From contig JAKZES010000001.1 of NCBI GenBank assembly GCA_022548915.1, positions 124,001-188,000 on the forward strand: 64,000 nucleotides of DNA. Reading direction: 5' to 3'. This stretch comes from Verrucomicrobiaceae bacterium E54. GTDB lineage: Bacteria; Verrucomicrobiota; Verrucomicrobiia; Verrucomicrobiales; Akkermansiaceae. The notes under the pieces were generated by a model. It was not told where the DNA came from. It saw nothing but the letters and a program-made list of their open reading frames with translations, and made no database searches. A program made the position numbers and the translations under genes. Positions 1-64,000 of this stretch are shown here, in pieces; within the stretch, counting starts at the first letter, position 1, and every line of letters starts with the position of its first letter.

Positions 1-297
1 GTTCTCGCCGGGCTTCTGCTCGGCGCGGAACATCATGCCCGAGTTGCCGGAGAGGTCGTCCATCTTCATCTCGAAGCGGAAGTCGAAGTCGCCGTAGGTC
101 TTCTCGGTGATGAGGAAGGTGTTGCCCTTGATGTTCTTGCCGAAGCCGACAATGCAGCCGTCCTCGACCTTGTATTCGCCGGTGCCGTTGACCTTCTTCC
201 AACCCGACAGGTCCTTGCCGTTGAAGATCGGGGTGAAGCCTTCCTCGAGCGCGAAGGCGGGAACGATGAGGGCGAGGGAGAGAAGGATGGTTTTCAT
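1..297 (-). CDS. DUF1080 (3-keto-disaccharide hydrolase-like) secreted protein, C-terminus cut by window edge
   Basis: The first 99 codons of a gene that runs off the left edge. It starts MKTILLSLALIVPAFA, a classic signal peptide, and continues with FTPIFNGKDLSGW and later DLSGNSGMMFRAE, the hallmark segments of the DUF1080 fold (now called 3-keto-disaccharide hydrolase). Family members are concanavalin-like beta-sandwich proteins exported to the periplasm or surface, abundant in Verrucomicrobiota and Planctomycetes and linked to sugar breakdown. The gene lies 53 bp downstream of bioF on the same strand and could be read through from it, but the products are functionally unrelated. The catalytic part lies outside the window, so activity cannot be judged. 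Confidence 0.88.
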   Translation of the reverse strand, partial: MKTILLSLALIVPAFALEEGFTPIFNGKDLSGWKKVNGTGEYKVEDGCIVGFGKNIKGNTFLITEKTYGDFDFRFEMKMDDLSGNSGMMFRAEQKPGEN

Positions 298-350
298 GGA
301 ATGGAGTGACGGAGTGATTCCAGCGCTACCCGGGGCGGTGCTGCAAGCTT

Positions 351-1493
351 TCAGCGAAAGCGGGAGAGTAGTCGGGCGAGTCCCTCCACGGCGTGGGTCG
401 GGTGGGCGGCGGAAACGGAAATCCGAAGTCTCGCGCTTCCACGCGGGACGGTGGGATAGCGGATGGCGGGCACCATGAAGCCATGGTCCGCCAGGAGCTC
501 GGAATCGGACAAGGCCGCTTCATTGTCGCCTGCGATCCGGGCGATGATGGGGGTCGGCGGCCCATCGGGGCGGAGGATTGCGACCTTCTCGGCGAGCTTC
601 GTCCGCAATGCCCCACCTTCATCCGACCGAATCAGGGTCACCGCGGCCGAGGCGGCGTGGGCGAGCGCCGGCGGCGGGGCGGTCGAGTAGATGAAGGAGC
701 GGGCACGGTTGACGAGGAGGTCGCGCCAGATGGTGGAGGTCGCCAGGTAGGCGCCGGAGAGTCCGGCGGCCTTGCTCAGGGTGCCCATGTGGAAATCGAT
801 GCGATCCTGGACCCCGAGTTGCTCGGCCAGGCCCATGCCGGTCGGTCCGAGGACGCCGAAGCCGTGGGCCTCGTCGAGGAGCAGGAGCGCGTCGTGGCGT
901 TCCTTGAGGTCGAGGATTCCCTCGAGCGGGGAAAGATCGCCGTCCATCGAGAAGACCGACTCGGTGAGGATCAGGACCCGTGCTTCGGCGTTCTTGCTCC
1001 GGATGCCCTGGAGAAGACTCTCGAGCTTCCCGAGGTCGTTGTGGGGGAACACCCGGAGCGTCGCGCCGGACAGCCGGGCGCCATCGATCAGGCAGGCGTG
1101 GCAGAGCTTGTCGAGGATGACGAAGTCGCCTTTTCCCACGAGGGCGGGAACGACTCCGACGGCGGTGGCGAAGCCGGAGGAGAAGAGGAGTGCGGCCTCC
1201 GTTCCCTTGGCCTCGGCGAGTTGCTCTTCGAAACGGATGTGCGGCGGCTGGCTGCCGGTGATCAGCCGGGAGGCGGCGGCACCGTGGCCGAAGCGGTCGA
1301 GGCCCTCGTGGAAGGCGTCGCGGATCAGCGGGTGGGCGGCGAGGCCGAGGTAGTCGTTGCTGGCGAAGTTCCAGAAACCGTATCCGTCCCGGCCGACGTA
1401 AGTCCCTCCAAGAGGCGTTGTTTCGCGCAGCTGGCGCAGCAGACCCGCCTCGGCGAGGTCGGCCAGCTCTCGCTCGGGATGGGCGGGGCGCAT
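351..1493 (-). CDS. bioF: 8-amino-7-oxononanoate synthase (biotin synthesis)
   Basis: 380 residues, the usual length. PLP-dependent alpha-oxoamine synthase that condenses pimeloyl-ACP or pimeloyl-CoA with alanine to give 8-amino-7-oxononanoate, the first committed ring-building step of biotin synthesis in the cytoplasm. Visible family motifs: FASNDYLGLAAHP near the N-terminus, GHGAAASRLITGS, the DEAHGFGVLGPTGMGL segment with the PLP-contacting Asp/His, and TLSKAAGLSG with the PLP-binding lysine. Related KBL/ALA synthases share this layout, but the short N-terminus and ASRLITG motif fit BioF best. No other bio genes are adjacent. Confidence 0.9.
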   Translation of the reverse strand: MRPAHPERELADLAEAGLLRQLRETTPLGGTYVGRDGYGFWNFASNDYLGLAAHPLIRDAFHEGLDRFGHGAAASRLITGSQPPHIRFEEQLAEAKGTEAALLFSSGFATAVGVVPALVGKGDFVILDKLCHACLIDGARLSGATLRVFPHNDLGKLESLLQGIRSKNAEARVLILTESVFSMDGDLSPLEGILDLKERHDALLLLDEAHGFGVLGPTGMGLAEQLGVQDRIDFHMGTLSKAAGLSGAYLATSTIWRDLLVNRARSFIYSTAPPPALAHAASAAVTLIRSDEGGALRTKLAEKVAILRPDGPPTPIIARIAGDNEAALSDSELLADHGFMVPAIRYPTVPRGSARLRISVSAAHPTHAVEGLARLLSRFR

Positions 1494-1540
1494 GGTGATG
1501 GGAAACGGTCCGGAGGTCGCCCGGCAGGATGCCCGACGGT

Positions 1541-1557
1541 GCCGGCAGGACGCCGGC
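1541..1557 (-). terminator. Hairpin downstream of the D,D-carboxypeptidase gene
   Basis: A 6-bp GC stem (GCCGGC / GCCGGC) around a 5-base loop, just past the stop of the gene at 1566. A weaker similar hairpin follows toward 1520. No T-run, so it is at best an imperfect intrinsic terminator. Confidence 0.35.
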
Positions 1558-1565
1558 GCTCCCCC

Positions 1566-2447
1566 TCAGCGGCGGGGCGACTCGAGAGCCCAGCGGAGGA
1601 GCTTTTCGGAATCGTCCCAGACGTGACGGGAGTTGCTCTTGAGAACGACGGTGATCGCGGAGCGTCCGTTGTAGGTGCCGGTGGCGACCAGACAGCGTCC
1701 GGCGCGGTTGGTGGTGCCGGTCTTCATGCCGTCGCAGTAGGGCACGGACTTGAGGAGCTTGTTGGTGTTTTCCAGCACCTTGGTGCGGCCGCTGGCATAT
1801 TGGAACGTGTATTTCTGGGTGTTGGTCCAGGAGCGGATGGTGCCGCTCCGGTAGGCGTGGCGGGCGGCGATGGCGATGTCGCGGGCGGTGGAGTACTGGC
1901 CGGGTGCCGGGAGGCCGTTGGGATTGATGAAGTTCGAATTGCGCATGCCGAGAGACGCCGCCTTGCGGTTCATCAGCGCCGAAAAGCCCTCCTGGGAACC
2001 CCCGATGTCACGGGCGAGCGCACGGGCGACGTCGTTGCCGCTCTTGACCATCAGCGCCTTGGTCAGCGCACCGCGGGTGTAAACCTCGCCGGGCCTCAAG
2101 TAGAGCTTGGTGGGCTCGCAGGCGGTGTCGCTGTTCTCGATGGTGATCCTCTTGTCCAGCGATCCGGCGTCGAGAACCACCAGAGCGGTGATGATTTTCT
2201 GGGTCGAGGCGACCGGGCGGATCGAGTCGGCGTTCTTGGCGTAGAACACCTTGCCGCTGCGGGCGTCGATCACGATCGCGCTTTCGCCGTAGATCTGGGG
2301 TGGCGCGATCGCCGGAACGCCGTCGCTGGCCGGCGGGGCGGGCTGGGTGGGGTAGTTCTGGACGTGGTGGCGGGTCTGCGGCTCTCCGCCGCATGAGCCG
2401 AGGGCTGCGAGCGCGAGAAGGGCGAGCGGGCGGAAGCGCCGGAACAT
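1566..2447 (-). CDS. D-alanyl-D-alanine carboxypeptidase, S11 family, probable lipoprotein
   Basis: 293 residues from the ATG at 2447. An in-frame ATG at 2468 is possible but would place seven residues ahead of the signal peptide. The N-terminus MFRRFRPLALLALAALGSC ends in a lipobox (LGSC), so the protein is likely lipidated. The three penicillin-binding signatures are in order: STQK (SxxK, nucleophile Ser) near residue 75, SGN (SxN) near 130, and KTGTTNRAG (KTG) near 235. It trims the terminal D-Ala from peptidoglycan pentapeptides (PBP5/6, DacA type). It is shorter than DacA and seems to lack the C-terminal beta-domain and amphipathic anchor, which fits lipid anchoring instead. Confidence 0.88.
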   Translation of the reverse strand: MFRRFRPLALLALAALGSCGGEPQTRHHVQNYPTQPAPPASDGVPAIAPPQIYGESAIVIDARSGKVFYAKNADSIRPVASTQKIITALVVLDAGSLDKRITIENSDTACEPTKLYLRPGEVYTRGALTKALMVKSGNDVARALARDIGGSQEGFSALMNRKAASLGMRNSNFINPNGLPAPGQYSTARDIAIAARHAYRSGTIRSWTNTQKYTFQYASGRTKVLENTNKLLKSVPYCDGMKTGTTNRAGRCLVATGTYNGRSAITVVLKSNSRHVWDDSEKLLRWALESPRR

Positions 2448-2540
2448 GGCGGGGGATGAAAGCGGCATCCGAGCGGGTTCTCAAGGGGGAATACGTCCGG
2501 AGAAAAGTTGCGGGGAGTGGGAAAAATTGCTGGATTTGGC

Positions 2541-2568
2541 TTGCAATGGCGGGGTGATGGGCTATCTC
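2541..2568 (+). promoter_or_regulatory. Weak candidate promoter for rpsN
   Basis: TTGCAA at 2541 and TATCTC at 2563, separated by 16 bases, place a start about 8-10 bases ahead of the rpsN ATG. The matches to sigma-70 consensus are poor, so this is only a suggestion. Confidence 0.2.
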
Positions 2569-2582
2569 CCGCGCCCCGAATT

Positions 2583-2852
2583 ATGGCTAAGAAGAGCTGG
2601 ACAGCCCGCAACGAACGCAAGAAGCGCACCGTCGCCAAGTATGCCGACCTCCGTCACAAGCTGAAGGCCGAGAAGGACTACATTGGTCTCTCGATGCTGC
2701 CGCGTGACGCCAGCCCGACCCGTGTGGTCAACCGCTGCGAGCACTCCGGTCGCCGCCGCGCCTTCATTCGCCGCTTCCGGCTTTCCCGGATCAGCTTCCG
2801 GGAACTTGCGTCGCACGGGATGATTCCCGGCGTGACGAAGTCGAGCTGGTAG
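2583..2852 (+). CDS. rpsN: 30S ribosomal protein S14
   Basis: 89 residues starting [20 protein letters not shown], a full-length zinc-independent (C-minus) S14: the CxxC pair of zinc-binding paralogues is absent and only the single Cys in [10 protein letters not shown] remains. The C-terminal [15 protein letters not shown] is the universal S14 signature for 16S rRNA binding in the 30S head. It is not inside an S10/spc operon here but precedes a FmdB-type protein and a CNNM-like transporter. No clear Shine-Dalgarno is seen upstream. Confidence 0.96.
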
Positions 2853-2908
2853 GGCAGTCTCTCCTGCCTTCGACGGGAGGCGGAAACTGCTCGTCCTCCC
2901 GTCCAGCA

Positions 2909-3169
2909 ATGCCGATTTACGAATACGTTTCCGAGCACCCCGACGATCCCGAGCGATCTTGTCGGATCTGCCGCGAGGGCTTCGACCTGCGTCGCCCCGT
3001 CGATCGCGCCCCCTTGGAGAAATGCCTCGCCTGCCGGAACCCGGTGAGGAAGGTCATCTCGAAGGTCAACACGCCCCGGATCACCAAGCCGCTCTCGGTG
3101 AGCGACGCCAAGAAGGCGGGCTTCACCATTCTCGAGAAGCGCGACCAGGGGACCTACGAAAAATTGTGA
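2909..3169 (+). CDS. FmdB-type zinc ribbon protein
   Basis: 86 residues. Starts MPIYEYVS, the typical FmdB opening, followed by two CxxC knuckles (CRIC and CLAC, about 23 residues apart) that should bind one zinc. The lysine-rich tail ISKVNTPRITK resembles other members. FmdB proteins are named for formamidase operon regulation, but the function of most, including this one, is unknown. It lies 56 bp after rpsN and only 4 bp before the next gene, so all three are probably one transcript. Confidence 0.85.
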   Translation: MPIYEYVSEHPDDPERSCRICREGFDLRRPVDRAPLEKCLACRNPVRKVISKVNTPRITKPLSVSDAKKAGFTILEKRDQGTYEKL

Positions 3170-3173
3170 GACG

Positions 3174-4622
3174 GTGATCGAGGCCTTGTCAGACATGCCG
3201 TCGCTGCTCGCGGCCGCCGGGGGAGAGATTTCCAAGGACTTCCCGAGCTTTCCACGGACCCTGCTGTATCTGGCGGGGATCGCGTTTTTCCTGCTCCTCA
3301 ACGCCTTCTTCGTCGCTTCGGAGTTTGCGATCGTCAAGGTGCGGCCGAGCCAGCTCGAAACGGTCGAGAAGGAGAAGCCGGGCAGCACCGAGACGGCGAT
3401 GCGGGTGGTCGGCAAGCTCGACGGCTACCTTTCCGCAAACCAGTTGGGAATCACGATCGCCTCGCTGGCGCTCGGTTTCCTCGGTGAGCCGTTTGTCGAG
3501 GCGTTCGTGTCGCCGGCGTTGTGGAAGCTCGGCATGCCCGAGGAAGTCGCGCTCTTCAGTCTTTCGATTCCGATCATCCACTGGCTGTCCTTCGGGCTCG
3601 CGATCATTTCCTTCACCTTCCTGCACGTCGTCATCGGCGAGTTGCTGCCGAAGTCGATCGCCATCCGCAAGGCGCTGGCGACGACGCTCCGGCTGGCGAA
3701 GCCGCTGCATGTCTTCTACAAGTCCTTCCACTGGGCGATCCGGGTGCTCAACGGCACGGCGAACCTGTTGCTGAAGAATGTCTTCCGCATCGACCCGATC
3801 TCGGAGGGCGAACACATCCACTCCGCCGAGGAGCTGGCGCTGCTGGTCACCCAGAGTGGCGCGGCGATGGAGGTCACCGACACCGAAAGGGAGATCGCGG
3901 TGAACGCGCTGGAACTCAATGAACTCTGGGTGCGCGACGTGATGACGCCGCGGCAGGATGTGGTGGTGCTGGATGCCGACCAGCCTTTCGAAGAAGCGCT
4001 GGAGGTGGCGCGCCGGACCAAGCACACGCGCTTTCCCTTGGTGAAGGGCGGTCACCTCGACAACCACATCGGGCTGATCCACATCAAGGACGTGCTCAAG
4101 CTGGTGGGCGGACCCGATCCGGACCTCATGCGCATCCGGCGGGACCTGAAGGTCGTGCCGGACACGATGCCGCTGGACATCCTGCTGAAGTTCTTTCTCA
4201 AGGAGCGGGCGCACCTGGCGCTGGTGGTCGATGAGTTCGGCACACCCGTGGGGATCGTCTTCCTCGACAACGTGATCGAGGAGATCGTCGGCGACATCCA
4301 GGACGAGTTCGACAACGAGCGTCCGGAATTCGTGAGGGTCAATGATGACGAGTTCGTCGTCGATGGCACCCTGACCCTCAACGACCTCTCCGACATCGAG
4401 GAGGGACTGGAACTCGAGAGCGGCGAGGTGACCACCGTCGGTGGCTACATCACCCAGAGACTCGGTCGTTTCCCGGAAGTGGGGGAAAGCATGGAGATCC
4501 TCGGTTGGGAGGCCCGGGTCACCAGCACCGATGGCCGACGTGTCGGCCAGGTGCATCTGCGCCGGCTCGAACCGGCGGTCGAGGAAGCGGTGGCCGAAGC
4601 GGGTGCCGACGAGTCGGAGTAG
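3174..4622 (+). CDS. CNNM/CorC-HlyC family membrane protein (DUF21 + CBS pair)
   Basis: 482 residues from a GTG at 3174; an ATG at 3195 is an alternative. Order of parts: a DUF21 membrane domain of about four helices (residues about 25-200, with LNAFFVASEFAIVKVRPSQL and the GELLPKSIAIRKA signature), a pair of CBS domains (about 215-350, including VMTPRQDVVVLD), and a C-terminal CorC_HlyC domain (about 390-465). Often annotated as hemolysin C, but relatives are better supported as Mg2+/Co2+ efflux or Mg2+-regulating proteins of the inner membrane. Starts 4 bp after the FmdB gene. Confidence 0.9.
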   Translation: MIEALSDMPSLLAAAGGEISKDFPSFPRTLLYLAGIAFFLLLNAFFVASEFAIVKVRPSQLETVEKEKPGSTETAMRVVGKLDGYLSANQLGITIASLALGFLGEPFVEAFVSPALWKLGMPEEVALFSLSIPIIHWLSFGLAIISFTFLHVVIGELLPKSIAIRKALATTLRLAKPLHVFYKSFHWAIRVLNGTANLLLKNVFRIDPISEGEHIHSAEELALLVTQSGAAMEVTDTEREIAVNALELNELWVRDVMTPRQDVVVLDADQPFEEALEVARRTKHTRFPLVKGGHLDNHIGLIHIKDVLKLVGGPDPDLMRIRRDLKVVPDTMPLDILLKFFLKERAHLALVVDEFGTPVGIVFLDNVIEEIVGDIQDEFDNERPEFVRVNDDEFVVDGTLTLNDLSDIEEGLELESGEVTTVGGYITQRLGRFPEVGESMEILGWEARVTSTDGRRVGQVHLRRLEPAVEEAVAEAGADESE

Positions 4623-4672
4623 CCCGGATTTCAGATTTCAGATCTCGGACTTCAGATTTTGAATCTTCCGGA
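4623..4672. repeat. Short direct-repeat spacer
   Basis: Between two converging genes. ATTTCAGATTTCAGATCT is followed by a slightly altered ACTTCAGATTTTGAATC, a tandem TTCAGAT-type repeat. No stem-loop with a T-run is evident. Confidence 0.5.
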
Positions 4673-5431
4673 TCAAGGGTGGACGCGGGGTCGTGCGACG
4701 ACCGTGATGATCTGGGCGTCCTCGGTGACGGGGATCGTTTCGTCGAAGTCGGCAAGGGCCCGGTCGATCCCGAAACCGGCGTCATCCAGCATCCGCGCGA
4801 GTTGCTTTGGCTCGAACCAGCGGATGGTTTGTTCGCTATGGTGTTCACGGACCTCGCCATCCTGCTCGACGCGATAGTGATGTCGGCGGTGGAGGATCCG
4901 GCCTTGGCGGTCGATTTGATGGAGGGTTCTCAGCGAGGCATTTCCACCCCCGGGCAGTTCCGTCTGGTGATCGTCATACCACTCATTCTCGGGCAGTTCG
5001 CCGTCGAGTTCGGCGAAGGGGCGGAAGACGGTGAGGTAAAGGATGCCGTCGGCGGTGAGTCGATCCCGCAGGCGCTTGAGGTCGTCGGCGGGCTGCGGGG
5101 AGAGCTGGAGGGTGAAGGCCGGAATGAGGATCGAGCGATAGAGTTTGTCGCTACTGAAAGTCGTCATGTCACCGGAGTGGAGCACGGGGTTGAGTTCCGC
5201 CGATCGTTCGCGGCAGAGCTTGAGCATCGCTGCCGAGGGTTCGAGCCCTTCGATTGGATGGCCCTTTCGGAGCAGGGGCAGGAGCAGGCGTCCCGAACCG
5301 CATCCCACCTCCAGCGAGGGGCCGGGGAATTCCCGAAGCAGGGCGTCGAGCCACTCGAGTTCCGGCGTGTCCTCGCCTTCCCAGAACAGGTCGTGGAGCT
5401 CGGCTTCGAGGGAGGTGTAGGAAGATGTCAT
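4673..5431 (-). CDS. Class I SAM-dependent methyltransferase
   Basis: 252 residues from the ATG at 5431 (MTSSYTSLEAELHDLFW). The frame stays open to 5518, but those 29 codons are a repeat-derived stretch (see 5440-5520) and probably not part of the native protein. Motif I is LEVGCGSGRLLLPLL near residue 45, followed by the acidic EGLEPSAAMLK. The rest fits a Rossmann-fold methyltransferase, ending in the AGF and VVARP strands. The substrate is unknown. It lies downstream of a DUF4407 gene on the same strand, separated by the repeat. Confidence 0.82.
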   Translation of the reverse strand: MTSSYTSLEAELHDLFWEGEDTPELEWLDALLREFPGPSLEVGCGSGRLLLPLLRKGHPIEGLEPSAAMLKLCRERSAELNPVLHSGDMTTFSSDKLYRSILIPAFTLQLSPQPADDLKRLRDRLTADGILYLTVFRPFAELDGELPENEWYDDHQTELPGGGNASLRTLHQIDRQGRILHRRHHYRVEQDGEVREHHSEQTIRWFEPKQLARMLDDAGFGIDRALADFDETIPVTEDAQIITVVARPRVHP

Positions 5432-5439
5432 CGCCGGAG

Positions 5440-5520
5440 ACGAAGCTGGCCTGTCCGCCGTAGCCTTGGCGTAGGAGGGAGCATCGTCCGCCTCGCGCAA
5501 AGCATTGCTTTGCGCCAACT
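5440..5520 (-). repeat. Structured intergenic repeat (YAKATAD-type) plus GCGCAAAGC hairpin
   Basis: Two elements lie side by side. At 5453-5480 is a member of the dispersed CCGCC-TAGCC-GGCG-GG family also found at 34977, 35020 and 52144; read on the minus strand it gives the peptide SYAKATAD, familiar from such repeats in other genomes. At 5495-5515 is a 9-bp perfect stem (GCGCAAAGC / GCTTTGCGC) with a 3-base loop. A related sequence follows the recQ stop at 14348. The hairpin lies between the DUF4407 stop and the methyltransferase start. Confidence 0.75.
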
Positions 5521-7208
5521 CAGCTCTGGGTCACGCTGCTCTTGAAGAAGTTCTCCATGCGGCGGTGGAGGTCCTCGTAGAAGCTGGCCTTCATCTTTTC
5601 GAGCATGGCGAGCTTCTCCGGCCCCGAGTGCTCGTGGGCTTCCTGCTCGAGCCGCATCTGCTCGGCGAAGGAGCGTTCCATCGCGATCATCGAGTCGAGA
5701 AATTCGCGCGCCGCCCGGGAATGCTCGACGCCATCGACCAGCGCGTGCTCGAGCCGTTTGTTGCGGGTGACGGCAATCAGGTTGCCGTCGGCGAGCTTCT
5801 CCATGTAGCGGCCGTGGCTGGTCTTGAAGGCCTCGTGCTCGGAGTCGAAGGAGATTTCGTCACGGTCGAGGAGGGTGTCGTAGGGGCCCGGCTTGGTGAA
5901 GAACTTCACGACCAGCGGAATCGTGTCCACCAGCATGAACAGGGCGGTGAGGATGAAATACGTGTAGAGCGCGAACTTGCCGCCCTCGGAACCCTGCTGG
6001 AAGAGGTTATGCAGGGCCAGCGTCTGGGTGAGGATGTCGCGGCGGGGCTCGGCCTGGATCGCGGCGATGCGGTTTCTCTCCTCGGTGCCGACCGCGGCCA
6101 GCTCTTGTTTGGCGAGTTCCTGCTCGGCAAGCAGCGAGTCGATCTGCTGCTTGATGGTGTCGCGGAGGGAGTTCTGCTGGGTGACGAAGGCCTGTGCCTG
6201 GTCTTCCTCGACCTGGCGCTTGAGCGCGGCGACACGCTGCTCCTCGGCGCGGTTGGCGGCCTCGATTTCGGCGAGGCGCCCCTCGAAGGCGGCGATGGCA
6301 CCCGCTTCGGCGGTGCGGATCTGCGTCTGCAGCATCGCCTTTTCGGCGCTGAGGTGTTCCAGCAGTCCGGCGATGCGCTGGGATTCGGCGCGGCGGGGTT
6401 CGAGCTGGTCGGCCTTGATGGATTTGGCCCGCGGACCTTCGCCCACCAGGCCGGAGCGCTGGCCGTTCAACTCGCGTTCATACTCGGTCTGCCAATAGGA
6501 AAGCTCGGTCTGCAGCTTGGTGTAGAGGGGCGTCAGTTCGTCGTGCTGGGCCTGGACCGTTTCGAGGCGTTCGCTGAAGGGGGCCACGGCCTCGGCGACG
6601 GCGGCGTCGAGTTCCTTCTGCTGGTTCTGCGTGAGCCCCGGAATGGCGTCCTCGGCGGAATCCCGGTCCTGGATGATGAAGCGGGCCTGGAAGCTCTCGG
6701 TCCACTTCTCGCGCTGCTGGCCGACCGCGTCGTCGAGGCGGGCGATCTCGGCCCGCACGCCGGCCTTCGTTTCCGCGAACTCGCCGCGGACCTCTTCGAT
6801 TTCGGCGGCGCGTTCCTCCTCGACGACCGAGGTGATGGTGTCGCGGAAAAGCAGCAGGACCAGCGGGTGGGCGATGGTGATGCCCATGAGGATGGCGACG
6901 CCGAGGCGCAGCGAGAACTGCGAGAGCTTGCGCCGCCAGGAGAGGAACGGCCGGTATCCGGCCAGCAGGGCGCGGTCGATCGTGAGAATGATGAAGGCCC
7001 AGACTGCGGCGACGGGGTAGATGACCGCCGCCCTGTCGGTGATGGTCGAAAGCGCGTAGGAGCAGGCGATGAAGGCGAAGGCGCAGGGCACCAGCACGGT
7101 GGCGCCGAAGGCGACGTACTTCCGCTGCTCCCAGTTCGGGCACTGCTCGAGGGTTTCGGAGCCGGCGCCGGAGAGCCAGAAGAAGATGTGTTTGAAGGTG
7201 TGCATCAT
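5520..7208 (-). CDS. DUF4407 membrane protein with long coiled coil
   Basis: 562 residues. The N-terminus (HIFFWLSGAG, then YVAFGATVLVPCAFAF and AAVWAFIILTIDRALL) is the DUF4407 signature with three to four membrane helices in the first 125 residues. A long charged coiled coil spans about 130-410 (rich in EEE, AEIEE, QAQ). A further helix (FALYTYFILTALFMLVDTIPLVV) lies near 430-455, followed by a cytoplasmic helical tail. The family's function is unknown. Only 26 bp separate it from the upstream antiporter gene, so the two are probably co-transcribed. Confidence 0.8.
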   Translation of the reverse strand: MMHTFKHIFFWLSGAGSETLEQCPNWEQRKYVAFGATVLVPCAFAFIACSYALSTITDRAAVIYPVAAVWAFIILTIDRALLAGYRPFLSWRRKLSQFSLRLGVAILMGITIAHPLVLLLFRDTITSVVEEERAAEIEEVRGEFAETKAGVRAEIARLDDAVGQQREKWTESFQARFIIQDRDSAEDAIPGLTQNQQKELDAAVAEAVAPFSERLETVQAQHDELTPLYTKLQTELSYWQTEYERELNGQRSGLVGEGPRAKSIKADQLEPRRAESQRIAGLLEHLSAEKAMLQTQIRTAEAGAIAAFEGRLAEIEAANRAEEQRVAALKRQVEEDQAQAFVTQQNSLRDTIKQQIDSLLAEQELAKQELAAVGTEERNRIAAIQAEPRRDILTQTLALHNLFQQGSEGGKFALYTYFILTALFMLVDTIPLVVKFFTKPGPYDTLLDRDEISFDSEHEAFKTSHGRYMEKLADGNLIAVTRNKRLEHALVDGVEHSRAAREFLDSMIAMERSFAEQMRLEQEAHEHSGPEKLAMLEKMKASFYEDLHRRMENFFKSSVTQS

Positions 7209-7234
7209 GATGACGACAGTCTGGGTTTCAGCAC

Positions 7235-9145
7235 TTACTGGCCCTCCGAAGTCGGTTTATCACCGGGTGTCTCCTGTTTTGGCAGCAGCACGTAAAGCGT
7301 CGTCCCGCGGGAGACTCGTTCAAGTTCGACCGGGGCCGGCCGAAGTCCCTTGGATTCGTCCGAAAGGAACAGGATGTGGTAGGGCTGCCCCTCGTAGGTG
7401 AGGGCGAAATCCTCGAAGGTGAAGATGTCCGTGATCTGCGATTTCTTCACGACTCCGCCCTTGTCGACGAATTCCTGAAGGTCGGCATGTTCGGGGGCGC
7501 GGGTGAAGCAGACCTGCGAGCGGACGTCCGAGGCGGCGGAGGTGCGATTGCGGGTCTCGTGGTCGTGCGGCGCGATCTGCCAGACGCCGGCACGGCCGAA
7601 TTGGTGGATGAACCTCTGGGTGGCCATCGAGTTGACCTCGTCGTTCGGCGTTCCGGCGATCAGCGAGCCGAGACCGTTGAAGTCGAGTTCCTCCTCGGCG
7701 AACTCGGAGAGGATGTTGGCGCGGTGGGCCTCCAAGCCGAGCATCCTGGCGGCGGACACGTTGCTGAAGTTGGTGTCGAGCAGCATCACCTGGTGGCCGT
7801 CGTCGGCCAGGGCCTTTGCGGCCACCCGCGCCCACTCGTCGGCACCGGCGAAGAGAATGCCGGTCGGATTCCTGGAAGACAGGCCGAGCATCCGTGCCAG
7901 CGGGGAGGCCCCCAGGCCGTAGACGGCGACGGTGCCGATGATGATGAGGAAGATCAGGGCTGAGATTTCGGCGGACTGGGTGGCGATGAGGGAGGCCCGG
8001 TCGTCGAACATCCCGTTGTTTGCCGCGATCTCGAACTCGAGCGCGAAGATCGAGGCAACGGCGGCGGCGACGATCCCGCGCGGCGCGAGGAAGGCGAGGA
8101 AGATCCGCTCGTTGCGGGTGGTCTTGGGAGATCCCATCAGGGACCCGAAGACCGAGAGAGGGCGTCCGATCAGGATGAGGAAGAGAAGCAGCGCCACGCC
8201 CTTCCACAAGGTCCCCGTGAGGTCGTCGACGGCGATCCGGCCCGACAGCACGATGAAGAGCGACGAGATGATCAGCGTGCGGAGGTTCTCCTTGAACTCG
8301 AGGATGTGCTTCACCGAGACGGACCGCTGGTTGGCCAGCACGATGCCGAGCACAGTGACGGTCAGGAGTCCGGCCTCCTTCTCGAACTGGTTGGAAGCCG
8401 TGAAGGCCACCGCGACCACCGCCAGCAGGAAGACCGGTTGGAGATAGTCGGGAATGAGGTGCTTGCGCAGCAGGACCTCGACGAGCTTGCCGAGGGCGTA
8501 GCCGCCGATGACGCCGATGCCGAGCAGCTTGCCCATCGAAACCAATACCGCCAGCCATGCGGAATCCGCATCCGAGGCCAGGGCCGCCTTGAACACGAGG
8601 ACCGCGAGGATGGCGCCGATCGGATCGACCACGATGCCTTCCCACTTGAAGATCGAGCCCATCTTGCGCGTCGGATTCACGTGGCGCAGCAGCGGGGCGA
8701 TCACGGTGGGGCCGGTCACCGTGAGGATGGCACCGGTCAGCAGTGCCAGCCACAGGTCGTAGCCGAGACCCTGCCACATGAAGAGGGCGGTCGCCGCCAT
8801 CGAGATCACCACGGCGATGGTGCACAGCCGCAGCACGGGCAATCCGGACTCGCGCAGTTCGCTGAATTTCAGCGTCAGCCCTCCCTCGAAGAGGATGATC
8901 GCCACAAACAGCCCAACGGCTGATAGCAGCGGGTTGAACTGGGCGTCGGCCGTCGCCAGGTAGTCGTCGATCTTGACCCCGGTCCATTGCCCGAGCGCGA
9001 AGCCGAAGGCCAGGAGCAGCAGGATCGAGGGCAGCTTGAAACGCCACGCCAGCCACTGCGCGAGCACGCCGATCGCCAGAACCAACGTCAGGTAAACGAG
9101 AGGAGACATGCCGTCTCCGGAAGCGAGCGCAAGTAGGCCGGGCAT
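7235..9145 (-). CDS. Na+/H+ (cation:proton) antiporter with RCK-like C-terminal domain
   Basis: 636 residues from 9145; an ATG at 9109 (MSPLVYLTLVLAIGV) is an equally good start. Residues about 10-400 form a 12-13 helix CPA1-type exchanger, with the family segments ILTVTGPTVIAPLLR and FKWEGIVVDPIGAILAVLVF, the latter carrying the conserved acidic residue in the transport helix. Residues about 415-530 form a TrkA-N/RCK-like nucleotide-binding fold (ILFAGADEWARVAAKAL, VMLLDTNFSN), suggesting gating by a nucleotide or redox ligand. It moves Na+ or K+ against protons across the inner membrane. Likely the first gene of a unit with the DUF4407 gene. Confidence 0.86.
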   Translation of the reverse strand: MPGLLALASGDGMSPLVYLTLVLAIGVLAQWLAWRFKLPSILLLLAFGFALGQWTGVKIDDYLATADAQFNPLLSAVGLFVAIILFEGGLTLKFSELRESGLPVLRLCTIAVVISMAATALFMWQGLGYDLWLALLTGAILTVTGPTVIAPLLRHVNPTRKMGSIFKWEGIVVDPIGAILAVLVFKAALASDADSAWLAVLVSMGKLLGIGVIGGYALGKLVEVLLRKHLIPDYLQPVFLLAVVAVAFTASNQFEKEAGLLTVTVLGIVLANQRSVSVKHILEFKENLRTLIISSLFIVLSGRIAVDDLTGTLWKGVALLLFLILIGRPLSVFGSLMGSPKTTRNERIFLAFLAPRGIVAAAVASIFALEFEIAANNGMFDDRASLIATQSAEISALIFLIIIGTVAVYGLGASPLARMLGLSSRNPTGILFAGADEWARVAAKALADDGHQVMLLDTNFSNVSAARMLGLEAHRANILSEFAEEELDFNGLGSLIAGTPNDEVNSMATQRFIHQFGRAGVWQIAPHDHETRNRTSAASDVRSQVCFTRAPEHADLQEFVDKGGVVKKSQITDIFTFEDFALTYEGQPYHILFLSDESKGLRPAPVELERVSRGTTLYVLLPKQETPGDKPTSEGQ

Positions 9146-9368
9146 CTGCGGTTGATGTCAGCGGATTGCGGACCAAACGACGAATGAAAAAGCGGCAGGG
9201 CTCGGTCGGAATGCAAGACCGGCACGGCTCCGGGGCAGCCGATGGAGCGAGAGCAAAGCGTCGAATTTCAAGCAGGATCCCATGGGCGCGGGACAAGTTC
9301 TCCGCATTTTATGCGCTTACGCGATTACGGAGTTCAGAATCCCACATATTCAGGATACCTAAAACGTC

Positions 9369-10154
9369 ATGCCTTCCCAACAACCATTCCTGACCCAGTC
9401 GGATCGCATCAAAGCACTGTGCGATGAAGCCATCAAGAAGCCGGACATCACGGCGACCGAGAAGACCTTGGAGACGACCTCCAGGCGTCCTGCCAGCGAG
9501 ACCTCCCGCTTGAAGGTCTCGGCCATGCAGGCCGCCGTCGAAGCCGCCGAGCAGGCGGTGGATGCCCCGTCCGGGCAAGCAGCTGCTGCTGAACAGCCGA
9601 AACCCGTCGGGGCGGCACCCAAGGAGGAAGCCAGGGTCGAGCAGCACCACACCGAGCAGGATCAGGAACTCGCGGCGATGCTCGAGGAGCGCGACGCGCG
9701 CCTGACGAAGAAGAAGGGACGCGTGAAGTTGATCGCGAACGTGGCGCTGCTGGCGCTTTTCGTGACTCCCGTGACCGCGGTCGCCGTCAACCCGAACCTG
9801 CGTGCCAAGTTCGAAAAGACGATCCATCACCTGGGTGAGGGCGTGAACGACGTGAAGACCATGGCCAATACCAAGGAGAGCTTTGACGAAGCCCTCGGGG
9901 AGGTGGCGGTTCGCGGCGATCACATCAATGCCGCGACCGAGATGCTCGGCGTCGATCCCGACAGCGTGTCGGAGGACGATGACCTCAACATGACCGCCGA
10001 GCTGCGCCAGATGATGGGCGACGAGGCCGATGGCTTCGCGGTCCGCAAGGGCAAGCTGGCGGCCATGGGTACCGTGGCCAAGGGCCTGAGCGGCATGGAA
10101 GAGACCACCCTTCAGGATATCCAGGCTGCCAAGGCCGCGGTGGGACAGCAGTGA
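9369..10154 (+). CDS. Hypothetical single-pass membrane protein
   Basis: 261 residues, not recognised. The N-terminal 115 residues are soluble, charged and Ala/Glu/Gln-rich. A basic stretch (RLTKKKGRVK) leads into one membrane helix (LIANVALLALFVTPVTAVAV, about residues 121-140). The C-terminal 120 residues look helical. No cleavable signal peptide, so the N-terminus is probably cytoplasmic. Codon use matches neighbours and the frame is clean, supporting a real gene. It precedes dgt by 58 bp with a strong hairpin between. Confidence 0.7.
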   Translation: MPSQQPFLTQSDRIKALCDEAIKKPDITATEKTLETTSRRPASETSRLKVSAMQAAVEAAEQAVDAPSGQAAAAEQPKPVGAAPKEEARVEQHHTEQDQELAAMLEERDARLTKKKGRVKLIANVALLALFVTPVTAVAVNPNLRAKFEKTIHHLGEGVNDVKTMANTKESFDEALGEVAVRGDHINAATEMLGVDPDSVSEDDDLNMTAELRQMMGDEADGFAVRKGKLAAMGTVAKGLSGMEETTLQDIQAAKAAVGQQ

Positions 10155-10178
10155 TTTCCCTCCGGACGGTTTTCCTTT

Positions 10179-10200
10179 GCCCGCCGGGACGCCGGCGGGC
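10179..10200 (+). terminator. Strong GC hairpin between the hypothetical gene and dgt
   Basis: Perfect 9-bp stem GCCCGCCGG / CCGGCGGGC with a 4-base GACG loop, 24 bp after the stop of the gene ending at 10154 and 12 bp before the dgt start. No T-run follows, so it may be a terminator or a leader hairpin that limits dgt expression. Confidence 0.5.
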
Positions 10201-10212
10201 TAAGGACGGCCC

Positions 10213-11502
10213 ATGCGGAATCGATTCTATGGAGCCTTCGATCTCGAGCGGCGCTCGGGGCGCGACGACGGAGGCGACTTTCGAACGGCCTTCCAGATCG
10301 ATCGCGACCGGGTGCTGCACACGCCGGCCTTCCGGCGCTTGCAGAACAAGACGCAGGTATTCTGGAGCGGCGAGTATGACTTCTACCGCACGCGGCTGAC
10401 CCACTCCCTGGAGGTGGCGCAGATCGGGCGCTCGATCTGCCACTGGTTGAAATCCCGGGGAGCGCCGCTGGAGGAGGATTTCTTCATCGACCCCGATCTG
10501 GTAGAGGCGGCGTGCCTGTCGCACGATCTCGGGCATCCGCCCTTCGGCCACGCGGGTGAGCGGACGCTCAACCACCTGATGGCGGGCTGGGGCGGGTTCG
10601 AGGGCAACGCCCAGACGCTGCGGCTTTTGTGCGAGCGGATCTTTTCGGCCAAGCGCACCGGGATGGATCCGAGCCGCGCCTTCGTCGATGCGGTCCTGAA
10701 ATACAAGTCGCTGTGGAGCGAGCGGAAGTATCTGGAAAAAGAGGTGCCGGAGAACCATTTCCTCTACGATTTCCAGCAAGACGAGGTCGACCGCGTGCTC
10801 GGCGGCAATGACTTCCCTGCGGAGCTGCCGCCGGGTGCGGTGCGCGACGGCTTCAAGTCCATCGAGTGCCAGGTCATGGACTGGGCCGACGACACCGCCT
10901 ACTCGCTGAACGACCTTTCCGACAGCGTCCGCGCGGGCTTTCTCAATCTCGAGCGGATCGAGCGCTGGGCCGAACGGGTGGGCGAGCCCAGAGGGGAAGG
11001 GACGCCGCTCGGTGAGCTGATGACCGCGATCCGGCGCGGCCGGGTGGATCCCTTCGTCGGCAAGCGGATCGGCCGCTACATCCGGGCGACCTCGCTGGAA
11101 GAGGATGTCAATTTCATGAGCGGCACGACCAACCGCTACCGCTTCCGCCTGGTGATCGACCCCGGCGTGAAGGCGGAATCGGAGGTCTTCAAGAAGCTCG
11201 CCTTCGAGGTGGTGTTCCTTTCCCCACAGCTCAAGCAACTCGAGCACAAGGGCAGCCACATGCTGCGCCAGTTGTGGGAGTTGCTCGAGACGCGCTACGT
11301 GAAGGACCAGCCGATCGACGGCCAGAAGTTCCAGCTTCTGCCGGAGGACGCCGCCGGGGAGATCGCCGCCGCCGGCAGCGAGTGGGAACGGGCGCGGCTG
11401 GTGTGCGACTTCCTGGCAGGGATGACCGATGGCTACGCCGCGCGGATGTACCAGCGGCTGTTCACCCCGGACTTCGGCTCGATCGGGGATCTGGTGGGGT
11501 GA
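10213..11502 (+). CDS. dgt: Deoxyguanosinetriphosphate triphosphohydrolase (dGTPase)
   Basis: 429 residues. HD-superfamily metal enzyme that splits dNTP, classically dGTP, to deoxynucleoside and tripolyphosphate, helping set dNTP pools. Metal-binding residues are visible: the first His in RLTHSLEVAQIGR, the HD pair in SHDLGHPPFGHAGE, and the distal Asp in MDWADDTAYSLND. Starts at ATG 10213 with MRNRFYGAFDLERR. The closest layout is that of type 1 dGTPases with SAMHD1-like cores. Its stop directly abuts the stop of the convergent Uma2 gene. Confidence 0.9.
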   Translation: MRNRFYGAFDLERRSGRDDGGDFRTAFQIDRDRVLHTPAFRRLQNKTQVFWSGEYDFYRTRLTHSLEVAQIGRSICHWLKSRGAPLEEDFFIDPDLVEAACLSHDLGHPPFGHAGERTLNHLMAGWGGFEGNAQTLRLLCERIFSAKRTGMDPSRAFVDAVLKYKSLWSERKYLEKEVPENHFLYDFQQDEVDRVLGGNDFPAELPPGAVRDGFKSIECQVMDWADDTAYSLNDLSDSVRAGFLNLERIERWAERVGEPRGEGTPLGELMTAIRRGRVDPFVGKRIGRYIRATSLEEDVNFMSGTTNRYRFRLVIDPGVKAESEVFKKLAFEVVFLSPQLKQLEHKGSHMLRQLWELLETRYVKDQPIDGQKFQLLPEDAAGEIAAAGSEWERARLVCDFLAGMTDGYAARMYQRLFTPDFGSIGDLVG

Positions 11503-12072
11503 TCAGTCGCCGATCTGGTCGTAAAGCTCGGCCAACGGGAGTTCGGCCTCGATTTCCGGCAGCGGGACGACGGCGTCGAGGCCGGAGTGGACCTCCGAAC
11601 CGAAACCTCCCTCCGCCCGGCGGCGATGGATGACCACGCGGGGCGAGTCGGGCTCGACGAAGATCAGCGCCTTGAGCGAGGGCATCGTCAGGTAGGCCTC
11701 GCGCTTTTCCTCCAGATCGGTGCGGCGCGTCGAGTCGCTGAGGACCTCGACGACGACCACCGGACTTTCCTGGAAATGGTCGCCCGCGGGATTCGAGCGG
11801 CAGACAACCATCGCGTCCGGATAGTAGAAGCGGGTGTGATCGGGAAAATCGATGCGCACCTTGGTGTCGCTGTTGAACGGCCGGCAGGACTTGCCGCGAA
11901 GCTGCGCCCCGAGCGAGACCATCGCATTGACGGCGATCGCGTTGTGGCGGTTGGTCGCGCCCGCCATGGCGTGGACAGAGCCGCCGACGTACTCGTGCTT
12001 CACCTCGGCGAGTTCCTCGCCGGCGAGGTATTCGGCGATCGAGATGGCTTCCGGCTTTTCCAAGGCGGTCAT
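11503..12072 (-). CDS. Uma2 family (PD-(D/E)XK) putative endonuclease
   Basis: 189 residues. Matches the Uma2/DUF820 family: the N-terminal EYLAGEELAEVKHEYVGGSVHAM, the core FYYPDAMVV carrying the catalytic Asp, and VVEVLSDSTRRTDLEEKREAY with the E-x-K-type active-site residues. Members are predicted restriction-like nucleases, very numerous in cyanobacteria and scattered elsewhere, with unknown biological role. It lies alone between dgt (convergent, stop codons adjacent) and recQ (divergent). Confidence 0.88.
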   Translation of the reverse strand: MTALEKPEAISIAEYLAGEELAEVKHEYVGGSVHAMAGATNRHNAIAVNAMVSLGAQLRGKSCRPFNSDTKVRIDFPDHTRFYYPDAMVVCRSNPAGDHFQESPVVVVEVLSDSTRRTDLEEKREAYLTMPSLKALIFVEPDSPRVVIHRRRAEGGFGSEVHSGLDAVVPLPEIEAELPLAELYDQIGD

Positions 12073-12230
12073 GGGAGAGACTTAGCAGAAGTTTCCGGGG
12101 CTGGCAACGTGGAGGGAATTGTTGGAAGGCGGTGCAAAATGGGAAGGATTCGGAATGGCCATTGATCCCGGATCGGGCAATGTCGGGTTGACCGCACGGC
12201 GGTGAAAGTATTCACTTGAACAGCTTTCGA

Positions 12231-14348
<2,118 letters not shown>

Positions 14349-14512
14349 TGGCGCAAAGCTCCGCTTTGCGAGCGGTCGACGAAGCTCCTGCTTCGGTGTG
14401 GTCGGGCACGGTGATCGGTCGGGAACGGCACCGGGCCGCAGGGCGGTACGCCCCACGCCGGAGGCGGTGTGGATCGTCTCGCAAAGCGGGAGCTTCGCGC
14501 CACTTGACCGCC
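14349..14512. repeat. Cluster of hairpin repeats after recQ
   Basis: Holds an 8-bp stem CGCAAAGC / GCTTTGCG (14352-14370), a 6-bp stem CGAAGC / GCTTCG (14380-14395), and at about 14478-14502 an inverted, slightly altered copy of the first element. The first element continues with sequence resembling the repeat at 5440-5520: both can be read as MAQS-ALR. The outer copies point toward each other, enclosing about 100 bp of GC-rich DNA. Confidence 0.65.
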
Positions 14513-14539
14513 ATGCCCTCCGTACTCAGGGTGGCCGCC

Positions 14540-15016
14540 ATGGCAGAAAAGAAGTCAGTCCTTTTCGTCTGCACGGGCAACACATGCCGCAGTCCGATGG
14601 CGGAGGGATTGTTCCGGGCGGCAGTGGCCGGGCGGGACGATTTCGAGGTGGCCTCCGCCGGGGTCTCGGCGGGTCCCGGCGGGCGGATCAGCCCCGACAC
14701 CGATGCCATCCTTCGCGCCCGCGGTGCCGGCATCGATGGCTTCGCCAGCCAGGCCGTGAGCGAGGAGCTGATCAAGAAAGCGTCCCACGTCTTCGCCATG
14801 ACCGGCCAGCACCTCGCGGTGCTCCACCGGATGTTCCCCGAGCACGAGGACAAGTTCTACCTGACCTGCGAGTTCGTCGACCTGCCGGGCCGCGGCGTCG
14901 GCTGCGACGTGCCGGACCCGATCGGCAGCGGACCCGCCGCCTACCGGGAGGTCGCCGAGACGCTCGATCAGGCCATCCCGACGCTGATCGCCTTCATCGA
15001 TCAGACTTCCGGCTGA
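14540..15016 (+). CDS. Low-molecular-weight phosphatase, YwlE-like (possible protein-arginine phosphatase)
   Basis: 158 residues from ATG 14540 ([18 protein letters not shown]); an ATG at 14513 is an alternative. The P-loop is CTGNTCRS (C-x5-R with catalytic Cys), and DVPDPIG near the C-terminus carries the general-acid Asp. In the family, Ile or Val usually sits where this protein has Thr (CTGNTCR); Thr there is the residue known to favour phospho-arginine in Bacillus YwlE. Gene order phosphatase-rpiB-glyA also matches the ywlE-ywlF-ywlG-glyA region of Bacillus. Substrate specificity is inferred; a tyrosine phosphatase or arsenate-reductase-like role cannot be excluded. Confidence 0.82.
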
Positions 15017-15081
15017 GTCCGGGGTTGCATTTCGGCAGGCCGCGGGTCATTTCCCTGCGGCGGCCAAGCCCGACCCCATTC

Positions 15082-16755
15082 ATGAGCGAGAAGACCCTGC
15101 GAATTGCGATCGGCGCCGATCACGGCGGAGTGGAATTGAAGGATGCCATTGCGGCGCACCTGAAGGCCGCCGGCCATGAGGTGACGGACTTCGGGACCCA
15201 TGGAACGGAGTCGGTGGACTATTCCGACTATGCGAATCTGGTGGCGATCAACGTCGGCGACAGCACCCACGACTTCGGCATCCTCTGCTGCACCTCGGGC
15301 GTGGGGGTGTGCCTCGCGGCGAACCGCCACCGCCACGTGCGGGCGGCGAACATCCGCACGGTGGAAGAGGCGGTGCTCACGCGTGACCACAACGACGCGA
15401 ACGTCCTTTGCCTCGGAGGCAGGAATGTCGACACCGAGACCGGCCTAGCGATGGTTGATGCCTTCCTTGCGACCGAGTTCCAGGGCGGTCGCCACGAGCG
15501 GCGACTGGGCAAGGCCTCGGGTTCGCGCATCCAAGTCACCGACCCCGATGTGTATGCCGCCATCGTCGAGGAAGAGCACCGTCAGCGTTTCAACATCGAG
15601 CTGATCGCCTCGGAAAACTTCGCCTCGCCAGCGGTCATGGAGGCCCAGGGCTCGGTGCTGACGAACAAGTACGCGGAAGGCTACCCCGGACGCCGCTGGT
15701 ATGGCGGCTGTGAGAATGTGGATGTCGTCGAGACGCTGGCGATCGAGCGGGCGAAGGAGCTTTTCGGGGCCGAGCACGCGAACGTCCAGCCCCACTCCGG
15801 CTCGCAGGCGAACACGGCGGTGTATTTCTCCGTGCTCAAGCCGGGTGACAAGATCCTGACCATGGACCTCGCCCACGGCGGTCACCTGACGCACGGCCAC
15901 AAGGCGAATTTCTCCGGCAAGTTCTACGAGGTCACCCACTACGGCGTGAGCGAGGAGGATGAGCGGATCGACTACGATCATCTTGCCGAGCTCGCCCGCG
16001 AGACGAAGCCCGCCCTGATCACCTGCGGCGCCAGCGCCTACTCGCGGGTGATCGATTTCGAACGCATGGCCGGGATCGCCCGTGAGGTGGGGGCCTATCT
16101 TTTCGTCGACATGGCGCATATCGCCGGCCTCGTCGCCGCCGGGGTTCATCCGAGCCCGGTGCCGCATGCCGACTTCGTGACCTCGACCACCCACAAGTCG
16201 CTGCGCGGTCCGCGGGGCGGGATCATCCTGTGCAAGGAGGAGTTCGCGAAGAAGATCGACTCGCAGGTCTTTCCCGGCATCCAGGGGGGACCGCTGATGC
16301 ACGTGATCGCCGCCAAGGCGATCTGCTTCGGCGAGGCCCTGAAGCCTGATTTCAAGTCCTATCAGGAGCAGGTGGTCCGCAATGCCCAAACCATGGCCTC
16401 GCGCCTCACCGGGCACGGCTACCGGGTCGTTTCCGGGGGCACTGACAACCACGTGCTGATGGTCGACCTCCGCGGCAAGAAACTGAACGGAGCCGAGGCG
16501 TCCACCGCCCTCGACGAGGCGGCGATCACGGTGAACAAGAACTCGATTCCCTTCGACACCGGCACCCCGATGAAGCCCAGCGGCATCCGCATCGGCACCC
16601 CGGCCGTGACGACCCGCGGGATGAAGGAGAAGGACATCGAGCAGGTCGCCGACTTCATCGCCGAAGCCCTGTCGAACATCGGCGACGAGACGGCCCTCCA
16701 CGCCATCCGCGACCGCGTGCATGAGTTCATGCGGGCGTTCCCGATGCCTTGGTGA
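15082..16755 (+). CDS. Fusion protein: ribose-5-phosphate isomerase B + serine hydroxymethyltransferase
   Basis: 557 residues in a single frame from ATG 15082. Residues about 1-140 are RpiB ([48 protein letters not shown]), which interconverts ribose 5-phosphate and ribulose 5-phosphate. The usual Cys-Gly-Thr-Gly of RpiB reads Cys-Thr-Ser-Gly here, keeping the catalytic Cys. After a short linker, residues about 150-557 are a complete SHMT (GlyA) with [31 protein letters not shown], the PLP lysine in [12 protein letters not shown], and [16 protein letters not shown] moves a one-carbon unit from serine to tetrahydrofolate. No internal stop or restart separates the two halves. Confidence 0.93.
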
Positions 16756-17195
16756 TTGCGGCTCGCACCGCCCGGGATTGCGGGGGGTACTGAAAGTGGT
16801 GGGCAGAGCGGTTGGGGTGACCGCGATGCCGCGGTCCGCGGCCGGACTTTTCAGGCTCGGATGACGAGCCGCCGGGAAATCTAGACTGCGGCGATTCATC
16901 GCCGCTTTGATGGAGGCGATTCATCGCCGATGGCCCGGCTCGCATTGCAATGCTTCGCCAAAGCGGCGATGAATCGCCGCAGTCTAGAGGGGGATCCCTG
17001 CCTGCCGAAGTCGGCCCGGGAGAAAACCACGCCGTAAGAGCGGATTGACGTCCTCATATGGCTTCGCTGGCGAATCCGATATCCTGGCGCCGGGAAGGGT
17101 GTCTGGCCGACAAGTCCCGGCCATGGCCACCACTTTCAGTGACACCCGGATTGGGGATTGTGACGAGGCGTGGACTCTGGCAGGATCCGCGCCCC
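16756..17195. other. 440-bp gene-free stretch containing a nested palindrome
   Basis: No convincing gene. It holds the palindromic element at 16880-16988. The rest is GC-rich spacer with the promoter region of the downstream lipoprotein; I could not place promoter boxes. Confidence 0.6.
16880..16988. repeat. Nested palindromic element with perfect 30-bp inverted ends
   Basis: The 30 bases at 16880-16909 are the exact reverse complement of 16959-16988. Each arm starts or ends with TCTAGA and contains the small palindrome GGCGATTCATCGCC (stem GGCGA/TCGCC, loop TTCA). A third copy of that 14-mer lies between the arms at 16916-16929. This looks like a REP/BIME or MITE-type element of 109 bp. No transposase or RAYT gene is nearby. 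Confidence 0.85.
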
Positions 17196-17819
17196 ATGAG
17201 ATTCATCCGTCCGTTTGCCGTGGTCCTCGGGGCTGCCGGCCTGCTCGCGTCCTGCGGGACGGGGGGCGATGCGGAGGCGGGTGCCGATCCGGCCCCTCAG
17301 GAGGGCTTCGAGATGAAGAGCGGCGAGCTTTTCAACGATGACTCGCAGAAGATCATCGACCGCTTCGGGGCGACCAACCCGAACTTCGACAAGTCCGGCC
17401 AGCGCAAGGGGGCGGCGGAGAATTCGATGGTGAGCCGGCACTTCGACAAGGGCTACGCCGCCAACGCCTATCAGGGCAATCTCGACCGTTACGAGAAGCG
17501 ATCCTTCTGGGGGCGCAAGGATTACACCGGCAAGGTTTACGACGGTGCCACCGACGGTGACCGCTTCCTGCAGAGCGCGCGCGAAGGTTCGAAGGGGGCG
17601 AGTGAGGGGACCCGGGTGAGTCGCGAGAACTCGAAGGTTCTCAATCCCGGTTCGGTGGATCGATCCGCCGCCCGCGAGAGCGGCCGGGCCTCGCTGGCGA
17701 GACCCTCGGATGCGGAGACGGATTTTCGCAGGAGGGTCTATCAGGAACCCGAGGTGAAGGACTGGCGCGCCCAGCGGGCGCTCAATGTCGAGGACACCCG
17801 GGCCATGCTCGGCCGCTGA
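17196..17819 (+). CDS. Hypothetical lipoprotein
   Basis: 207 residues from ATG 17196. MRFIRPFAVVLGAAGLLASCGTG is a lipoprotein signal peptide with lipobox LLASC, so the mature protein is lipid-anchored. The remainder is hydrophilic, rich in Gly, Ser, Arg and Asp, with no domain I recognise; GFEMKSGELFNDDSQKIIDR and FWGRKDYTGKVYDG are its most distinctive stretches. Small lipoproteins of this style occur in Verrucomicrobiota but their role is unknown. It converges on the tam-linked gene with a shared hairpin at the stops. Confidence 0.72.
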   Translation: MRFIRPFAVVLGAAGLLASCGTGGDAEAGADPAPQEGFEMKSGELFNDDSQKIIDRFGATNPNFDKSGQRKGAAENSMVSRHFDKGYAANAYQGNLDRYEKRSFWGRKDYTGKVYDGATDGDRFLQSAREGSKGASEGTRVSRENSKVLNPGSVDRSAARESGRASLARPSDAETDFRRRVYQEPEVKDWRAQRALNVEDTRAMLGR

Positions 17820-17830
17820 GATTTCAGCGG
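17813..17830. terminator. Bidirectional hairpin over two convergent stop codons
   Basis: Perfect 7-bp stem CCGCTGA / TCAGCGG with a 4-base GATT loop. The stem contains the TGA stop of the plus-strand lipoprotein gene and the complement of the TGA stop of the minus-strand gene, so one palindrome serves both genes. Confidence 0.5.
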
Positions 17831-18489
17831 AGGTCGGCGAGCGAATCGATCACCGCCTTCTTGACCGAGGTCCACGGCAGGGGCTTGCCTTCGAGGAAGC
17901 TCGATTGAATCGCGACGAGCTTGAGTGAGAACACTCCGGGGTGGCGTTCGCGGAGCCAAGCGGCCAGGCCCCGGGTCGGCGAGGCGTCGACCCGGATCGA
18001 GATTTCGGGAAGCCTCGACTTGAGGGCGGCCTCGACCTTCCGGGCGAAGTCGGCTTCCTCGGAAAGCCGGGGATCGCACTCGATGACGATCGAGGCCCCG
18101 CCGAGGTCGCGGCGGGTGTCGAAGGAGACGTGGACCGGTTGGTTCTGCTGGCGGATCGCCCCGGTGATGCGGTTCTCGATCGCGTCGAGGAAGTTCTTCT
18201 GGTCGCGTTCGTCGAGCTTGCGGCGCTGATCGTCGGTGAGTGACATCGAGCGGTCGCTCCAGCGTGCGGGATCGTCCGGCGCGCAGGCCAGGTCGATGAG
18301 CAGGCGGCTCACCGCATTGTGGATGAGTTGTTCGTGGACCTTGCTGGCGACTCCCTGGGCGAGGTTGAGCGCGCCCGGCGACCAGCCCTCGGCGGAAGTC
18401 ACGCGGTCCTCGCAGTCCTTGAAGGCGGCGCGATGCCATTCGGGAAGGGTGGAGACGGCGGTTTCACAAGTGGGGATGATGCGGTTCAT
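17824..18489 (-). CDS. Hypothetical protein, third gene of the tam operon
   Basis: 221 residues, no signal peptide, so cytoplasmic. Starts 10 bp after the tamA stop. Some segments faintly recall N-formylglutamate amidohydrolase-like proteins (NAVSRLLIDLACAPDDPARWSD, then SIVIECDPRLSEEADFARKVEAAL, and a C-terminal GLAAWLRERHP), but the usual metal-binding His/Glu pattern is not clear. I therefore give no function. The tight spacing behind tamB-tamA suggests co-expression, possibly by chance rather than shared work. Confidence 0.6.
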   Translation of the reverse strand: MNRIIPTCETAVSTLPEWHRAAFKDCEDRVTSAEGWSPGALNLAQGVASKVHEQLIHNAVSRLLIDLACAPDDPARWSDRSMSLTDDQRRKLDERDQKNFLDAIENRITGAIRQQNQPVHVSFDTRRDLGGASIVIECDPRLSEEADFARKVEAALKSRLPEISIRVDASPTRGLAAWLRERHPGVFSLKLVAIQSSFLEGKPLPWTSVKKAVIDSLADLR

Positions 18490-18498
18490 GGGGCGGGG

Positions 18499-20484
18499 TC
18501 AGAATGCGGTGCCGATGGCGAAATGCCAAGTTCCGCTCGGGTCGCGGCCATCCTGGGTCAGGTTGTGGCCATACTCGAGCCGGACCGGGCCGATCGGAAG
18601 ATCCAGCCGCAGACCGAGACCGGCGGCGACCTCGGGATCGTTCATGCCGAGATCCTCCCAGTCTCTCGACAGCCCGCCGGCGTCGACAAAGGCGACCGCC
18701 TTCAGCGGGCCCGCGATCGAGCGGATGTATTCGACGTTGGCGACCCAGTAGGCCTGACCGCCGACGGGGTTGCCGGTGCGCGACCACGGGCCGAGTTCCC
18801 TCTCCCGGAAGCTCCGGACGCTGCGCGGTCCGCCATTGAAGTAACGGAGGTCGATCGGCAGCCGCGTGCTGTCGCCGGGAATCAGAACCCCCCCGCGGGC
18901 GCCGAAAGAAAGCTGCGACTGTTTGTTCAGGGAGTAATGGTAGGAGCCCCCGATGCCACCCTTGAAGTAGGGGGTGCTGCCACCTCCGATCGCCGCGCCG
19001 ATTTCCAATGGCATCTCAAGATGCCAGCCCGAGGTGGGCAGGACCGGGTTGTCGCGGTAGTCGAGTCGTTGGGTCACCCGGATGAACGGGTTCTGGTAGT
19101 CCTGCGTGCCGAGCGCGGCAAGCGGCAGCCCGTCGGGATTGGTGACAACGTAACTCAGGCTCAGCAGCGCATCGATGCTGTAGTGCTCGGTGACCGGCCA
19201 GACGGCGCTGGCTTCGAGTCCGCTACGCCAGACATCGTAGCCCTCGTAGTCCCTCGTCACCGAGAAGAGCCGGAGTTTCCCGGAGATGTCGGAGCCAGCG
19301 ATCCACGGGTCGGTGAGTGCGACCTCGCCGAGGAGTGATCGCTGGGTCAGCTCGAAGCCGGCGGTCAGATTGCGGACCTGCCCGAGGAAGTTCCGGTCGT
19401 AGTAGCCGCCCCCAATGATCCCGCCTTCGAAGGAGTCGAAGCCGAGCGTTCCCGAAAGGCCGCGCGCGTCGGCCTCGGTGACCCTGAGCGTGACGTCCAC
19501 CTCCTCGCCCCGGACCGGAGTGATGTCGGTCTGGATGTTCGAAAACGCGCCGGTGGCCACCATCTGCCGGATGCGCCTGGAGGACTCTTCGCCGTCGAGG
19601 TAGGTGCCCTTCAGTCCATTCAGGCGCGTCCGGATCCGCTCGGGATCGGTCTTCTCCAGACCGGTGATGTCGATGTTGCGCAGCTTGAACCGCTGGCCGC
19701 GCTCGATGGTGAAAACGGGCGTCATGCCGAGGCCTTCGCGCTGGATGGTCATCCGGATCCTGGCGCGCAGGAAGCCGGCCTCCTCGTAGGCCCCGACCAC
19801 CCGCGACCGCATCGCGTTGAGGTTCTCGGTGTTGGCGATGCGGCCGACGAAGGGGGTCATCTGATCCCGGATGCCGGGCAGGGTCTCGCCCTCGAAGACC
19901 GGCATCGCGATTTTCGAGACCTTGCCCCGGTCGAGTTTCAGGACGAAATCCACCTTGCCGGTTTCGGGGTTGTCGCGGCGTTTCTCGAGGGTGACGACCG
20001 CATCGTGCCAACCGGCCGACTTCATCTGGTCCTCCATCAGCCGCATGCCGTCCTCCACCGCGCTGTCCTCGAATGGCAGCCCCTGGATTCCACGCGCAGC
20101 CTTGGAAGGCCCGAGCTTGAAGAGCTCGACCAGTCCCTTTTCGAGCTTCGGATTTGAAACTCCCTCGACCACGACCTCGCCGAGCAGGTCGCGCTTGCCC
20201 TCGTCGACCCGCAGCTGGATGGCGCGGGGGTTCACGATCTTCCAGTAAACGGTGACCTGGTTGAATCCGGCATCCTCGAAGATGCTCTCGACCATGAAGG
20301 CCGCGTCGGCCGCGCGGGCGCGACTCGCCGGACGCATTCGGATGTGATCCAGCCGGCCGCCGATCGCGGTCAGCAGTTCCTGCTCGGAGATCGAGCTGGA
20401 GCCGATGATGCGGATCTCGGTCTGTGCCCCGGCGACGGCCGGCAGCAGGGCGAGAACGAAGGCGATGAGGAGGGGAAGGCGCAT
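18499..20484 (-). CDS. tamA: TamA-like outer membrane protein of the Omp85/BamA superfamily
   Basis: 661 residues from ATG 20484; this A is shared with the tamB stop (TGATG). Signal peptide RLPLLIAFVLALLPAVAGAQ. Residues about 20-330 are POTRA-type domains (IRIIGSSSISEQELL, RNIDITGLEKTDPERIRTRL, VDVTLRVTEADARG). Residues about 335-661 form a 16-stranded barrel ending in GTWHFAIGTAF with a terminal Phe, the usual BAM-targeting end. The barrel motif YFNGGPRSVRSFRERELGP matches the conserved loop 6 region (VRGF/Y-type). With TamB it is thought to move lipids or insert proteins between the two membranes. A BamA paralogue is the alternative, but the tamB partner favours TamA. Confidence 0.87.
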   Translation of the reverse strand: MRLPLLIAFVLALLPAVAGAQTEIRIIGSSSISEQELLTAIGGRLDHIRMRPASRARAADAAFMVESIFEDAGFNQVTVYWKIVNPRAIQLRVDEGKRDLLGEVVVEGVSNPKLEKGLVELFKLGPSKAARGIQGLPFEDSAVEDGMRLMEDQMKSAGWHDAVVTLEKRRDNPETGKVDFVLKLDRGKVSKIAMPVFEGETLPGIRDQMTPFVGRIANTENLNAMRSRVVGAYEEAGFLRARIRMTIQREGLGMTPVFTIERGQRFKLRNIDITGLEKTDPERIRTRLNGLKGTYLDGEESSRRIRQMVATGAFSNIQTDITPVRGEEVDVTLRVTEADARGLSGTLGFDSFEGGIIGGGYYDRNFLGQVRNLTAGFELTQRSLLGEVALTDPWIAGSDISGKLRLFSVTRDYEGYDVWRSGLEASAVWPVTEHYSIDALLSLSYVVTNPDGLPLAALGTQDYQNPFIRVTQRLDYRDNPVLPTSGWHLEMPLEIGAAIGGGSTPYFKGGIGGSYHYSLNKQSQLSFGARGGVLIPGDSTRLPIDLRYFNGGPRSVRSFRERELGPWSRTGNPVGGQAYWVANVEYIRSIAGPLKAVAFVDAGGLSRDWEDLGMNDPEVAAGLGLRLDLPIGPVRLEYGHNLTQDGRDPSGTWHFAIGTAF

Positions 20485-23400
20485 CACCGGAATCGGAAAA
20501 GGTAGGTGACCTTGGTGCGGGTGTTTCCCTGCTCACTGATTCCCGCGGTGAGCACCCAGTTGTCATCGATGTCGAAGCTGACCGAGTTGAACTTCTTGCT
20601 GGAGTAGGGGTCCGCCTCGCCAACCTGGAATTCGACCTTGTCGAGCACGCGGAAGACGGGTCGCAGCACCTTCACCGCCCCGATGCGGCCGCGCCGCGCC
20701 TCCTCGATGAGCAACTGGGTGGCGCGCGCGGTGGCGGCGCCCGGGTCTTCCAGGCCCTCGGTCGTGGTTCCCGTCGCGATCAGGGTCATGATCTCGGTTT
20801 CCGGCAGGGGTGGGCTCGAGGTCGGCTGGATTCTGGGATCCGAGATCGGCCCGGAAATGTAGACGGTGATGTCGTAGGGCCGGATGCGCGAAGTGCCACG
20901 GATGTCGAGGACGGGATTGAACGGCTTGTCGGGCCGGAGGATCACCTTGCCCTCCTTGATCTCCAGCTTGCTGAAGGGCAGCTGAGCGACGATTTCCCGC
21001 AGCTTCGCCTCGCCGGTCGGGCGGGGTTTGCCGACCGTGCCACGGACGCGGGCGTCGAGGTAGACTTCCCCGTTGGCCAGATTTCCCCGGATCAGGAAGG
21101 GGGATCTGGTCTTGAGGGTGACATCGAGCGGCCAGTTGACGAAGGGCTCCGGCACCCGGGCGCTCAGTTTTTCCGGAGGTGGGGCGTCGATGGCCGGCAG
21201 CTTCGGCTCGGCCACGTTGGTCATCGGCTTGCCGATGGGCAGCAGCTCGATGTCCTTGAAGAACAGGCTGTCAACCACCTCGACCGTGCCGGAGAGACCG
21301 GCGGTTTCCCAGGGTCCCTTGAGCGCCAGATCGGCATCGAGGCGGACAATCATCGACTCGTTGCGGATCGCGGGGGCCGAGTCGGCTTTGAGCGTGAGAT
21401 CGAGAACGCCCGGCTTCCATTGCTCCAGTCCCACCGTGCCGCTCAGGGAGACGGTGCCGGCGGAAACTTCGGCGGAAATCGTGTCGATGGTGACCTCCTC
21501 GGGGGTCGCGGAAACCTTCACCGTGCCCTTCCCGATCCGTGGGACTTCGGGGTCCTGCATTCGCAGGGTGCCGCCCTCGAGGGTCACGGTTGCCCGGGGT
21601 TCGGGCGTTCCGACGGTGCCGCCCACCTGCAACTCGGCGTCGAGGCTGCCATCGAGCTGCCTCGCTTTCGGGAGAAGCACCGCAAGCGAGGACAGATTGA
21701 GGTCGGCGATGGCCAGGTCGCCGTCGAGTTTCGCGGCTTTCACCGTTTCCGGATCCTCGGCCCACAGCGCGGGATCCCAGTTGGTCACCAGGCTGATCTT
21801 GGCGGGCGGGTAGTCGGCGGTGATGACAGCCCCATCCACCTTCAGGTCATGGCCCTTTCCGACAGCATCGAGTTCGAGGGATGCCGGAGGAACCTTGGGC
21901 TGGGAAACGAGTCCCAGGGACTTGGCCTGCACCTTGGCGACGAGTTCCGGGGCGGCGGGGGTGCCCGTCAGGTCGATCTCGACCTTGGCGCGGCTGGCTT
22001 CCGGAAAACGGACGTCCTTCGGCAGGAAGGGATGGAGCTTGGAGAGCGGGAGTTCGGGAGTCTGGAAGTCGACGGTGATCGGCCGCGTTTCGCGCAGCAG
22101 GGCCTTCCAGTCTACAAGGTCTTCCGGCACGGGGATGCTGGCGGTTCCGCTGGCGAGGGTGTCGCCGCCGTCGTTCCACTCGAGTTCCTCAAGGGCGAGC
22201 ACGCGGTCCGCCAGTTTGAGGCGGGATCGGATCGTCTGCGTGTCCTGACGCACCGTCAGCGAGTCGAGCGCGACCGATCGGGGCCAGTCGTAGCTTCCTT
22301 CCGCCATCGCCACCAACGGGCTGGTTTCTTCCTCCCGCTCCCAGGTGACTTCTGCGATCTTGAAATCACCCTCGTGGCTCGCCTCCTTGATGCCGCCTCC
22401 GCCCTTCCAGGTCAGGGTGGCGGCAATGCCATCCGGGATCGCGATGCCCCAAGGAGCGAGCCAGGGCCTGAGAGAAGCCGGGGAGAATGCCTCGAGCGTG
22501 GTGTCTCCGTGGTAGGTGAGCGCCTGCGGGGAGAAGTCGCCTGAAAGCCGGAGTCCCCGGGTGGTCAATTCATCGACAATGATCAGCGCTTCCTTCCAGC
22601 GGGCCTTGAGTTGGAGGGGAGGGGTGCCCTCTCCACCCGGGAGGTCGAGGGTGGCGCGGGCGATGGCCGGCACTCCATCCGTGAAGGTGGACTCGGCGGT
22701 GAGTTCGAGTGACGACGCCGGCGGGGGCGGCGCGTTCTCGTCCGCGGCGAAACGATCGCGAAGGTAGGTGTGCGCCGGCTGGAAATCCGGGCTGGTCAGT
22801 GTCGCGTCCGCACGGGTGGGAAGCAGGGATGCGGAACGGTCGAGGGCGGCATTCAACTCGAGCTTCACAAGCGAACCGAGGACCTTGCCATCAAGGGTGG
22901 CGGTGGCATCGGAATCCGCCGCGAGGCCCGCGCTCAGGGTGAGCGATTCGGAAGACCATCCGTCGAAGTCGACGCCCTCCAGCCCCAGGGAGAGATCGGC
23001 AATCAGGGTATCGAGTCCGCCGTCGATCTTGTCCGCCCGAAGGTCCAGCGAGCGGAGACTGGCTTCGAGCGGCAGGTCCAACTTGCCGACCCGGGCGACA
23101 TCGGCGGCGGAGAGACTGCCTTCCACGAGCTGGAGCCGGGCTTCGACCAGATCCGTGTCGATCTTGAAGCGGGCATCCGCGACTTCGATAAAGGTCCCGA
23201 ACCGGAACGGATCGCCCAATTCGGCCTCGAGCGACGCGATGGCGACCTCCTCCAGCGGCTCGAGCCGGTCGAGGACGAGCCGCTCGCTCTCCCAGTCGAG
23301 CCGGGTGCGCTGCGCGGCTACGCTGCGCTCACCGGGGAGGCTCATGGCACCCAGGTCGAGTTCAAACACCCCGCTACCGGGTTCGTGCAGGATCGACGTC

Positions 23401-23936
23401 GGTTCGATCGAGAAAACCAGCTCGTCGCCGCTCCGGATCGTCGTGCTCACGTCGCGGAGCTGCAGATTCATCGGCACCAGTCGCTGGCGCAGGTCCGTCA
23501 GCAACCGGACCGGGTCGAGCGGCTCTTTCTCTTTGGCCTCTTCCGGTTCATCCGGCTTCGGTGGGACGGCGGCGAGATCGACCTCGACGTGGAGCCCGTC
23601 GAGCTCGAGGGACTTGACCTCGCCTCGGACGACGCGGGAAAGGGCATACCGCAACTGCAAGCGGTCGAGTCCCGCCACCTGCACAACGGCGTCGCTGCCG
23701 AGGCGGACATTGGTCAGCCGGATGCTTCCCGAACTCAGTCGGCCTTCGAGTTCGAACTCCACCTCGTATCCGAGATCGGGGAGGTAGTGGTCGGCCGCGG
23801 TCCGGGCGATCCACCTCCATCCGGGGCCGTCGAGCCAGACCAGGCCGGCGGTGAGCACGGCGAGCAACCACCAGCGCTTCTTCCTCCAGAAGCGACGGCG
23901 TGGCTTCTTGGAGCTGTCGGATCCGGAGTCGCTCAT
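20484..23936 (-). CDS. tamB: TamB-like (DUF490) intermembrane protein
   Basis: 1150 residues from ATG 23936 (MSDSGSDSSKKPRRR); the frame is open 12 codons further up. A basic start leads into one membrane anchor (WWLLAVLTAGLVWLDG, about residues 20-35). The long middle is repetitive beta-rich sequence of AsmA/DUF490 type (many SLELDG, LEGGTL, VSLSGTV strands) predicted as a beta-taco groove. The last 300 residues are the conserved TamB C-terminus (KLEIKEGKVILRPDKPFNPV, GPISDPRIQPTSSPPLPETE), ending in VTYLFRFR. It spans the periplasm and partners TamA, whose start overlaps its stop by one base. Confidence 0.88.
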   Translation of the reverse strand: MSDSGSDSSKKPRRRFWRKKRWWLLAVLTAGLVWLDGPGWRWIARTAADHYLPDLGYEVEFELEGRLSSGSIRLTNVRLGSDAVVQVAGLDRLQLRYALSRVVRGEVKSLELDGLHVEVDLAAVPPKPDEPEEAKEKEPLDPVRLLTDLRQRLVPMNLQLRDVSTTIRSGDELVFSIEPTSILHEPGSGVFELDLGAMSLPGERSVAAQRTRLDWESERLVLDRLEPLEEVAIASLEAELGDPFRFGTFIEVADARFKIDTDLVEARLQLVEGSLSAADVARVGKLDLPLEASLRSLDLRADKIDGGLDTLIADLSLGLEGVDFDGWSSESLTLSAGLAADSDATATLDGKVLGSLVKLELNAALDRSASLLPTRADATLTSPDFQPAHTYLRDRFAADENAPPPPASSLELTAESTFTDGVPAIARATLDLPGGEGTPPLQLKARWKEALIIVDELTTRGLRLSGDFSPQALTYHGDTTLEAFSPASLRPWLAPWGIAIPDGIAATLTWKGGGGIKEASHEGDFKIAEVTWEREEETSPLVAMAEGSYDWPRSVALDSLTVRQDTQTIRSRLKLADRVLALEELEWNDGGDTLASGTASIPVPEDLVDWKALLRETRPITVDFQTPELPLSKLHPFLPKDVRFPEASRAKVEIDLTGTPAAPELVAKVQAKSLGLVSQPKVPPASLELDAVGKGHDLKVDGAVITADYPPAKISLVTNWDPALWAEDPETVKAAKLDGDLAIADLNLSSLAVLLPKARQLDGSLDAELQVGGTVGTPEPRATVTLEGGTLRMQDPEVPRIGKGTVKVSATPEEVTIDTISAEVSAGTVSLSGTVGLEQWKPGVLDLTLKADSAPAIRNESMIVRLDADLALKGPWETAGLSGTVEVVDSLFFKDIELLPIGKPMTNVAEPKLPAIDAPPPEKLSARVPEPFVNWPLDVTLKTRSPFLIRGNLANGEVYLDARVRGTVGKPRPTGEAKLREIVAQLPFSKLEIKEGKVILRPDKPFNPVLDIRGTSRIRPYDITVYISGPISDPRIQPTSSPPLPETEIMTLIATGTTTEGLEDPGAATARATQLLIEEARRGRIGAVKVLRPVFRVLDKVEFQVGEADPYSSKKFNSVSFDIDDNWVLTAGISEQGNTRTKVTYLFRFR

Positions 23937-24030
23937 CGGGGATAGAGTGAACCCCCTTCGGGGTATCGGCAACCATCGCCTTGGGACGCGGGGGCTTGCC
24001 GGGGAGGGAGGGGCTTGTCAGCGTGGGCGC

Positions 24031-24891
24031 ATGACGGAGGAGTTGGGCGTCAGGGAACGTTGGCGGAGGATCATCTTCGAGGCGGAGACCCCCTGGGGGC
24101 GACGCTTCGACGTGGCCTTGCTGGTGATCATCGTGCTCAGCGTCGTGGCGGTGATGGTGGAGAGCATTCCCGGGATCGGGAAGACCCTGCGCATGGAGCT
24201 CTACGTCGCCGAGTGGATCTTCACCGGAATCTTCACGATCGAGTACGGCCTCCGGCTGTGGACGTCGCAGGCGGCGCTGCGGTATGCCCGCAGCTTCTTC
24301 GGGGTGGTCGACCTGCTTTCCATCCTGCCGAGTTTCATCGGCCTGCTGATTCCTGGCGGGCAGGCACTGATGGTGATCCGTGTCCTGCGGCTGCTCCGGG
24401 TCTTCCGGGTGCTGAAAATGGTCCGCCATGTCCGGGGTGCCGTTCAGTTGAAGCGGGCGCTGCAGGCGAGCGGGGCGAAGGTGACCGTCTTTTTCCTCAC
24501 CCTGGCGACGATCGCCCTGATCGCCGGTTCACTGATGTATCTCATCGAGGGCGAGGCGGGCGGCTACACGAGCATCCCGGTGGGGGTTTACTGGGCGGTG
24601 GTCACCATCACCACGCTGGGATTCGGCGACATCACGCCGACGACGCCGATGGGTCAGCTCCTGACTTCATTGCTGGCATTGACCGGCTACGCGATCATCG
24701 CGGTCCCCACGGGGATCGTCTCCGCCGAAATTTACCGCCAGGAGGAGAACCACACCACCGAGGCGTGCCCGTCGTGCGGGGTGCACGGACACCTTCCGGA
24801 TGCCCGGTTTTGCCGCCGCTGCGGCGCCCGGATGATCGAAAAGGCGGAGCGCCCGGGCGCGGAAGCCGGGGGCGTGGAGGCAGGGCGCTGA
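24031..24891 (+). CDS. Voltage-gated K+ channel-like ion transporter with C-terminal zinc ribbon
   Basis: 286 residues from ATG 24031. Six membrane helices: S1 (FDVALLVIIVLSVVAVMVES), S2-S3, an S4 with regularly spaced arginines (VIRVLRLLRVFRVLKMVRHVR), then S5, pore and S6. The selectivity filter reads TTLGFGDI instead of the standard TVGYGD, so GFG replaces GYG. A short C-terminal tail contains CPSCGVHGHLPDARFCRRCG, two CxxC knuckles expected to bind zinc. It should conduct K+ across the inner membrane in response to voltage. Divergent from tamB. Confidence 0.88.
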   Translation: MTEELGVRERWRRIIFEAETPWGRRFDVALLVIIVLSVVAVMVESIPGIGKTLRMELYVAEWIFTGIFTIEYGLRLWTSQAALRYARSFFGVVDLLSILPSFIGLLIPGGQALMVIRVLRLLRVFRVLKMVRHVRGAVQLKRALQASGAKVTVFFLTLATIALIAGSLMYLIEGEAGGYTSIPVGVYWAVVTITTLGFGDITPTTPMGQLLTSLLALTGYAIIAVPTGIVSAEIYRQEENHTTEACPSCGVHGHLPDARFCRRCGARMIEKAERPGAEAGGVEAGR

Positions 24892-24897
24892 CTCATT

Positions 24898-24933
24898 GAC
24901 CCGCCGACTTGTTTGACAAGGGGCAAGCGGGTC
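24898..24933. promoter_or_regulatory. Hairpin with an embedded consensus -35 box ahead of the secretion operon
   Basis: GACCCGC at 24898 pairs with GCGGGTC at 24927, with an inner CTTG/CAAG stem. A perfect TTGACA lies at 24913-24918, but no good -10 box follows at 16-18 bases. The hairpin may end the channel transcript; the TTGACA may belong to the promoter of the gene at 25011. Confidence 0.3.
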
Positions 24934-25010
24934 GGCCAAGCTCCCCCAAGGTTGATTGAGCGGGAAGAAAATCCCGGGAGATCGAATCGAGCCGGACCAA
25001 CTAGAGAATC

Positions 25011-26669
25011 GTGTTTTCCAACGAAGATTACCTCGCCGACCTTCTGGTTGAGGCGGGCGCCGTGACTGCGGAACAGGTCGAGCAGGCCCGTGGGGCCGGC
25101 GACTCGGTGGTGGCCGCACTCCTCGATCAGACCGCGCTGACCGAAACCACCATCTCCCAGGTGCTGGCGTCCAATGCGGGAATCGACCCCATCGACCTCA
25201 AGGAGACTTCCGTCGGTCCCGAGGTCGCCGACGCGATTCCGGACGACATCGCGCGGCGCTATCGCGTGGTCCCGGTTTCCGACGACGGCGTCTATCTCAC
25301 CGTCGCGGTGGCCGATCCCTTCAACTTCGAGGCGATGGACAGCCTGCCCACGGTCCTGGGCAGGGAGCTGATCTTCGTCTGCGCGACCCATTCCGCGATC
25401 AGCGAGTTCCTGCAGCAGTTCTTCGGCGCCGACGATTCGCTGGAAGGGGGCATCGGTGTCACGGGAGGTGCCGAGGGCGCCGAGACCGAAGAAAGCGACG
25501 CCCCGATCATCAAGCTCGTCCAGCACATGCTCGCCGAGGCGATGAAGCAGGGTGTTTCGGACATCCACATCGAGCCCCTCGAGACTTCGGTGAGGATCCG
25601 CTACCGCATCGACGGGCGTCTGATGGAGGTGGACAACCATCCGAAGAAGCTGCTGCCCGCGATCATCGCCCGCCTCAAGGTGATGAGCGGCTCCATGTCG
25701 ATCGCCGAGAAGCGGTTGCCGCAGGACGGCCGCATCCAGCTCAAGGCCGGCGACAAGGAGGTCGACCTGCGGGTTTCATCGGTGCCCTCCAACCACGGCG
25801 AATCGATCGTGATGCGGATTCTGGACAAGTCCGCGCTGGTGCTCGGCCTGCCGGAACTCGGTTTCTTTTCGGACGACCAGACCACCTTCGAGGAACTCAT
25901 CGGCCTGCCCGACGGCATCATCCTGGTCACCGGGCCGACCGGTTCGGGAAAGACGACCACCCTTTACGCCTGCCTCAACGTCATCAACCGGCCCGACCGC
26001 AAGATCATCACGGTCGAGGACCCGGTGGAATACGAGCTGCCGGGGATCAACCAGGTGATGGTGAAGTCCGACGTCGGGATGACCTTCGCCGCGGCCCTGC
26101 GCTCGATGCTCCGCCAGGCGCCCAACATCATCATGATCGGTGAGATTCGTGACGCGGAGACCGCCAACATCGCGATCAACGCCGCGCTCACCGGCCACCT
26201 CGTGCTTTCCACGCTCCACACCAACGACGCCCCGTCCGCGGTGGCGCGCCTTGCGGATATCGGGATCAAGCGCTTCCTCATCGCCTCGGCGGTGCGCGCC
26301 ATCCTGGCCCAGCGGCTGGTCCGCAAGCTGTGCCCGATCTGCAAGGAGCCGGCGACGCTCACCGAAAAACAGATCCGTTCGCTCAACATCGACGAGGCGA
26401 CCCTCGCCGACGACAACATCATGGGTCCGGTCGGCTGCGAGAAGTGCCGTGAAACCGGCTTCAAGGGCCGGATGGGGATCTTCGAGCTTTTCCGCATCGA
26501 TGACGAGGTGCGGCACATGGTGAACGAGAATTTGACCACTTCGCAGCTCCGCCGGCGCGCCCGGGAGCTCGGGATGCGATCGATGCGGGAGGACGGGATC
26601 CGCAAGGTGCAGGCGGGTCTGACCTCGGCCGAAGAGGTGCTTCACGTCACCATGTCCGACCTCGATTGA
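25011..26669 (+). CDS. GspE/PilB-type secretion ATPase (first of two)
   Basis: 552 residues from GTG 25011. An N-terminal MshEN-like domain (about 1-140: YLADLLVEAGAVTAEQVEQA, VVPVSDDGVYLTVAVADP) precedes the ATPase core. Walker A is GPTGSGKTTTLY near residue 308, the Asp box and Walker B follow (IIMIGEIRDAETA), and the His box is GHLVLSTLHTNDAPSAVARL. A zinc-binding tetracysteine (CPIC ... CEKC) lies near 440-480. Hexameric cytoplasmic motor for pseudopilus or pilus assembly, working through the GspF/PilC protein encoded two genes later. The next ATPase gene starts at or just after its stop. Confidence 0.92.
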   Translation: MFSNEDYLADLLVEAGAVTAEQVEQARGAGDSVVAALLDQTALTETTISQVLASNAGIDPIDLKETSVGPEVADAIPDDIARRYRVVPVSDDGVYLTVAVADPFNFEAMDSLPTVLGRELIFVCATHSAISEFLQQFFGADDSLEGGIGVTGGAEGAETEESDAPIIKLVQHMLAEAMKQGVSDIHIEPLETSVRIRYRIDGRLMEVDNHPKKLLPAIIARLKVMSGSMSIAEKRLPQDGRIQLKAGDKEVDLRVSSVPSNHGESIVMRILDKSALVLGLPELGFFSDDQTTFEELIGLPDGIILVTGPTGSGKTTTLYACLNVINRPDRKIITVEDPVEYELPGINQVMVKSDVGMTFAAALRSMLRQAPNIIMIGEIRDAETANIAINAALTGHLVLSTLHTNDAPSAVARLADIGIKRFLIASAVRAILAQRLVRKLCPICKEPATLTEKQIRSLNIDEATLADDNIMGPVGCEKCRETGFKGRMGIFELFRIDDEVRHMVNENLTTSQLRRRARELGMRSMREDGIRKVQAGLTSAEEVLHVTMSDLD

Positions 26670-26692
26670 CCTCCGAAACGCCCACGATTTCC

Positions 26693-28369
26693 ATGGACAG
26701 CAATCAACTGCTCGAACTTTTCATCAGCCGCGGCCTCATCGACCGCTCGCTGGCGCAGGAAGTGCTCAACGAGGTCGAGAACAGCGGCAAGGAGGCCAGC
26801 GAGGTGCTGACCGACTTCCAGGTCATCCACAGCAAGGAGGATGTCTGGCCCATCGTCGCTTCCGAGATGGGGGCGGAGCAATTCGATCTCCGCGACTGGA
26901 CCCCGCCCGATGAGTTGCTGGCGCTGATCCCGAGTGGCACGGCCCGGCTCCATGGAGCCTTGCCGGTGAACCTCACCGACGAGGGCCTGCACGTGGTGCT
27001 GGTGGACCCGATGAATCCACAGACGCTCGAGGACCTGCGCTTCGCCCTCGGTCGCGAGTTGGTCCTCGCGATCGCGCCCGATCATCAGGTCGAGGAAAAG
27101 ATCAGCGAGTGCTACGGCGGCGAGGGCGAGGGGATGGAGGCGATCCTCGAGCAGCTCGAGTTCGGCGGTCCGGACGGCGACCTCAACCCGGCCGACCTCG
27201 AGAACGAGGCGAACTCGGCCCCGATCATCCGCTACGTCGACCTGGTGCTCTATCAGGCGATCAAGGAGCGCGCGTCGGACATCCACTTCGAGCCTTTCGA
27301 AAAGGACTTCAAGATCCGCTACCGGGTCGATGGTGCACTCTATGAAATGGCGCCGCCGCCGGTGCACCTCGCGTTGCCGATCATTTCGCGGGTGAAGGTG
27401 ATGGCGAACATGAACATCGCCGAGCGCCGGATTCCGCAGGACGGCCGGATCGTCAAGCAGGTCGGTGACCGCCAGGTGGACATGCGGGTTTCCTCCCTGC
27501 CGACCTACCATGGCGAGTCGGTGGTGCTGAGGGTGCTCGACCGTTCGTCGGTGAATCTTTCCCTCGAAGCCCTCGGGCTGCCCGATCCCATCTTCGAATA
27601 CATCGGCGAGACCATCGAGAAACCCAACGGCATCTTCATCGTCACCGGTCCGACCGGTGCGGGCAAGACGACCACCCTCTACGCCGCACTGCGCCGGATC
27701 AATACGATCGACAGCAAGCTGCTGACCGCCGAGGACCCGGTCGAGTACGACATCGACGGCATCATCCAGATTCCGATCAACGATGGCATCGGCCTGACCT
27801 TCCCGCGGGTGTTGCGGGCCTTCCTGCGACAGGACCCGGACCGGATCATGGTCGGGGAGATGCGCGACCTCGATACCGCGCAGATCGCCATTCAGGCGTC
27901 CCTCACCGGGCACCTGGTCCTTTCCACGCTCCACACCAACGATGCGCCCGGCGCCGTCACCCGTCTGATCGACATGGGGGCCGAGCCCTTCCTCGTGGCG
28001 GCCTCGCTCGAGGGCATTCTCGCCCAGCGACTGGTGCGGACGATCTGTGCCGAGTGCAAGACGACCTACGAGCCGAGCGAGGCGATCCTCAACCAGCTCG
28101 GCGTTTCGCCGACGGAACTGGGCGACAAGGACTTCTACACCGGCAAGGGCTGCGACGTCTGCGGCCAGACCGGCTACCGGGGTCGTGCCGGCCTCTACGA
28201 GTTGCTCGACATCTCGGATCCGATCCGCGACCTGATCACCGAGAGGGCACCGACCGTGGTCATCAAGCAGAAGGCCATGGAACAGGGGATGAACACCCTC
28301 CGTGAGGACGGCCTCCGCAACATCTACCTCGGCAAGACCACGATCGAGGAAGTGCTTAAGTACACCTAA
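26693..28369 (+). CDS. GspE/PilB-type secretion ATPase (second of two)
   Basis: 558 residues from ATG 26693. A TTG at 26666 overlapping the previous stop is the alternative start. Same architecture as its neighbour: MshEN-like N-terminus (LLELFISRGLIDRSLAQEVL), Walker A GPTGAGKTTTLYAAL, IMVGEMRDLDTAQIA, GHLVLSTLHTNDAPGAVTRL, and CAEC ... CDVC zinc ligands. The two ATPases differ mostly in their N-terminal halves, so they may bind different inner-membrane partners or act as opposing or alternative motors. A retraction ATPase of PilT type would lack the MshEN domain, so both look like extension/secretion motors. Confidence 0.9.
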   Translation: MDSNQLLELFISRGLIDRSLAQEVLNEVENSGKEASEVLTDFQVIHSKEDVWPIVASEMGAEQFDLRDWTPPDELLALIPSGTARLHGALPVNLTDEGLHVVLVDPMNPQTLEDLRFALGRELVLAIAPDHQVEEKISECYGGEGEGMEAILEQLEFGGPDGDLNPADLENEANSAPIIRYVDLVLYQAIKERASDIHFEPFEKDFKIRYRVDGALYEMAPPPVHLALPIISRVKVMANMNIAERRIPQDGRIVKQVGDRQVDMRVSSLPTYHGESVVLRVLDRSSVNLSLEALGLPDPIFEYIGETIEKPNGIFIVTGPTGAGKTTTLYAALRRINTIDSKLLTAEDPVEYDIDGIIQIPINDGIGLTFPRVLRAFLRQDPDRIMVGEMRDLDTAQIAIQASLTGHLVLSTLHTNDAPGAVTRLIDMGAEPFLVAASLEGILAQRLVRTICAECKTTYEPSEAILNQLGVSPTELGDKDFYTGKGCDVCGQTGYRGRAGLYELLDISDPIRDLITERAPTVVIKQKAMEQGMNTLREDGLRNIYLGKTTIEEVLKYT

Positions 28370-28448
28370 CCAACCTTCTTCATTTTCGGATCGTCATCCG
28401 CCCCTCGGGATTGTCCAATACCTCTCAACGAATCAGCAACGAAAACTC

Positions 28449-29738
28449 ATGCCGAATTTCCAGTTCACCGCCGCCGATGCAAAGGGCGAGCAGCTCTCGG
28501 GTTCCGTGGAAGCCAATTCCGAGTCCGAGGCTCTCGAGCAAATCAAGGCCCAAGGCTACTATCCTCTCCAGATCGTCGAGGATGGCAAGGGAACGCTGAA
28601 GACGGCATCCAAGAAGAAGGCGGCCCGCAAGAAGGGCAAGGCCGCCGGTCCGAAGGGCGCGGCCCGCACGGGAGGAAGGATCAAGCCGAAGCAGTTGATG
28701 ATCTTCACCCGCCAGCTGGCGACGCTGATCGACTCGGGCCTGCCGCTGTTGCGGGGCCTCACGGTGCTGGCCAAGCAGGAGCCGAATCCGGTGCTGCGCG
28801 GCACACTCAACGCACTCGCCGATTCCGTGCAGTCGGGATCGACCTTCTCCGAGGGCCTCGCCCAGCACCCGAAGATCTTCAACAAGCTCTACGTCAACAT
28901 GGTCAAGGCGGGTGAGCTCGGCGGTGTGCTCGAAGTCGTGCTGCTGCGCCTGGCCGAGTACCAGGAAAAGGCCCAGAAGCTGAAGAACAAGATCGTTTCG
29001 GCGATGGTCTATCCGATCATCGTCATGTTCATCGCGGTCGCCATCCTGATCTTCCTGATGCTCGTCATCGTGCCGAAGTTCGAGGCGATGTTCGCCGAGA
29101 TGGACAACACCGATCTGCCGATGATCTCGCAGATCGTTTTCGGGACCTCGGCCTTCTTCCTCAGCACGAGTGTCTGGATCATTCCGAACATCGTGTGGTT
29201 CATCCTGGTGGTGGTGCTCATCGGCATCGGGATCCAGGCGTGGGGCCGGACCAAGGGAGGGCGGCAGGTGATTGACCGGGCCAAGCTCAAGGCCCCGATC
29301 CTCGGCGACATCCAGCGGAAGAGCGCCGTGGCCCGTTTCTCACGAACCCTCGGCACGCTGGTCACCTCGGGTGTTCCCATTCTGCAGGCGCTCAACATCA
29401 CCCGCGATACCGCCGGGAACGTGGTGATCTCGAATGCGATCGAGAAGGTGCACGGGGCGGTCAAGGAGGGTGAGTCCATCGTCACCCCGCTGCAGGCCTC
29501 CGGAGTCTTCCCCGGAATGGTGATCTCGATGGTCGACGTGGGTGAGGAGACCGGCCAGCTGCCGGAGATGCTGCTCAAGGTCGCGGACGTTTATGACGAC
29601 GAGGTCGACAATGCCGTCACGGCGCTGACGTCCATTCTCGAGCCGATCATGATCGTCATTCTCGCGCTGGTCGTGGGCGCGGTCGTGTTTGCATTGTTCC
29701 TGCCGCTGATTAAAGTGATTCAGGAGGTGGGAGAGTAA
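28449..29738 (+). CDS. Type II secretion/type IV pilus inner-membrane platform protein GspF/PilC
   Basis: 429 residues from ATG 28449. The N-terminus MPNFQFTAADAKGEQLSGSV is the usual small GspF domain. A Lys/Ala-rich linker (about 55-80) follows. Two T2SSF repeats are visible, with RQLATLIDSGLPLLRGLTVL near 85 and FSRTLGTLVTSGVPILQALN near 300, and three membrane segments including AMVYPIIVMFIAVAILIFLM and the C-terminal IMIVILALVVGAVVFALFLP. It couples the ATPases to pilin insertion. It lies 79 bp after the second ATPase gene and just before the pseudopilin genes. Confidence 0.92.
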   Translation: MPNFQFTAADAKGEQLSGSVEANSESEALEQIKAQGYYPLQIVEDGKGTLKTASKKKAARKKGKAAGPKGAARTGGRIKPKQLMIFTRQLATLIDSGLPLLRGLTVLAKQEPNPVLRGTLNALADSVQSGSTFSEGLAQHPKIFNKLYVNMVKAGELGGVLEVVLLRLAEYQEKAQKLKNKIVSAMVYPIIVMFIAVAILIFLMLVIVPKFEAMFAEMDNTDLPMISQIVFGTSAFFLSTSVWIIPNIVWFILVVVLIGIGIQAWGRTKGGRQVIDRAKLKAPILGDIQRKSAVARFSRTLGTLVTSGVPILQALNITRDTAGNVVISNAIEKVHGAVKEGESIVTPLQASGVFPGMVISMVDVGEETGQLPEMLLKVADVYDDEVDNAVTALTSILEPIMIVILALVVGAVVFALFLPLIKVIQEVGE

Positions 29739-29766
29739 TCCGCCCCGGAAACCCAAGCCAGGCACC

Positions 29767-30312
29767 ATGAAAAGACCCGTTCGCACGCTCCGCTCCGGCT
29801 TCACCCTGATGGAGATGCTGGTCGTCATCAGCATCATCGTGATCCTTGCCGGCCTCAGTTTCGGCGGCTTCAACTACGTCAAGGCCAAGCAGGCCCGGGA
29901 GCAGGCCAAGCTCCAGGTGAAGCTGCTTTCGCTGGCGCTCGAGGATTACAAGGCGGACAATGGGGTGTTTCCCGAACACGGGGTCACCGACGGAAGCGGA
30001 GGCACCGAGAAGATCTACGAGGAGCTGTATCCTCAAAATTCCAATGCCAAGGTTTACCTGCCGGAGCTGAATCCGGAGAACGACCCCCAGGGCTGGCTGG
30101 CAGGCGCGACGGGAGCGGGTCCGCACAAGATCTATGATCCCTGGGGCAACGAGTATCGATACCGGACGAATCGCAGCGGAAACCCCCGAATCTTTGCGTC
30201 GAACCCGGACTTTGACCTGTGGTCCGTCGGTCCGGACGGCGAGACGCAGGCCAGCGCCAATGGGGGTTACGATCCGACCGATCCCAAGAACCAGGACGAC
30301 ATCGGCTGGTAA
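29767..30312 (+). CDS. GspG-like major pseudopilin
   Basis: 181 residues. A short basic leader MKRPVRTLRS precedes the prepilin peptidase site GFTLMEMLVVIS (cleaved after Gly, Glu at +5), then the hydrophobic helix IIVILAGLSFGG. The C-terminal globular part has the GspG pattern: ALEDYKADNGVFPEHG, DPWGNEYRYR and NPDFDLWSVGPDGE, a calcium-binding-type loop. It is expected to polymerise into the pseudopilus driven by the ATPases upstream. A degenerate copy follows 48 bp downstream. Confidence 0.9.
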   Translation: MKRPVRTLRSGFTLMEMLVVISIIVILAGLSFGGFNYVKAKQAREQAKLQVKLLSLALEDYKADNGVFPEHGVTDGSGGTEKIYEELYPQNSNAKVYLPELNPENDPQGWLAGATGAGPHKIYDPWGNEYRYRTNRSGNPRIFASNPDFDLWSVGPDGETQASANGGYDPTDPKNQDDIGW

Positions 30313-30360
30313 GCCGGTCGGGCCCGTCGGCCTGCACGTCATGCCACCCGTTTTCGGAGC

Positions 30361-30927
30361 ATGAGCAAGGTGCCTGAGGTCCCGGAGGAAGTGGGTCCGC
30401 CCCGTTCTCGATGGGCGGACGTTAAGGTGCTTCTGATCTGCCTCGCGATTCTGTTTCTGCTCCTGGCTCTCACTTTTGGCGGATTCAATTACGTCAAGGC
30501 CAAGCAGGCTCGTGAACAGGCAGCGCTGCAGGTATCGCTGCTGAAGAACGCCCTGGTGGTCTACAAGGCGGCCACTGGAGGAGTGCCCGTGCATGCCGTG
30601 ACGGATGGCCGGGCGGGCACGGAGAAGATCCATGCCGCCCTTCACCCGGCGCCGGGTGGAGGGAGGGTGTTTCTGCCCGATCTTGATCCGGCGAGGGATC
30701 CGCAGGGCTGGCTTGCGGGGGCGACGGGACCGGGGCCGCACAAGATCTACGACCCCTGGGGAAGGGAGTTCCACTACCGGAGCAATCGACCCGGAAGGTC
30801 GGCGGTGTTTGCGAAAAACCCCGACTTCGATCTCTGGTCGGCCGGGCCCGACGGGCTGACGACGGCCTCTTCCGGGGGAGTGTATGATCCGACGGCGCCC
30901 GAGAATCGGGATGACATCGGCTTCTAG
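30361..30927 (+). CDS. GspG paralogue lacking the prepilin signal
   Basis: 188 residues. From FGGFNYVKAKQAREQA to the end it is clearly a copy of the preceding pseudopilin (DPWGREFHYRSNR, NPDFDLWSAGPDG, final DDIGF). The leader and the GFTLxE cleavage site are replaced by a 20-residue hydrophilic N-terminus, MSKVPEVPEEVGPPRSRWAD, and an ordinary membrane helix (VKVLLICLAILFLLLALTFGG). It cannot be processed by prepilin peptidase in the usual way and is better viewed as a bitopic membrane protein with a GspG-like periplasmic domain. A tandem duplication followed by specialisation is likely. Confidence 0.82.
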   Translation: MSKVPEVPEEVGPPRSRWADVKVLLICLAILFLLLALTFGGFNYVKAKQAREQAALQVSLLKNALVVYKAATGGVPVHAVTDGRAGTEKIHAALHPAPGGGRVFLPDLDPARDPQGWLAGATGPGPHKIYDPWGREFHYRSNRPGRSAVFAKNPDFDLWSAGPDGLTTASSGGVYDPTAPENRDDIGF

Positions 30928-31005
30928 GATTTGCCCCGATGAAAACCCGCGCCAGCGCGGGGAATCCGCTCGACGCCGGGCGGTGGAAGCCTCTTGCTTT
31001 CGCCG

Positions 31006-31545
31006 ATGAGTGACGAGAGCACTGAAAAGGATTTCAAGGAAGCGGAACCCGCGAAAAAAGGCGCCCGCAAGCGTCCGAGCGGCAAGAAAACCGCGAAAGA
31101 GACGAAGAAGGTGAAGCCGGAGGCGGAGCGCAAGCAGCCGGCTCCGGCGGATGCCGGCCCGCCCGAGAGTGAGCCGCAGGAGCCTGCCGGGCCGCCCGAC
31201 AACACCTCTGCCAAGCCGGAGGCGAAGGAGCCGTCACCGAGACGGGAAGAGGAGTCGCCGCCGGTGATCCGCGAGCCCCCGGGCGGAGAGGAGCCTTCGT
31301 CCGGGAAGCGCCGCCGTCGGCGGCGCCGGAAGTCGGGTGGCGACGAGGGAGAGGGCGGCGAATCCCCCGGAAGACAGGTGTCGCTCGACGCGAAGGCGGT
31401 GGCTTCCAAGGCATGGAAAATCTACAAGGCCGAGGTCGCGGAAGAAGGACTCGCACTGATCGACGACAAGGACGCCCGCGAGCTGAGTCGTCGCAGTTTC
31501 CGTCTCGCGGAAATCTTCCTCGAGGAAGCGTCGCGGCGTCAGTGA
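31006..31545 (+). CDS. Low-complexity Lys/Arg/Pro/Glu-rich protein
   Basis: 179 residues from ATG 31006. The first 130 residues are disordered, with alternating basic and acidic runs (KKGARKRPSGKKTAKETKK and a run of eight Arg after SSGK). The last 50 residues (SLDAKAVASKAWKIYKAEVA ... ELSRRSFRLAEIFLEEASRR) look like a compact helical domain. No family is recognised. The polybasic stretch could bind nucleic acid or membrane surfaces. Its stop overlaps the convergent gene by 7 bp. Confidence 0.6.
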   Translation: MSDESTEKDFKEAEPAKKGARKRPSGKKTAKETKKVKPEAERKQPAPADAGPPESEPQEPAGPPDNTSAKPEAKEPSPRREEESPPVIREPPGGEEPSSGKRRRRRRRKSGGDEGEGGESPGRQVSLDAKAVASKAWKIYKAEVAEEGLALIDDKDARELSRRSFRLAEIFLEEASRRQ

Positions 31546-32084
31546 CCGGCCAGCCGGTCGCGAAGCTCGTTGGCTTTTGCCGTCTCGCCGCTGGCTTCGG
31601 CGAGGCGCAGCCTGAGCTGCAGGACGTCCGGTTCCGCCAGCTGCTCGGGGCCCAACTCGGCGAGCAGGCGGCCCGCGTGGTCGAGATCGCCGATCGCCAG
31701 GGCGCCCTCGATCGCGACGCAGATGTCGGGATCCTCCGGGTCCAGGGGCTTGTCCGGGTAGACCGCCCAGCGGGCGGATCGGGGCAGGCTCTCGGCCTCG
31801 GGGCCGGTGACCTGCTCCAGATAGACAAACTCGTCTCCTTCGCGGCGTTGACGCCAGGAATTCAGCCCGAGCACGATCATGAAGCCGAGCACCACGAAGC
31901 TCGCCTCCATCAGAAAAGGGGTGCTGACGATGCCGGCGACGATGCCGAACCACTCGCCGAAAATCCCGGGCATCGCGCGCCCGAGCCACAGAAAGACGGC
32001 GAGCAGACCGACACCACCGATGAGCAGCGCGCCGCCGATCAATTGGCGGCGACGGGAGTCGGGCGGGGAGTGGCGCTCAGCCAT
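31539..32084 (-). CDS. Hypothetical two-helix membrane protein
   Basis: 181 residues. Two membrane helices (QLIGGALLIGGVGLLAVFLW about 14-33, and FLMEASFVVLGFMIVLGLNS about 57-76), then a soluble acidic C-terminal part whose helical pattern (ALAIGDLDHAGRLLAELGP, VLQLRLRLAEASGETAKANEL) resembles a TPR-like pair. Function unknown. The promoter region upstream is unusually AT-rich for this window. Confidence 0.65.
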   Translation of the reverse strand: MAERHSPPDSRRRQLIGGALLIGGVGLLAVFLWLGRAMPGIFGEWFGIVAGIVSTPFLMEASFVVLGFMIVLGLNSWRQRREGDEFVYLEQVTGPEAESLPRSARWAVYPDKPLDPEDPDICVAIEGALAIGDLDHAGRLLAELGPEQLAEPDVLQLRLRLAEASGETAKANELRDRLAGH

Positions 32085-32132
32085 GCCTCAAGTCAATCAC
32101 GGCCCGGAGTTCCCGCCAACGAACTTCAAAAC

Positions 32133-32160
32133 TTTTTAAATAAACTTGATTATTTGTAAA
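32133..32160 (-). promoter_or_regulatory. Candidate sigma-70 promoter for the two-helix membrane protein gene
   Basis: On the minus strand, TTTACA (32160-32155) and TAAAAA (32138-32133) are spaced by 16 bases in an AT-rich tract, about 48 bases before the ATG at 32084. Matches are 5/6 and 4/6 to consensus. Confidence 0.45.
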
Positions 32161-32180
32161 AACTTAGCCTTAGTGGGTCC

Positions 32181-32381
32181 GTGTCCTGGTTTCAACGACT
32201 TGGCCTTGCGGGAGTTTTTGCACTCGCGGTGGCTCTGACTTTTCTGGCCTTCCGGCGCGGGTCCACCGCGGTCGGTTCCGGTCGGGAGGCGGTGGCGGCT
32301 CCCATTGCCTTGAGCGTGCCCGTTGAGATCATTCGCGACGGAGAAGCTCCCGCCCTGCGCGAGGTCGAGGTGCGCCCTTGA
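32181..32381 (+). CDS. Small hypothetical membrane or secreted protein
   Basis: 66 residues from a GTG start. N-terminal membrane helix or signal (LGLAGVFALAVALTFLAFRR), then a short Ala/Val/Glu-rich tail ending EVRP. It sits 50 bp upstream of cysS. No family is recognised and there is no good ribosome binding site, so the gene is tentative. Confidence 0.4.
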   Translation: MSWFQRLGLAGVFALAVALTFLAFRRGSTAVGSGREAVAAPIALSVPVEIIRDGEAPALREVEVRP

Positions 32382-32430
32382 GGGCATGCGGTGGTTGATT
32401 CCCGGCGGCGGGGCCGTTAGTAGAAGGCCA

Positions 32431-33819
32431 ATGCGGCTGCACGACACCCTTGAGCGCGGACTTCGCGACCTCCGCCCGATCGACGGCTCCACGCTGCGTT
32501 TCTACTGCTGCGGCCCCACGGTTTACGGCCCGGCGCACATCGGCAACTTCCGGACCTTCGTGATGCAGGATGTCTTCCGGCGGACGCTGGAGACGGGCGG
32601 GATGCGGACCTTTCACGTGCGCAACGTGACCGATGTCGACGACAAGACGATCCGCGACTCGCAGGCGGCCGGGGTGCCGCTGGGCGAGTTCACGGCCGGT
32701 TGGCTGGAGCGCTTTCACCGCGATTGCCAGGCGCTCAACTGCCTTCCGCCCCATGTCGAGCCGGGGGCGGTGGAGCACCTCCCGCAGCAGATCGCGATGA
32801 TCGAGGCATTGGTCGAGAAGGGCCATGCCTATGCCGCCGAGGACGGGTCGGTGTACTTCAGGATCGAGTCGTTTCCCGAATACGGAAGCCTGAGTCATCT
32901 CGACACCCGGGAGTTGTCGCTGGGGAAAACCCAGCAATCCCGGGCCAACGCCGACGAGTATGAGAAGGACAGCCTTGCCGATTTCGTGCTGTGGAAGGCG
33001 CGGCGTCCGGAGGACGGTCCGAATTTCTGGAAGTCGCCATGGGGCGAGGGCCGGCCCGGGTGGCACCTCGAGTGTTCGGCGATGATCCAGGAATACCTGG
33101 GCAGCGACTTCGACCTGCACTCGGGCGGGGTGGATCTCGTCTTTCCTCACCACGAGAACGAGATCGCGCAGAGCCGTTGCGCCTGCGGCGGGAATTTCGC
33201 GCGGCACTGGTTCCACATCACCCACCTGCTCGTCGATGGCGGCAAGATGTCGAAGTCGGTCGGCAACCTCTACACGCTCGATGATCTGGCAGAGAAGGGT
33301 TTCACCGCGCTGGAGGTGCGCTACGTGCTGATCGGCGCGCACTACCGCAAGCCCCTGAACTTCACCCTCGAGTCGCTTTCCGGTGCTCGCGAAGCCTTGG
33401 CGAAGCTTGCCAAGGGGGCGAGATCTCTGGCCGAGCGGGCCGGCGAGGGGACGATGCTCGACTCGGTGGAGTTCGGTCCGTTCGAGTCCGCCTGGGAGGC
33501 GCTCAATGACGACCTGAACACGCCCGGAGCCCTCGGTGGAATCTTTACCGGCCTGCGCGAGGCGTCGAAGCTGGAAGGTGTCGATGCCGCCAGGGCGCTC
33601 GCCGGACTGAACCGCATCCTGCGCGCGCTGGGGATCGAGCTGCCGGAAGAGGAAGCGGCTGCCGACGTTCCGGCGGAGATCCGGGCGCTCGCGGACGAGC
33701 GCTGGCAGGCCCGTCTCGGGAAAGACTGGGCCAGGTCGGATGAGATGCGCGACCAACTCGCGGAAATGGGTTGGGCGGTGAAGGATTCCAAGGAAGGATA
33801 CGAACTCAACCCGATCTGA
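32431..33819 (+). CDS. cysS: Cysteinyl-tRNA synthetase
   Basis: 462 residues from ATG 32431. Class I synthetase that charges tRNA-Cys in the cytoplasm. Visible: FYCCGPTVYGPAHIGNFR with the zinc-binding Cys and HIGH-type motif (HIGN), GWHLECSAM and HSGGVDLVFPHHENEIAQS with further zinc ligands, and the KMSKS loop (GGKMSKSVGNLYTLDDL). A C-terminal DALR-type domain ends the protein. Length is normal for the family. hemB follows 4 bp after its stop. Confidence 0.95.
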   Translation: MRLHDTLERGLRDLRPIDGSTLRFYCCGPTVYGPAHIGNFRTFVMQDVFRRTLETGGMRTFHVRNVTDVDDKTIRDSQAAGVPLGEFTAGWLERFHRDCQALNCLPPHVEPGAVEHLPQQIAMIEALVEKGHAYAAEDGSVYFRIESFPEYGSLSHLDTRELSLGKTQQSRANADEYEKDSLADFVLWKARRPEDGPNFWKSPWGEGRPGWHLECSAMIQEYLGSDFDLHSGGVDLVFPHHENEIAQSRCACGGNFARHWFHITHLLVDGGKMSKSVGNLYTLDDLAEKGFTALEVRYVLIGAHYRKPLNFTLESLSGAREALAKLAKGARSLAERAGEGTMLDSVEFGPFESAWEALNDDLNTPGALGGIFTGLREASKLEGVDAARALAGLNRILRALGIELPEEEAAADVPAEIRALADERWQARLGKDWARSDEMRDQLAEMGWAVKDSKEGYELNPI

Positions 33820-33823
33820 TTCC

Positions 33824-34807
33824 ATGCACCTCCGTCCCCGCCGCAACCGCCGCACGCCTGCGATCCGCGCGCTGGTGCGCGAAACCACGCTCACGCCCGC
33901 CGATTTCATCCAGCCGCTCTTTCTCCATGAGGGGGCGGAAGACGTGGCGATCGAGTCGATGCCCGGCTGCACCCGCTGGTCGCTGGAAGGGCTGGTGAAG
34001 GAAGCGGGGGAAGTTCATGCGCTGGGCGTTCCGGCGGTGGTCTTGTTTCCGGCAATCGCCGACTCACTCAAGACCTCCGGCGCCGAGGAGGCGTGGAATC
34101 CGGAGGGCTTGGTTCCGCGGGCCATCCGCGCCTTGAAGGAGGCGCATCCGGGCCTGTGCGTGATCACCGACATCGCGCTCGATCCCTACAATGCCGACGG
34201 CCACGACGGCCTGGTCGAGCGGGAACCGGATGGTTCGCTGGTGATCCTCAATGACGAGACCGTCGAATGCCTGTGCCGGCAGGCGCTGTGCCATGCGGAG
34301 GCCGGGGCCGACATCGTGGCTCCGAGCGACATGATGGACGGCCGCGTGGCACTGATCCGTCACTCGCTCGATTCCGAAAGCTTCGAGGATGTCGGAATCC
34401 TGAGTTACTCGGCGAAGTATGCTTCAGCCTTCTACGGACCGTTCCGCGGGGCGCTCGATTCGGCACCGAAGGAAGGTGACAAGAAGACTTACCAGATGGA
34501 CCCCGGCAACGCGCGCGAGGCGATCCGCGAGGCCTCGCTCGACGAGGCCGAGGGGGCCGACATGATCATGGTCAAGCCGGCGGGTCCGTATCTTGACATC
34601 ATCGCCCGCATCCGCGAAAGTACGGTGCTTCCCGTAGCTGCCTACCAGGTGAGCGGCGAGTACCTGATGATCGAGTCGGCAGCGGCCTCCGGCTGGATCG
34701 ACGGCAGGGCCGTGGCGCTGGAGTCGCTCATCGGCATCAAGCGTGCCGGAGCCGACATGATCCTGACCTACTACGCGAAGCGGGCGGCGGAGTGGCTGCG
34801 CGCCTGA
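33824..34807 (+). CDS. hemB: Delta-aminolevulinic acid dehydratase (porphobilinogen synthase)
   Basis: 327 residues. Condenses two 5-aminolevulinate molecules into porphobilinogen, the second common step of tetrapyrrole synthesis. Active-site lysines are visible in SYSAKYASAFYGPFR and in DMIMVKPAGPYLDI (Schiff-base lysine). The metal-site segment ITDIALDPYNADGHDG has the Asp/Ala pattern of magnesium-dependent, non-zinc enzymes rather than the Cys-rich zinc site. AGADIVAPSDMMDGRV is conserved. Probably co-transcribed with cysS. Confidence 0.95.
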   Translation: MHLRPRRNRRTPAIRALVRETTLTPADFIQPLFLHEGAEDVAIESMPGCTRWSLEGLVKEAGEVHALGVPAVVLFPAIADSLKTSGAEEAWNPEGLVPRAIRALKEAHPGLCVITDIALDPYNADGHDGLVEREPDGSLVILNDETVECLCRQALCHAEAGADIVAPSDMMDGRVALIRHSLDSESFEDVGILSYSAKYASAFYGPFRGALDSAPKEGDKKTYQMDPGNAREAIREASLDEAEGADMIMVKPAGPYLDIIARIRESTVLPVAAYQVSGEYLMIESAAASGWIDGRAVALESLIGIKRAGADMILTYYAKRAAEWLRA

Positions 34808-35104
34808 CGGCGCGAAGTGCCAAGTTCGAAGTGCAAGAGCCAATGGGAGGCTCCGGGCAGGGACCGGGTTGGTGGGCGGACGGACCGCGAGCTTCAGCTC
34901 GCCTCCATTCGAAAGGAGAATGCGAACCGAAGTTCGCGGTCCATCCGGGGTCGGCGCGCCCCGTGTCGGCGGGCATTTCGAACTTGCCTGCCCTCCATAG
35001 CCTTGGCGACGGAGGGGCCCTTCGAACTTGCCTGCCCGCCATAGCCCGGAGGGCGACGGCGGGGAACTTACGTCACTCCACGTTCTGCACCTGCTTCCCG
35101 TAAA
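34808..35104. repeat. Composite intergenic repeat region A
   Basis: No gene. In order: an AAGTGCCAAGT-type start (about 34812), an imperfect inverted repeat GGACCGCGAGCTTC / GAAGTTCGCGGTCC (about 34888-34942), two tandem copies of a hairpin repeat (34977-35017 and 35020-35069), and a 21-bp copy (35075-35095) of the 3' end of yicC. The second hairpin repeat is identical over 50 bp to 52144-52193. The two tandem copies pair CCCTCC with GGAGGG and CCCGCC with GGCGGG respectively, a compensatory change. Confidence 0.85.
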
Positions 35105-35743
35105 TCACCGGTCATCAATGCGCACGATGCCCCGCTGCATGGCGATGGTGGCGGCATGGGTGCGGTCCTTGGCGTCGAGCTTCGCGAAGACCCGCTCGAG
35201 GTGGTGCTTGACGGTCGAGGGCGCCATGTTCAGTGCGTCGGCGATCTCCTTGTTGCTGCTGCCGGAGATGAGCTGCCTGAGGACGTCGAGTTCACGTGGG
35301 GAGAGCCCGTCGCGGGCCCGCCGATCGGCAAGTTTCCCCTCAAGCCCGTCGGAGAAAAACGGCTCTCCTCGGGCCACGGCGCGAATCCCGTCGATCATCT
35401 CGTCGATCTCCGCCGCCTTTGATACGCAGCCAAGCGCGCCGGCTTCCGTGGCGCGGTAGAGACTCTCCTCGGTTTCAAAAATCGATAGCAGCAGGATGCG
35501 GGCATCGGGGAATTCGCCGATGATTTTCGCGATCACCTCGTCGCCTTCATGGTCAGGCAGCTTGTAGTCCATGGTGGCGACATCCGGACGGAGTTCGCGG
35601 TAAAGCTCGACGGCCCTGGCGCCGTTCTCGGCCTCGCCGACAAGTTCCATGTCGTCTTGTTGCTCGATCGCCCCGGCAAGCGCGAGGCGCACCATGGCGT
35701 GGTCGTCGACAATGAGAACGCGGGTAGAGGATGCGGGGTTCAT
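35105..35743 (-). CDS. NarL/LuxR-type response regulator
   Basis: 212 residues. Receiver domain with the acidic pair VDDH, phospho-acceptor Asp in VATMDYKLPD (about residue 57), Ser in LLLSIFE and Lys in CVSKAA. The C-terminal LuxR helix-turn-helix is LSPRELDVLRQLISGSSNKE then IADALNMAPSTVKHHLERV. The partner kinase gene overlaps its ATG by 4 bp, so the two are translationally coupled. Target genes are unknown; the divergent surface-protein cluster starting at 37947 is the natural candidate. Confidence 0.92.
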   Translation of the reverse strand: MNPASSTRVLIVDDHAMVRLALAGAIEQQDDMELVGEAENGARAVELYRELRPDVATMDYKLPDHEGDEVIAKIIGEFPDARILLLSIFETEESLYRATEAGALGCVSKAAEIDEMIDGIRAVARGEPFFSDGLEGKLADRRARDGLSPRELDVLRQLISGSSNKEIADALNMAPSTVKHHLERVFAKLDAKDRTHAATIAMQRGIVRIDDR

Positions 35744-37812
35744 GAGCGTCTGCGGGGGTGGACGACCGGAGAGGTCCAGGGAAGATGAACACGGATGCGG
35801 GTGCTCTTTCCGGGAGAGCTCTCGATCGCGAAGTCAGCGTGAATTTTGTCGGCGCGCTCGCGCATCCCAGTCAGCCCGAAATGGCCGGCGGGTGCTGGTC
35901 GCGTGGCATCGAAGCCTTTTCCGTCGTCCTTGACCTCGAGCGTCACGCCTTCCGAATCGTACGACAATCGCACCCCGATGTGGCGAGGTTGCGAGTGCCG
36001 CGCGGCATTGTTCACCGCCTCGCGGGCGATGCGGAGCAGGTGGTTCTGGGTCGTGGCGCGCAGCGGACGAGGTTTCCCGTCCACTTCAAAGCGGAGGGCC
36101 GCTTCTCCGGCAACGACAGGCAGCGATTCGCGCATCGCTTCGGGCAGGCTCCGTTTCAGCAGGTGGGGATTGCGCAGGTCGCCCACCGAAGCGCGTGCCT
36201 CGGCCCGACAGTGCTGGAGCATCCGGCGCGCGAGCGACAGCCGCTGGTGTGCGAGTTCCGGGTCGCCGTCGAGCGCGGGAGCGAGGTTGCCGAGCTGCAT
36301 CGAGAGCCCCGTCAGGTCCTGCTCGAGCGTGTCGTGCAACTCCCGTGCGATCCGGTCGCGCTCGTCTTTGATCGTAGCCTTCTCGATCTGCTCGGTGATG
36401 ATAACGGCCTGCGCGGCGATCCTCCGGCGCAGAAGCCAGACCCAGACGAGTGCGACGATCAGGACCGCCAGGGCCAGACCGAAGGCCAGCAACACCCGTT
36501 CCGGCGTCCACCACGGCGCAGGCCGGAGGACTTCCACCGCGCCCGGCCCGGCGAGATGGATCCGCATGCCGTCCGCCCACTCGATGCGTGGCATCGGCCG
36601 CGTGGTCGTGACCTCGAAGATCCCGGTGAGACGGACCTGGTCGCCGGTCTTGAGCGTGCGGCCATGGCGGTTCGGACCCGGCAGCCAAGCCTCGAAGTAC
36701 CGATCCCCGTCACGACATTGCAGGGCGGTTTCCTTCAGGCCCTCGCGTCGGGCGAGGAAGATGCAGTCGACCACCACGCGTTCGTCGTGCAGGCTCACGT
36801 TGATCCCGTTGGCCGGCTGGAATCGGATCGGATCCGGCAATCCGACCTCGCCCAGTGACTCGATTCGGACGGCGCGCAGGACGGGGCGAAAGGGGGCCAC
36901 CGTCGCGAATCCCTCGACCTCCACCTCGCTGCCAGGTGGATGCTGCTGTCCCTCGGCGGCCTGCACGAAGGTGCTGCCGGTCTCGTCTCGGAGAAACAGG
37001 CCGCCGCCTTCCAACTGGGTGACGACCCCTTTGACCCGCACCATTTCATCCGGCCCGTGATCACTGCGCAGCAGCGTGCCGATGGTTCGCAGCGTAGCGA
37101 TCCTCTGCCGGGAGATTGAATCGATGGGGACAATCTGGTCGAAGGACGGAACGAAAAAGTGCCGGTCCGTCATTTGCAGGGCGTTGTTGGAAATGGTCCC
37201 GACAACGCCTCGCAGCCTGACGCGGCGCTGCATGAGTGACGCCACCCGCTGCTCGGCATCCGCCACTTCCGGGATCTCCGCCTTGAAGGTTCGGCCATCG
37301 ATCTCGACCACCACCGTGAAGGCGAGGCCTCCCGGTTCCAGCCCGACCAACACCGCTTCAACTTCCACCCACTCGGCGTCGATCCAGCGGGTGAACATGT
37401 CGCCACCGGTGATCCGTCGAGGCTCGGGAAGATCACCCTGTCCGAGGACTTCCATCTCGGCCCCCATGATGTTGGGGAAATAGGATCGCGGATTGGTGAC
37501 GCCCTTGACCCGGATTCTCGTTCCCGGTCGGATCTTCTCCCGGTTGGCGAACTGGAGGGGAGACGAGGCATAGCAACCGGCGGTTCCGTCGTGGAGGATC
37601 AGGCCTTCGGGATCGCCGATGTTCTCCACCTTGCGGTCGAAGTAGGTCACGATCCCTTCAACTTCCACCGGCAGCTTCTCGGCAGCCTTCTCGCTCGAGA
37701 GTGCCCGAACTTCCGCCAAGGTCTTGAGCGGCGTTTCCTGGGCTATCGCGAGCGGCGCATGAATCAGCAGGAGTGCAGCGATGCGGGTCAGCACGCATCG
37801 GAGATACCACAT
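35740..37812 (-). CDS. NarX/DesK-type sensor histidine kinase with large OB-like extracytoplasmic region
   Basis: 690 residues from ATG 37812 (MWYLRCVLTRIAALLLIHAP); the frame is open to 37938. Signal peptide, then about 415 residues outside the membrane built from repeated beta-rich units of the form V-V-EG-V-T ... L-L-DGTAG ... G-RIRVKG (about residues 45-115, 245-310 and 390-425), resembling OB folds. One helix follows (LLAFGLALAVLIVALVWVWL, about 440-460). HisKA_3 phospho-acceptor His is in DRIARELHDTLEQDL near 489, and the HATPase region has NNAARHSQPRHIGV, DDGKGFD and HFGLTGMRERA. The ligand is unknown. Confidence 0.9.
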   Translation of the reverse strand: MWYLRCVLTRIAALLLIHAPLAIAQETPLKTLAEVRALSSEKAAEKLPVEVEGIVTYFDRKVENIGDPEGLILHDGTAGCYASSPLQFANREKIRPGTRIRVKGVTNPRSYFPNIMGAEMEVLGQGDLPEPRRITGGDMFTRWIDAEWVEVEAVLVGLEPGGLAFTVVVEIDGRTFKAEIPEVADAEQRVASLMQRRVRLRGVVGTISNNALQMTDRHFFVPSFDQIVPIDSISRQRIATLRTIGTLLRSDHGPDEMVRVKGVVTQLEGGGLFLRDETGSTFVQAAEGQQHPPGSEVEVEGFATVAPFRPVLRAVRIESLGEVGLPDPIRFQPANGINVSLHDERVVVDCIFLARREGLKETALQCRDGDRYFEAWLPGPNRHGRTLKTGDQVRLTGIFEVTTTRPMPRIEWADGMRIHLAGPGAVEVLRPAPWWTPERVLLAFGLALAVLIVALVWVWLLRRRIAAQAVIITEQIEKATIKDERDRIARELHDTLEQDLTGLSMQLGNLAPALDGDPELAHQRLSLARRMLQHCRAEARASVGDLRNPHLLKRSLPEAMRESLPVVAGEAALRFEVDGKPRPLRATTQNHLLRIAREAVNNAARHSQPRHIGVRLSYDSEGVTLEVKDDGKGFDATRPAPAGHFGLTGMRERADKIHADFAIESSPGKSTRIRVHLPWTSPVVHPRRRS

Positions 37813-37831
37813 CAGGCCATCCCCGAAAAAG

Positions 37832-37849
37832 GGCCATTTGGCCGGGGTG
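37832..37849 (-). repeat. 18-bp inverted copy of the hairpin at 40459
   Basis: On the minus strand these 18 bases equal 40459-40476 on the plus strand exactly; both contain GGCCAAATGGCC. The pair flanks the genes at 37947-40453 in inverted orientation. This copy lies in the leader of the kinase gene. Confidence 0.6.
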
Positions 37850-37946
37850 ACAGGCATTGGATGCTGTTGCATCTTCCGATTGCTGAATGCTTCGGAAACC
37901 CACCTGCCCACCGGTCCTTCAGCCTCCCATCCGACCAATCAAGCCC

Positions 37947-39707
37947 ATGAAATCCATGATTTTTCGCAAGAAACCCGTCATTGCCGCCCTCCTGGGAATC
38001 CTGCCATTCTCCACGATCCGAGCCGATGTTCTCGGCGAATGGACCTTCAACTCGGGCGGCACGAGCTCAGAAGCCCGACGGGCTTCCAGCAACGTGGCAC
38101 TTGGGGCCTTTGTCTCAGGATTGTTCTTCAACGACTCCTTCGACGATGTCGGAGGAGAAGCCGTGCCCAACTCCGTCCACGACGGCATCGGCTTCGGTGG
38201 TAACTCCGGCGACCAGGTTCTCTTCCTCCACCGGGCGAACTACTTCGACGGCTCGGCGGTTCCCGATCCACGGCCAACGGTCAATGACTACACCGCCTGG
38301 GGAAACGGAAACAGTCAAGGAACCGGAGCCGACCTCACCATGGACGGCAATGCGCCCATCGCCTTCACGGTTTCGGCGGATGCGATTTCGACCGTCACGG
38401 TGGACAGCATCACCATCGACCGCACCGGAGGTACTGACATCATCTTCCAGTTTCAGGAAGCGGGAGCCGCCGCCGGGTCGACGGTGACCATGAATGAGCC
38501 CAACCCGAATGTGACGGCCCTGTTGGCAGCCCCGGTGGTCGTCTCCTCGGGTGAAACGAGGACCTTCACCATCAACCTCAACAGCGGGGCCCTGAACTCA
38601 GAGCACCTCCTCGACAGCATCACGCTCAACGGCTCCGTGGTGCGCGATACTACGGTTCCCTCGGTCGCTGACTGGACCTTTGACAACCAGTCCAGCGTGG
38701 CCACTGCGCTTGAGTCATCCGGCGTGGCCACCGGCCTCACCATCTCGTCGCTCGTCGTGAACGCTTCGCACACTTCCTTCGGGGTGGGCGCGGTGCCGAG
38801 TGGCGACGACGATGGATACGGCTTTGGCGGCAATGACGGCGAACTCGTCATGTTCATCCATCGTGCCAACTACTTCAACGGTCAGGGACTGGGGACGACC
38901 ACGTGGGGGAATCCGAACGCTTCGAGCGGGATCGACACCACGGTGGCCAACTCGTCGCTCTCGTTTTCCGTGACGACCGATGGTAGCACGGCGCTCACCC
39001 TGGCCGGTCTTACGGTCGACCGCACACCAAGTGCCCCGACCCTTTACTACTTTCAAGAGGCGGGCACTCCGGCCGGAGTGTCTCCCGCGGCCAACCTGGA
39101 TCCTTCCTTCCCGGCCCTCAATTCCCCGGTCGTCTTCGGCCCGGGCGAAACCAGGACCTTCACGATCAATCTCAACAGCGGCAACCTCGATACCGCGCAC
39201 ATCCTCAACCAGATTTCACTCAATGGAACCGTCGAGACCATCAGCGCCGATCCCTACCAGGACTGGGCGACGGGCAACGGTCTGACGGCAGGGGTGAACG
39301 ACGGCTTCGACCAGAATCCCGATCTTGATCCCTTCGAAAACGGCCTTGAGTGGATTCTCGGGGGGACGACACCGCTGGGCTTTGACCAGGTCGGCATCGG
39401 AACCACCGGTGAACTGCTCAACATGGAGGTCGATGGCAGCAGGAACCTCATCTTCACCTTCCAACGAATTGATGATTCGGAAGGCGAAGCGACGCTCAAG
39501 GTGCAGTTCAGCAACGACCTGTTCGTCGCCGACAACCACGAGGTGATGATCGGGGCGAGCGGTCCGGAAGGTGTGCCACCCTCCGGCGTGACGGTGGATG
39601 TCGTCGAGAACGCCGACGCCCCGGATGATGTCACGGTGACCATCCCCGCCTCCTACGGCGATCCGGACGGCAGGCTCTTCGGCCGTCTGGAGGCGACCCA
39701 GCCGTAG
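37947..39707 (+). CDS. Secreted protein with two copies of an unrecognised ~190-residue domain
   Basis: 586 residues from ATG 37947. Signal peptide IFRKKPVIAALLGILPFSTIRA. Copy 1 (about 27-215) runs from VLGEWTFNSGG through FLHRANYFDGSAVPDPRP, FQFQEAGAAAGS and GETRTFTINLNSGALNSEHL to ITLNGSV. Copy 2 (about 218-405) repeats this with ADWTFDN, MFIHRANYFNG, YYFQEAGTPAG and GETRTFTINLNSGNLDTAHI. A C-terminal 180-residue region (PDLDPFENGLEWILGG, NLIFTFQRIDDSEGEATL) resembles tails common on verrucomicrobial surface proteins. Two further copies of the domain occur in the next genes. Divergent from the two-component system. Confidence 0.82.
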   Translation: MKSMIFRKKPVIAALLGILPFSTIRADVLGEWTFNSGGTSSEARRASSNVALGAFVSGLFFNDSFDDVGGEAVPNSVHDGIGFGGNSGDQVLFLHRANYFDGSAVPDPRPTVNDYTAWGNGNSQGTGADLTMDGNAPIAFTVSADAISTVTVDSITIDRTGGTDIIFQFQEAGAAAGSTVTMNEPNPNVTALLAAPVVVSSGETRTFTINLNSGALNSEHLLDSITLNGSVVRDTTVPSVADWTFDNQSSVATALESSGVATGLTISSLVVNASHTSFGVGAVPSGDDDGYGFGGNDGELVMFIHRANYFNGQGLGTTTWGNPNASSGIDTTVANSSLSFSVTTDGSTALTLAGLTVDRTPSAPTLYYFQEAGTPAGVSPAANLDPSFPALNSPVVFGPGETRTFTINLNSGNLDTAHILNQISLNGTVETISADPYQDWATGNGLTAGVNDGFDQNPDLDPFENGLEWILGGTTPLGFDQVGIGTTGELLNMEVDGSRNLIFTFQRIDDSEGEATLKVQFSNDLFVADNHEVMIGASGPEGVPPSGVTVDVVENADAPDDVTVTIPASYGDPDGRLFGRLEATQP

Positions 39708-39748
39708 AGCCCTCCATTTTGAACTGATCGAGCAATTTGAAAGCAGAC

Positions 39749-40453
39749 ATGCTGTCAGCAAGCCAAGCCCGGAGTTCAGCGAAAAACGGCTTCACCCTCG
39801 TGGAGTTGTTGGTCGTGATCACCATTGTGGTGGTGCTTGCAGCTCTGATCTTCGCGGTGGGGGTGCGTGCCCGTGACACGGCCCAGAACGCGCAATGCGT
39901 GTCGAGTCTTCGCCGGTTGGCCATCGCCGGACAGAGCTACGCCGCCACGCACGGATCCTACCCGAATCAGGGACGCCAGCCCGACGGTGGCAGTGCGTTC
40001 TGGTTCAAGGCGATGGAAGAGGAACTCGGATTCGAGCCAGGCACAAACGCTGCCGTCATTGAGCGGGCCGAGACGATGCCGACCTGCAAGAAGTGCCTGA
40101 ATACGCATGGTCCGGGAACGAATCCCAACAATCGCTTCATCCGGACCTACTCGATGAATCACGGCCTGCTCAATCCGACCCAGAACAGCGAAGGTCAGTT
40201 CACCTTCCCGGGCCTGCGCGCGATCCGTGTGAAGTATCCGTCCAGAACCGCCTTTTTCATGGACGGCACTCTGGCGCAGGATGGCCCCTACTGGCACTAT
40301 CTCGCGAGGAGGGGTGAATGGCTCAACCCCAAGAACTTCATCCACGGCGACAAGGCCAATGTCGTCTTCATCGATGGTCACGTGGAGGCCTTCCGGCTGG
40401 GAGAAGTCCCGACTGACGGGGATAATCCGTTCTGGAATCCGCTGGCGGACTGA
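39749..40453 (+). CDS. Pseudopilin-like protein, H-X9-DG type
   Basis: 234 residues from ATG 39749 (a TTG at 39737 is in frame). Prepilin site GFTLVELLVVI preceded by a short leader, then a hydrophobic helix (VVVLAALIFAVGVRARDTAQ). The C-terminus has HGDKANVVFIDGHVEAFRLG, the H-X9-DG motif of the large DUF1559-related families in Planctomycetes and Verrucomicrobiota. A CKKC pair is near 115. Probably processed by prepilin peptidase and exported. Its position between surface-protein genes suggests a role in their display. Confidence 0.86.
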   Translation: MLSASQARSSAKNGFTLVELLVVITIVVVLAALIFAVGVRARDTAQNAQCVSSLRRLAIAGQSYAATHGSYPNQGRQPDGGSAFWFKAMEEELGFEPGTNAAVIERAETMPTCKKCLNTHGPGTNPNNRFIRTYSMNHGLLNPTQNSEGQFTFPGLRAIRVKYPSRTAFFMDGTLAQDGPYWHYLARRGEWLNPKNFIHGDKANVVFIDGHVEAFRLGEVPTDGDNPFWNPLAD

Positions 40454-40458
40454 GACGA

Positions 40459-40479
40459 CACCCCGGCCAAATGGCCGGG
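40459..40479 (+). terminator. Hairpin after the H-X9-DG pseudopilin gene
   Basis: 7-bp stem CCCGGCC / GGCCGGG with loop AAAT (40462-40479), 8 bp after the stop. Its first 18 bases recur in inverted orientation at 37832. Followed by TTGACGG, not a T-run. Confidence 0.5.
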
Positions 40480-40558
40480 TTGACGGATGGTGGTCCTCAT
40501 CGTGACAATTGACGTCGAAAACCTCCTGAATCCGAACACTCTCTCCGAAAGAACACCC

Positions 40559-41317
40559 ATGAAATTTGCGCTTTCTCTATCACTGGCAGGCTTGGGCCTG
40601 TCGGCTGGTTTTCCGATCCAAGCCGCTGTGATTGCGGAGTGGACGTTCACGGATCGTTCCAGCGAGGCAACGGCCATGGCCTCCGAGAACAACGCCACGG
40701 GCGTCACCGTTTCCCGGCTGTTCATCAACGATTCATTCCGCTTTGCAGGCCTCAACAATCTGCCGCCGACGCCCCACGATGGCTACGGCTTCGGGAACTC
40801 CACCAACGACATCTTCATTGATCGGGCAAGCTACTTCGATGGCTCCACGGTTCCCAGCCCAAGGCCAATCGCAAGCGACTACACCTCTTTCGGCACCCCA
40901 CCCAATCAGGGAACGGGCGATGATATGTCTTCCGATGACAATGCTCCCTTTTCTTTCACGGTCGCTGCGGGTGCGCTGTACAACGTCACGATTGAAAGCC
41001 TGACCGTGGATCGAAATGGCGGTATTGGCTCGAACGTTCTCTTCTTCCAAGAGGCGGGCGCATCCAACCCGGACACGGTCGGCACGGGTGTCAACACCAA
41101 CGGGGAGGTCACCGTGCCCCTGTTTGATGGCCCGCTCCTGATCAACGCAGGCGAAACCAAATCGTTCACCATCAATATCAACAGCTCGGCGCTCGATACG
41201 CGTTTGACCCTGGACGACATCATCCTCAACGGTTCGGTTGTCGCGGTCCCCGAGCCGGATGCGATCGCGCTGTTCGGTCTTGCCGCTTTGACGGTTGCCC
41301 TGCGTCGTCGCAGGTAG
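40559..41317 (+). CDS. PEP-CTERM protein with one copy of the shared domain
   Basis: 252 residues from ATG 40559. Signal peptide KFALSLSLAGLGLSAGFPIQA, then one copy of the domain also in the genes at 37947 and 41551 (VIAEWTFTDRSSEA, IDRASYFDGSTVPSPRP, LFFQEAGASNPD, GETKSFTININSSALDTRL, IILNGSV). It ends VPEPDAIALFGLAALTVALRRRR: PEP motif, hydrophobic helix and Arg cluster, the sorting signal cut by an exosortase. So the domain is displayed on, or passes through, the cell surface. No exosortase gene is in this window. Composition looks slightly less GC-rich than neighbours by eye. Confidence 0.88.
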   Translation: MKFALSLSLAGLGLSAGFPIQAAVIAEWTFTDRSSEATAMASENNATGVTVSRLFINDSFRFAGLNNLPPTPHDGYGFGNSTNDIFIDRASYFDGSTVPSPRPIASDYTSFGTPPNQGTGDDMSSDDNAPFSFTVAAGALYNVTIESLTVDRNGGIGSNVLFFQEAGASNPDTVGTGVNTNGEVTVPLFDGPLLINAGETKSFTININSSALDTRLTLDDIILNGSVVAVPEPDAIALFGLAALTVALRRRR

Positions 41318-41374
41318 CGGCATTTTCGTGATCTCGCGGGCCCGAGCCAGCGATCGCCCATAAAATTCAGGCCT

Positions 41375-41399
41375 GCCCTTGCCGCCTCGCCGCAAGGGC
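41375..41399 (+). terminator. Hairpin after the PEP-CTERM gene
   Basis: 8-bp perfect stem GCCCTTGC / GCAAGGGC with a 9-base loop, 58 bp after the stop at 41317. No T-run. Confidence 0.45.
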
Positions 41400-41550
41400 T
41401 ACCTGACGATGGTGATCAAGAATCGCCGTCACCAGTCTGTCCCATGGCTTCGCGCCACAGCTCCCATCTTCCCGGCCTGCTGGCACCGTTCGCGGCGTGA
41501 TCCGCTCTTGGAAGTGCATAGCGTTTTAATCCCTGTTCCCGAAACCCACC

Positions 41551-44500
41551 ATGAACCTAAGGATTGCTTCTCTGATCTGCTGGCTTGCCGCATTGGCGGT
41601 GGTGCCTCTCCAGGCCGACGTCATCGCCGAATGGACGTTTAATGCGGGCACCACTTCCGCTGCGCGTCTCGCTTCCAGCAACGTTTCATCGGGTGCCTCG
41701 GTCACGGGACTTGCGTTCAACGGCTCATTCACCGATTTCGGACCAGGGGCGGTGCCGAATGATGTCCATGACGGCTTCGGCTTTGGCGGGGCCACCGAAG
41801 GTGGAGCAAGCGAGCAGGTGATTTTCCTTCATCGAGCGAACTATTTCGACGGATCATCCGTGCCCAGTCCTCGTCCGACGTCTGCCGATTACACTTCGTG
41901 GGGGCCCGCATCGAGTGCGGGCACGGGAGCGGATCCCAGCTCAAACGGCAATGCTCCGATCTCGTTCACAGTGACGGCAGACGCCCTGTCGAGCATCACG
42001 GTGGACAGCCTCACGGTGGATTTCTTCGACCAGGCTGCGATGATCTTCTTCTTTCAGGAGGCAGGTGCCACGGCGGGATCTCCGGTCACTGTCAATACGG
42101 CCCTGACCTCGATCGATGTGCCGCTGGACGATCCCGTGGTGATAGGGCCGGGGCAAACCCGGAGCTTCACCATCAACCTCAACAGCGGCGCGCTCGATTC
42201 GAGGCACAACCTCGACGGCCTCGCCCTCAACGGCAAGGTGCAGACCGTCATTGTCGACGACAGCTTCGCCAAGGGGAACGGTAGCTTTGAATTTGATGCG
42301 GCAGGCGCAGAGCTGGCTGCCGACAACGCAACCCCGGGCAAGTGGACCACTGGAACAGGTGTCGGGACTTTTCCCATCGACCAACTCCTGAGCCGTAACA
42401 ATACCCCAGTCTCCGATGGCTCCCACGCGCTGGCCATTGGGGCGAACGGCGGCAATACCACCATCCAGGGAGGGCTGCTCAACACGGGCTACATCGTGCA
42501 GGCCGACGACAGATTTACTCTGAGCTTCGACTGGGGCACCTTCGCTGGCTGGGTCGCGGGAGACACCCTGGAGGTTCACCTTTTCACGACCAGTGATGAC
42601 ACGCTGTCCGGGTCGAAGACGGTCATTTATTCCGGTGCTGTGACCGGCGATCCCGGAGCCAACTATATAAGCGAGTCGTTTGTATCAATCGGCACAGTTG
42701 CCCCCGCCAGCGAAGGCCGGCAGCTGTGGCTGGAATTCAACACGGATGATGTCGGCCAATTCGCCCGGGTGGATCAGGTCATGCTGCAGACAGCAGTCGC
42801 GCCGCCTTTCTTCACCGACTGGAGTGACGGCACCCCGATCGTCATGCCGGACAGTGGTGAGTTCGAGGTTCTCGGCGACTGGTCGGCGTGGGACGGGTTG
42901 CCCGAGCGGCGCTGGCTCGGCCCCGATCACTGGGCGAACCGGATGCAGGACTGGTCGGTCCGTGACGGTGCTCTGGTTTGCGACAATTCGAAGTTCGTCC
43001 AGACCAAGACGGTGCATCAGCTTGGCAACCAGCTTGGGATCGGCACCGAGGACTTTTCACTCAAGACCCGCCTGTCCTTCACCAATGCCGGCACGGCCGG
43101 ATTTGGCGGATTCCTGATCGGCGGCGGCCAGGGCCACCTGAACTACAAAGGTGCTTCCCTGATCTGCGGCACACCCGGCAAGGGTGCGGGCATCATCGCG
43201 GCCGTCGATTACAACGGTGGCAACACCCTGTCTTTCCGTGACATGAATGACTTCGCGCCGATCGTTCATCCCGTCGCCCTATCTGGAGCGGAAACCCGAT
43301 TCACCATGACGCCGCTCGCTACTGCTGCGGATCTCGTCTTGCTGCTGGAAGGCATCCATGTGGCACCCAGCTCCGACTACACACTGCGCCTGAGTGCCTG
43401 GTCTGCGGATGAGTCGACCCTGCTTGGAGCGGTCGAGCTGACCGGTGTCGATCCCCACCTGCTCATCGGCAATATCGCGCTCGCTTCCCAGGGTGGGGCA
43501 TCCAGCGGGGATGTAACGTTCCAGCGGTGGTACAAGCGTGGCAGCAAATGGTCGGTCGCAAGCGGCCGTGGTTTCGGCCCGGTCGCAGGCACGCTCTACA
43601 GCACGGCAGCCGGCAAGCTCAAGGTGGGCGTGCAGGCCATCCCGCTGAGCGTCTATGGCAGCGGCGTCCCCGCCAACGTCACCCTGCGCATCGAGAAGCA
43701 GCAACCTGATACCACTTGGCTGGCGCTGACGGCGGACGAAGCCATCACCAGCGAAAGCTACCACCACCTGTTCGAGTTTCCGGGGTGGGATACCACCCAG
43801 GGTCATGAAATGCGTGCCGTGCTCTCGGATGCCGACGGCCAGACCTACCTCTACCCCTTCACCGTGAAAGCCGAACCGGCTCCAGGCGACACCGTCGACG
43901 CCGCGACCTTTTCCTGCACCGGAACAATGGGCCGGAATGCCAACACCCCCAATGCCGTCCCCCAAGCTGGCGAGGTGCCGATCCCAAAATGGCTACCCGC
44001 CAACTGCTGGTTCCCCTTTGACTTCCAGGTCAGCCAGGCCGGGTCGAAGGACATCGACATCCTCTTCTTCACCGGCGACCAAATCTACGAAACCCGTCCG
44101 ACCCAGACCGATTTCTCCGCGACCCCGGCCGAGGACTACCTCTACAAATTCCTCCTCTGGCACTGGGCCTTCCAGCCGCTCACCTCGCAATACCCGAGCA
44201 TCCTGCAAACCGACGACCACGACGTCTACCAGCCGGATCTCTTCGGCCAGGACCGGCTCGGCAACACCGAGGGACCGGCCAACGGAGGCTTTCAGCGGTC
44301 CTTCGATTTCCTCGAGAACTTCGTCCAGAGAACGATGACCGCGCACAACCCGGACACCCTTGAGCCAACCCCCAGCGCACGCACCGGACTGAGCAACTAC
44401 TACACCGCCTTCGACTACGGGGATGTCAGCTTCTTCATCCTCGAAGACCGGAAGTTCAAGCGCGGCACCAACACCACCGAGACCGACTACCCGGAAACCT

Positions 44501-45714
44501 TCCTCGGCGAAATCCAGCTCGAGCACCTGCGCGACTGGGCCTGCACTCCCATGCCCGGCAAACGCAAGTGCGTGGTCGCGCAGACGATCTACTCCTCCAT
44601 GTCCCTCACCGGAGCCGGCACCTTCAACTACGACATCGACCCCAACGCGATCTACACCGACGAACGCAACGACATCATTCGCATGCTCGGCGCCAACGGC
44701 GCGGTGATCCTCTCCGGCGACCAGCACCTTTGCACCTTCTCGCGGCTCGGCTGGACCTACGACTCGAACACGGGCCAGGCGATCCCCGACGGGCACTACC
44801 ACAACGGCCCCTACCAGTTCTGCGCACCGCCCGGTGGCAACGTCTTCTGGCGCTGGTTCATCCCCGGCAACGGCGTTCGCCAGCTCGCTCCGGCTGATGG
44901 CAGCGCGCCGGGCCACGTCGGCGGCTTTCGCGACTTCTTCGGGAACCCCTTCACCATGCTCGCGGTCGCCAATCCCGGAGACGAAGCCTTCTCCACGATC
45001 CCCACGCGGATCCGATACGTGCTCACCGATGCCGAGGTCGCCGCCGGAGCGGAGCTGGAGCAGATCGGACAGGGCGACGGTTTCGGCATCCTCCGCTTCA
45101 ACGGAACAGCCCAGCAACTCACGGCCGAGGCTTGGAAAGTCAGCGAGGACGCGCAGTACGATGGTTTCCCGCAGGTTGTGTCCTACGCGACGCTGGACGA
45201 CACCACCGCTGCACCGGTTCCGCTGGTCGCGCAGAATCCCGATGCGGATGGAGACGGCATCGCCGATAGCGTCGAGGGCAGCGGCGACCTTGATGGAGAC
45301 GGCATCCCGAACTTCCTCGACCCGGACTCGGACGGCGACGGCGTGAGCGACGCCGATGAGTCGATCTTCGGGTTCGATCCTTACTCGTCTGCCGACGCGT
45401 CGTCCGATCAGGATGGCGACGGCGTCACGGACATCCTCGAAGCCGTCGCGGGCACATCGGCGACCGACCGCTTGGATCTCCCTTTCCTCTCGTTGATCGA
45501 GATTGCCGGTCCCTCCGGGAACCGCCTGCAATTCGAGGCCAAGCGGGGCCGGAAATACACCGTCCAACGTTCGGACAACTTGCTCACCTGGCCGGATCCG
45601 GTCGTCATCGACCATAAGGCTGCGGACCAGTCGCTCGACTACGATGACGACACTCCGGGCTTCGACGGGCCCCGCGTGTTCTATCGACTTGGCTACGAGT
45701 ATGCAGGCTACTGA
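41551..45714 (+). CDS. Large modular secreted protein: shared domain + PhoD-like phosphatase + calcium-binding-type repeats
   Basis: 1387 residues. Signal peptide LRIASLICWLAALAVVPLQA. Residues about 23-230 are a copy of the shared domain (VIAEWTFNAGTTS, FLHRANYFDGSSVPSPRP, FFFQEAGATAGS, TRSFTINLNSGALDSRH). About 230-780 are beta-rich jelly-roll-like segments. About 785-1130 match PhoD-type phosphoesterases, with metal-site motifs FTGDQIYE, QTDDHDVY, ILEDRKF and LSGDQHLCTF. About 1225-1290 are thrombospondin type 3-like Asp repeats (DADGDGIADS, DLDGDGIPN, DSDGDGVSDAD). A C-terminal beta module follows. Probably a surface phosphatase for phosphate esters; substrate unknown. Confidence 0.85.
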   Translation: MNLRIASLICWLAALAVVPLQADVIAEWTFNAGTTSAARLASSNVSSGASVTGLAFNGSFTDFGPGAVPNDVHDGFGFGGATEGGASEQVIFLHRANYFDGSSVPSPRPTSADYTSWGPASSAGTGADPSSNGNAPISFTVTADALSSITVDSLTVDFFDQAAMIFFFQEAGATAGSPVTVNTALTSIDVPLDDPVVIGPGQTRSFTINLNSGALDSRHNLDGLALNGKVQTVIVDDSFAKGNGSFEFDAAGAELAADNATPGKWTTGTGVGTFPIDQLLSRNNTPVSDGSHALAIGANGGNTTIQGGLLNTGYIVQADDRFTLSFDWGTFAGWVAGDTLEVHLFTTSDDTLSGSKTVIYSGAVTGDPGANYISESFVSIGTVAPASEGRQLWLEFNTDDVGQFARVDQVMLQTAVAPPFFTDWSDGTPIVMPDSGEFEVLGDWSAWDGLPERRWLGPDHWANRMQDWSVRDGALVCDNSKFVQTKTVHQLGNQLGIGTEDFSLKTRLSFTNAGTAGFGGFLIGGGQGHLNYKGASLICGTPGKGAGIIAAVDYNGGNTLSFRDMNDFAPIVHPVALSGAETRFTMTPLATAADLVLLLEGIHVAPSSDYTLRLSAWSADESTLLGAVELTGVDPHLLIGNIALASQGGASSGDVTFQRWYKRGSKWSVASGRGFGPVAGTLYSTAAGKLKVGVQAIPLSVYGSGVPANVTLRIEKQQPDTTWLALTADEAITSESYHHLFEFPGWDTTQGHEMRAVLSDADGQTYLYPFTVKAEPAPGDTVDAATFSCTGTMGRNANTPNAVPQAGEVPIPKWLPANCWFPFDFQVSQAGSKDIDILFFTGDQIYETRPTQTDFSATPAEDYLYKFLLWHWAFQPLTSQYPSILQTDDHDVYQPDLFGQDRLGNTEGPANGGFQRSFDFLENFVQRTMTAHNPDTLEPTPSARTGLSNYYTAFDYGDVSFFILEDRKFKRGTNTTETDYPETFLGEIQLEHLRDWACTPMPGKRKCVVAQTIYSSMSLTGAGTFNYDIDPNAIYTDERNDIIRMLGANGAVILSGDQHLCTFSRLGWTYDSNTGQAIPDGHYHNGPYQFCAPPGGNVFWRWFIPGNGVRQLAPADGSAPGHVGGFRDFFGNPFTMLAVANPGDEAFSTIPTRIRYVLTDAEVAAGAELEQIGQGDGFGILRFNGTAQQLTAEAWKVSEDAQYDGFPQVVSYATLDDTTAAPVPLVAQNPDADGDGIADSVEGSGDLDGDGIPNFLDPDSDGDGVSDADESIFGFDPYSSADASSDQDGDGVTDILEAVAGTSATDRLDLPFLSLIEIAGPSGNRLQFEAKRGRKYTVQRSDNLLTWPDPVVIDHKAADQSLDYDDDTPGFDGPRVFYRLGYEYAGY

Positions 45715-45811
45715 TCCACCCGGCCTCTGCGCTCCGTAGTTCATGAAGCTGGCGCTTCTGCCGGTGGCAGGTGCTGTATTCCGTCACTTCCACTTCCCGA
45801 CCTGTTTACTC

Positions 45812-48166
45812 ATGATTCGACTTCTGTGGTTAGCCATCGCGTCTGGCATCTTCCTGACACCAGCCACCGCCACCTCGTTCCGGAAGGCGATGCCCCATTG
45901 GCCAGATACCGGCGGCGACGATTTGAACCGAAGGATCGGCTTCCGGGTGGTGTTGGATGAGGTTCCCGCAGATGCTGTCCTGCGCGTCGCCACCTCAGGA
46001 CTCTACCGGGCCACCGTCGATGGCAAGTTTCTCGGCCACGGACCGGCCCGCGCCGGGCACGGGCATTTCCGAATCGACGAGTGGCCGATCAAGCCGCTGT
46101 CGGAAGGCGGACCGACCGTCATCGGCATCGAGGTGGGGGCCAGCGTTGCTCGCAGCTACTACATGGTCAAACAGCCGCCCTTCCTGCAGGCGGAGGTGGT
46201 GAGCGGTGGCAAGGTGCTGGCGACCACCAGGGCGTTCCAAGCCATCGACCTTCACCCTGCGGTGGTGCGCAAGGTGCCGCGCTACAGCTATCAGCGGACC
46301 TTCATCGAAGTGTTCCGGCCGGCCCCAGGCTGGCAGGCATGGCGCACGAAGAGGAAGTGGGACAGCGGGGTTCTGGCGCTCAAGGAAACGCCGGTCGTTC
46401 CGCTTACCGCACGCGGCGTCCCGTATCCCGAGTTCAAGGTGATCGATTCGAAGGTGGTTGCCGGCGGCCGCTTCGAGCTGCTCGGCAAGGCGCCCAAACG
46501 CCGATACTACGGATTCCATCCGTCGGGTTTCGGCGACTTTCCGGACGCCGAGTTGGAGGCCCGGCCCGACCATCTGATGAGTTCGCTGAAGACCACGGAA
46601 CTGAAGGAGGAAACACCGGACACGGCGATCGAGGCGGGCGGGTTCCATCTGCACGATTTCGGGGTGAACCTGAGCGGGTTCATCGGGCTCCGGCTGCGGG
46701 TGGAGAAGCCGACGCGTCTCTTGGCCACCTTCGACGAATTGCGGAGTGGGCCCCTGAAGGACGTCGACCCGCACCGAATGCAGTGTGTGAATGCCGTGCA
46801 GATCGACCTTTCCGTCGGTACCCATGAAATCGAGACCTTCGAGCCGTACACGCTTCGATACCTCCAACTGCACGCGCTGGACGCCGCCGTCACCGTCGAG
46901 CGCAGCTATCTGCGGGAACTGAGCCATCCGCACGCCGACCGCGCGACCTTCGCCTCTTCCGACCCGCGCTTCGATGCCATCTTCGAGGCCGCCCGCGAGA
47001 CCTTCCGGCAGAACGCCACCGACATCTACATGGACTGCCCGAGTCGCGAGCGAGCCGGCTGGTTGTGCGACTCGTTTTTCACCGGGCGTGTCGAGGCCGA
47101 CCTGACCGGGGCATCCGCCGTGGAACGGAACTTCCTCGAGAACTACGCCCAACCGGAGACCTTTCCCGGACTGGTCCCCGGCATGCTGCCGATGTGCTAT
47201 CCGTCCGACCCCTACCAGGGAAACTACATCCCGAACTGGTCGCTGTGGTTTCTTCTCGAGCTGGAGGAATACCTCGCCCGGACCGGTGATCGTGAGCTGA
47301 TCGACCTTTTGCGCCCGAAGGTCGATGCGCTGCTGAAGTTCTTCGCCGGCTACGAAAACTCCGATGGCCTGTTGGAGAAACTCGACGAGTGGGTCTTCGT
47401 CGAGTGGTCGAAGGCCAACGAACTGGTTCAGGACGTGAACTACCCGACGAACATGCTCTACGCCGCCGCGCTGAATGCGGCATCGCGGGTCTACCGGAAC
47501 GAGACATGGGCCACCAAGGCGGCTTCGCTCCGCGAAAAGATCAACGAGCAGTCCTTCGACGGCACCTTCTACCGGGACCACGCCAAACGGCTCCCGGACG
47601 GCAGCCTCGAAGTTCGGCCGGAACGGACCGAGGTCTGCCAGTACTACGCGTTCTTCTTCGATACCACCACGCCAGAGGCGCGCCCGGAGCTCTGGAAGAC
47701 CCTGGTCGATGAGTTCGGCCCGTCGCGTCGCGAGTCCAAGGCGCATCCCGAGATCTTTCCCTGCAACCAGCTTCCCGGGAACGTGCTGCGGATCGAGATC
47801 CTGTCCCGTTACGGCGAAGCCGCCCGCATCCATGACGAGGCCATCGGCTACTGGCTCATGATGGCGGAGACCACCGGCACCCTGTGGGAGCACGACAAGC
47901 CCCAGGCCTCGTGCAACCACGGCTTCGCGTCCCACGCGGCGGTCGTCCTCCGGCGGGACATCCTCGGTCTGCGCCAGATCGACCACCGGGCGAAGACGGT
48001 TGCATTCATGATACCGGAGCATCCTCTCGAGAGGTGCCGCGGCTCGTTCCCGACGGCGGATGGCGACATCGTGGTGGAGTGGACGCGGGGGGGCGGGTCG
48101 AAACTTTCGCTTCCGAAAGGCTGGAAGGCCGTGGATGTTCCGGTCGCGGCGGCGGACGAACGCTGA
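45812..48166 (+). CDS. GH78-like (alpha-L-rhamnosidase family) secreted glycosidase
   Basis: 784 residues from ATG 45812 (the frame opens at 45743, but this start gives a clean signal peptide MIRLLWLAIASGIFLTPATA). The N-terminal half has the beta-sandwich modules of GH78 (VATSGLYRATVDGKFLGHGP). The (alpha/alpha)6 barrel begins near 385, with the family signature MDCPSRERAGWLCDSFFTGR near 406, corresponding to the D-C-P-x-R-E-R-x-G-W-x-x-D motif holding an acidic catalytic residue. GTLWEHDKPQASCNHGFASH near 690 is also characteristic. It likely removes terminal alpha-rhamnose from a plant or algal polysaccharide. Confidence 0.83.
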   Translation: MIRLLWLAIASGIFLTPATATSFRKAMPHWPDTGGDDLNRRIGFRVVLDEVPADAVLRVATSGLYRATVDGKFLGHGPARAGHGHFRIDEWPIKPLSEGGPTVIGIEVGASVARSYYMVKQPPFLQAEVVSGGKVLATTRAFQAIDLHPAVVRKVPRYSYQRTFIEVFRPAPGWQAWRTKRKWDSGVLALKETPVVPLTARGVPYPEFKVIDSKVVAGGRFELLGKAPKRRYYGFHPSGFGDFPDAELEARPDHLMSSLKTTELKEETPDTAIEAGGFHLHDFGVNLSGFIGLRLRVEKPTRLLATFDELRSGPLKDVDPHRMQCVNAVQIDLSVGTHEIETFEPYTLRYLQLHALDAAVTVERSYLRELSHPHADRATFASSDPRFDAIFEAARETFRQNATDIYMDCPSRERAGWLCDSFFTGRVEADLTGASAVERNFLENYAQPETFPGLVPGMLPMCYPSDPYQGNYIPNWSLWFLLELEEYLARTGDRELIDLLRPKVDALLKFFAGYENSDGLLEKLDEWVFVEWSKANELVQDVNYPTNMLYAAALNAASRVYRNETWATKAASLREKINEQSFDGTFYRDHAKRLPDGSLEVRPERTEVCQYYAFFFDTTTPEARPELWKTLVDEFGPSRRESKAHPEIFPCNQLPGNVLRIEILSRYGEAARIHDEAIGYWLMMAETTGTLWEHDKPQASCNHGFASHAAVVLRRDILGLRQIDHRAKTVAFMIPEHPLERCRGSFPTADGDIVVEWTRGGGSKLSLPKGWKAVDVPVAAADER

Positions 48167-48218
48167 TTAGCCCGGAGCCTCCCGAGCCTGCCCGGAAACC
48201 AACGTGGCAGGCCACTTC

Positions 48219-50546
48219 ATGCCCATGCGCGCATCATCTCTATTCTCCCTGCAAACGATCACGACCTGCCGAGTGTTCCGGTGGGCGGTCGTGCTGGTCG
48301 CTTTCCACATCATTTCGGCGAATGCCGCCGAGTTCAAGGTCGCGGACTTCGGCGCGGTTGGCGACGGCAAGACGGATGACGCGCCTGCGGCACGCCGGGC
48401 GCTGGCGGCTGCGATCGAGGCCGGGCCAGGATCGAGGGTGGTGTTCGAGAAGAAGAGCTATCGCTTCGCCCGGCAGTCCGGCGACGCGATCCTGGCCCTC
48501 GCCGGGGTCTCCGGCATCGCGCTCGAGGGCAACGGCGCGGAGATCATCGGCAACCCGTGGAACGGCTTTCTCCGGATCAGCGATTGCGCCGGCATCACCA
48601 TGCGCGGCTTCATTCTCGACTGTGATCCGTTGAGTTTCACCCAGGGCGACATCATTGAGGTCGCGCCTGAAGAGGGAACCTTCGTGCTGCGCATTCACGA
48701 CGGCTACGCCAACCCGGTCGAGCTAAGTGAGCAGCTTGAAAAAAGGGCATGGCAGAAGGTCGGATTCACGCTCGAGGCGGACGCGCGGCGAATCAAGCCG
48801 GGACCGATCGATCACATCGAGAACATCGGCGAGATGGATCGCTCCAAGCGGCTGCTTCGGGTCGACCTCCGGGCGGAGAGTTTCACGCATATCGCCCCAG
48901 GCGACCACTTCGTCTTCGGTCTGCACCATGGCGGACACGGGGCGCTAATCAAGGTGGAGCGGAGCACCGACATCCGGCTCGTGGATTACACGATCCACGG
49001 CGGCAAGTTCGGGATGAACCATTCTTTTTCCGACAACCACGGTCGGGTTCATGTGAAGGGAGCGAAGATCGGCCTCCGCCCCGGCACGACCCATCTGGTG
49101 ACCAGCATCAAGGACGGCTTCCACGTGAAGCACAACCGGGTCGGCCCGATCATTGAGGACTGCACGCTGGAGGGCATGATGGACGATTCGATCAACATCT
49201 CCGTCTGCCCCTACTGGGTGAAGGAGGATCTCGGGGACAACCGCTATCTGATCGCCGAAGTCGCCTTTTCGCCGAGAGTCGGCGACCGCTTGATGGCCTA
49301 CACGCCGGTTCCCGGCACGGTCGTCCGGGGGCTGAAGGTGCTGTCGGTGGAACCCAGCGGGAAACATGCGAACCGCACGGAGAAGTGGAACATCATCACG
49401 CTGGACCGCCCGATCCCCGGTCTCTCCCTGCACCAGGGCGGGAATCTCTTTCCTGGCGGTCCCGACAAGCTGCGTTTCACCGGCCTCTACAATCTCGATG
49501 CCTGCGGCCAGGGCTACATCGTCCGCAACAACCGCTTCCTCGCCCAGCGGCGGCACGCCCTGCTGGCGCGGAGCCCTGGCGGCCTGTTCGAGGGAAACAC
49601 GATCGACGGCGTCGGCGGCTCCGGCGTCTGGCTCGGCAACGAGATCGGCTCCTTCTACGAGGGTCCGTTTCCCGCCAACACCGTGATCCGCAACAACACT
49701 TTCCGCGACACCGGCCAGAACCCGATCCGCGTCCGCATCAACGGCCGGAATGCGTGGGCCAGGAACATCCGGATCGAAGGCAACACCTTCAGCGGATGGC
49801 CCGCCGCCGCGATGGATCTCTCCGGGATTCAAGGAGGCGTGATCCGCGGCAACTCGATCGAGGCGGGCCGGGAGGACGGGACGGAAGCCGTGCCGGTGGT
49901 GATCCGATCCAGCGAGGAACTCCGAATTTCGGGGAACGAGATCCGCGACGAGCGTTCCGGCCTGACCGCCGTCTTCGACCTGTCTGATGAGGTCGATGCC
50001 GCCTCTTTGGTGATGTCCGACAATCGGATGACGCTTGCCCCCGATTTCCCGAAGCTGATGCGGATCCTTCCACCGCTCGCGATCCAGATGCGGGGACAGG
50101 ACATTCGACCGCTGTGGGCGGAGGAGGACACCGGGGCCTTCCTGAGGGCGGGTTCCGGGCAGCCTGAAGAAGGGGAGAAGTCTCGCGTCTGGACCCTCCA
50201 CCCGGTGTGGAAGAACGGTCTCAGGGGTTCCCTGCTGTTCGAACTGCCGGCGGATCTCACGGGCGCCGACGGCATCAGCTTCTCCACCCGCAGCGCGACC
50301 GGGCTCGGCGACGGGGTTGCTCTGACGGTCGAATGGAAGCCGGTTGGTGCGCCCGACGGCGACTACCGTGGCTGCCATGAGGCCACCATCCGCAGCAAGA
50401 AGTGGACGGGCCACCAGGTCAGGATCCCGTCCGGCGACGGACCGGTGCTGCTGCGCTTCCGCTTCGACTGCGGACCCGCCGACAATGCCGGCTACGACAC
50501 CGTTCAGATCGCAGGAATCGATGTCTTCATGGAAGACAAGCCTTGA
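48219..50546 (+). CDS. Right-handed beta-helix protein, pectate lyase 3/GH28 superfamily type
   Basis: 775 residues from ATG 48219 (GTG 48204 and ATG 48225 are also in frame). Signal region VFRWAVVLVAFHIISANAA. It begins FKVADFGAVGDGKTDDAPA, the usual opening of Pectate_lyase_3 beta-helices. The long middle has many beta-helix turns (ITMRGFILDCDPLSF, NTVIRNNTFRDTGQNPIRVR, NIRIEGNTFSGW). The last 130 residues look like a carbohydrate-binding or lectin-like sandwich (GLRGSLLFELPADLTGADG). A polysaccharide-active enzyme is likely; lyase versus hydrolase cannot be told. Starts 52 bp after the GH78 gene. Confidence 0.8.
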   Translation: MPMRASSLFSLQTITTCRVFRWAVVLVAFHIISANAAEFKVADFGAVGDGKTDDAPAARRALAAAIEAGPGSRVVFEKKSYRFARQSGDAILALAGVSGIALEGNGAEIIGNPWNGFLRISDCAGITMRGFILDCDPLSFTQGDIIEVAPEEGTFVLRIHDGYANPVELSEQLEKRAWQKVGFTLEADARRIKPGPIDHIENIGEMDRSKRLLRVDLRAESFTHIAPGDHFVFGLHHGGHGALIKVERSTDIRLVDYTIHGGKFGMNHSFSDNHGRVHVKGAKIGLRPGTTHLVTSIKDGFHVKHNRVGPIIEDCTLEGMMDDSINISVCPYWVKEDLGDNRYLIAEVAFSPRVGDRLMAYTPVPGTVVRGLKVLSVEPSGKHANRTEKWNIITLDRPIPGLSLHQGGNLFPGGPDKLRFTGLYNLDACGQGYIVRNNRFLAQRRHALLARSPGGLFEGNTIDGVGGSGVWLGNEIGSFYEGPFPANTVIRNNTFRDTGQNPIRVRINGRNAWARNIRIEGNTFSGWPAAAMDLSGIQGGVIRGNSIEAGREDGTEAVPVVIRSSEELRISGNEIRDERSGLTAVFDLSDEVDAASLVMSDNRMTLAPDFPKLMRILPPLAIQMRGQDIRPLWAEEDTGAFLRAGSGQPEEGEKSRVWTLHPVWKNGLRGSLLFELPADLTGADGISFSTRSATGLGDGVALTVEWKPVGAPDGDYRGCHEATIRSKKWTGHQVRIPSGDGPVLLRFRFDCGPADNAGYDTVQIAGIDVFMEDKP

Positions 50547-50583
50547 AGGGAAACTGCGTTTCGGAATCCATCATCGGCAAGCA

Positions 50584-51897
50584 ATGAGGAGGTCCTTCAT
50601 GATTGGTTTCTTTCTGGCAGCGCTGGCGCACCTGGCTGCCGGTGAGGAGAAGATCGAGTCCCTGGGAGAGTTGAATGAAGCGGCGAGCAAGAGCGGGCAG
50701 TCCATCAAGTTGTCCCCGGGGAAATACGACATCGGTGATTTGCCCGCAAAAGCGCGTCGGATTGTGATCGCCGGATCGAACAACAGGATCGATCTCACGG
50801 ATGTGCACATCAATGCCACCGTCGGCGAGGTCAATGAGAGCTACATCGTCGTGACGGGAGATGGGAACCGGATCATCGGCGGTGAAGTGGAAGACACCTA
50901 CAGAAATGGCCTTCAGGAAGTCACCGATTTCAGCGCCTACAACCAGGACAGGGAAAACCTGGCGAACGGATTGAGGGCTCCGGTGATGCGTATTGAGGGG
51001 GACCACAACAGCTTGGAGGGGCTCAAGATGACGACACGGGGTTCATTTCCCTACGGATATGGCAGCTACTATGGCATTGGTCGGGATGCGATTTTCGGAT
51101 TGGACAAGCGCTCAGGGATCCTGATTACCGGGAATCACAACATTCTCGACAAGATCGAGTTACAGATGCGCTCGTTTGGTCATGGCATCGTGCTTCAGCA
51201 AACGGCTGACCACAACGTGATCAAGAACACTCGAATCGAGGGCCGGGTCCGGAGAACGACCGAGCTCTACGAGGAGAAGGCAGACCACGACCTGCCCAAG
51301 CGCACCGACTACAAGATCCCCCGCTGGGGCAACATCCCACTCCCAAGGAATGGCGTTCACTCGCTCTCCGAAGATGGGATTCGCATGTATGCGCCTGCCA
51401 AGAGTGTCACCGTGGAAAACTGCATGGTGACCAAGATGCGTGGAGGCATCAGGCTCTATCTGGGGAAGGATGCGATCGTAAGGAATTGCAGGGTCCAGTA
51501 TTGTGAGTGGGTCGGCTACAATCTTCCAGACGGCGGGCAACTTTCCAACTGCGCGGGGGACTTTTCCTTCGGTCCTCTTACCGACTATCGCCTCAATCGA
51601 TCGGGCACGAAGGCCGAGTGGACGATCTTGCCATCACCACATGCTACCGGGGATCACAACATTATGGAGATTGGTGGTCGCGATCATCACATCACCCTGA
51701 ATCGCCACCCGGGCCCGCTTGATACGGGGGAGGAACGCACGATTCTCGTCACGGCAAAGAACTCCACAATCATCAATCATACCGAGTACTCGATCACCTT
51801 GGCCAAGGGAACAACGGGTAATGTTGTCTCCAGTTTTGGGGAGGTGCGGGGAGACACCACCAACAATACGGTCACGGGGCTTTCGGGTCAGAGGTAG
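50584..51897 (+). CDS. Secreted parallel beta-helix protein
   Basis: 437 residues from ATG 50584 (ATG 50599 also possible). Signal peptide RRSFMIGFFLAALAHLAAG. Repeated beta-helix rungs with Asn/His ladders are visible: NNRIDLTDVHINATVGEV, GDGNRIIGGEVEDTY, GNHNILDKIELQMRSFGHG, DHNVIKNTRIEG, NSTIINHTEYSITLA. No catalytic signature of a specific polysaccharide lyase family is evident to me. Starts 37 bp after the previous beta-helix gene, forming a GH78/beta-helix/beta-helix set. By eye its third codon positions are less GC-rich than neighbours, hinting at a separate origin. Confidence 0.78.
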   Translation: MRRSFMIGFFLAALAHLAAGEEKIESLGELNEAASKSGQSIKLSPGKYDIGDLPAKARRIVIAGSNNRIDLTDVHINATVGEVNESYIVVTGDGNRIIGGEVEDTYRNGLQEVTDFSAYNQDRENLANGLRAPVMRIEGDHNSLEGLKMTTRGSFPYGYGSYYGIGRDAIFGLDKRSGILITGNHNILDKIELQMRSFGHGIVLQQTADHNVIKNTRIEGRVRRTTELYEEKADHDLPKRTDYKIPRWGNIPLPRNGVHSLSEDGIRMYAPAKSVTVENCMVTKMRGGIRLYLGKDAIVRNCRVQYCEWVGYNLPDGGQLSNCAGDFSFGPLTDYRLNRSGTKAEWTILPSPHATGDHNIMEIGGRDHHITLNRHPGPLDTGEERTILVTAKNSTIINHTEYSITLAKGTTGNVVSSFGEVRGDTTNNTVTGLSGQR

Positions 51898-52197
51898 GTG
51901 CTCTCCGATGCCTGTGCCGTGACGGTATTCCGCTGACGGCACGAAGTGCCAAGTGGGAACTTCCAAGTTTCATCCCCGGGGCACCGTGGGGAAGGAATCA
52001 GGTCTGCGACCTGATCTGAAAAGTGCGGCTGGCGCCGGTGGTCTGGAGGCCCGGAGCTTCACCCCGGGCTGGTATCTGTCGCCCCGTTGGGGCTGTGATT
52101 GGGCGGTGGGTGACGGATCGCAACAAAGCATTGGAACTTGGCTCTTCGAACTTGCCTGCCCGCCATAGCCCGGAGGGCGACGGCGGGGAACTTTGGG
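51898..52197. repeat. Composite intergenic repeat region B
   Basis: No gene. Parallels region A at 34808-35104: an ACGAAGTGCCAAGT start (about 51940), small inverted pieces such as CAGGTCTGCGACCTG and GGAGCTTCACCCCGG, and the 50-bp hairpin repeat at 52144-52193 that is identical to 35020-35069. It ends at the yicC stop; the first 21 bases of that end (52200-52220) are those duplicated at 35075-35095. Confidence 0.82.
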
Positions 52198-53067
52198 CTA
52201 CTCCACGTTCTGCACCTGCTCGCGGATCTTCTCGAGCTCCGTCTTGGCGGCGACGACATGCTGCGCGATCGCGGAGTCGGAGGCCTTCGAGCCGATGGTG
52301 TTGAACTCGCGGTGGATCTCCTGGCAGAGGAAATCGAGGGGGCGGCCGGCAGGCTCCTCGGAGGCGGCATACTCCCGGAAACGCTTGAAGTGGGCGTCGA
52401 GCCGGGTGGTTTCCTCGCTGATGTCGCAGCGGTCGGCGAAGAGCGCGATCTCGCGCAGGACGCGGTCGTCGTCGAGGTTGATCTCGAGGCCGCTGTCGGC
52501 GAGTCGCTTGAGCAGAACCTCGCGATAGCGTTCGGGGCGCCGGGGGGCGAGAACCGCGATCTCGTCGCGCAGGCTTTCGAGTCGTGACAGCCGGTCGAGG
52601 AGGTCGGCGGCGAGGTCGGCCCCCTCGGCTCGGCGCATCTCGAGAAGCTGGGCGATGGCCTCGTCGAGCGCGGGACCGATCAGTTCCCAGGCCACGGCGG
52701 CCTCGGGGGCGCTTTCCTCGAAGCGGACCAGGCCGGGGATCTTGATCAGGTCCGCCGGAGTGACCTCCAGCGGGCGGCCCAGCCTGGCGGAGAGTTCCGT
52801 GAAGGCCTGCTCCACCTGTTCGGCGAGCGCGGAGTTGATGTCGATGGCTCCTGCGGCGCCCTCGGGGCGTTCGAGCGTCACGACGACCTGAAGCCGCCCG
52901 CGTGAGACTTTGGAAAGGACCGTCTTGCGGACCCGGTTCTCCAGTTCGTCGCGGACGCCTTGGACGACGACCTCCGCCTGCTTCCGGTTCACGCCGGAAA
53001 TCTCGATCGTGGCGCCGAGTTGGTCGTTGCTGGCCGAGCCGCGGCCGAATCCGGTCATCGAGTTCAT
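52198..53067 (-). CDS. yicC: YicC family endoribonuclease-like protein
   Basis: 289 residues. Starts MNSMTGFGRG and ends IREQVQNVE, both family hallmarks, with RGRLQVVVTLERPEG and the C-terminal DUF1732 stretch (HFKRFREYAASEEPAGRPLD, FNTIGSKASDSAIAQHVV). E. coli YicC is reported to act as an RNase affecting small RNA turnover; the catalytic role here is inferred from family. It is 27 bp downstream of tatC on the same strand. In many bacteria yicC precedes gmk-rpoZ, which is not so here. Confidence 0.92.
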   Translation of the reverse strand: MNSMTGFGRGSASNDQLGATIEISGVNRKQAEVVVQGVRDELENRVRKTVLSKVSRGRLQVVVTLERPEGAAGAIDINSALAEQVEQAFTELSARLGRPLEVTPADLIKIPGLVRFEESAPEAAVAWELIGPALDEAIAQLLEMRRAEGADLAADLLDRLSRLESLRDEIAVLAPRRPERYREVLLKRLADSGLEINLDDDRVLREIALFADRCDISEETTRLDAHFKRFREYAASEEPAGRPLDFLCQEIHREFNTIGSKASDSAIAQHVVAAKTELEKIREQVQNVE

Positions 53068-53094
53068 CAGGGTGCCGAGTGGGAGTGGAGGATG

Positions 53095-54408
53095 CTAGCG
53101 GGAATCCCGGTCCGGCGGATCGTCATCGTAGGGATCGTGATCGTCGATTTCGTCCGGATCATACGGGTCGTAGGGATCGCGGTCGAGGAGGTCGTCCTCG
53201 GCACGGTCGTGGTCGTGGTCGCCGTAGAGTGATTCGTCGGAGAGATCGTCACCGGTGTCCTCTTCCTCGCCCGCCTCGGTTTCCTCCATGTCCGGTTCCT
53301 TGAGAAGCCGCTCAAGGCGTTCCTTTTCCTCCTCCGCTTCGGCGCGCTTCTCCTTGCGGCGGTCGAGCCAGGCGAGGAGGATGCAGATTTCGTAAAGGAT
53401 GTACATCGGCACCGCCATCAGCGAGAGCGTGATGAGGTCGCCGGTGGGCGTGATCACGGCGGCGAGCACGACCACGGTCAGCACCGCGTAGGACCGGGTG
53501 CGGCTCATCATCTCGTAGCTAAGCAGTCCGATCTTCACCAGGGCCATGATCACCACCGGGAGTTCGAAGGAGAGGCCGAAGAGCAGGGTGAACTGGGTCG
53601 CGAACCCGATGTACCAGCCGATCCGCCAGTCGGAGGCCACGTTCAGCCCCTGGTCCCATTCAAAGAAGAAGGCCAGTGCCCGGGGAAGGACGACGTAGTA
53701 CGCGAACAGCACTCCCAACAGGAACAGCCCGAAGCCGATGAGCATGGAGGGCCACAGGATCTTGCGTTCGTGGGTGTGCAGGCCCGGGAGCACGAACTGC
53801 AGGATGAAAAACAGAAGAAAGGGGAAGGAAACGACGATGCCGGCGAAGAACGCGAGTTTCATCGACAGCATGAAGGTCTCGGTCGGCTTGAGGGCCGACA
53901 TCATGGAAAGGCGTTGTTCACCGACCGGATCGGTGCCGAGTTCGATGAGCTCGTCGATGGTCTTGCGGAGATCCGGGTCCCTGGCAGCGAGGTGATCGAG
54001 GTAGCCGCCGCGTCTTTCCTCGGGCAGCTTGCTGGCCGCCCTCAGGTGGGCCATGGCGGGGACGAGCTTGCGGACCGGCTCGTCGAAGTTGGCGAGGTAG
54101 GCCTCGCGCTCACCTTCGGGGAGCCCGAGCGCGCCATTGAGCGCATCCTTCGCCGTCTCCCAGTCTTCGACCTGGATGGTTTCCGGCAGGGTTGTCTGGA
54201 CGTGGGTCGCCCAGACGTCCTCGACCGGCTTGCGCAGGATGTCCATGACCCGCTCCTGGAGCACGAAGCAGCCGATGGTGGCGATGAGCAGCGTCAGGAC
54301 GACGCGGGTGATCATGGCCCGCAGATCCTCGAGGTGTTCGAGGAATGGCTTTTCCATGTCGGGATTCGACTTGTCCCGGAGTTGGAAGACCTTCTTCAGC
54401 AAATACAT
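53095..54408 (-). CDS. tatC: Twin-arginine translocase TatC with enlarged periplasmic loop and acidic tail
   Basis: 437 residues from ATG 54408, against about 250 for standard TatC. Core features are intact: FLEHLEDLRAMITRVV before helix 1, helices near 33-50, 185-208, 220-242, 265-290, 305-322 and 326-348, FELPVVIMALVKIGLLS, and ITPTGDLITLSLMAVPM (TP-x-D motif). An insertion of about 105 residues (about 66-172), helical and charged, lies in the first periplasmic loop. After residue 350 is an 85-residue hydrophilic tail, strongly acidic, with DPYDPYDPDE and DHDPYDDD repeats. Exports folded Tat substrates; no tatA gene is nearby. Confidence 0.9.
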   Translation of the reverse strand: MYLLKKVFQLRDKSNPDMEKPFLEHLEDLRAMITRVVLTLLIATIGCFVLQERVMDILRKPVEDVWATHVQTTLPETIQVEDWETAKDALNGALGLPEGEREAYLANFDEPVRKLVPAMAHLRAASKLPEERRGGYLDHLAARDPDLRKTIDELIELGTDPVGEQRLSMMSALKPTETFMLSMKLAFFAGIVVSFPFLLFFILQFVLPGLHTHERKILWPSMLIGFGLFLLGVLFAYYVVLPRALAFFFEWDQGLNVASDWRIGWYIGFATQFTLLFGLSFELPVVIMALVKIGLLSYEMMSRTRSYAVLTVVVLAAVITPTGDLITLSLMAVPMYILYEICILLAWLDRRKEKRAEAEEEKERLERLLKEPDMEETEAGEEEDTGDDLSDESLYGDHDHDRAEDDLLDRDPYDPYDPDEIDDHDPYDDDPPDRDSR

Positions 54409-54574
54409 GGAGCGCGGGCGAATCCTTGAGGCCCGGAAGGGCCGGCGCAAGCGTCAAACCGCGGGAGCCGTGGGCGGTGTTTCAGTCCTCGCCGGTCACA
54501 ATTTCAAAGAATTACGCCAAGAATTTTCATGCTGATGTGTCGTTTCCTTAGAAGAGAGATGATTTCATTCCGTA

Positions 54575-55135
54575 ATGAATCCTGCACCGGCAGCCGCTGA
54601 ACCCAGCGCGGTGCTTTCCTTCGGCCCCATGAAGACGGAGAAAACCAGCCTCCGCGAAGTCTTCGAGGCCGAAGAGAGTCCGCTGCTGCGTTTTGCCCAC
54701 GGCATCCTCGGGCGCCGCGAGGTGGCCGAGGACATCGTGCAGGAGGCATTTTTGCGGCTGCACTCCCACTGGGAAGAGGTGGCGAATCCGCGGGCTTGGC
54801 TTTTCCGGACGGTGCGCAATCTCGCGCTCAACCACCTGCGTGACCACAAGCGCGAGGTTTCCAGCGAAGAATCGCCCGAGTGGGCGATCGAGGCCGGACC
54901 GACCGACCAGCTGGCGCGGATGGAGGCGGCGGGAGCGGTGCGGATGCTGATCGCCGAGTTGTCGACCGACGACCGCACGCTGCTGCTTCTGAAATACGGC
55001 GAGGACCTGAAATACGAGCAGATCAGCAAGCAGACCGGCCTCTCGGTCGGCAACGTCGGCTACAAGCTCCATCACCTGCTCAAGGGGTTGGGGGCGTCGC
55101 TGCGGCGCATGGGAGTGGAAGGCCCCGAGGGATGA
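54575..55135 (+). CDS. ECF-type RNA polymerase sigma factor
   Basis: 186 residues from ATG 54575 (ATG 54629 is the alternative). Sigma region 2 is seen in SPLLRFAHGILGRREVAEDI and VQEAFLRLHSHW, with NPRAWLFRTVRNLALNHLRD at its end. Sigma region 4 is LLLLKYGEDLKYEQISKQTG then LSVGNVGYKLHHLLKGL. Nothing like regions 1 or 3 is present. The next gene, 22 bp on, starts with an anti-sigma-like segment and a membrane helix, so that protein may hold or release this sigma factor. Confidence 0.9.
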   Translation: MNPAPAAAEPSAVLSFGPMKTEKTSLREVFEAEESPLLRFAHGILGRREVAEDIVQEAFLRLHSHWEEVANPRAWLFRTVRNLALNHLRDHKREVSSEESPEWAIEAGPTDQLARMEAAGAVRMLIAELSTDDRTLLLLKYGEDLKYEQISKQTGLSVGNVGYKLHHLLKGLGASLRRMGVEGPEG

Positions 55136-55157
55136 AGGACGAATTTCGATTGAGAGA

Positions 55158-58100
55158 ATGACGAGCGAAGATTCCAACAAGCCACTGCGGGCGGTGGGCG
55201 ACGAGGCGCTGGAGGCTCGGATCGTCGCGTGGGTGCTGGGCGAGGCCTCGGCCTTCGAGGCGTCGGAACTCGAGCAGCTTTGCGCCAAGGATCCCGAGGT
55301 GGCCCTCTTTGCGAGGCGGATGAGGATGCTGGATGGCTTGATCCGCGAGAAGCCCGACGAGCCGTGGCAGTTGCCGGATGAGAAGCGGGCGAAGGTGCTG
55401 GAGGTGCTGGGTGATGAGGAAGAGGAGTGCGTGAGGCTGGACGCGCCCGAGGGTCGGCGGAAGAAGCGCGACCGGGGTCGCGCGGTCCGCCGCAGGCTCC
55501 TCGCCATCGCCGCGGTGCTGGTGCTGCTGGTGGTGCTCGGCGGCCTGAGCGCCCCGATGGTGCTGCGGCAGCAGAAGTCGATGGCGCGGATGGAATCGGC
55601 GGTCGTGTCCTATTCCGCCCCGAGCGGCGAAATGATCGACCTGATGGAGGTGGCGGAAGCCGAAGCCGAGTCACGCGGCCGGGAGGTGCTGCCAAAGGAG
55701 TTGATCGAGGGAACCCCGAAGCCGATCCGGTTGCCGCAGGCTGCTTCCACTCCGCCTCCGGTGAATGAACCGTCGAATCTCCTGACCGGAGGTCTGCGGT
55801 CCGGCGATCAGGCGGTCACCCGGGATTCGATCGATGCCATCCTGAACCGTCCCGAACCGACACTCGAGCCCGCCAAGCCGGCCGCGCCTTCATCGAGCGT
55901 GTCGAAAGCCATCGCGGCGAATACCGTTTCACCGGGTGCGATTCCGGTGCCGGACGAGGCGAAGGATGCGGTGACGTTTTTTTCTGAAGCAGACGAGGAT
56001 TTCGGCGCCGGCTGGGGCGGCGGTGGCGGCGGTGGATCGCCGCAAGCGGGAGATGTTCCGATGTTGGGCCGGCTGTTCGACCAGCGGGAAGCCGGGGCGC
56101 CGGTTTCCGGCGAGGGTTCCGGCCCTGTGACGGACATGGAGGGTTTCGTGAACCACGGCTCGCCGATTCTCGGGGATGTGAAGGGGGATGCGCTGCCGGT
56201 CGATCCTTTCGCCCCGGCGGAGGACTCGCTCCTCGGTCTGAAGAAGCGCGAGGCGGGATGGGTGGATGAGGCGGCGAAAGGGTTGGCGGCGAAAAGCGGG
56301 GCGGCAGCAGGCGGGTTCGAGGGAGAGATCCACGCGGGTGACGACAACATGTATGAGTTCCGCTTCAAGGATTTCGATTCCGATGGTGGAGATCGCGGGG
56401 AAGCGGGCGCTGCCGATCAGCCGGTCCGGGCGAATCCGGCGCTGGCCGGCGGGCAAGCGGAGAGGGTCGATGAGGTCCGGCGGAAGCTCTACGAAGGCGG
56501 GGGGAATTACGAACTCGGGAAATTCGACGAGGCGAAGCAGGCCTACGAGGATGTGCTCAGGGTCGATCCCTACAACAAGGCCGCACGCCGGGGCATGGAG
56601 AAGGTCGACGCGGCGAAGAGCGACTACTACAAGGCGGCCTACGACAGCACCCGTGCCGAGCTTCTGGCGCAGGTCGATGCGGCGTGGGAGGAGGCGGCGC
56701 CGGCGGATTCGGAGCGAAGTTCCGGAGTTTCCCGAGGTGCCGGAGGATACACGGAGGAACGTCAGGCTCTGGCTGCGGCTGAGAAGTATGCGGAGCTGGA
56801 GTCCGAGAAGATCAAGCTCGAGAGCCAGATCGATACGCTGTTGCGCTACGATGGGGATGAGCTCACGACCTATGCGGCGGGTCTCAATTTGCCCGAGAAC
56901 GTCATCAAGGAGACCCATCCGAAGCTCCTGGAAGCCAAGAGAAAGCTTGAAGCAGCCAGGTTGGAGGGCTTGGCGGCAGGTCATCCCGAGATGCAGGAGC
57001 GGAAGGTCGAGGTCGAGCGTCTGGAAGCACAGACACAAGAGGGTGTCGTCGCCCTCCGTGAGAAGCTGCGAAGCCAACTTGAGCTGGTGAAAGAGCAGTC
57101 CGAACGGTTGAGGATCAAGAAGGACAAGGAAATGGACGAGGCCGTGACCCATGGGATCGCTCGTTACTCGTTTGAGGATGCAAAGTCGGATTTCGAGTCC
57201 GCCCAAAGTCTTCTGGAAAAACTGAAAGTGAAGCTCATCGCCGAAGAGATGCAGCGTCGGGTTTCGGAGAATCCGGTGGTCGTCCACGAGGAGGCCAAGG
57301 TCGAAGGCCCCGGCTTCCTGTCGCTTGATCGGCGCCACCGCGGCAGGAGCGTGGTGCAGGTGCGCCCCAAGGCGCCCGGGGTTGAAGTCCTGCCCGGCTA
57401 TGTCACGAAAGACGCGGCAGCCGGATCTCCCACCTTTTTCCCTACGGAGTTCGAGGTGATGAAGTCGCAGAAGACGCTGCGGAAGGCCATCGAACTCGGC
57501 GGCCTGCGCGAACTGACCGGAAAAAGCGAGGCGGACCTGATCCGTGAGTTGGAGAAGAATCTGGACGTGGAGAACGTAAAGGGCACGGATTTGATCGAGA
57601 TCGAATATCGCGATCACGATGAGCGACTGGCAAGGAAGGTGGTGGATGCGGTGGGTGATGCGTATCGTCAGCGGCGGGCCGAACTGGAAAGTCAAAGGCA
57701 GGAGCGGGCGATGCAGGAACTGCGCGAAGCGGTTCGCAGCCAGGAAGATTTGGTCGAGGAGAAGCGGAAGGTCCTGACGCAACTTATTCGCAACGAGGGC
57801 GTCGTTTATTCCCGCGGCAACGAAGCAATCGAGGAGGCTCCTGAAGCTCTTCCGAAACCCGACCTTTCGAAAACCCTCGACCTGATGGCCGAGGTGGCGG
57901 CTTCCGAGGATCCGTTTTCGACCTTTTCGCTGCATGTGAGCGATGCCTCCTTCAAGCTCGCGGAGGCGGCGCTGGAGCGGGGCGAGCGGCCCGATCCTGA
58001 AGGGGTCCGTCCGGAGGAATTCTACAATGCCTTCGACTACGGGGACCCGGCACCCTCGGATGGTGAGCCGGTGGCCTGCGCGATGGAGCAGGCGGCGCAT

Positions 58101-59201
58101 CCGGCCTTTCCGCAGCGCAACCTGCTGCGCATCGCGGTGCGGGCCGGTGCCTCGGGGCGGGCGCAGTCGGTGCCGCTGAACCTCACGCTGCTGCTCGACA
58201 ACTCGGGCTCGATGGAACGCGAAGACCGCGCCGAGGGCGTGGCCCGGGCGGTGGATCAACTGTCCTCGCTGCTGAAGCCCGGCGACAAGGTGACGGTCGC
58301 CGGATTTTCGCGGACGCCGCGGCTGCTGGCGGACCGCTTGGACGGGGCGCAGGCCGCGCAGTTGAACGAGATCGTGCGTCAGGTTCCGGCCGAAGGTGGC
58401 ACCAACCTCGAGCAGGCCCTGGTTCTCGGTGAGGAACTGGCGACGCGTCAGTTCGTGCCCGGGGCGCAGAACCGGATGGTGCTCTTCACCGACGGTGCGG
58501 CGAATCTCGGCGACGCCGATCCCGAGTCGTTGAACACGCGGGTCGAGACCATGCGGCAGAACGGCATCGCCTTCGACGCCGCCGGCTTCGGTGCGGATGG
58601 ACTGAATGACCGGCTGCTGGAGCGGCTGACCCGCAATGGCAACGGCCGCTACTACGTGGTCGATCACCCGTCGGAGGCCGACGAGGGTTTCGCGAACAAG
58701 CTGGCGGGGGCCTTCCGTCCGGCAGCCGAGAACGTGAAGGTCCAGGTGGTCTTCAACCCGGATCGGGTGGGGAACTACAAGTTGATCGGCTTCGAGGAGC
58801 ATCGCCTGAAGAAGGAGGACTTCCGCGACGACACGGTGGATGCCGCCGAGATGGCCGCCGAGGAGGCCGGGGTGGCGCTCTATCAGATGGAAGTCCTGCC
58901 GCAGGGCCGCGGCGAGATCGGCGAGGTGCGGGTGCGCTTCCGCGATGCGGCGGGCGGCGGAATGGTCGAGCGGAGTTGGACGATCCCCTACGAGTCCGAT
59001 GCGCCGGCCTTCGATCAGGCTCCGGAAAGCCTGCAGCTCGCCACTCTGGCCGCCCTGGCGGCGGAGAAGCTGCGCGATGCGCCAATGGCGAGAGCGGTGG
59101 ATTTCGGCGAACTCGCGCCGGTCATCGGCCGGGTGGCCACCAGGTATGACGGCAGCGAGCGGGTGGCCGAGCTCCGTCGGATGATCGAGACGCTGAGATG
59201 A
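55158..59201 (+). CDS. Anti-sigma-like/TPR/coiled-coil/Wzz-like/YfbK-type vWA fusion protein
   Basis: 1347 residues. Residues 1-110: ARIVAWVLGEASAFEASELE, an anti-sigma-like cytoplasmic domain. About 113-133: membrane helix LLAIAAVLVLLVVLGGLSAP. About 135-440: low-complexity Gly/Ala/Pro region. About 440-480: a TPR (GNYELGKFDEAKQAYEDVLR). About 530-690: coiled coil. About 740-905: a stretch like the periplasmic Wzz/GumC domain (LRKAIELGGLRELTGKSEAD, VKGTDLIEIEYRDHDERLAR). About 950-1347: YfbK-type module with EEFYNAFDYGDPAP, von Willebrand A metal site LLLDNSGSME, and DUF3520. Typical YfbK proteins have about 600 residues. Outside-facing scaffold or sensor is inferred. Confidence 0.85.
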   Translation: MTSEDSNKPLRAVGDEALEARIVAWVLGEASAFEASELEQLCAKDPEVALFARRMRMLDGLIREKPDEPWQLPDEKRAKVLEVLGDEEEECVRLDAPEGRRKKRDRGRAVRRRLLAIAAVLVLLVVLGGLSAPMVLRQQKSMARMESAVVSYSAPSGEMIDLMEVAEAEAESRGREVLPKELIEGTPKPIRLPQAASTPPPVNEPSNLLTGGLRSGDQAVTRDSIDAILNRPEPTLEPAKPAAPSSSVSKAIAANTVSPGAIPVPDEAKDAVTFFSEADEDFGAGWGGGGGGGSPQAGDVPMLGRLFDQREAGAPVSGEGSGPVTDMEGFVNHGSPILGDVKGDALPVDPFAPAEDSLLGLKKREAGWVDEAAKGLAAKSGAAAGGFEGEIHAGDDNMYEFRFKDFDSDGGDRGEAGAADQPVRANPALAGGQAERVDEVRRKLYEGGGNYELGKFDEAKQAYEDVLRVDPYNKAARRGMEKVDAAKSDYYKAAYDSTRAELLAQVDAAWEEAAPADSERSSGVSRGAGGYTEERQALAAAEKYAELESEKIKLESQIDTLLRYDGDELTTYAAGLNLPENVIKETHPKLLEAKRKLEAARLEGLAAGHPEMQERKVEVERLEAQTQEGVVALREKLRSQLELVKEQSERLRIKKDKEMDEAVTHGIARYSFEDAKSDFESAQSLLEKLKVKLIAEEMQRRVSENPVVVHEEAKVEGPGFLSLDRRHRGRSVVQVRPKAPGVEVLPGYVTKDAAAGSPTFFPTEFEVMKSQKTLRKAIELGGLRELTGKSEADLIRELEKNLDVENVKGTDLIEIEYRDHDERLARKVVDAVGDAYRQRRAELESQRQERAMQELREAVRSQEDLVEEKRKVLTQLIRNEGVVYSRGNEAIEEAPEALPKPDLSKTLDLMAEVAASEDPFSTFSLHVSDASFKLAEAALERGERPDPEGVRPEEFYNAFDYGDPAPSDGEPVACAMEQAAHPAFPQRNLLRIAVRAGASGRAQSVPLNLTLLLDNSGSMEREDRAEGVARAVDQLSSLLKPGDKVTVAGFSRTPRLLADRLDGAQAAQLNEIVRQVPAEGGTNLEQALVLGEELATRQFVPGAQNRMVLFTDGAANLGDADPESLNTRVETMRQNGIAFDAAGFGADGLNDRLLERLTRNGNGRYYVVDHPSEADEGFANKLAGAFRPAAENVKVQVVFNPDRVGNYKLIGFEEHRLKKEDFRDDTVDAAEMAAEEAGVALYQMEVLPQGRGEIGEVRVRFRDAAGGGMVERSWTIPYESDAPAFDQAPESLQLATLAALAAEKLRDAPMARAVDFGELAPVIGRVATRYDGSERVAELRRMIETLR

Positions 59202-59269
59202 TTTACGCGAGTTTTACCAAGAAGATGCCGCTTTGCGGCCGACCACATGTTAGGAAGACCCATGGAACC

Positions 59270-62200
59270 ATGAAAAAGATCGTGATGAATCTCATTCTGC
59301 TGGTGGCGACCCAGCTTGCCCCGGCACCCGCCCAGACCATCGGCGAGGGAATGGCGGTGGTGCCGGTCGACAAGGTCCGTCAGGAGGCCCCGCTCTTCTA
59401 CTCGGTGGAGACCGAGACGACGGTTTCCGCCGGGGACCATCAGGTCCTGTCGCAGATGCAGGTCAAGGTGAAGGTCCACCAGGGACGTCCGGAGAAGCTG
59501 ACCCTGGAGTTGACGGGTGAGGGCGAGGTCGAGGCCGTGGAGGGTGGGCCCTTGAAGTCCTGGTCGGTGCGTTCGGAGTCCGACGGTCGGCGCTTTCTCG
59601 ACATCTTTCCGGCGCTGCCCGCTCCGCAACCGCAGCCATGGCAGCCGCGCTTCGATCTCAATCCCTGGGGAGTGCCCGGCGAGCACCGTCCCTTCGTGGC
59701 GCCGCCGCTGGTCGATGGACCGAAAGAGTTCGTTTTCGAGGTTCGGGGAAGCCATGAGTTTGAAGGCCGGGCACCATTTGGTGCGATGATTCCGGGGCCG
59801 GGGGAGGCGGTCGGGTTCTCTTCATCGGTCAAGCTGCAGGAGCAGGCGGGATTCCGGGTCAAGGTGGTGGAGGTGCGCTCGCTGGCCCTCGATGACGACA
59901 CGCCCGAGGGGGTGAAGTCGCGCTACCTCGGTCGCGGTTTGGAAACGCCCGCCTTGCGACTTCAGGTCGTGCCGTCGGGCAGCGTCGGCGATCCGCTCGA
60001 ACTGCTGGACCCGCAACTCGTGGGCAAGCTGTCGAAGGATGGCGGTAGCATTGCTTTCACCCTCACGGCATCGGTGCGGGTCCGTGAGGAGGGGGCGTCG
60101 ATCGGATTGCTGGACGGCGGCGCGCTGACCTCCGGGATCTCCGGAGCGGGCTGGCATGTGAAGCTCGCACAGCGGGGCGACCGCTGGGTTTACGAGCTGG
60201 TTGGAAACGGCGTGACCGAAGCGCCGGTGCCGTTGCGCTTGCGCTTCGATGTCGCCGTGAACGAGTCGAATGACTGGCGCTCGACCGGATTCCGTCTGCC
60301 GGCCGGCGTGGTGGTGCCGGTGCGCCTGGAGGGCGTCGGTGAAAAGGTGATCTTCGATGCCGCCCAGCCGGTGCGTCCGGAGTGGAGCGATGGCGCGTGG
60401 CTCGGGTTTCTGAATGCCGCGGGTGAGGGTGCGATGCGGTGGAAGGCCGGGGCGCGCGAGGATGAAGGCGCGCTGTTCTTTTCCTCCAACGAGACGGCCG
60501 AGGTGCGGGTCGGTGCCGGCTTGCTGCGCCAGCACTCGCGGATCGATTTCCGGGTGCTTCAGGGCAAGCTCGAATCGCTGCGGTTCGCGATCGAGGGGGA
60601 CGGCGAGGTGCTCGCGGTGAATGGCGACCCGGTTCTCGGGTGGAGCGTGAGCGAGGAGGGCGGCGGGCGTTTTCTCGACGTGCGGCTGAGCCGACCGATC
60701 GAGGGCGAGGAGGGATTGGTCCTGCGGACGCAGTCGGCGCTCGGGGCCTTCCCGGTGAAGGCCTCGCCGATGCGCCTCCGCCCGGTCGATTCGCTGCGTC
60801 ACAGTGGTCACGTGCGCATCGCCAACGAGGGGGCGGTGCGGCTCGAGGTGGTCGAGACCAAGGGGATGATGCAGCTTGCGCCGGCGCAGTTTCCCGGCGG
60901 TGCGGCCCCCGAGGGGCTGCGCCAGATCTTCGTCTATCGCTTTCCCGCCGGCGACTACCGCTACGTGGTGGCGGCGGACCAGGTGCTGCCGGAGGTCGGT
61001 GTGGCGGAGGTGACCATTCATGAAATGGGCGAGACCGACCGGCGCATCCTTTCCGACCTCGAACTCGACATCCGCGAAGCCCCGATCCGCGAGTGGACCG
61101 TGGGAATCCCCGAGGGATTCGCCGTGGCGGAAGTTTCCGGTGCGAGTGTCGCCGACTACAGCCTGGCGAGCGAGGCGAAGGACGGCATCCGCGAACTCAA
61201 GATCCTCTTCAGCGATGCGGTCTCCGGCCGGCAACTGGTCAGCCTGCGGCTTGAACGCAACGAAGGTGCAGCCACGGGCGACTGGGTCCTCCAGCGCCTG
61301 CGCCACGATGAGGCGAAGTCGACCCGGGGCTACCTCGGGGTGGCCGCGGCCCCGGGTTACCGGGTCGTGGCGGGTGAGATGTCCGGCCTGGTCGAGACGC
61401 CGGTGGACTACTTCCCGAAAAAGATGGCCCGGCTGCAGCAGGCCTTCCGCATCCGCGAAGGCGAGTGGGCGGCGACCATGGGCGTGGAGGCGCTCGGCCA
61501 GAGCGTGCAGGCCGATGTCTTCCATCTCTACACCCTGCGGGAGGGCGTCGCCTACGGCAGCGTCGTGCTGAACTACTTCGTGGTCGGGGCGCCGGCCTCC
61601 GAGTGGCGGATCAAGGTGCCCGAGGGCATCGGCAACATCGTGGTGACCGGCCAGGGCGTGGGCCGCGACTGGCGGCAGGAAGGCGGGGAGCTGATCGTGC
61701 CCCTGGCGCGTCCCGCGCTGGGCGGCTCGACCCTGCTGGTGACCTTCGAGCAGCCGATGAGCGCCCGGGGCGGCGTGCTGCGTCCGGGCGAACTGCGCCC
61801 GCTCGGGGTGCAGGGGGAAAGGGGCTACGTGCAGGTGACCAGTCCGCTGCAGGTGGACTACGAGATTTCCAGTAGCAAGGGGTCGGTCCTGAGGATCGAT
61901 GCCAGCGAGCTGCCGACCGAATACCGGCTGCTGACCGGCGCACCGACGCTTGAGGCCTGGCAGTACACGGCCGGCGATCTGGACCTCGAGATGAATGTGA
62001 AGTGGTATGAGAACGGCGAGGCGGTCGGCGAGGTGATCGACTTCGCCTCGCTGGAGAGCCACGTGTCGCGGGACAACCAGGTGGTGACGACCGCGAAGCT
62101 TTTCGCCCGGTCGAAGGGCGCGGCCACGCTCGAGATCGAGTTGCCGCCGGACGCCAAGTTGTGGGAAACGAGGGTGGCCGGCGAGCGGGTCAATGCGCGC

Positions 62201-64000
62201 AAGGCGGGAGACCGGATCCTCGTGCCGCTGCCGCGCCGGCTGGACCCGGAATCGGCCGTGGAGGTGGAACTGCGCTACGGCCGGAATCCGGGCGAGGGCG
62301 GGATCCGCCTGGTCGCGCCGAAAGTGGGAACGGCGACCGCGGTGGCCAAGTGGACGATCCGCGGGGACGAGGGACGCCAGCTCGTTCCCGACGAGGACGC
62401 GAAAAGCGGTGCGCAGCTGGTGCGTCCGGTCCTGACCGAGACCGGCGCGGAATGGATTTCGACCCGCGGCCGGATGGGTGCGGCCGGCGTGCTGGTGCTG
62501 GCCGCCTTGGGGCTGGTCATCCGCCGGATTCCCAAGTTGCGCTGGCTCGGCGTGGCGATCCTCGTCGGGGCCGCCGTCGCGAGTTTCGGGATGGCGGGCA
62601 TCGCCAACGGCGAGCGACGGGTGATGCTGGGCGTTCTCGAGTATTCCGCGCCCGCGGTTCTCGCCGGAGAGGAACTCTTCGTCGAGTTGTCGAATGTCGC
62701 CGGCTGGGAAGCGATCTTCAGCGGATGGGGGGCGTTTGTGGCCGTCGTCGGAGTCGCCCTGCTGATCTGGGCGCTGCTGCGGGCGGTCGGCCGGGAATCG
62801 CATGTCACCACGCTGGTCGTTATCGGTTTCGCCGCCATCGCCTGGGGCGTGCTGGCGCAGCACGGGGGCGCCATCGCCTTCTTTGCCCTGTTCGGCCTGG
62901 CGCTGCTGGTGCTGGCCGTCGTCCCGTTCCTGCGGCGATCCGGAGGGCCGGGGGCGGCCCCGCCGAAAGCTGCCGCCGCCGCGGCATCGATGATCGCGCT
63001 GTTTGCGATGATGCCGGCACCGGCCGACGCGGCCGAGGCGCTCGAGCGGATCGAGCAGAAGTGGAGCCTGTCCGATGGCGTGCTCGATGCCGGCTTCGAG
63101 GTGCGGGTGCGCGCAACCGAGCCGGGCGAGCGTTTCCTGTTGCTCGCCGCACCGGCGACCTTGACCGGCTTCGACGGTGCCGGGCTGTCGGTGGTCAAGG
63201 AAGGCCGGCAGTACTTTCTCGTGTCCGACGGCGCCGGCGTGGGCACCGGTCGGGGAAGCTACGAGATGCGGATCGCGGACGCGGCCGAGGGCTGGAAAAT
63301 GCCGACCGGCCCGGCGGCGGTTCAGACCGTCTTCGCGCGCCACGACCGCGAAGGCTGGGAATTTCAGGCCACCGGTGCGGCCCGGCTGCAGCCGGGGCGT
63401 GAGGTGGAGGGCGAGGAGGGCCACTGGACGGAAATCCGGCTGACCCCGGGCACGGGCCACACCTTCCGGGTGCGTCCCGAACAGCGCGATGCGAGCCAGG
63501 AGGAGACGCGGTTCTTCACCGAGGTTTCGGACCTGTTCCTGCCCGGACCGGGGGTGGTCAACGGCATCCATGGTGTCGAGGTCAGGCCCGCCCAGGGATT
63601 GGTGCGCGAGCTGTCGCTCATGGTCCCGGAAGGCTTCACCGTCGGCGATGTGGTCGATGGCCCGGTCGGCCGCTGGAGATTCAATCCGGACACGCGGCGC
63701 CTGCGGGTTTCGATCGAGCCGGCCCAGCAGGCGCCCTTCGCCTTCCGGGTGGCCACCCAGCGGGCGACGGGAGTGCTGCCGGTGGACCTGTCGCTGGCCC
63801 CCCTGCGGGTCGAGGGGGGTGCCGGTTCGGTCGGCATGATCGGACTCGCCTTTGGCGACGACGCCCAGCCCGAGGCCGTGCAGCCGGCCGGACTGGGTGC
63901 GGTGAACCTCGACGACTTTCCGGGAGTGCTTCTGCCCAAGGATGGCGAGGGACGTCCGCTGGCGCTCCTGCAGCGTGCCTTCCGCTACGGGGCGGACGAG
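59270..64000 (+). CDS. Very large signal-peptide-bearing membrane protein, C-terminus beyond window
   Basis: At least 1577 codons without a stop, from ATG 59270 to the window end. Signal peptide KKIVMNLILLVATQLAPAPA. Residues about 25-1065 are beta-rich extracytoplasmic sequence with recurring strands such as REWTVGIPEGFAVAEVSGAS and SEWRIKVPEGIGNIVVTGQG. Four to five membrane helices follow (about 1068-1112, 1155-1223), then AAASMIALFAMMPAPADAAE near 1235-1257, which reads like a second signal peptide or last helix, and a second extracytoplasmic region. Starts 68 bp after the vWA gene; probably the same operon. No family is recognised. Long minus-strand frames over it are shadows. Confidence 0.82.
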   Translation, partial: MKKIVMNLILLVATQLAPAPAQTIGEGMAVVPVDKVRQEAPLFYSVETETTVSAGDHQVLSQMQVKVKVHQGRPEKLTLELTGEGEVEAVEGGPLKSWSVRSESDGRRFLDIFPALPAPQPQPWQPRFDLNPWGVPGEHRPFVAPPLVDGPKEFVFEVRGSHEFEGRAPFGAMIPGPGEAVGFSSSVKLQEQAGFRVKVVEVRSLALDDDTPEGVKSRYLGRGLETPALRLQVVPSGSVGDPLELLDPQLVGKLSKDGGSIAFTLTASVRVREEGASIGLLDGGALTSGISGAGWHVKLAQRGDRWVYELVGNGVTEAPVPLRLRFDVAVNESNDWRSTGFRLPAGVVVPVRLEGVGEKVIFDAAQPVRPEWSDGAWLGFLNAAGEGAMRWKAGAREDEGALFFSSNETAEVRVGAGLLRQHSRIDFRVLQGKLESLRFAIEGDGEVLAVNGDPVLGWSVSEEGGGRFLDVRLSRPIEGEEGLVLRTQSALGAFPVKASPMRLRPVDSLRHSGHVRIANEGAVRLEVVETKGMMQLAPAQFPGGAAPEGLRQIFVYRFPAGDYRYVVAADQVLPEVGVAEVTIHEMGETDRRILSDLELDIREAPIREWTVGIPEGFAVAEVSGASVADYSLASEAKDGIRELKILFSDAVSGRQLVSLRLERNEGAATGDWVLQRLRHDEAKSTRGYLGVAAAPGYRVVAGEMSGLVETPVDYFPKKMARLQQAFRIREGEWAATMGVEALGQSVQADVFHLYTLREGVAYGSVVLNYFVVGAPASEWRIKVPEGIGNIVVTGQGVGRDWRQEGGELIVPLARPALGGSTLLVTFEQPMSARGGVLRPGELRPLGVQGERGYVQVTSPLQVDYEISSSKGSVLRIDASELPTEYRLLTGAPTLEAWQYTAGDLDLEMNVKWYENGEAVGEVIDFASLESHVSRDNQVVTTAKLFARSKGAATLEIELPPDAKLWETRVAGERVNARKAGDRILVPLPRRLDPESAVEVELRYGRNPGEGGIRLVAPKVGTATAVAKWTIRGDEGRQLVPDEDAKSGAQLVRPVLTETGAEWISTRGRMGAAGVLVLAALGLVIRRIPKLRWLGVAILVGAAVASFGMAGIANGERRVMLGVLEYSAPAVLAGEELFVELSNVAGWEAIFSGWGAFVAVVGVALLIWALLRAVGRESHVTTLVVIGFAAIAWGVLAQHGGAIAFFALFGLALLVLAVVPFLRRSGGPGAAPPKAAAAAASMIALFAMMPAPADAAEALERIEQKWSLSDGVLDAGFEVRVRATEPGERFLLLAAPATLTGFDGAGLSVVKEGRQYFLVSDGAGVGTGRGSYEMRIADAAEGWKMPTGPAAVQTVFARHDREGWEFQATGAARLQPGREVEGEEGHWTEIRLTPGTGHTFRVRPEQRDASQEETRFFTEVSDLFLPGPGVVNGIHGVEVRPAQGLVRELSLMVPEGFTVGDVVDGPVGRWRFNPDTRRLRVSIEPAQQAPFAFRVATQRATGVLPVDLSLAPLRVEGGAGSVGMIGLAFGDDAQPEAVQPAGLGAVNLDDFPGVLLPKDGEGRPLALLQRAFRYGADE

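Follow-up and report, generated by a model that had tools for sequence, protein, structure and literature searches.

Organisation of the locus and the shared module

The window analysed here, a stretch of 64,000 nucleotides from the genome of Verrucomicrobiaceae bacterium E54, carries three neighbouring genes, D2, D1 and that of a PhoD-linked protein, which together encode four copies of one module (Table 1). An initial annotation, made from sequence alone, had described four copies in three genes, and this held; their size, given there as about 190 residues, is corrected to about 205. Its claims that every copy has an E-W-T-F start and a Y/F-F-Q-E-A-G segment held in part, copy 2 starting with D-W-T-F and copy 1 reading Q-F-Q-E-A-G. 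Pairwise identity between the copies is 39–61%, and copies 2–4 are 43–62% identical to copy 1 in a separate alignment. Each copy matches a profile built from all four with an E-value of 4e-90 or lower, a strength that follows by construction, the copies being the seeds of the profile.

The same annotation had called the domain unrecognised, to be refuted if it proved an ordinary member of a well-described family. This was searched for and not met, as no family in Pfam, NCBIfam or PDB sequences covers the module. A profile search of the E54 genome gave no further convincing copy; the fifth match, at E 0.097 only, was rejected and sits on the opposite strand of a frame that we take to be DnaX-like. 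Across 260 genomes of the Akkermansiaceae, the module is present in four.

Table 1 Features of the E54 module locus (positions in the window)
Feature	Position	Strand	Evidence or remark
RR, NarL/LuxR-type response regulator, proposed dyad reader	35105..35743	-	PF00072 + PF00196
HK, HisKA_3 histidine kinase, sensor part resembling tandem OB folds	35740..37812	-	PF07730, PF02518
Operator 1 (putative), GGCCATTTGGCCGGGGTGAC	37832..37851	+	95 nt upstream of D2 start, in HK/D2 divergent gap
D2, exported, two module copies and unrecognised C-terminal tail	37947..39707	+	
Module copy 1 (in D2)	38025..38646	+	
Module copy 2 (in D2), most diverged copy	38646..39254	+	
D2 C-terminal tail domain	39255..39704	+	Tail profile, D2 tail one of six seeds
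Pseudopilin-like protein, system membership uncertain	39737..40453	+	PF07963, pilin-type N-methylation motif
Operator 2 dyad (putative), GACACCCCGGCCAAATGGCCGGGTTGAC	40457..40484	+	74 nt upstream of D1 start
D1, signal peptide (judged by eye), single module, PEP-CTERM anchor	40559..41317	+	
Module copy 3 (in D1)	40622..41254	+	
PEP-CTERM sorting signal of D1	41243..41311	+	Residues 228-250 match PF07589 1-24
PhoD-linked protein, module + PhoD-like metallophosphatase + TSP3-like region	41551..45714	+	
Module copy 4 (in PhoD-linked protein)	41614..42258	+	
PhoD domain	44038..44775	+	PF09423 E 2e-14, residues 830-1075

The anchor and the PhoD-like fusion noted initially both held. The C-terminal PEP motif, membrane helix and basic end of D1 match PF07589 above the cut-off (E 2e-5), while Pfam and NCBIfam find no PEP-CTERM motif in D2 or the PhoD-linked protein. 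One exosortase is encoded in the E54 genome, away from the locus, at G000:C196 (PF09721 E 9e-50). D2 has no family in Pfam or NCBIfam; its tail, likewise without an NCBIfam match, recurs in other exported proteins of the genome according to the tail profile. The PhoD-linked protein gave zero matches to PDB sequences, and its translation shows G-D-Q-I-Y, D-D-H-D and G-D-Q-H segments, which we take to be pertinent to the PhoD metal ligands; phosphatase activity is inferred. A pseudopilin and a divergent sensor system had also been placed in the locus, and both were confirmed. The open reading frame of HK extends to 37938, its start at 37812 being inferred from the related loci L007 and L008. The pseudopilin may belong to the system, to which it is tied by position only.

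Predicted fold of the module

The module model (pLDDT 69, pTM 0.74, with high pLDDT in the core strands) adopts a predicted jelly-roll β-sandwich. Its best fold matches are CBM86 (Z 9.0), CBM61 (8.8), a pectate-lyase module (8.5), CBM29 (8.3) and CBM27 (8.2). These scores are middling (Z 8–9), values of 7–8 being frequent by chance, and non-sugar proteins such as BIRC6 (Z 8.2) match the model too; Foldseek returned a single match at E<0.001. The core is predicted to be a common jelly roll like those of carbohydrate-binding modules. It has the β-sandwich core in common with CBM86, 61, 29, 27 and 6, but differs from them by the low identity of the fold matches (~7–11%) and by an unusual conserved insert of about 70 residues that is poorly modelled. 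No CBM family matches the module proteins above the cut-off, the best being CBM60 at E 0.14, outside the module.

Generic jelly-roll PEP-CTERM proteins of E54, such as L029, have a similar order of segments and a D-N-x-x-L-x-G-x-V-like ending. With 28 of the 53 such proteins of the genome compared, L029 was the top match to the module (hhalign E 2.8e-4, probability 41%), the next reaching a probability of about 2% or less. Unlike the module, L029 is without the F-x-x-R-A-x-Y-F-D-G insert.

A dyad motif confined to the locus within the E54 genome

A dyad motif of 20–28 nt, GGCCAwwTGGCCGrGkTGAC, lies 68–95 nt upstream of D2 and D1 in E54 and two other genomes; a site belonging to the PhoD-linked gene itself was not found. 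At up to two mismatches it occurs at only two places in the 5.9-Mb E54 genome, both at the module locus, compared with none for the reversed control, and we therefore reject a dispersed repeat. Among the 260 family genomes there are five zero-mismatch sites; all belong to the module locus of the three genomes in which that locus is complete, a result that is partly circular because the pattern was derived from those sites. G011 has a module copy without the motif. At up to two mismatches, a match is found somewhere in 71 of the 260 genomes.

Three more genomes (G493, G496 and G037) have diverged sites, independent of how the pattern was derived, beside HK/RR pairs of related sequence, near other exported proteins and with no module seen. 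In G493, a dyad matching on both strands precedes a divergent gene with an exported-looking N terminus; 200 nt separate this dyad from an HK/RR pair that shares 48/53% identity with that of L007. In G496, a 27-mer with three mismatches to operator 1 lies between the RR and a PEP-CTERM autotransporter-like gene; the next best 27-mer of that locus has 11 mismatches and ten shuffles gave 9–11, while the position-matrix score is barely above that of 20 shuffles (13.6 versus 13.4). G037 has its own dyad exactly twice at up to three mismatches, both at its HK locus, with a position-matrix score below that of shuffles (9.2 versus 14.8). Neither the G496 nor the G037 locus exceeds shuffles as a palindrome, so that the support from G037 rests on repetition and confinement alone.

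Other near-matches were set aside. Those in the genus Akkermansia (one or two mismatches, paired) lie inside tandem coding genes in L130 and L131, the two genomes covered by this check, which left out G092, G101 and G108. Matches at nine other loci with one or two mismatches (L124–L128, L132, L135, L136 and, treated apart, L129) are mostly inside called genes, the exceptions being L129 and one of the two in L125, and none is counted as support; the context check left out the remaining matches of this kind. Among gap palindromes of more distant HK loci, only those of L073 and L074 score better than the bulk of shuffled sequences (3 and 5 of 200 as good), and their sequences are unlike the dyad. 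Dyads resembling CCCCATTTGGGG in L068 and the L069 counterpart do not exceed shuffled sequences (31 and 40 of 200).

The adjoining two-component pair

The E54 RR is 63–64% identical to the RR adjoining module genes in L007 and L008, and the HK 57% identical to theirs; in both loci D2, D1-PEP, HK and RR are consecutive on one strand. Twenty-three HK loci were compared, a non-random set comprising the top rows of lists of 36 and 34. A motif match is absent from 17, in two of which the RR was not found. The recognition helix STVK[HR]H[IL]ER occurs in five of 21 RRs, exactly those accompanied by a dyad site. The sharers of helix and site are the closest relatives, and common descent alone would yield part of this agreement. 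Because diverged sites adjoin related HK/RR pairs and the closer ones share the recognition helix, the HK and NarL-type RR are the likely controller. The HK sensor model is of low confidence (pLDDT 62, pTM 0.46, OB-fold matches with low TM-scores); an OB-like sensor is a prediction we can offer only tentatively, and for the same reason we propose no ligand.

Matched pairs across the E54 genome

For 20 of the 53 PEP-CTERM proteins of E54, a protein that shares its module with them lies within 5 kb, as against nine of 158 controls, the latter excluding PEP-CTERM neighbours. When such neighbours are kept in the control, the gap is narrower, with counts of 19/49 versus 15/159 at E<1e-4 (Fisher 7e-6) and 14/49 versus 15/159 at E<1e-20 (Fisher 0.0017). 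Partners include larger fusions with sulfatase, GDSL, SASA, BNR_4, esterase and PhoD domains, and in the L198 pair the shared module overlaps an above-cut-off match to F5/8 type C, a galactose-binding-like domain. The three-gene design is one instance of a genome-wide pattern. The pairs, like several of the gene contexts described for other loci, rest on a custom gene caller and a PEP-CTERM regular expression, both of which err, with wrong PEP labels for example on L170, the large genes of L190 and L201, and D2. For other genomes, signal peptides and likeness to autotransporters and pilins were assigned by visual inspection. We found no paper on the matched pairs or the dyad in the open-access literature searched, which does not prove absence.

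Proposed mechanism

We propose, with doubt and confidence evenly balanced, that the locus encodes a regulated surface system with one ligand common to an exosortase-anchored module protein and an enzyme bearing the module. The HK would sense an extracytoplasmic signal through its OB-like domains and phosphorylate the NarL-type RR, which would bind the dyad before D2 and D1 and switch them on or off, a step strongly inferred from conservation without DNA-binding data. The exosortase would then sort D1 to the surface by its PEP-CTERM signal, as inferred from motif and exosortase in the absence of localisation data, with D2 and the PhoD-linked enzyme exported without such an anchor. The jelly-roll module would most likely bind a single polymer of the coat, an extracellular polysaccharide or another, for which there are no ligand-binding data, and this common ligand would keep the phosphatase where anchored D1 sits. 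The operator assignment is the well-supported part and likely correct, even without binding data; ligand and tethering are inferred.

The initial suggestion of a dedicated surface system is supported by the link between HK/RR and module in two further genomes and by the cis-element found, within the E54 genome, only at the locus. Its limits are the common fold and the genome-wide recurrence of the design; the link of the pseudopilin is purely positional. A bolder reading, which we raise only as a possibility, is that matched modules organise verrucomicrobial surfaces: each locus would have a jelly-roll module of its own, borne both by a small exosortase-anchored protein and by a large enzyme that is without this anchor and often ends in a C-terminal tail of another kind. 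The anchored copy would then recruit the enzyme, or co-localise it, in trans, and loci like that of E54 would be switched by a dedicated OB-sensor/NarL-type pair with its own two-site operator.

Alternative explanations

The module could instead be a protein–protein docking domain, with module copies binding one another or a common scaffold and D1 tethering D2 and the phosphatase directly, no glycan being shared. This remains possible: anchored one-module proteins adjoin same-module enzymes at many loci, and in L007 identity reaches 83% between the D1 module and D2b compared with 44–49% between positional counterparts across genomes, as if modules within a locus stay matched. Against it, the top fold matches are carbohydrate-binding modules and the copies in the window have drifted to 39–61% identity. 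A recent duplication in L007 would also explain the 83%, which favours a plainer account in which paired genes are ordinary tandem duplicates bearing interchangeable, generic jelly rolls without functional matching. Controls too have similar neighbours, and the gap shrinks with PEP-CTERM neighbours in the control. We nevertheless consider this account unlikely, given the excess of pairs (20/53 versus 9/158) and the many partners that are larger enzyme fusions rather than plain duplicates.

A regulator other than the RR might also act at the dyad, or the dyad might be a terminator or form a hairpin in the 5′ UTR, the HK/RR being a mere neighbour in each case. In favour of this, GGCCAAATGGCC could form a hairpin, operator 2 starts 4 nt past the pseudopilin stop codon, and G565 keeps a one-mismatch site while absent from the HK set at E<1e-40. 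However, no T run follows the dyad, Rfam gave no RNA element at gathering score, and in the window, G493 and G037 the site occupies a gap between divergent promoters, in which one would not expect a terminator. Its company with related HK/RR pairs in G493, G496 and G037, even where the module is not seen, further makes these other roles improbable.

Relation to known systems

Two known systems are the closest parallels to the proposed operator reading. The proteobacterial PrsK/PrsR/PrsT system similarly joins a two-component pair to a common motif upstream of genes for exosortase-sorted proteins, the mean distance from the end of motif 2 to the start being 71 nt (Haft 2006, PMC1569441). PrsR is an NtrC-like sigma-54 activator acting with a -24/-12 promoter, which precedes 99 of the 167 PEP-CTERM genes from Proteobacteria (PMC1569441). 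The E54 locus differs in its NarL-type regulator and in a dyad motif restricted to two places in the genome; no sigma-54 activation domain is among the 17 Pfam families reported for the RR, whose domains are a receiver and a LuxR HTH. EmbRS of Rubrivivax gelatinosus also pairs a LuxR-family regulator with a membrane kinase and acts on biofilm and matrix, and its suppressor screen pointed to a cluster with PEP-CTERM system genes (PMC3684757). Unlike in the E54 locus, its kinase has ten predicted membrane helices, and the sections of PMC3684757 bearing on EmbRS mention neither module proteins nor the dyad.

Haft 2006 (PMC1569441) considered that more regulators and motifs await discovery, and the E54 locus offers one candidate PEP-CTERM regulator with a defined putative operator outside the Proteobacteria, where control is largely open. 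Matched modules on anchor and enzyme are a testable idea for dozens of small anchored proteins without known function. It was in Verrucomicrobium spinosum, with its 65 PEP-CTERM proteins, that such proteins first drew attention (Haft 2006, PMC1569441).

Results

Four copies of a ~205-residue module, 39-61% identical in pairwise comparison, are distributed over three plus-strand genes for exported proteins, here called D2, D1 and the PhoD gene. The initial annotation was right to regard them as a family, and the conserved motifs it listed hold with small deviations (DWTF opens copy 2 and QFQEAG occurs in copy 1). The module is unnamed in any of the sequence-family libraries searched, and convincing copies in its own genome (G000) are limited to these four. 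One further, diverged copy was found in genome G011 among 57 genomes comprising our own and its relatives, while a class-wide search of 384 genomes returned only our own, plus one weak, generic PEP-CTERM match (G202, E 1.3e-4). Across the family, 4 of 260 genomes carry the module (G000, G566, G576 and G011). In each of these searches the candidates scored per genome were limited in number; within that scope, the module family is rare.

Features of the module locus and related loci (window positions unless a locus is named)
Feature	Position	Strand	Description
HK/RR	35105-37812	-	HisKA_3 histidine kinase (HK) and NarL-type response regulator (RR)
HK sensor	35740-37731	-	modelled region
Operator 1	37832-37851		proposed site, upstream of D2
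D2	37947-39707	+	two module copies, then tail
Tail of D2	39255-39704		~130 residues, unrecognised; also in proteins in L190, L198, L200, L222, L187, L208, L197 and others
Pseudopilin-like	39737-40453		near HK
Operator 2	40457-40484		proposed site, upstream of D1, fuller dyad
D1	40559-41317	+	one module copy, PEP-CTERM signal
PhoD gene	41551-45714	+	one module copy at N-terminal front of large protein, PhoD domain
Downstream genes	45743-50546		alpha-L-rhamnosidase-like (PF17389) and right-handed beta-helix proteins
Pseudopilin-like	L166 283-1014		near HK relative
Pseudopilin-like	L067 10100-16400		near HK relative
Possible remnant locus	L129 2187-6218		genome G565, syntenic with L007

A model of the module built from ten sequences (pLDDT 69, pTM 0.74) is confident in the core strands but poor in an insert spanning roughly residues 40-110, within which the invariant F-x-x-R-A-x-Y-F segment falls. 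Foldseek returned a single match at E < 0.001, with low TM-scores. Second-look structural alignments were headed by carbohydrate-binding modules: CBM86 (Z 9.0), CBM61 (8.8), a pectate-lyase module (8.5), CBM29 (8.3) and CBM27 (8.2), with BIRC6 (8.2) and meprin (7.9) amid them; Z scores at these levels just moderately exceed those of unrelated models. When the module profile was compared with 28 other PEP-CTERM proteins of the genome (53 in total), stripped of the sorting motif, the best match was L029 (E 2.8e-4, probability 41%), and L025, L028 and L033 were also in the top five at probabilities of ≤2%. The module is thus probably a diverged offshoot of a fold type that is widespread, although this is not certain. 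The picture is of a rare module family on a common, predicted fold, and this modelled likeness does not demonstrate function.

The kinase and regulator genes diverge from D2. In L007 and L008, the corresponding loci of G566 and G576, the order is D2, D1, HK, RR on one strand, with identity to the window proteins of 57% for the kinases and 63-64% for the regulators. Linkage of the module genes with HK/RR is thus established in three genomes and, given the different gene order, has been retained through rearrangement. PhoD-type proteins at 8 loci in six other genomes are 29-36% identical to that of the window; their N-terminal parts, where readable, differ from the module, and no module was found in these six genomes. 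Pseudopilin-like genes recur near the HK family, a likeness judged by eye in L166 and L067.

Inspection of the gaps between genes revealed a dyad, GGCCAwwTGGCCGrGkTGAC, upstream of both D2 and D1, 95 and 74 nt from the respective start codons. No third place was found in the window at ≤3 mismatches (shuffles averaged 0.06 matches) or in the genome at ≤2 mismatches (reversed control, 0), and the element is therefore confined to the module locus in its own genome. The motif also precedes both genes in L007 (68 and 81 nt, from coordinates) and L008 (68 and 78 nt). All five zero-mismatch sites in the 260 family genomes fall at the module locus, a count that is partly circular since the pattern was derived from those very sites; at ≤2 mismatches, 71 of the 260 show some match. 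The PhoD gene has no dyad site of its own and might be transcribed by read-through from D1, or separately.

Sites in further genomes, several of them at related HK/RR loci, provide independent checks on the element. In G493, from another genus, a dyad matching on both strands lies 200 nt from an HK/RR pair that is 48% and 53% identical to that of L007, and ~119 nt before a divergent gene with an exported-looking N terminus, the rest of which lies beyond the nearby contig end. G496, which has the next closest HK, carries a 27-mer that differs from operator 1 by 3 mismatches and is flanked by RR and a PEP-CTERM autotransporter-like gene. The second-best place in its 15.7 kb shows 11 mismatches, and ten shuffles yielded 9-11; the position-matrix score of the site is narrowly above shuffles (13.6 vs 13.4). 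G037, from another family, has two identical sites containing the GCCATTTGGC core. The first separates HK from a pseudopilin-like cluster, the second precedes a large exported protein by ~83 nt, and the genome has no third site at ≤3 mismatches. The matrix score for G037 is under the shuffle level, so this case rests on the repeat, the location and the core. In G565 the module genes are gone, but the syntenic position retains a site with one mismatch; as this genome is absent from the 26 with this HK at E<1e-40, the site may be a remnant. No such dyad site was found at 17 of 23 HK loci, which is expected if specificity drifts, yet limits the claim.

The recognition helix of RR, STVK[HR]H[IL]ER, occurs in exactly five of 21 regulators compared, at the same five loci that bear the site, while the G037 regulator has TVKLHISN and a changed site flank. 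Such agreement is the pattern expected of a regulator and its operator, although the five loci are also the closest relatives. That RR reads the dyad is a strong inference, made without binding data.

PEP-CTERM proteins at 23 loci were compared with their neighbours. L066 twice has a small PEP-CTERM protein beside a larger exported protein bearing the same module (66% and 78% identity); the module pairs of L007 and L008 are 76-79% identical, and that of L174 is weak (27%). At L129, where the operator-like site remains, a PEP-CTERM protein and a sulfatase carry another common module (45%). No matched-module neighbour was found for the PEP-labelled genes in L166, L173 and L170. A second survey covered neighbourhoods within 5 kb of all 53 PEP-CTERM places in the own genome, of which 48 exceed the Pfam cut-off. 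Of the 53, 20 have a matched partner at E<1e-4, window locus counted, with best identity >45% in 13 and 26-35% in 7. The window trio is one instance of this pattern. A similar neighbour occurs for 9 of 158 control genes with lengths of 150-450 residues; with PEP neighbours retained in the control, the counts are 19/49 vs 15/159 at E<1e-4 and 14/49 vs 15/159 at E<1e-20.

Among the partners scanned, the domains identified were sulfatase (L206, L180), GDSL esterase (L212 and one of two L198 partners), SASA acetylesterase (L186), BNR_4 (L205, L177), BD-FAE-like esterase (L201) and Ig/invasin-like (L190, L221 and the other L198 partner); three scanned partners had no family and some others weak ones only. 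The common module of L198 overlaps an F5/8 type C match above cut-off, which favours a binding role there. Of the 408 genes in these loci, 15 finish with a D2-like tail (six of them profile seeds). Each match stops 0-5 residues from the C terminus, and five of the six seeds end near K/R-L-F-A/G-R-L. The tail could be a second sorting signal.

Discussion

These results support the earlier suggestion of a dedicated surface system. We infer that D1 would be anchored by exosortase, that the module may bind glycan, and that enzyme and anchored protein would thereby be co-located. Regulation of PEP-CTERM genes is known from the sigma-54 activator PrsR, acting with a different promoter (PMC1569441). 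The window system likewise links exosortase-sorted proteins to a kinase and a DNA motif, but it is not a member of the PrsR system because its regulator class differs. EmbRS (PMC3684757) is a LuxR-type system also linked to matrix genes, although its kinase is unlike that of the window. The present finding owes its interest to the regulatory element added here and to a matched-module pattern that extends across the genome.

The model of the HK sensor shows a low-confidence likeness to the tandem OB folds of nucleic-acid-binding proteins (HIN-200, RPA), and sensing of a polyanion is one possibility. More distant HK/RR relatives (L068, L069, L070, L073 and L074) often adjoin large exported proteins and a recurring small-protein pair. 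Downstream of the PhoD gene, the rhamnosidase-like and beta-helix genes hint at possible polysaccharide use.
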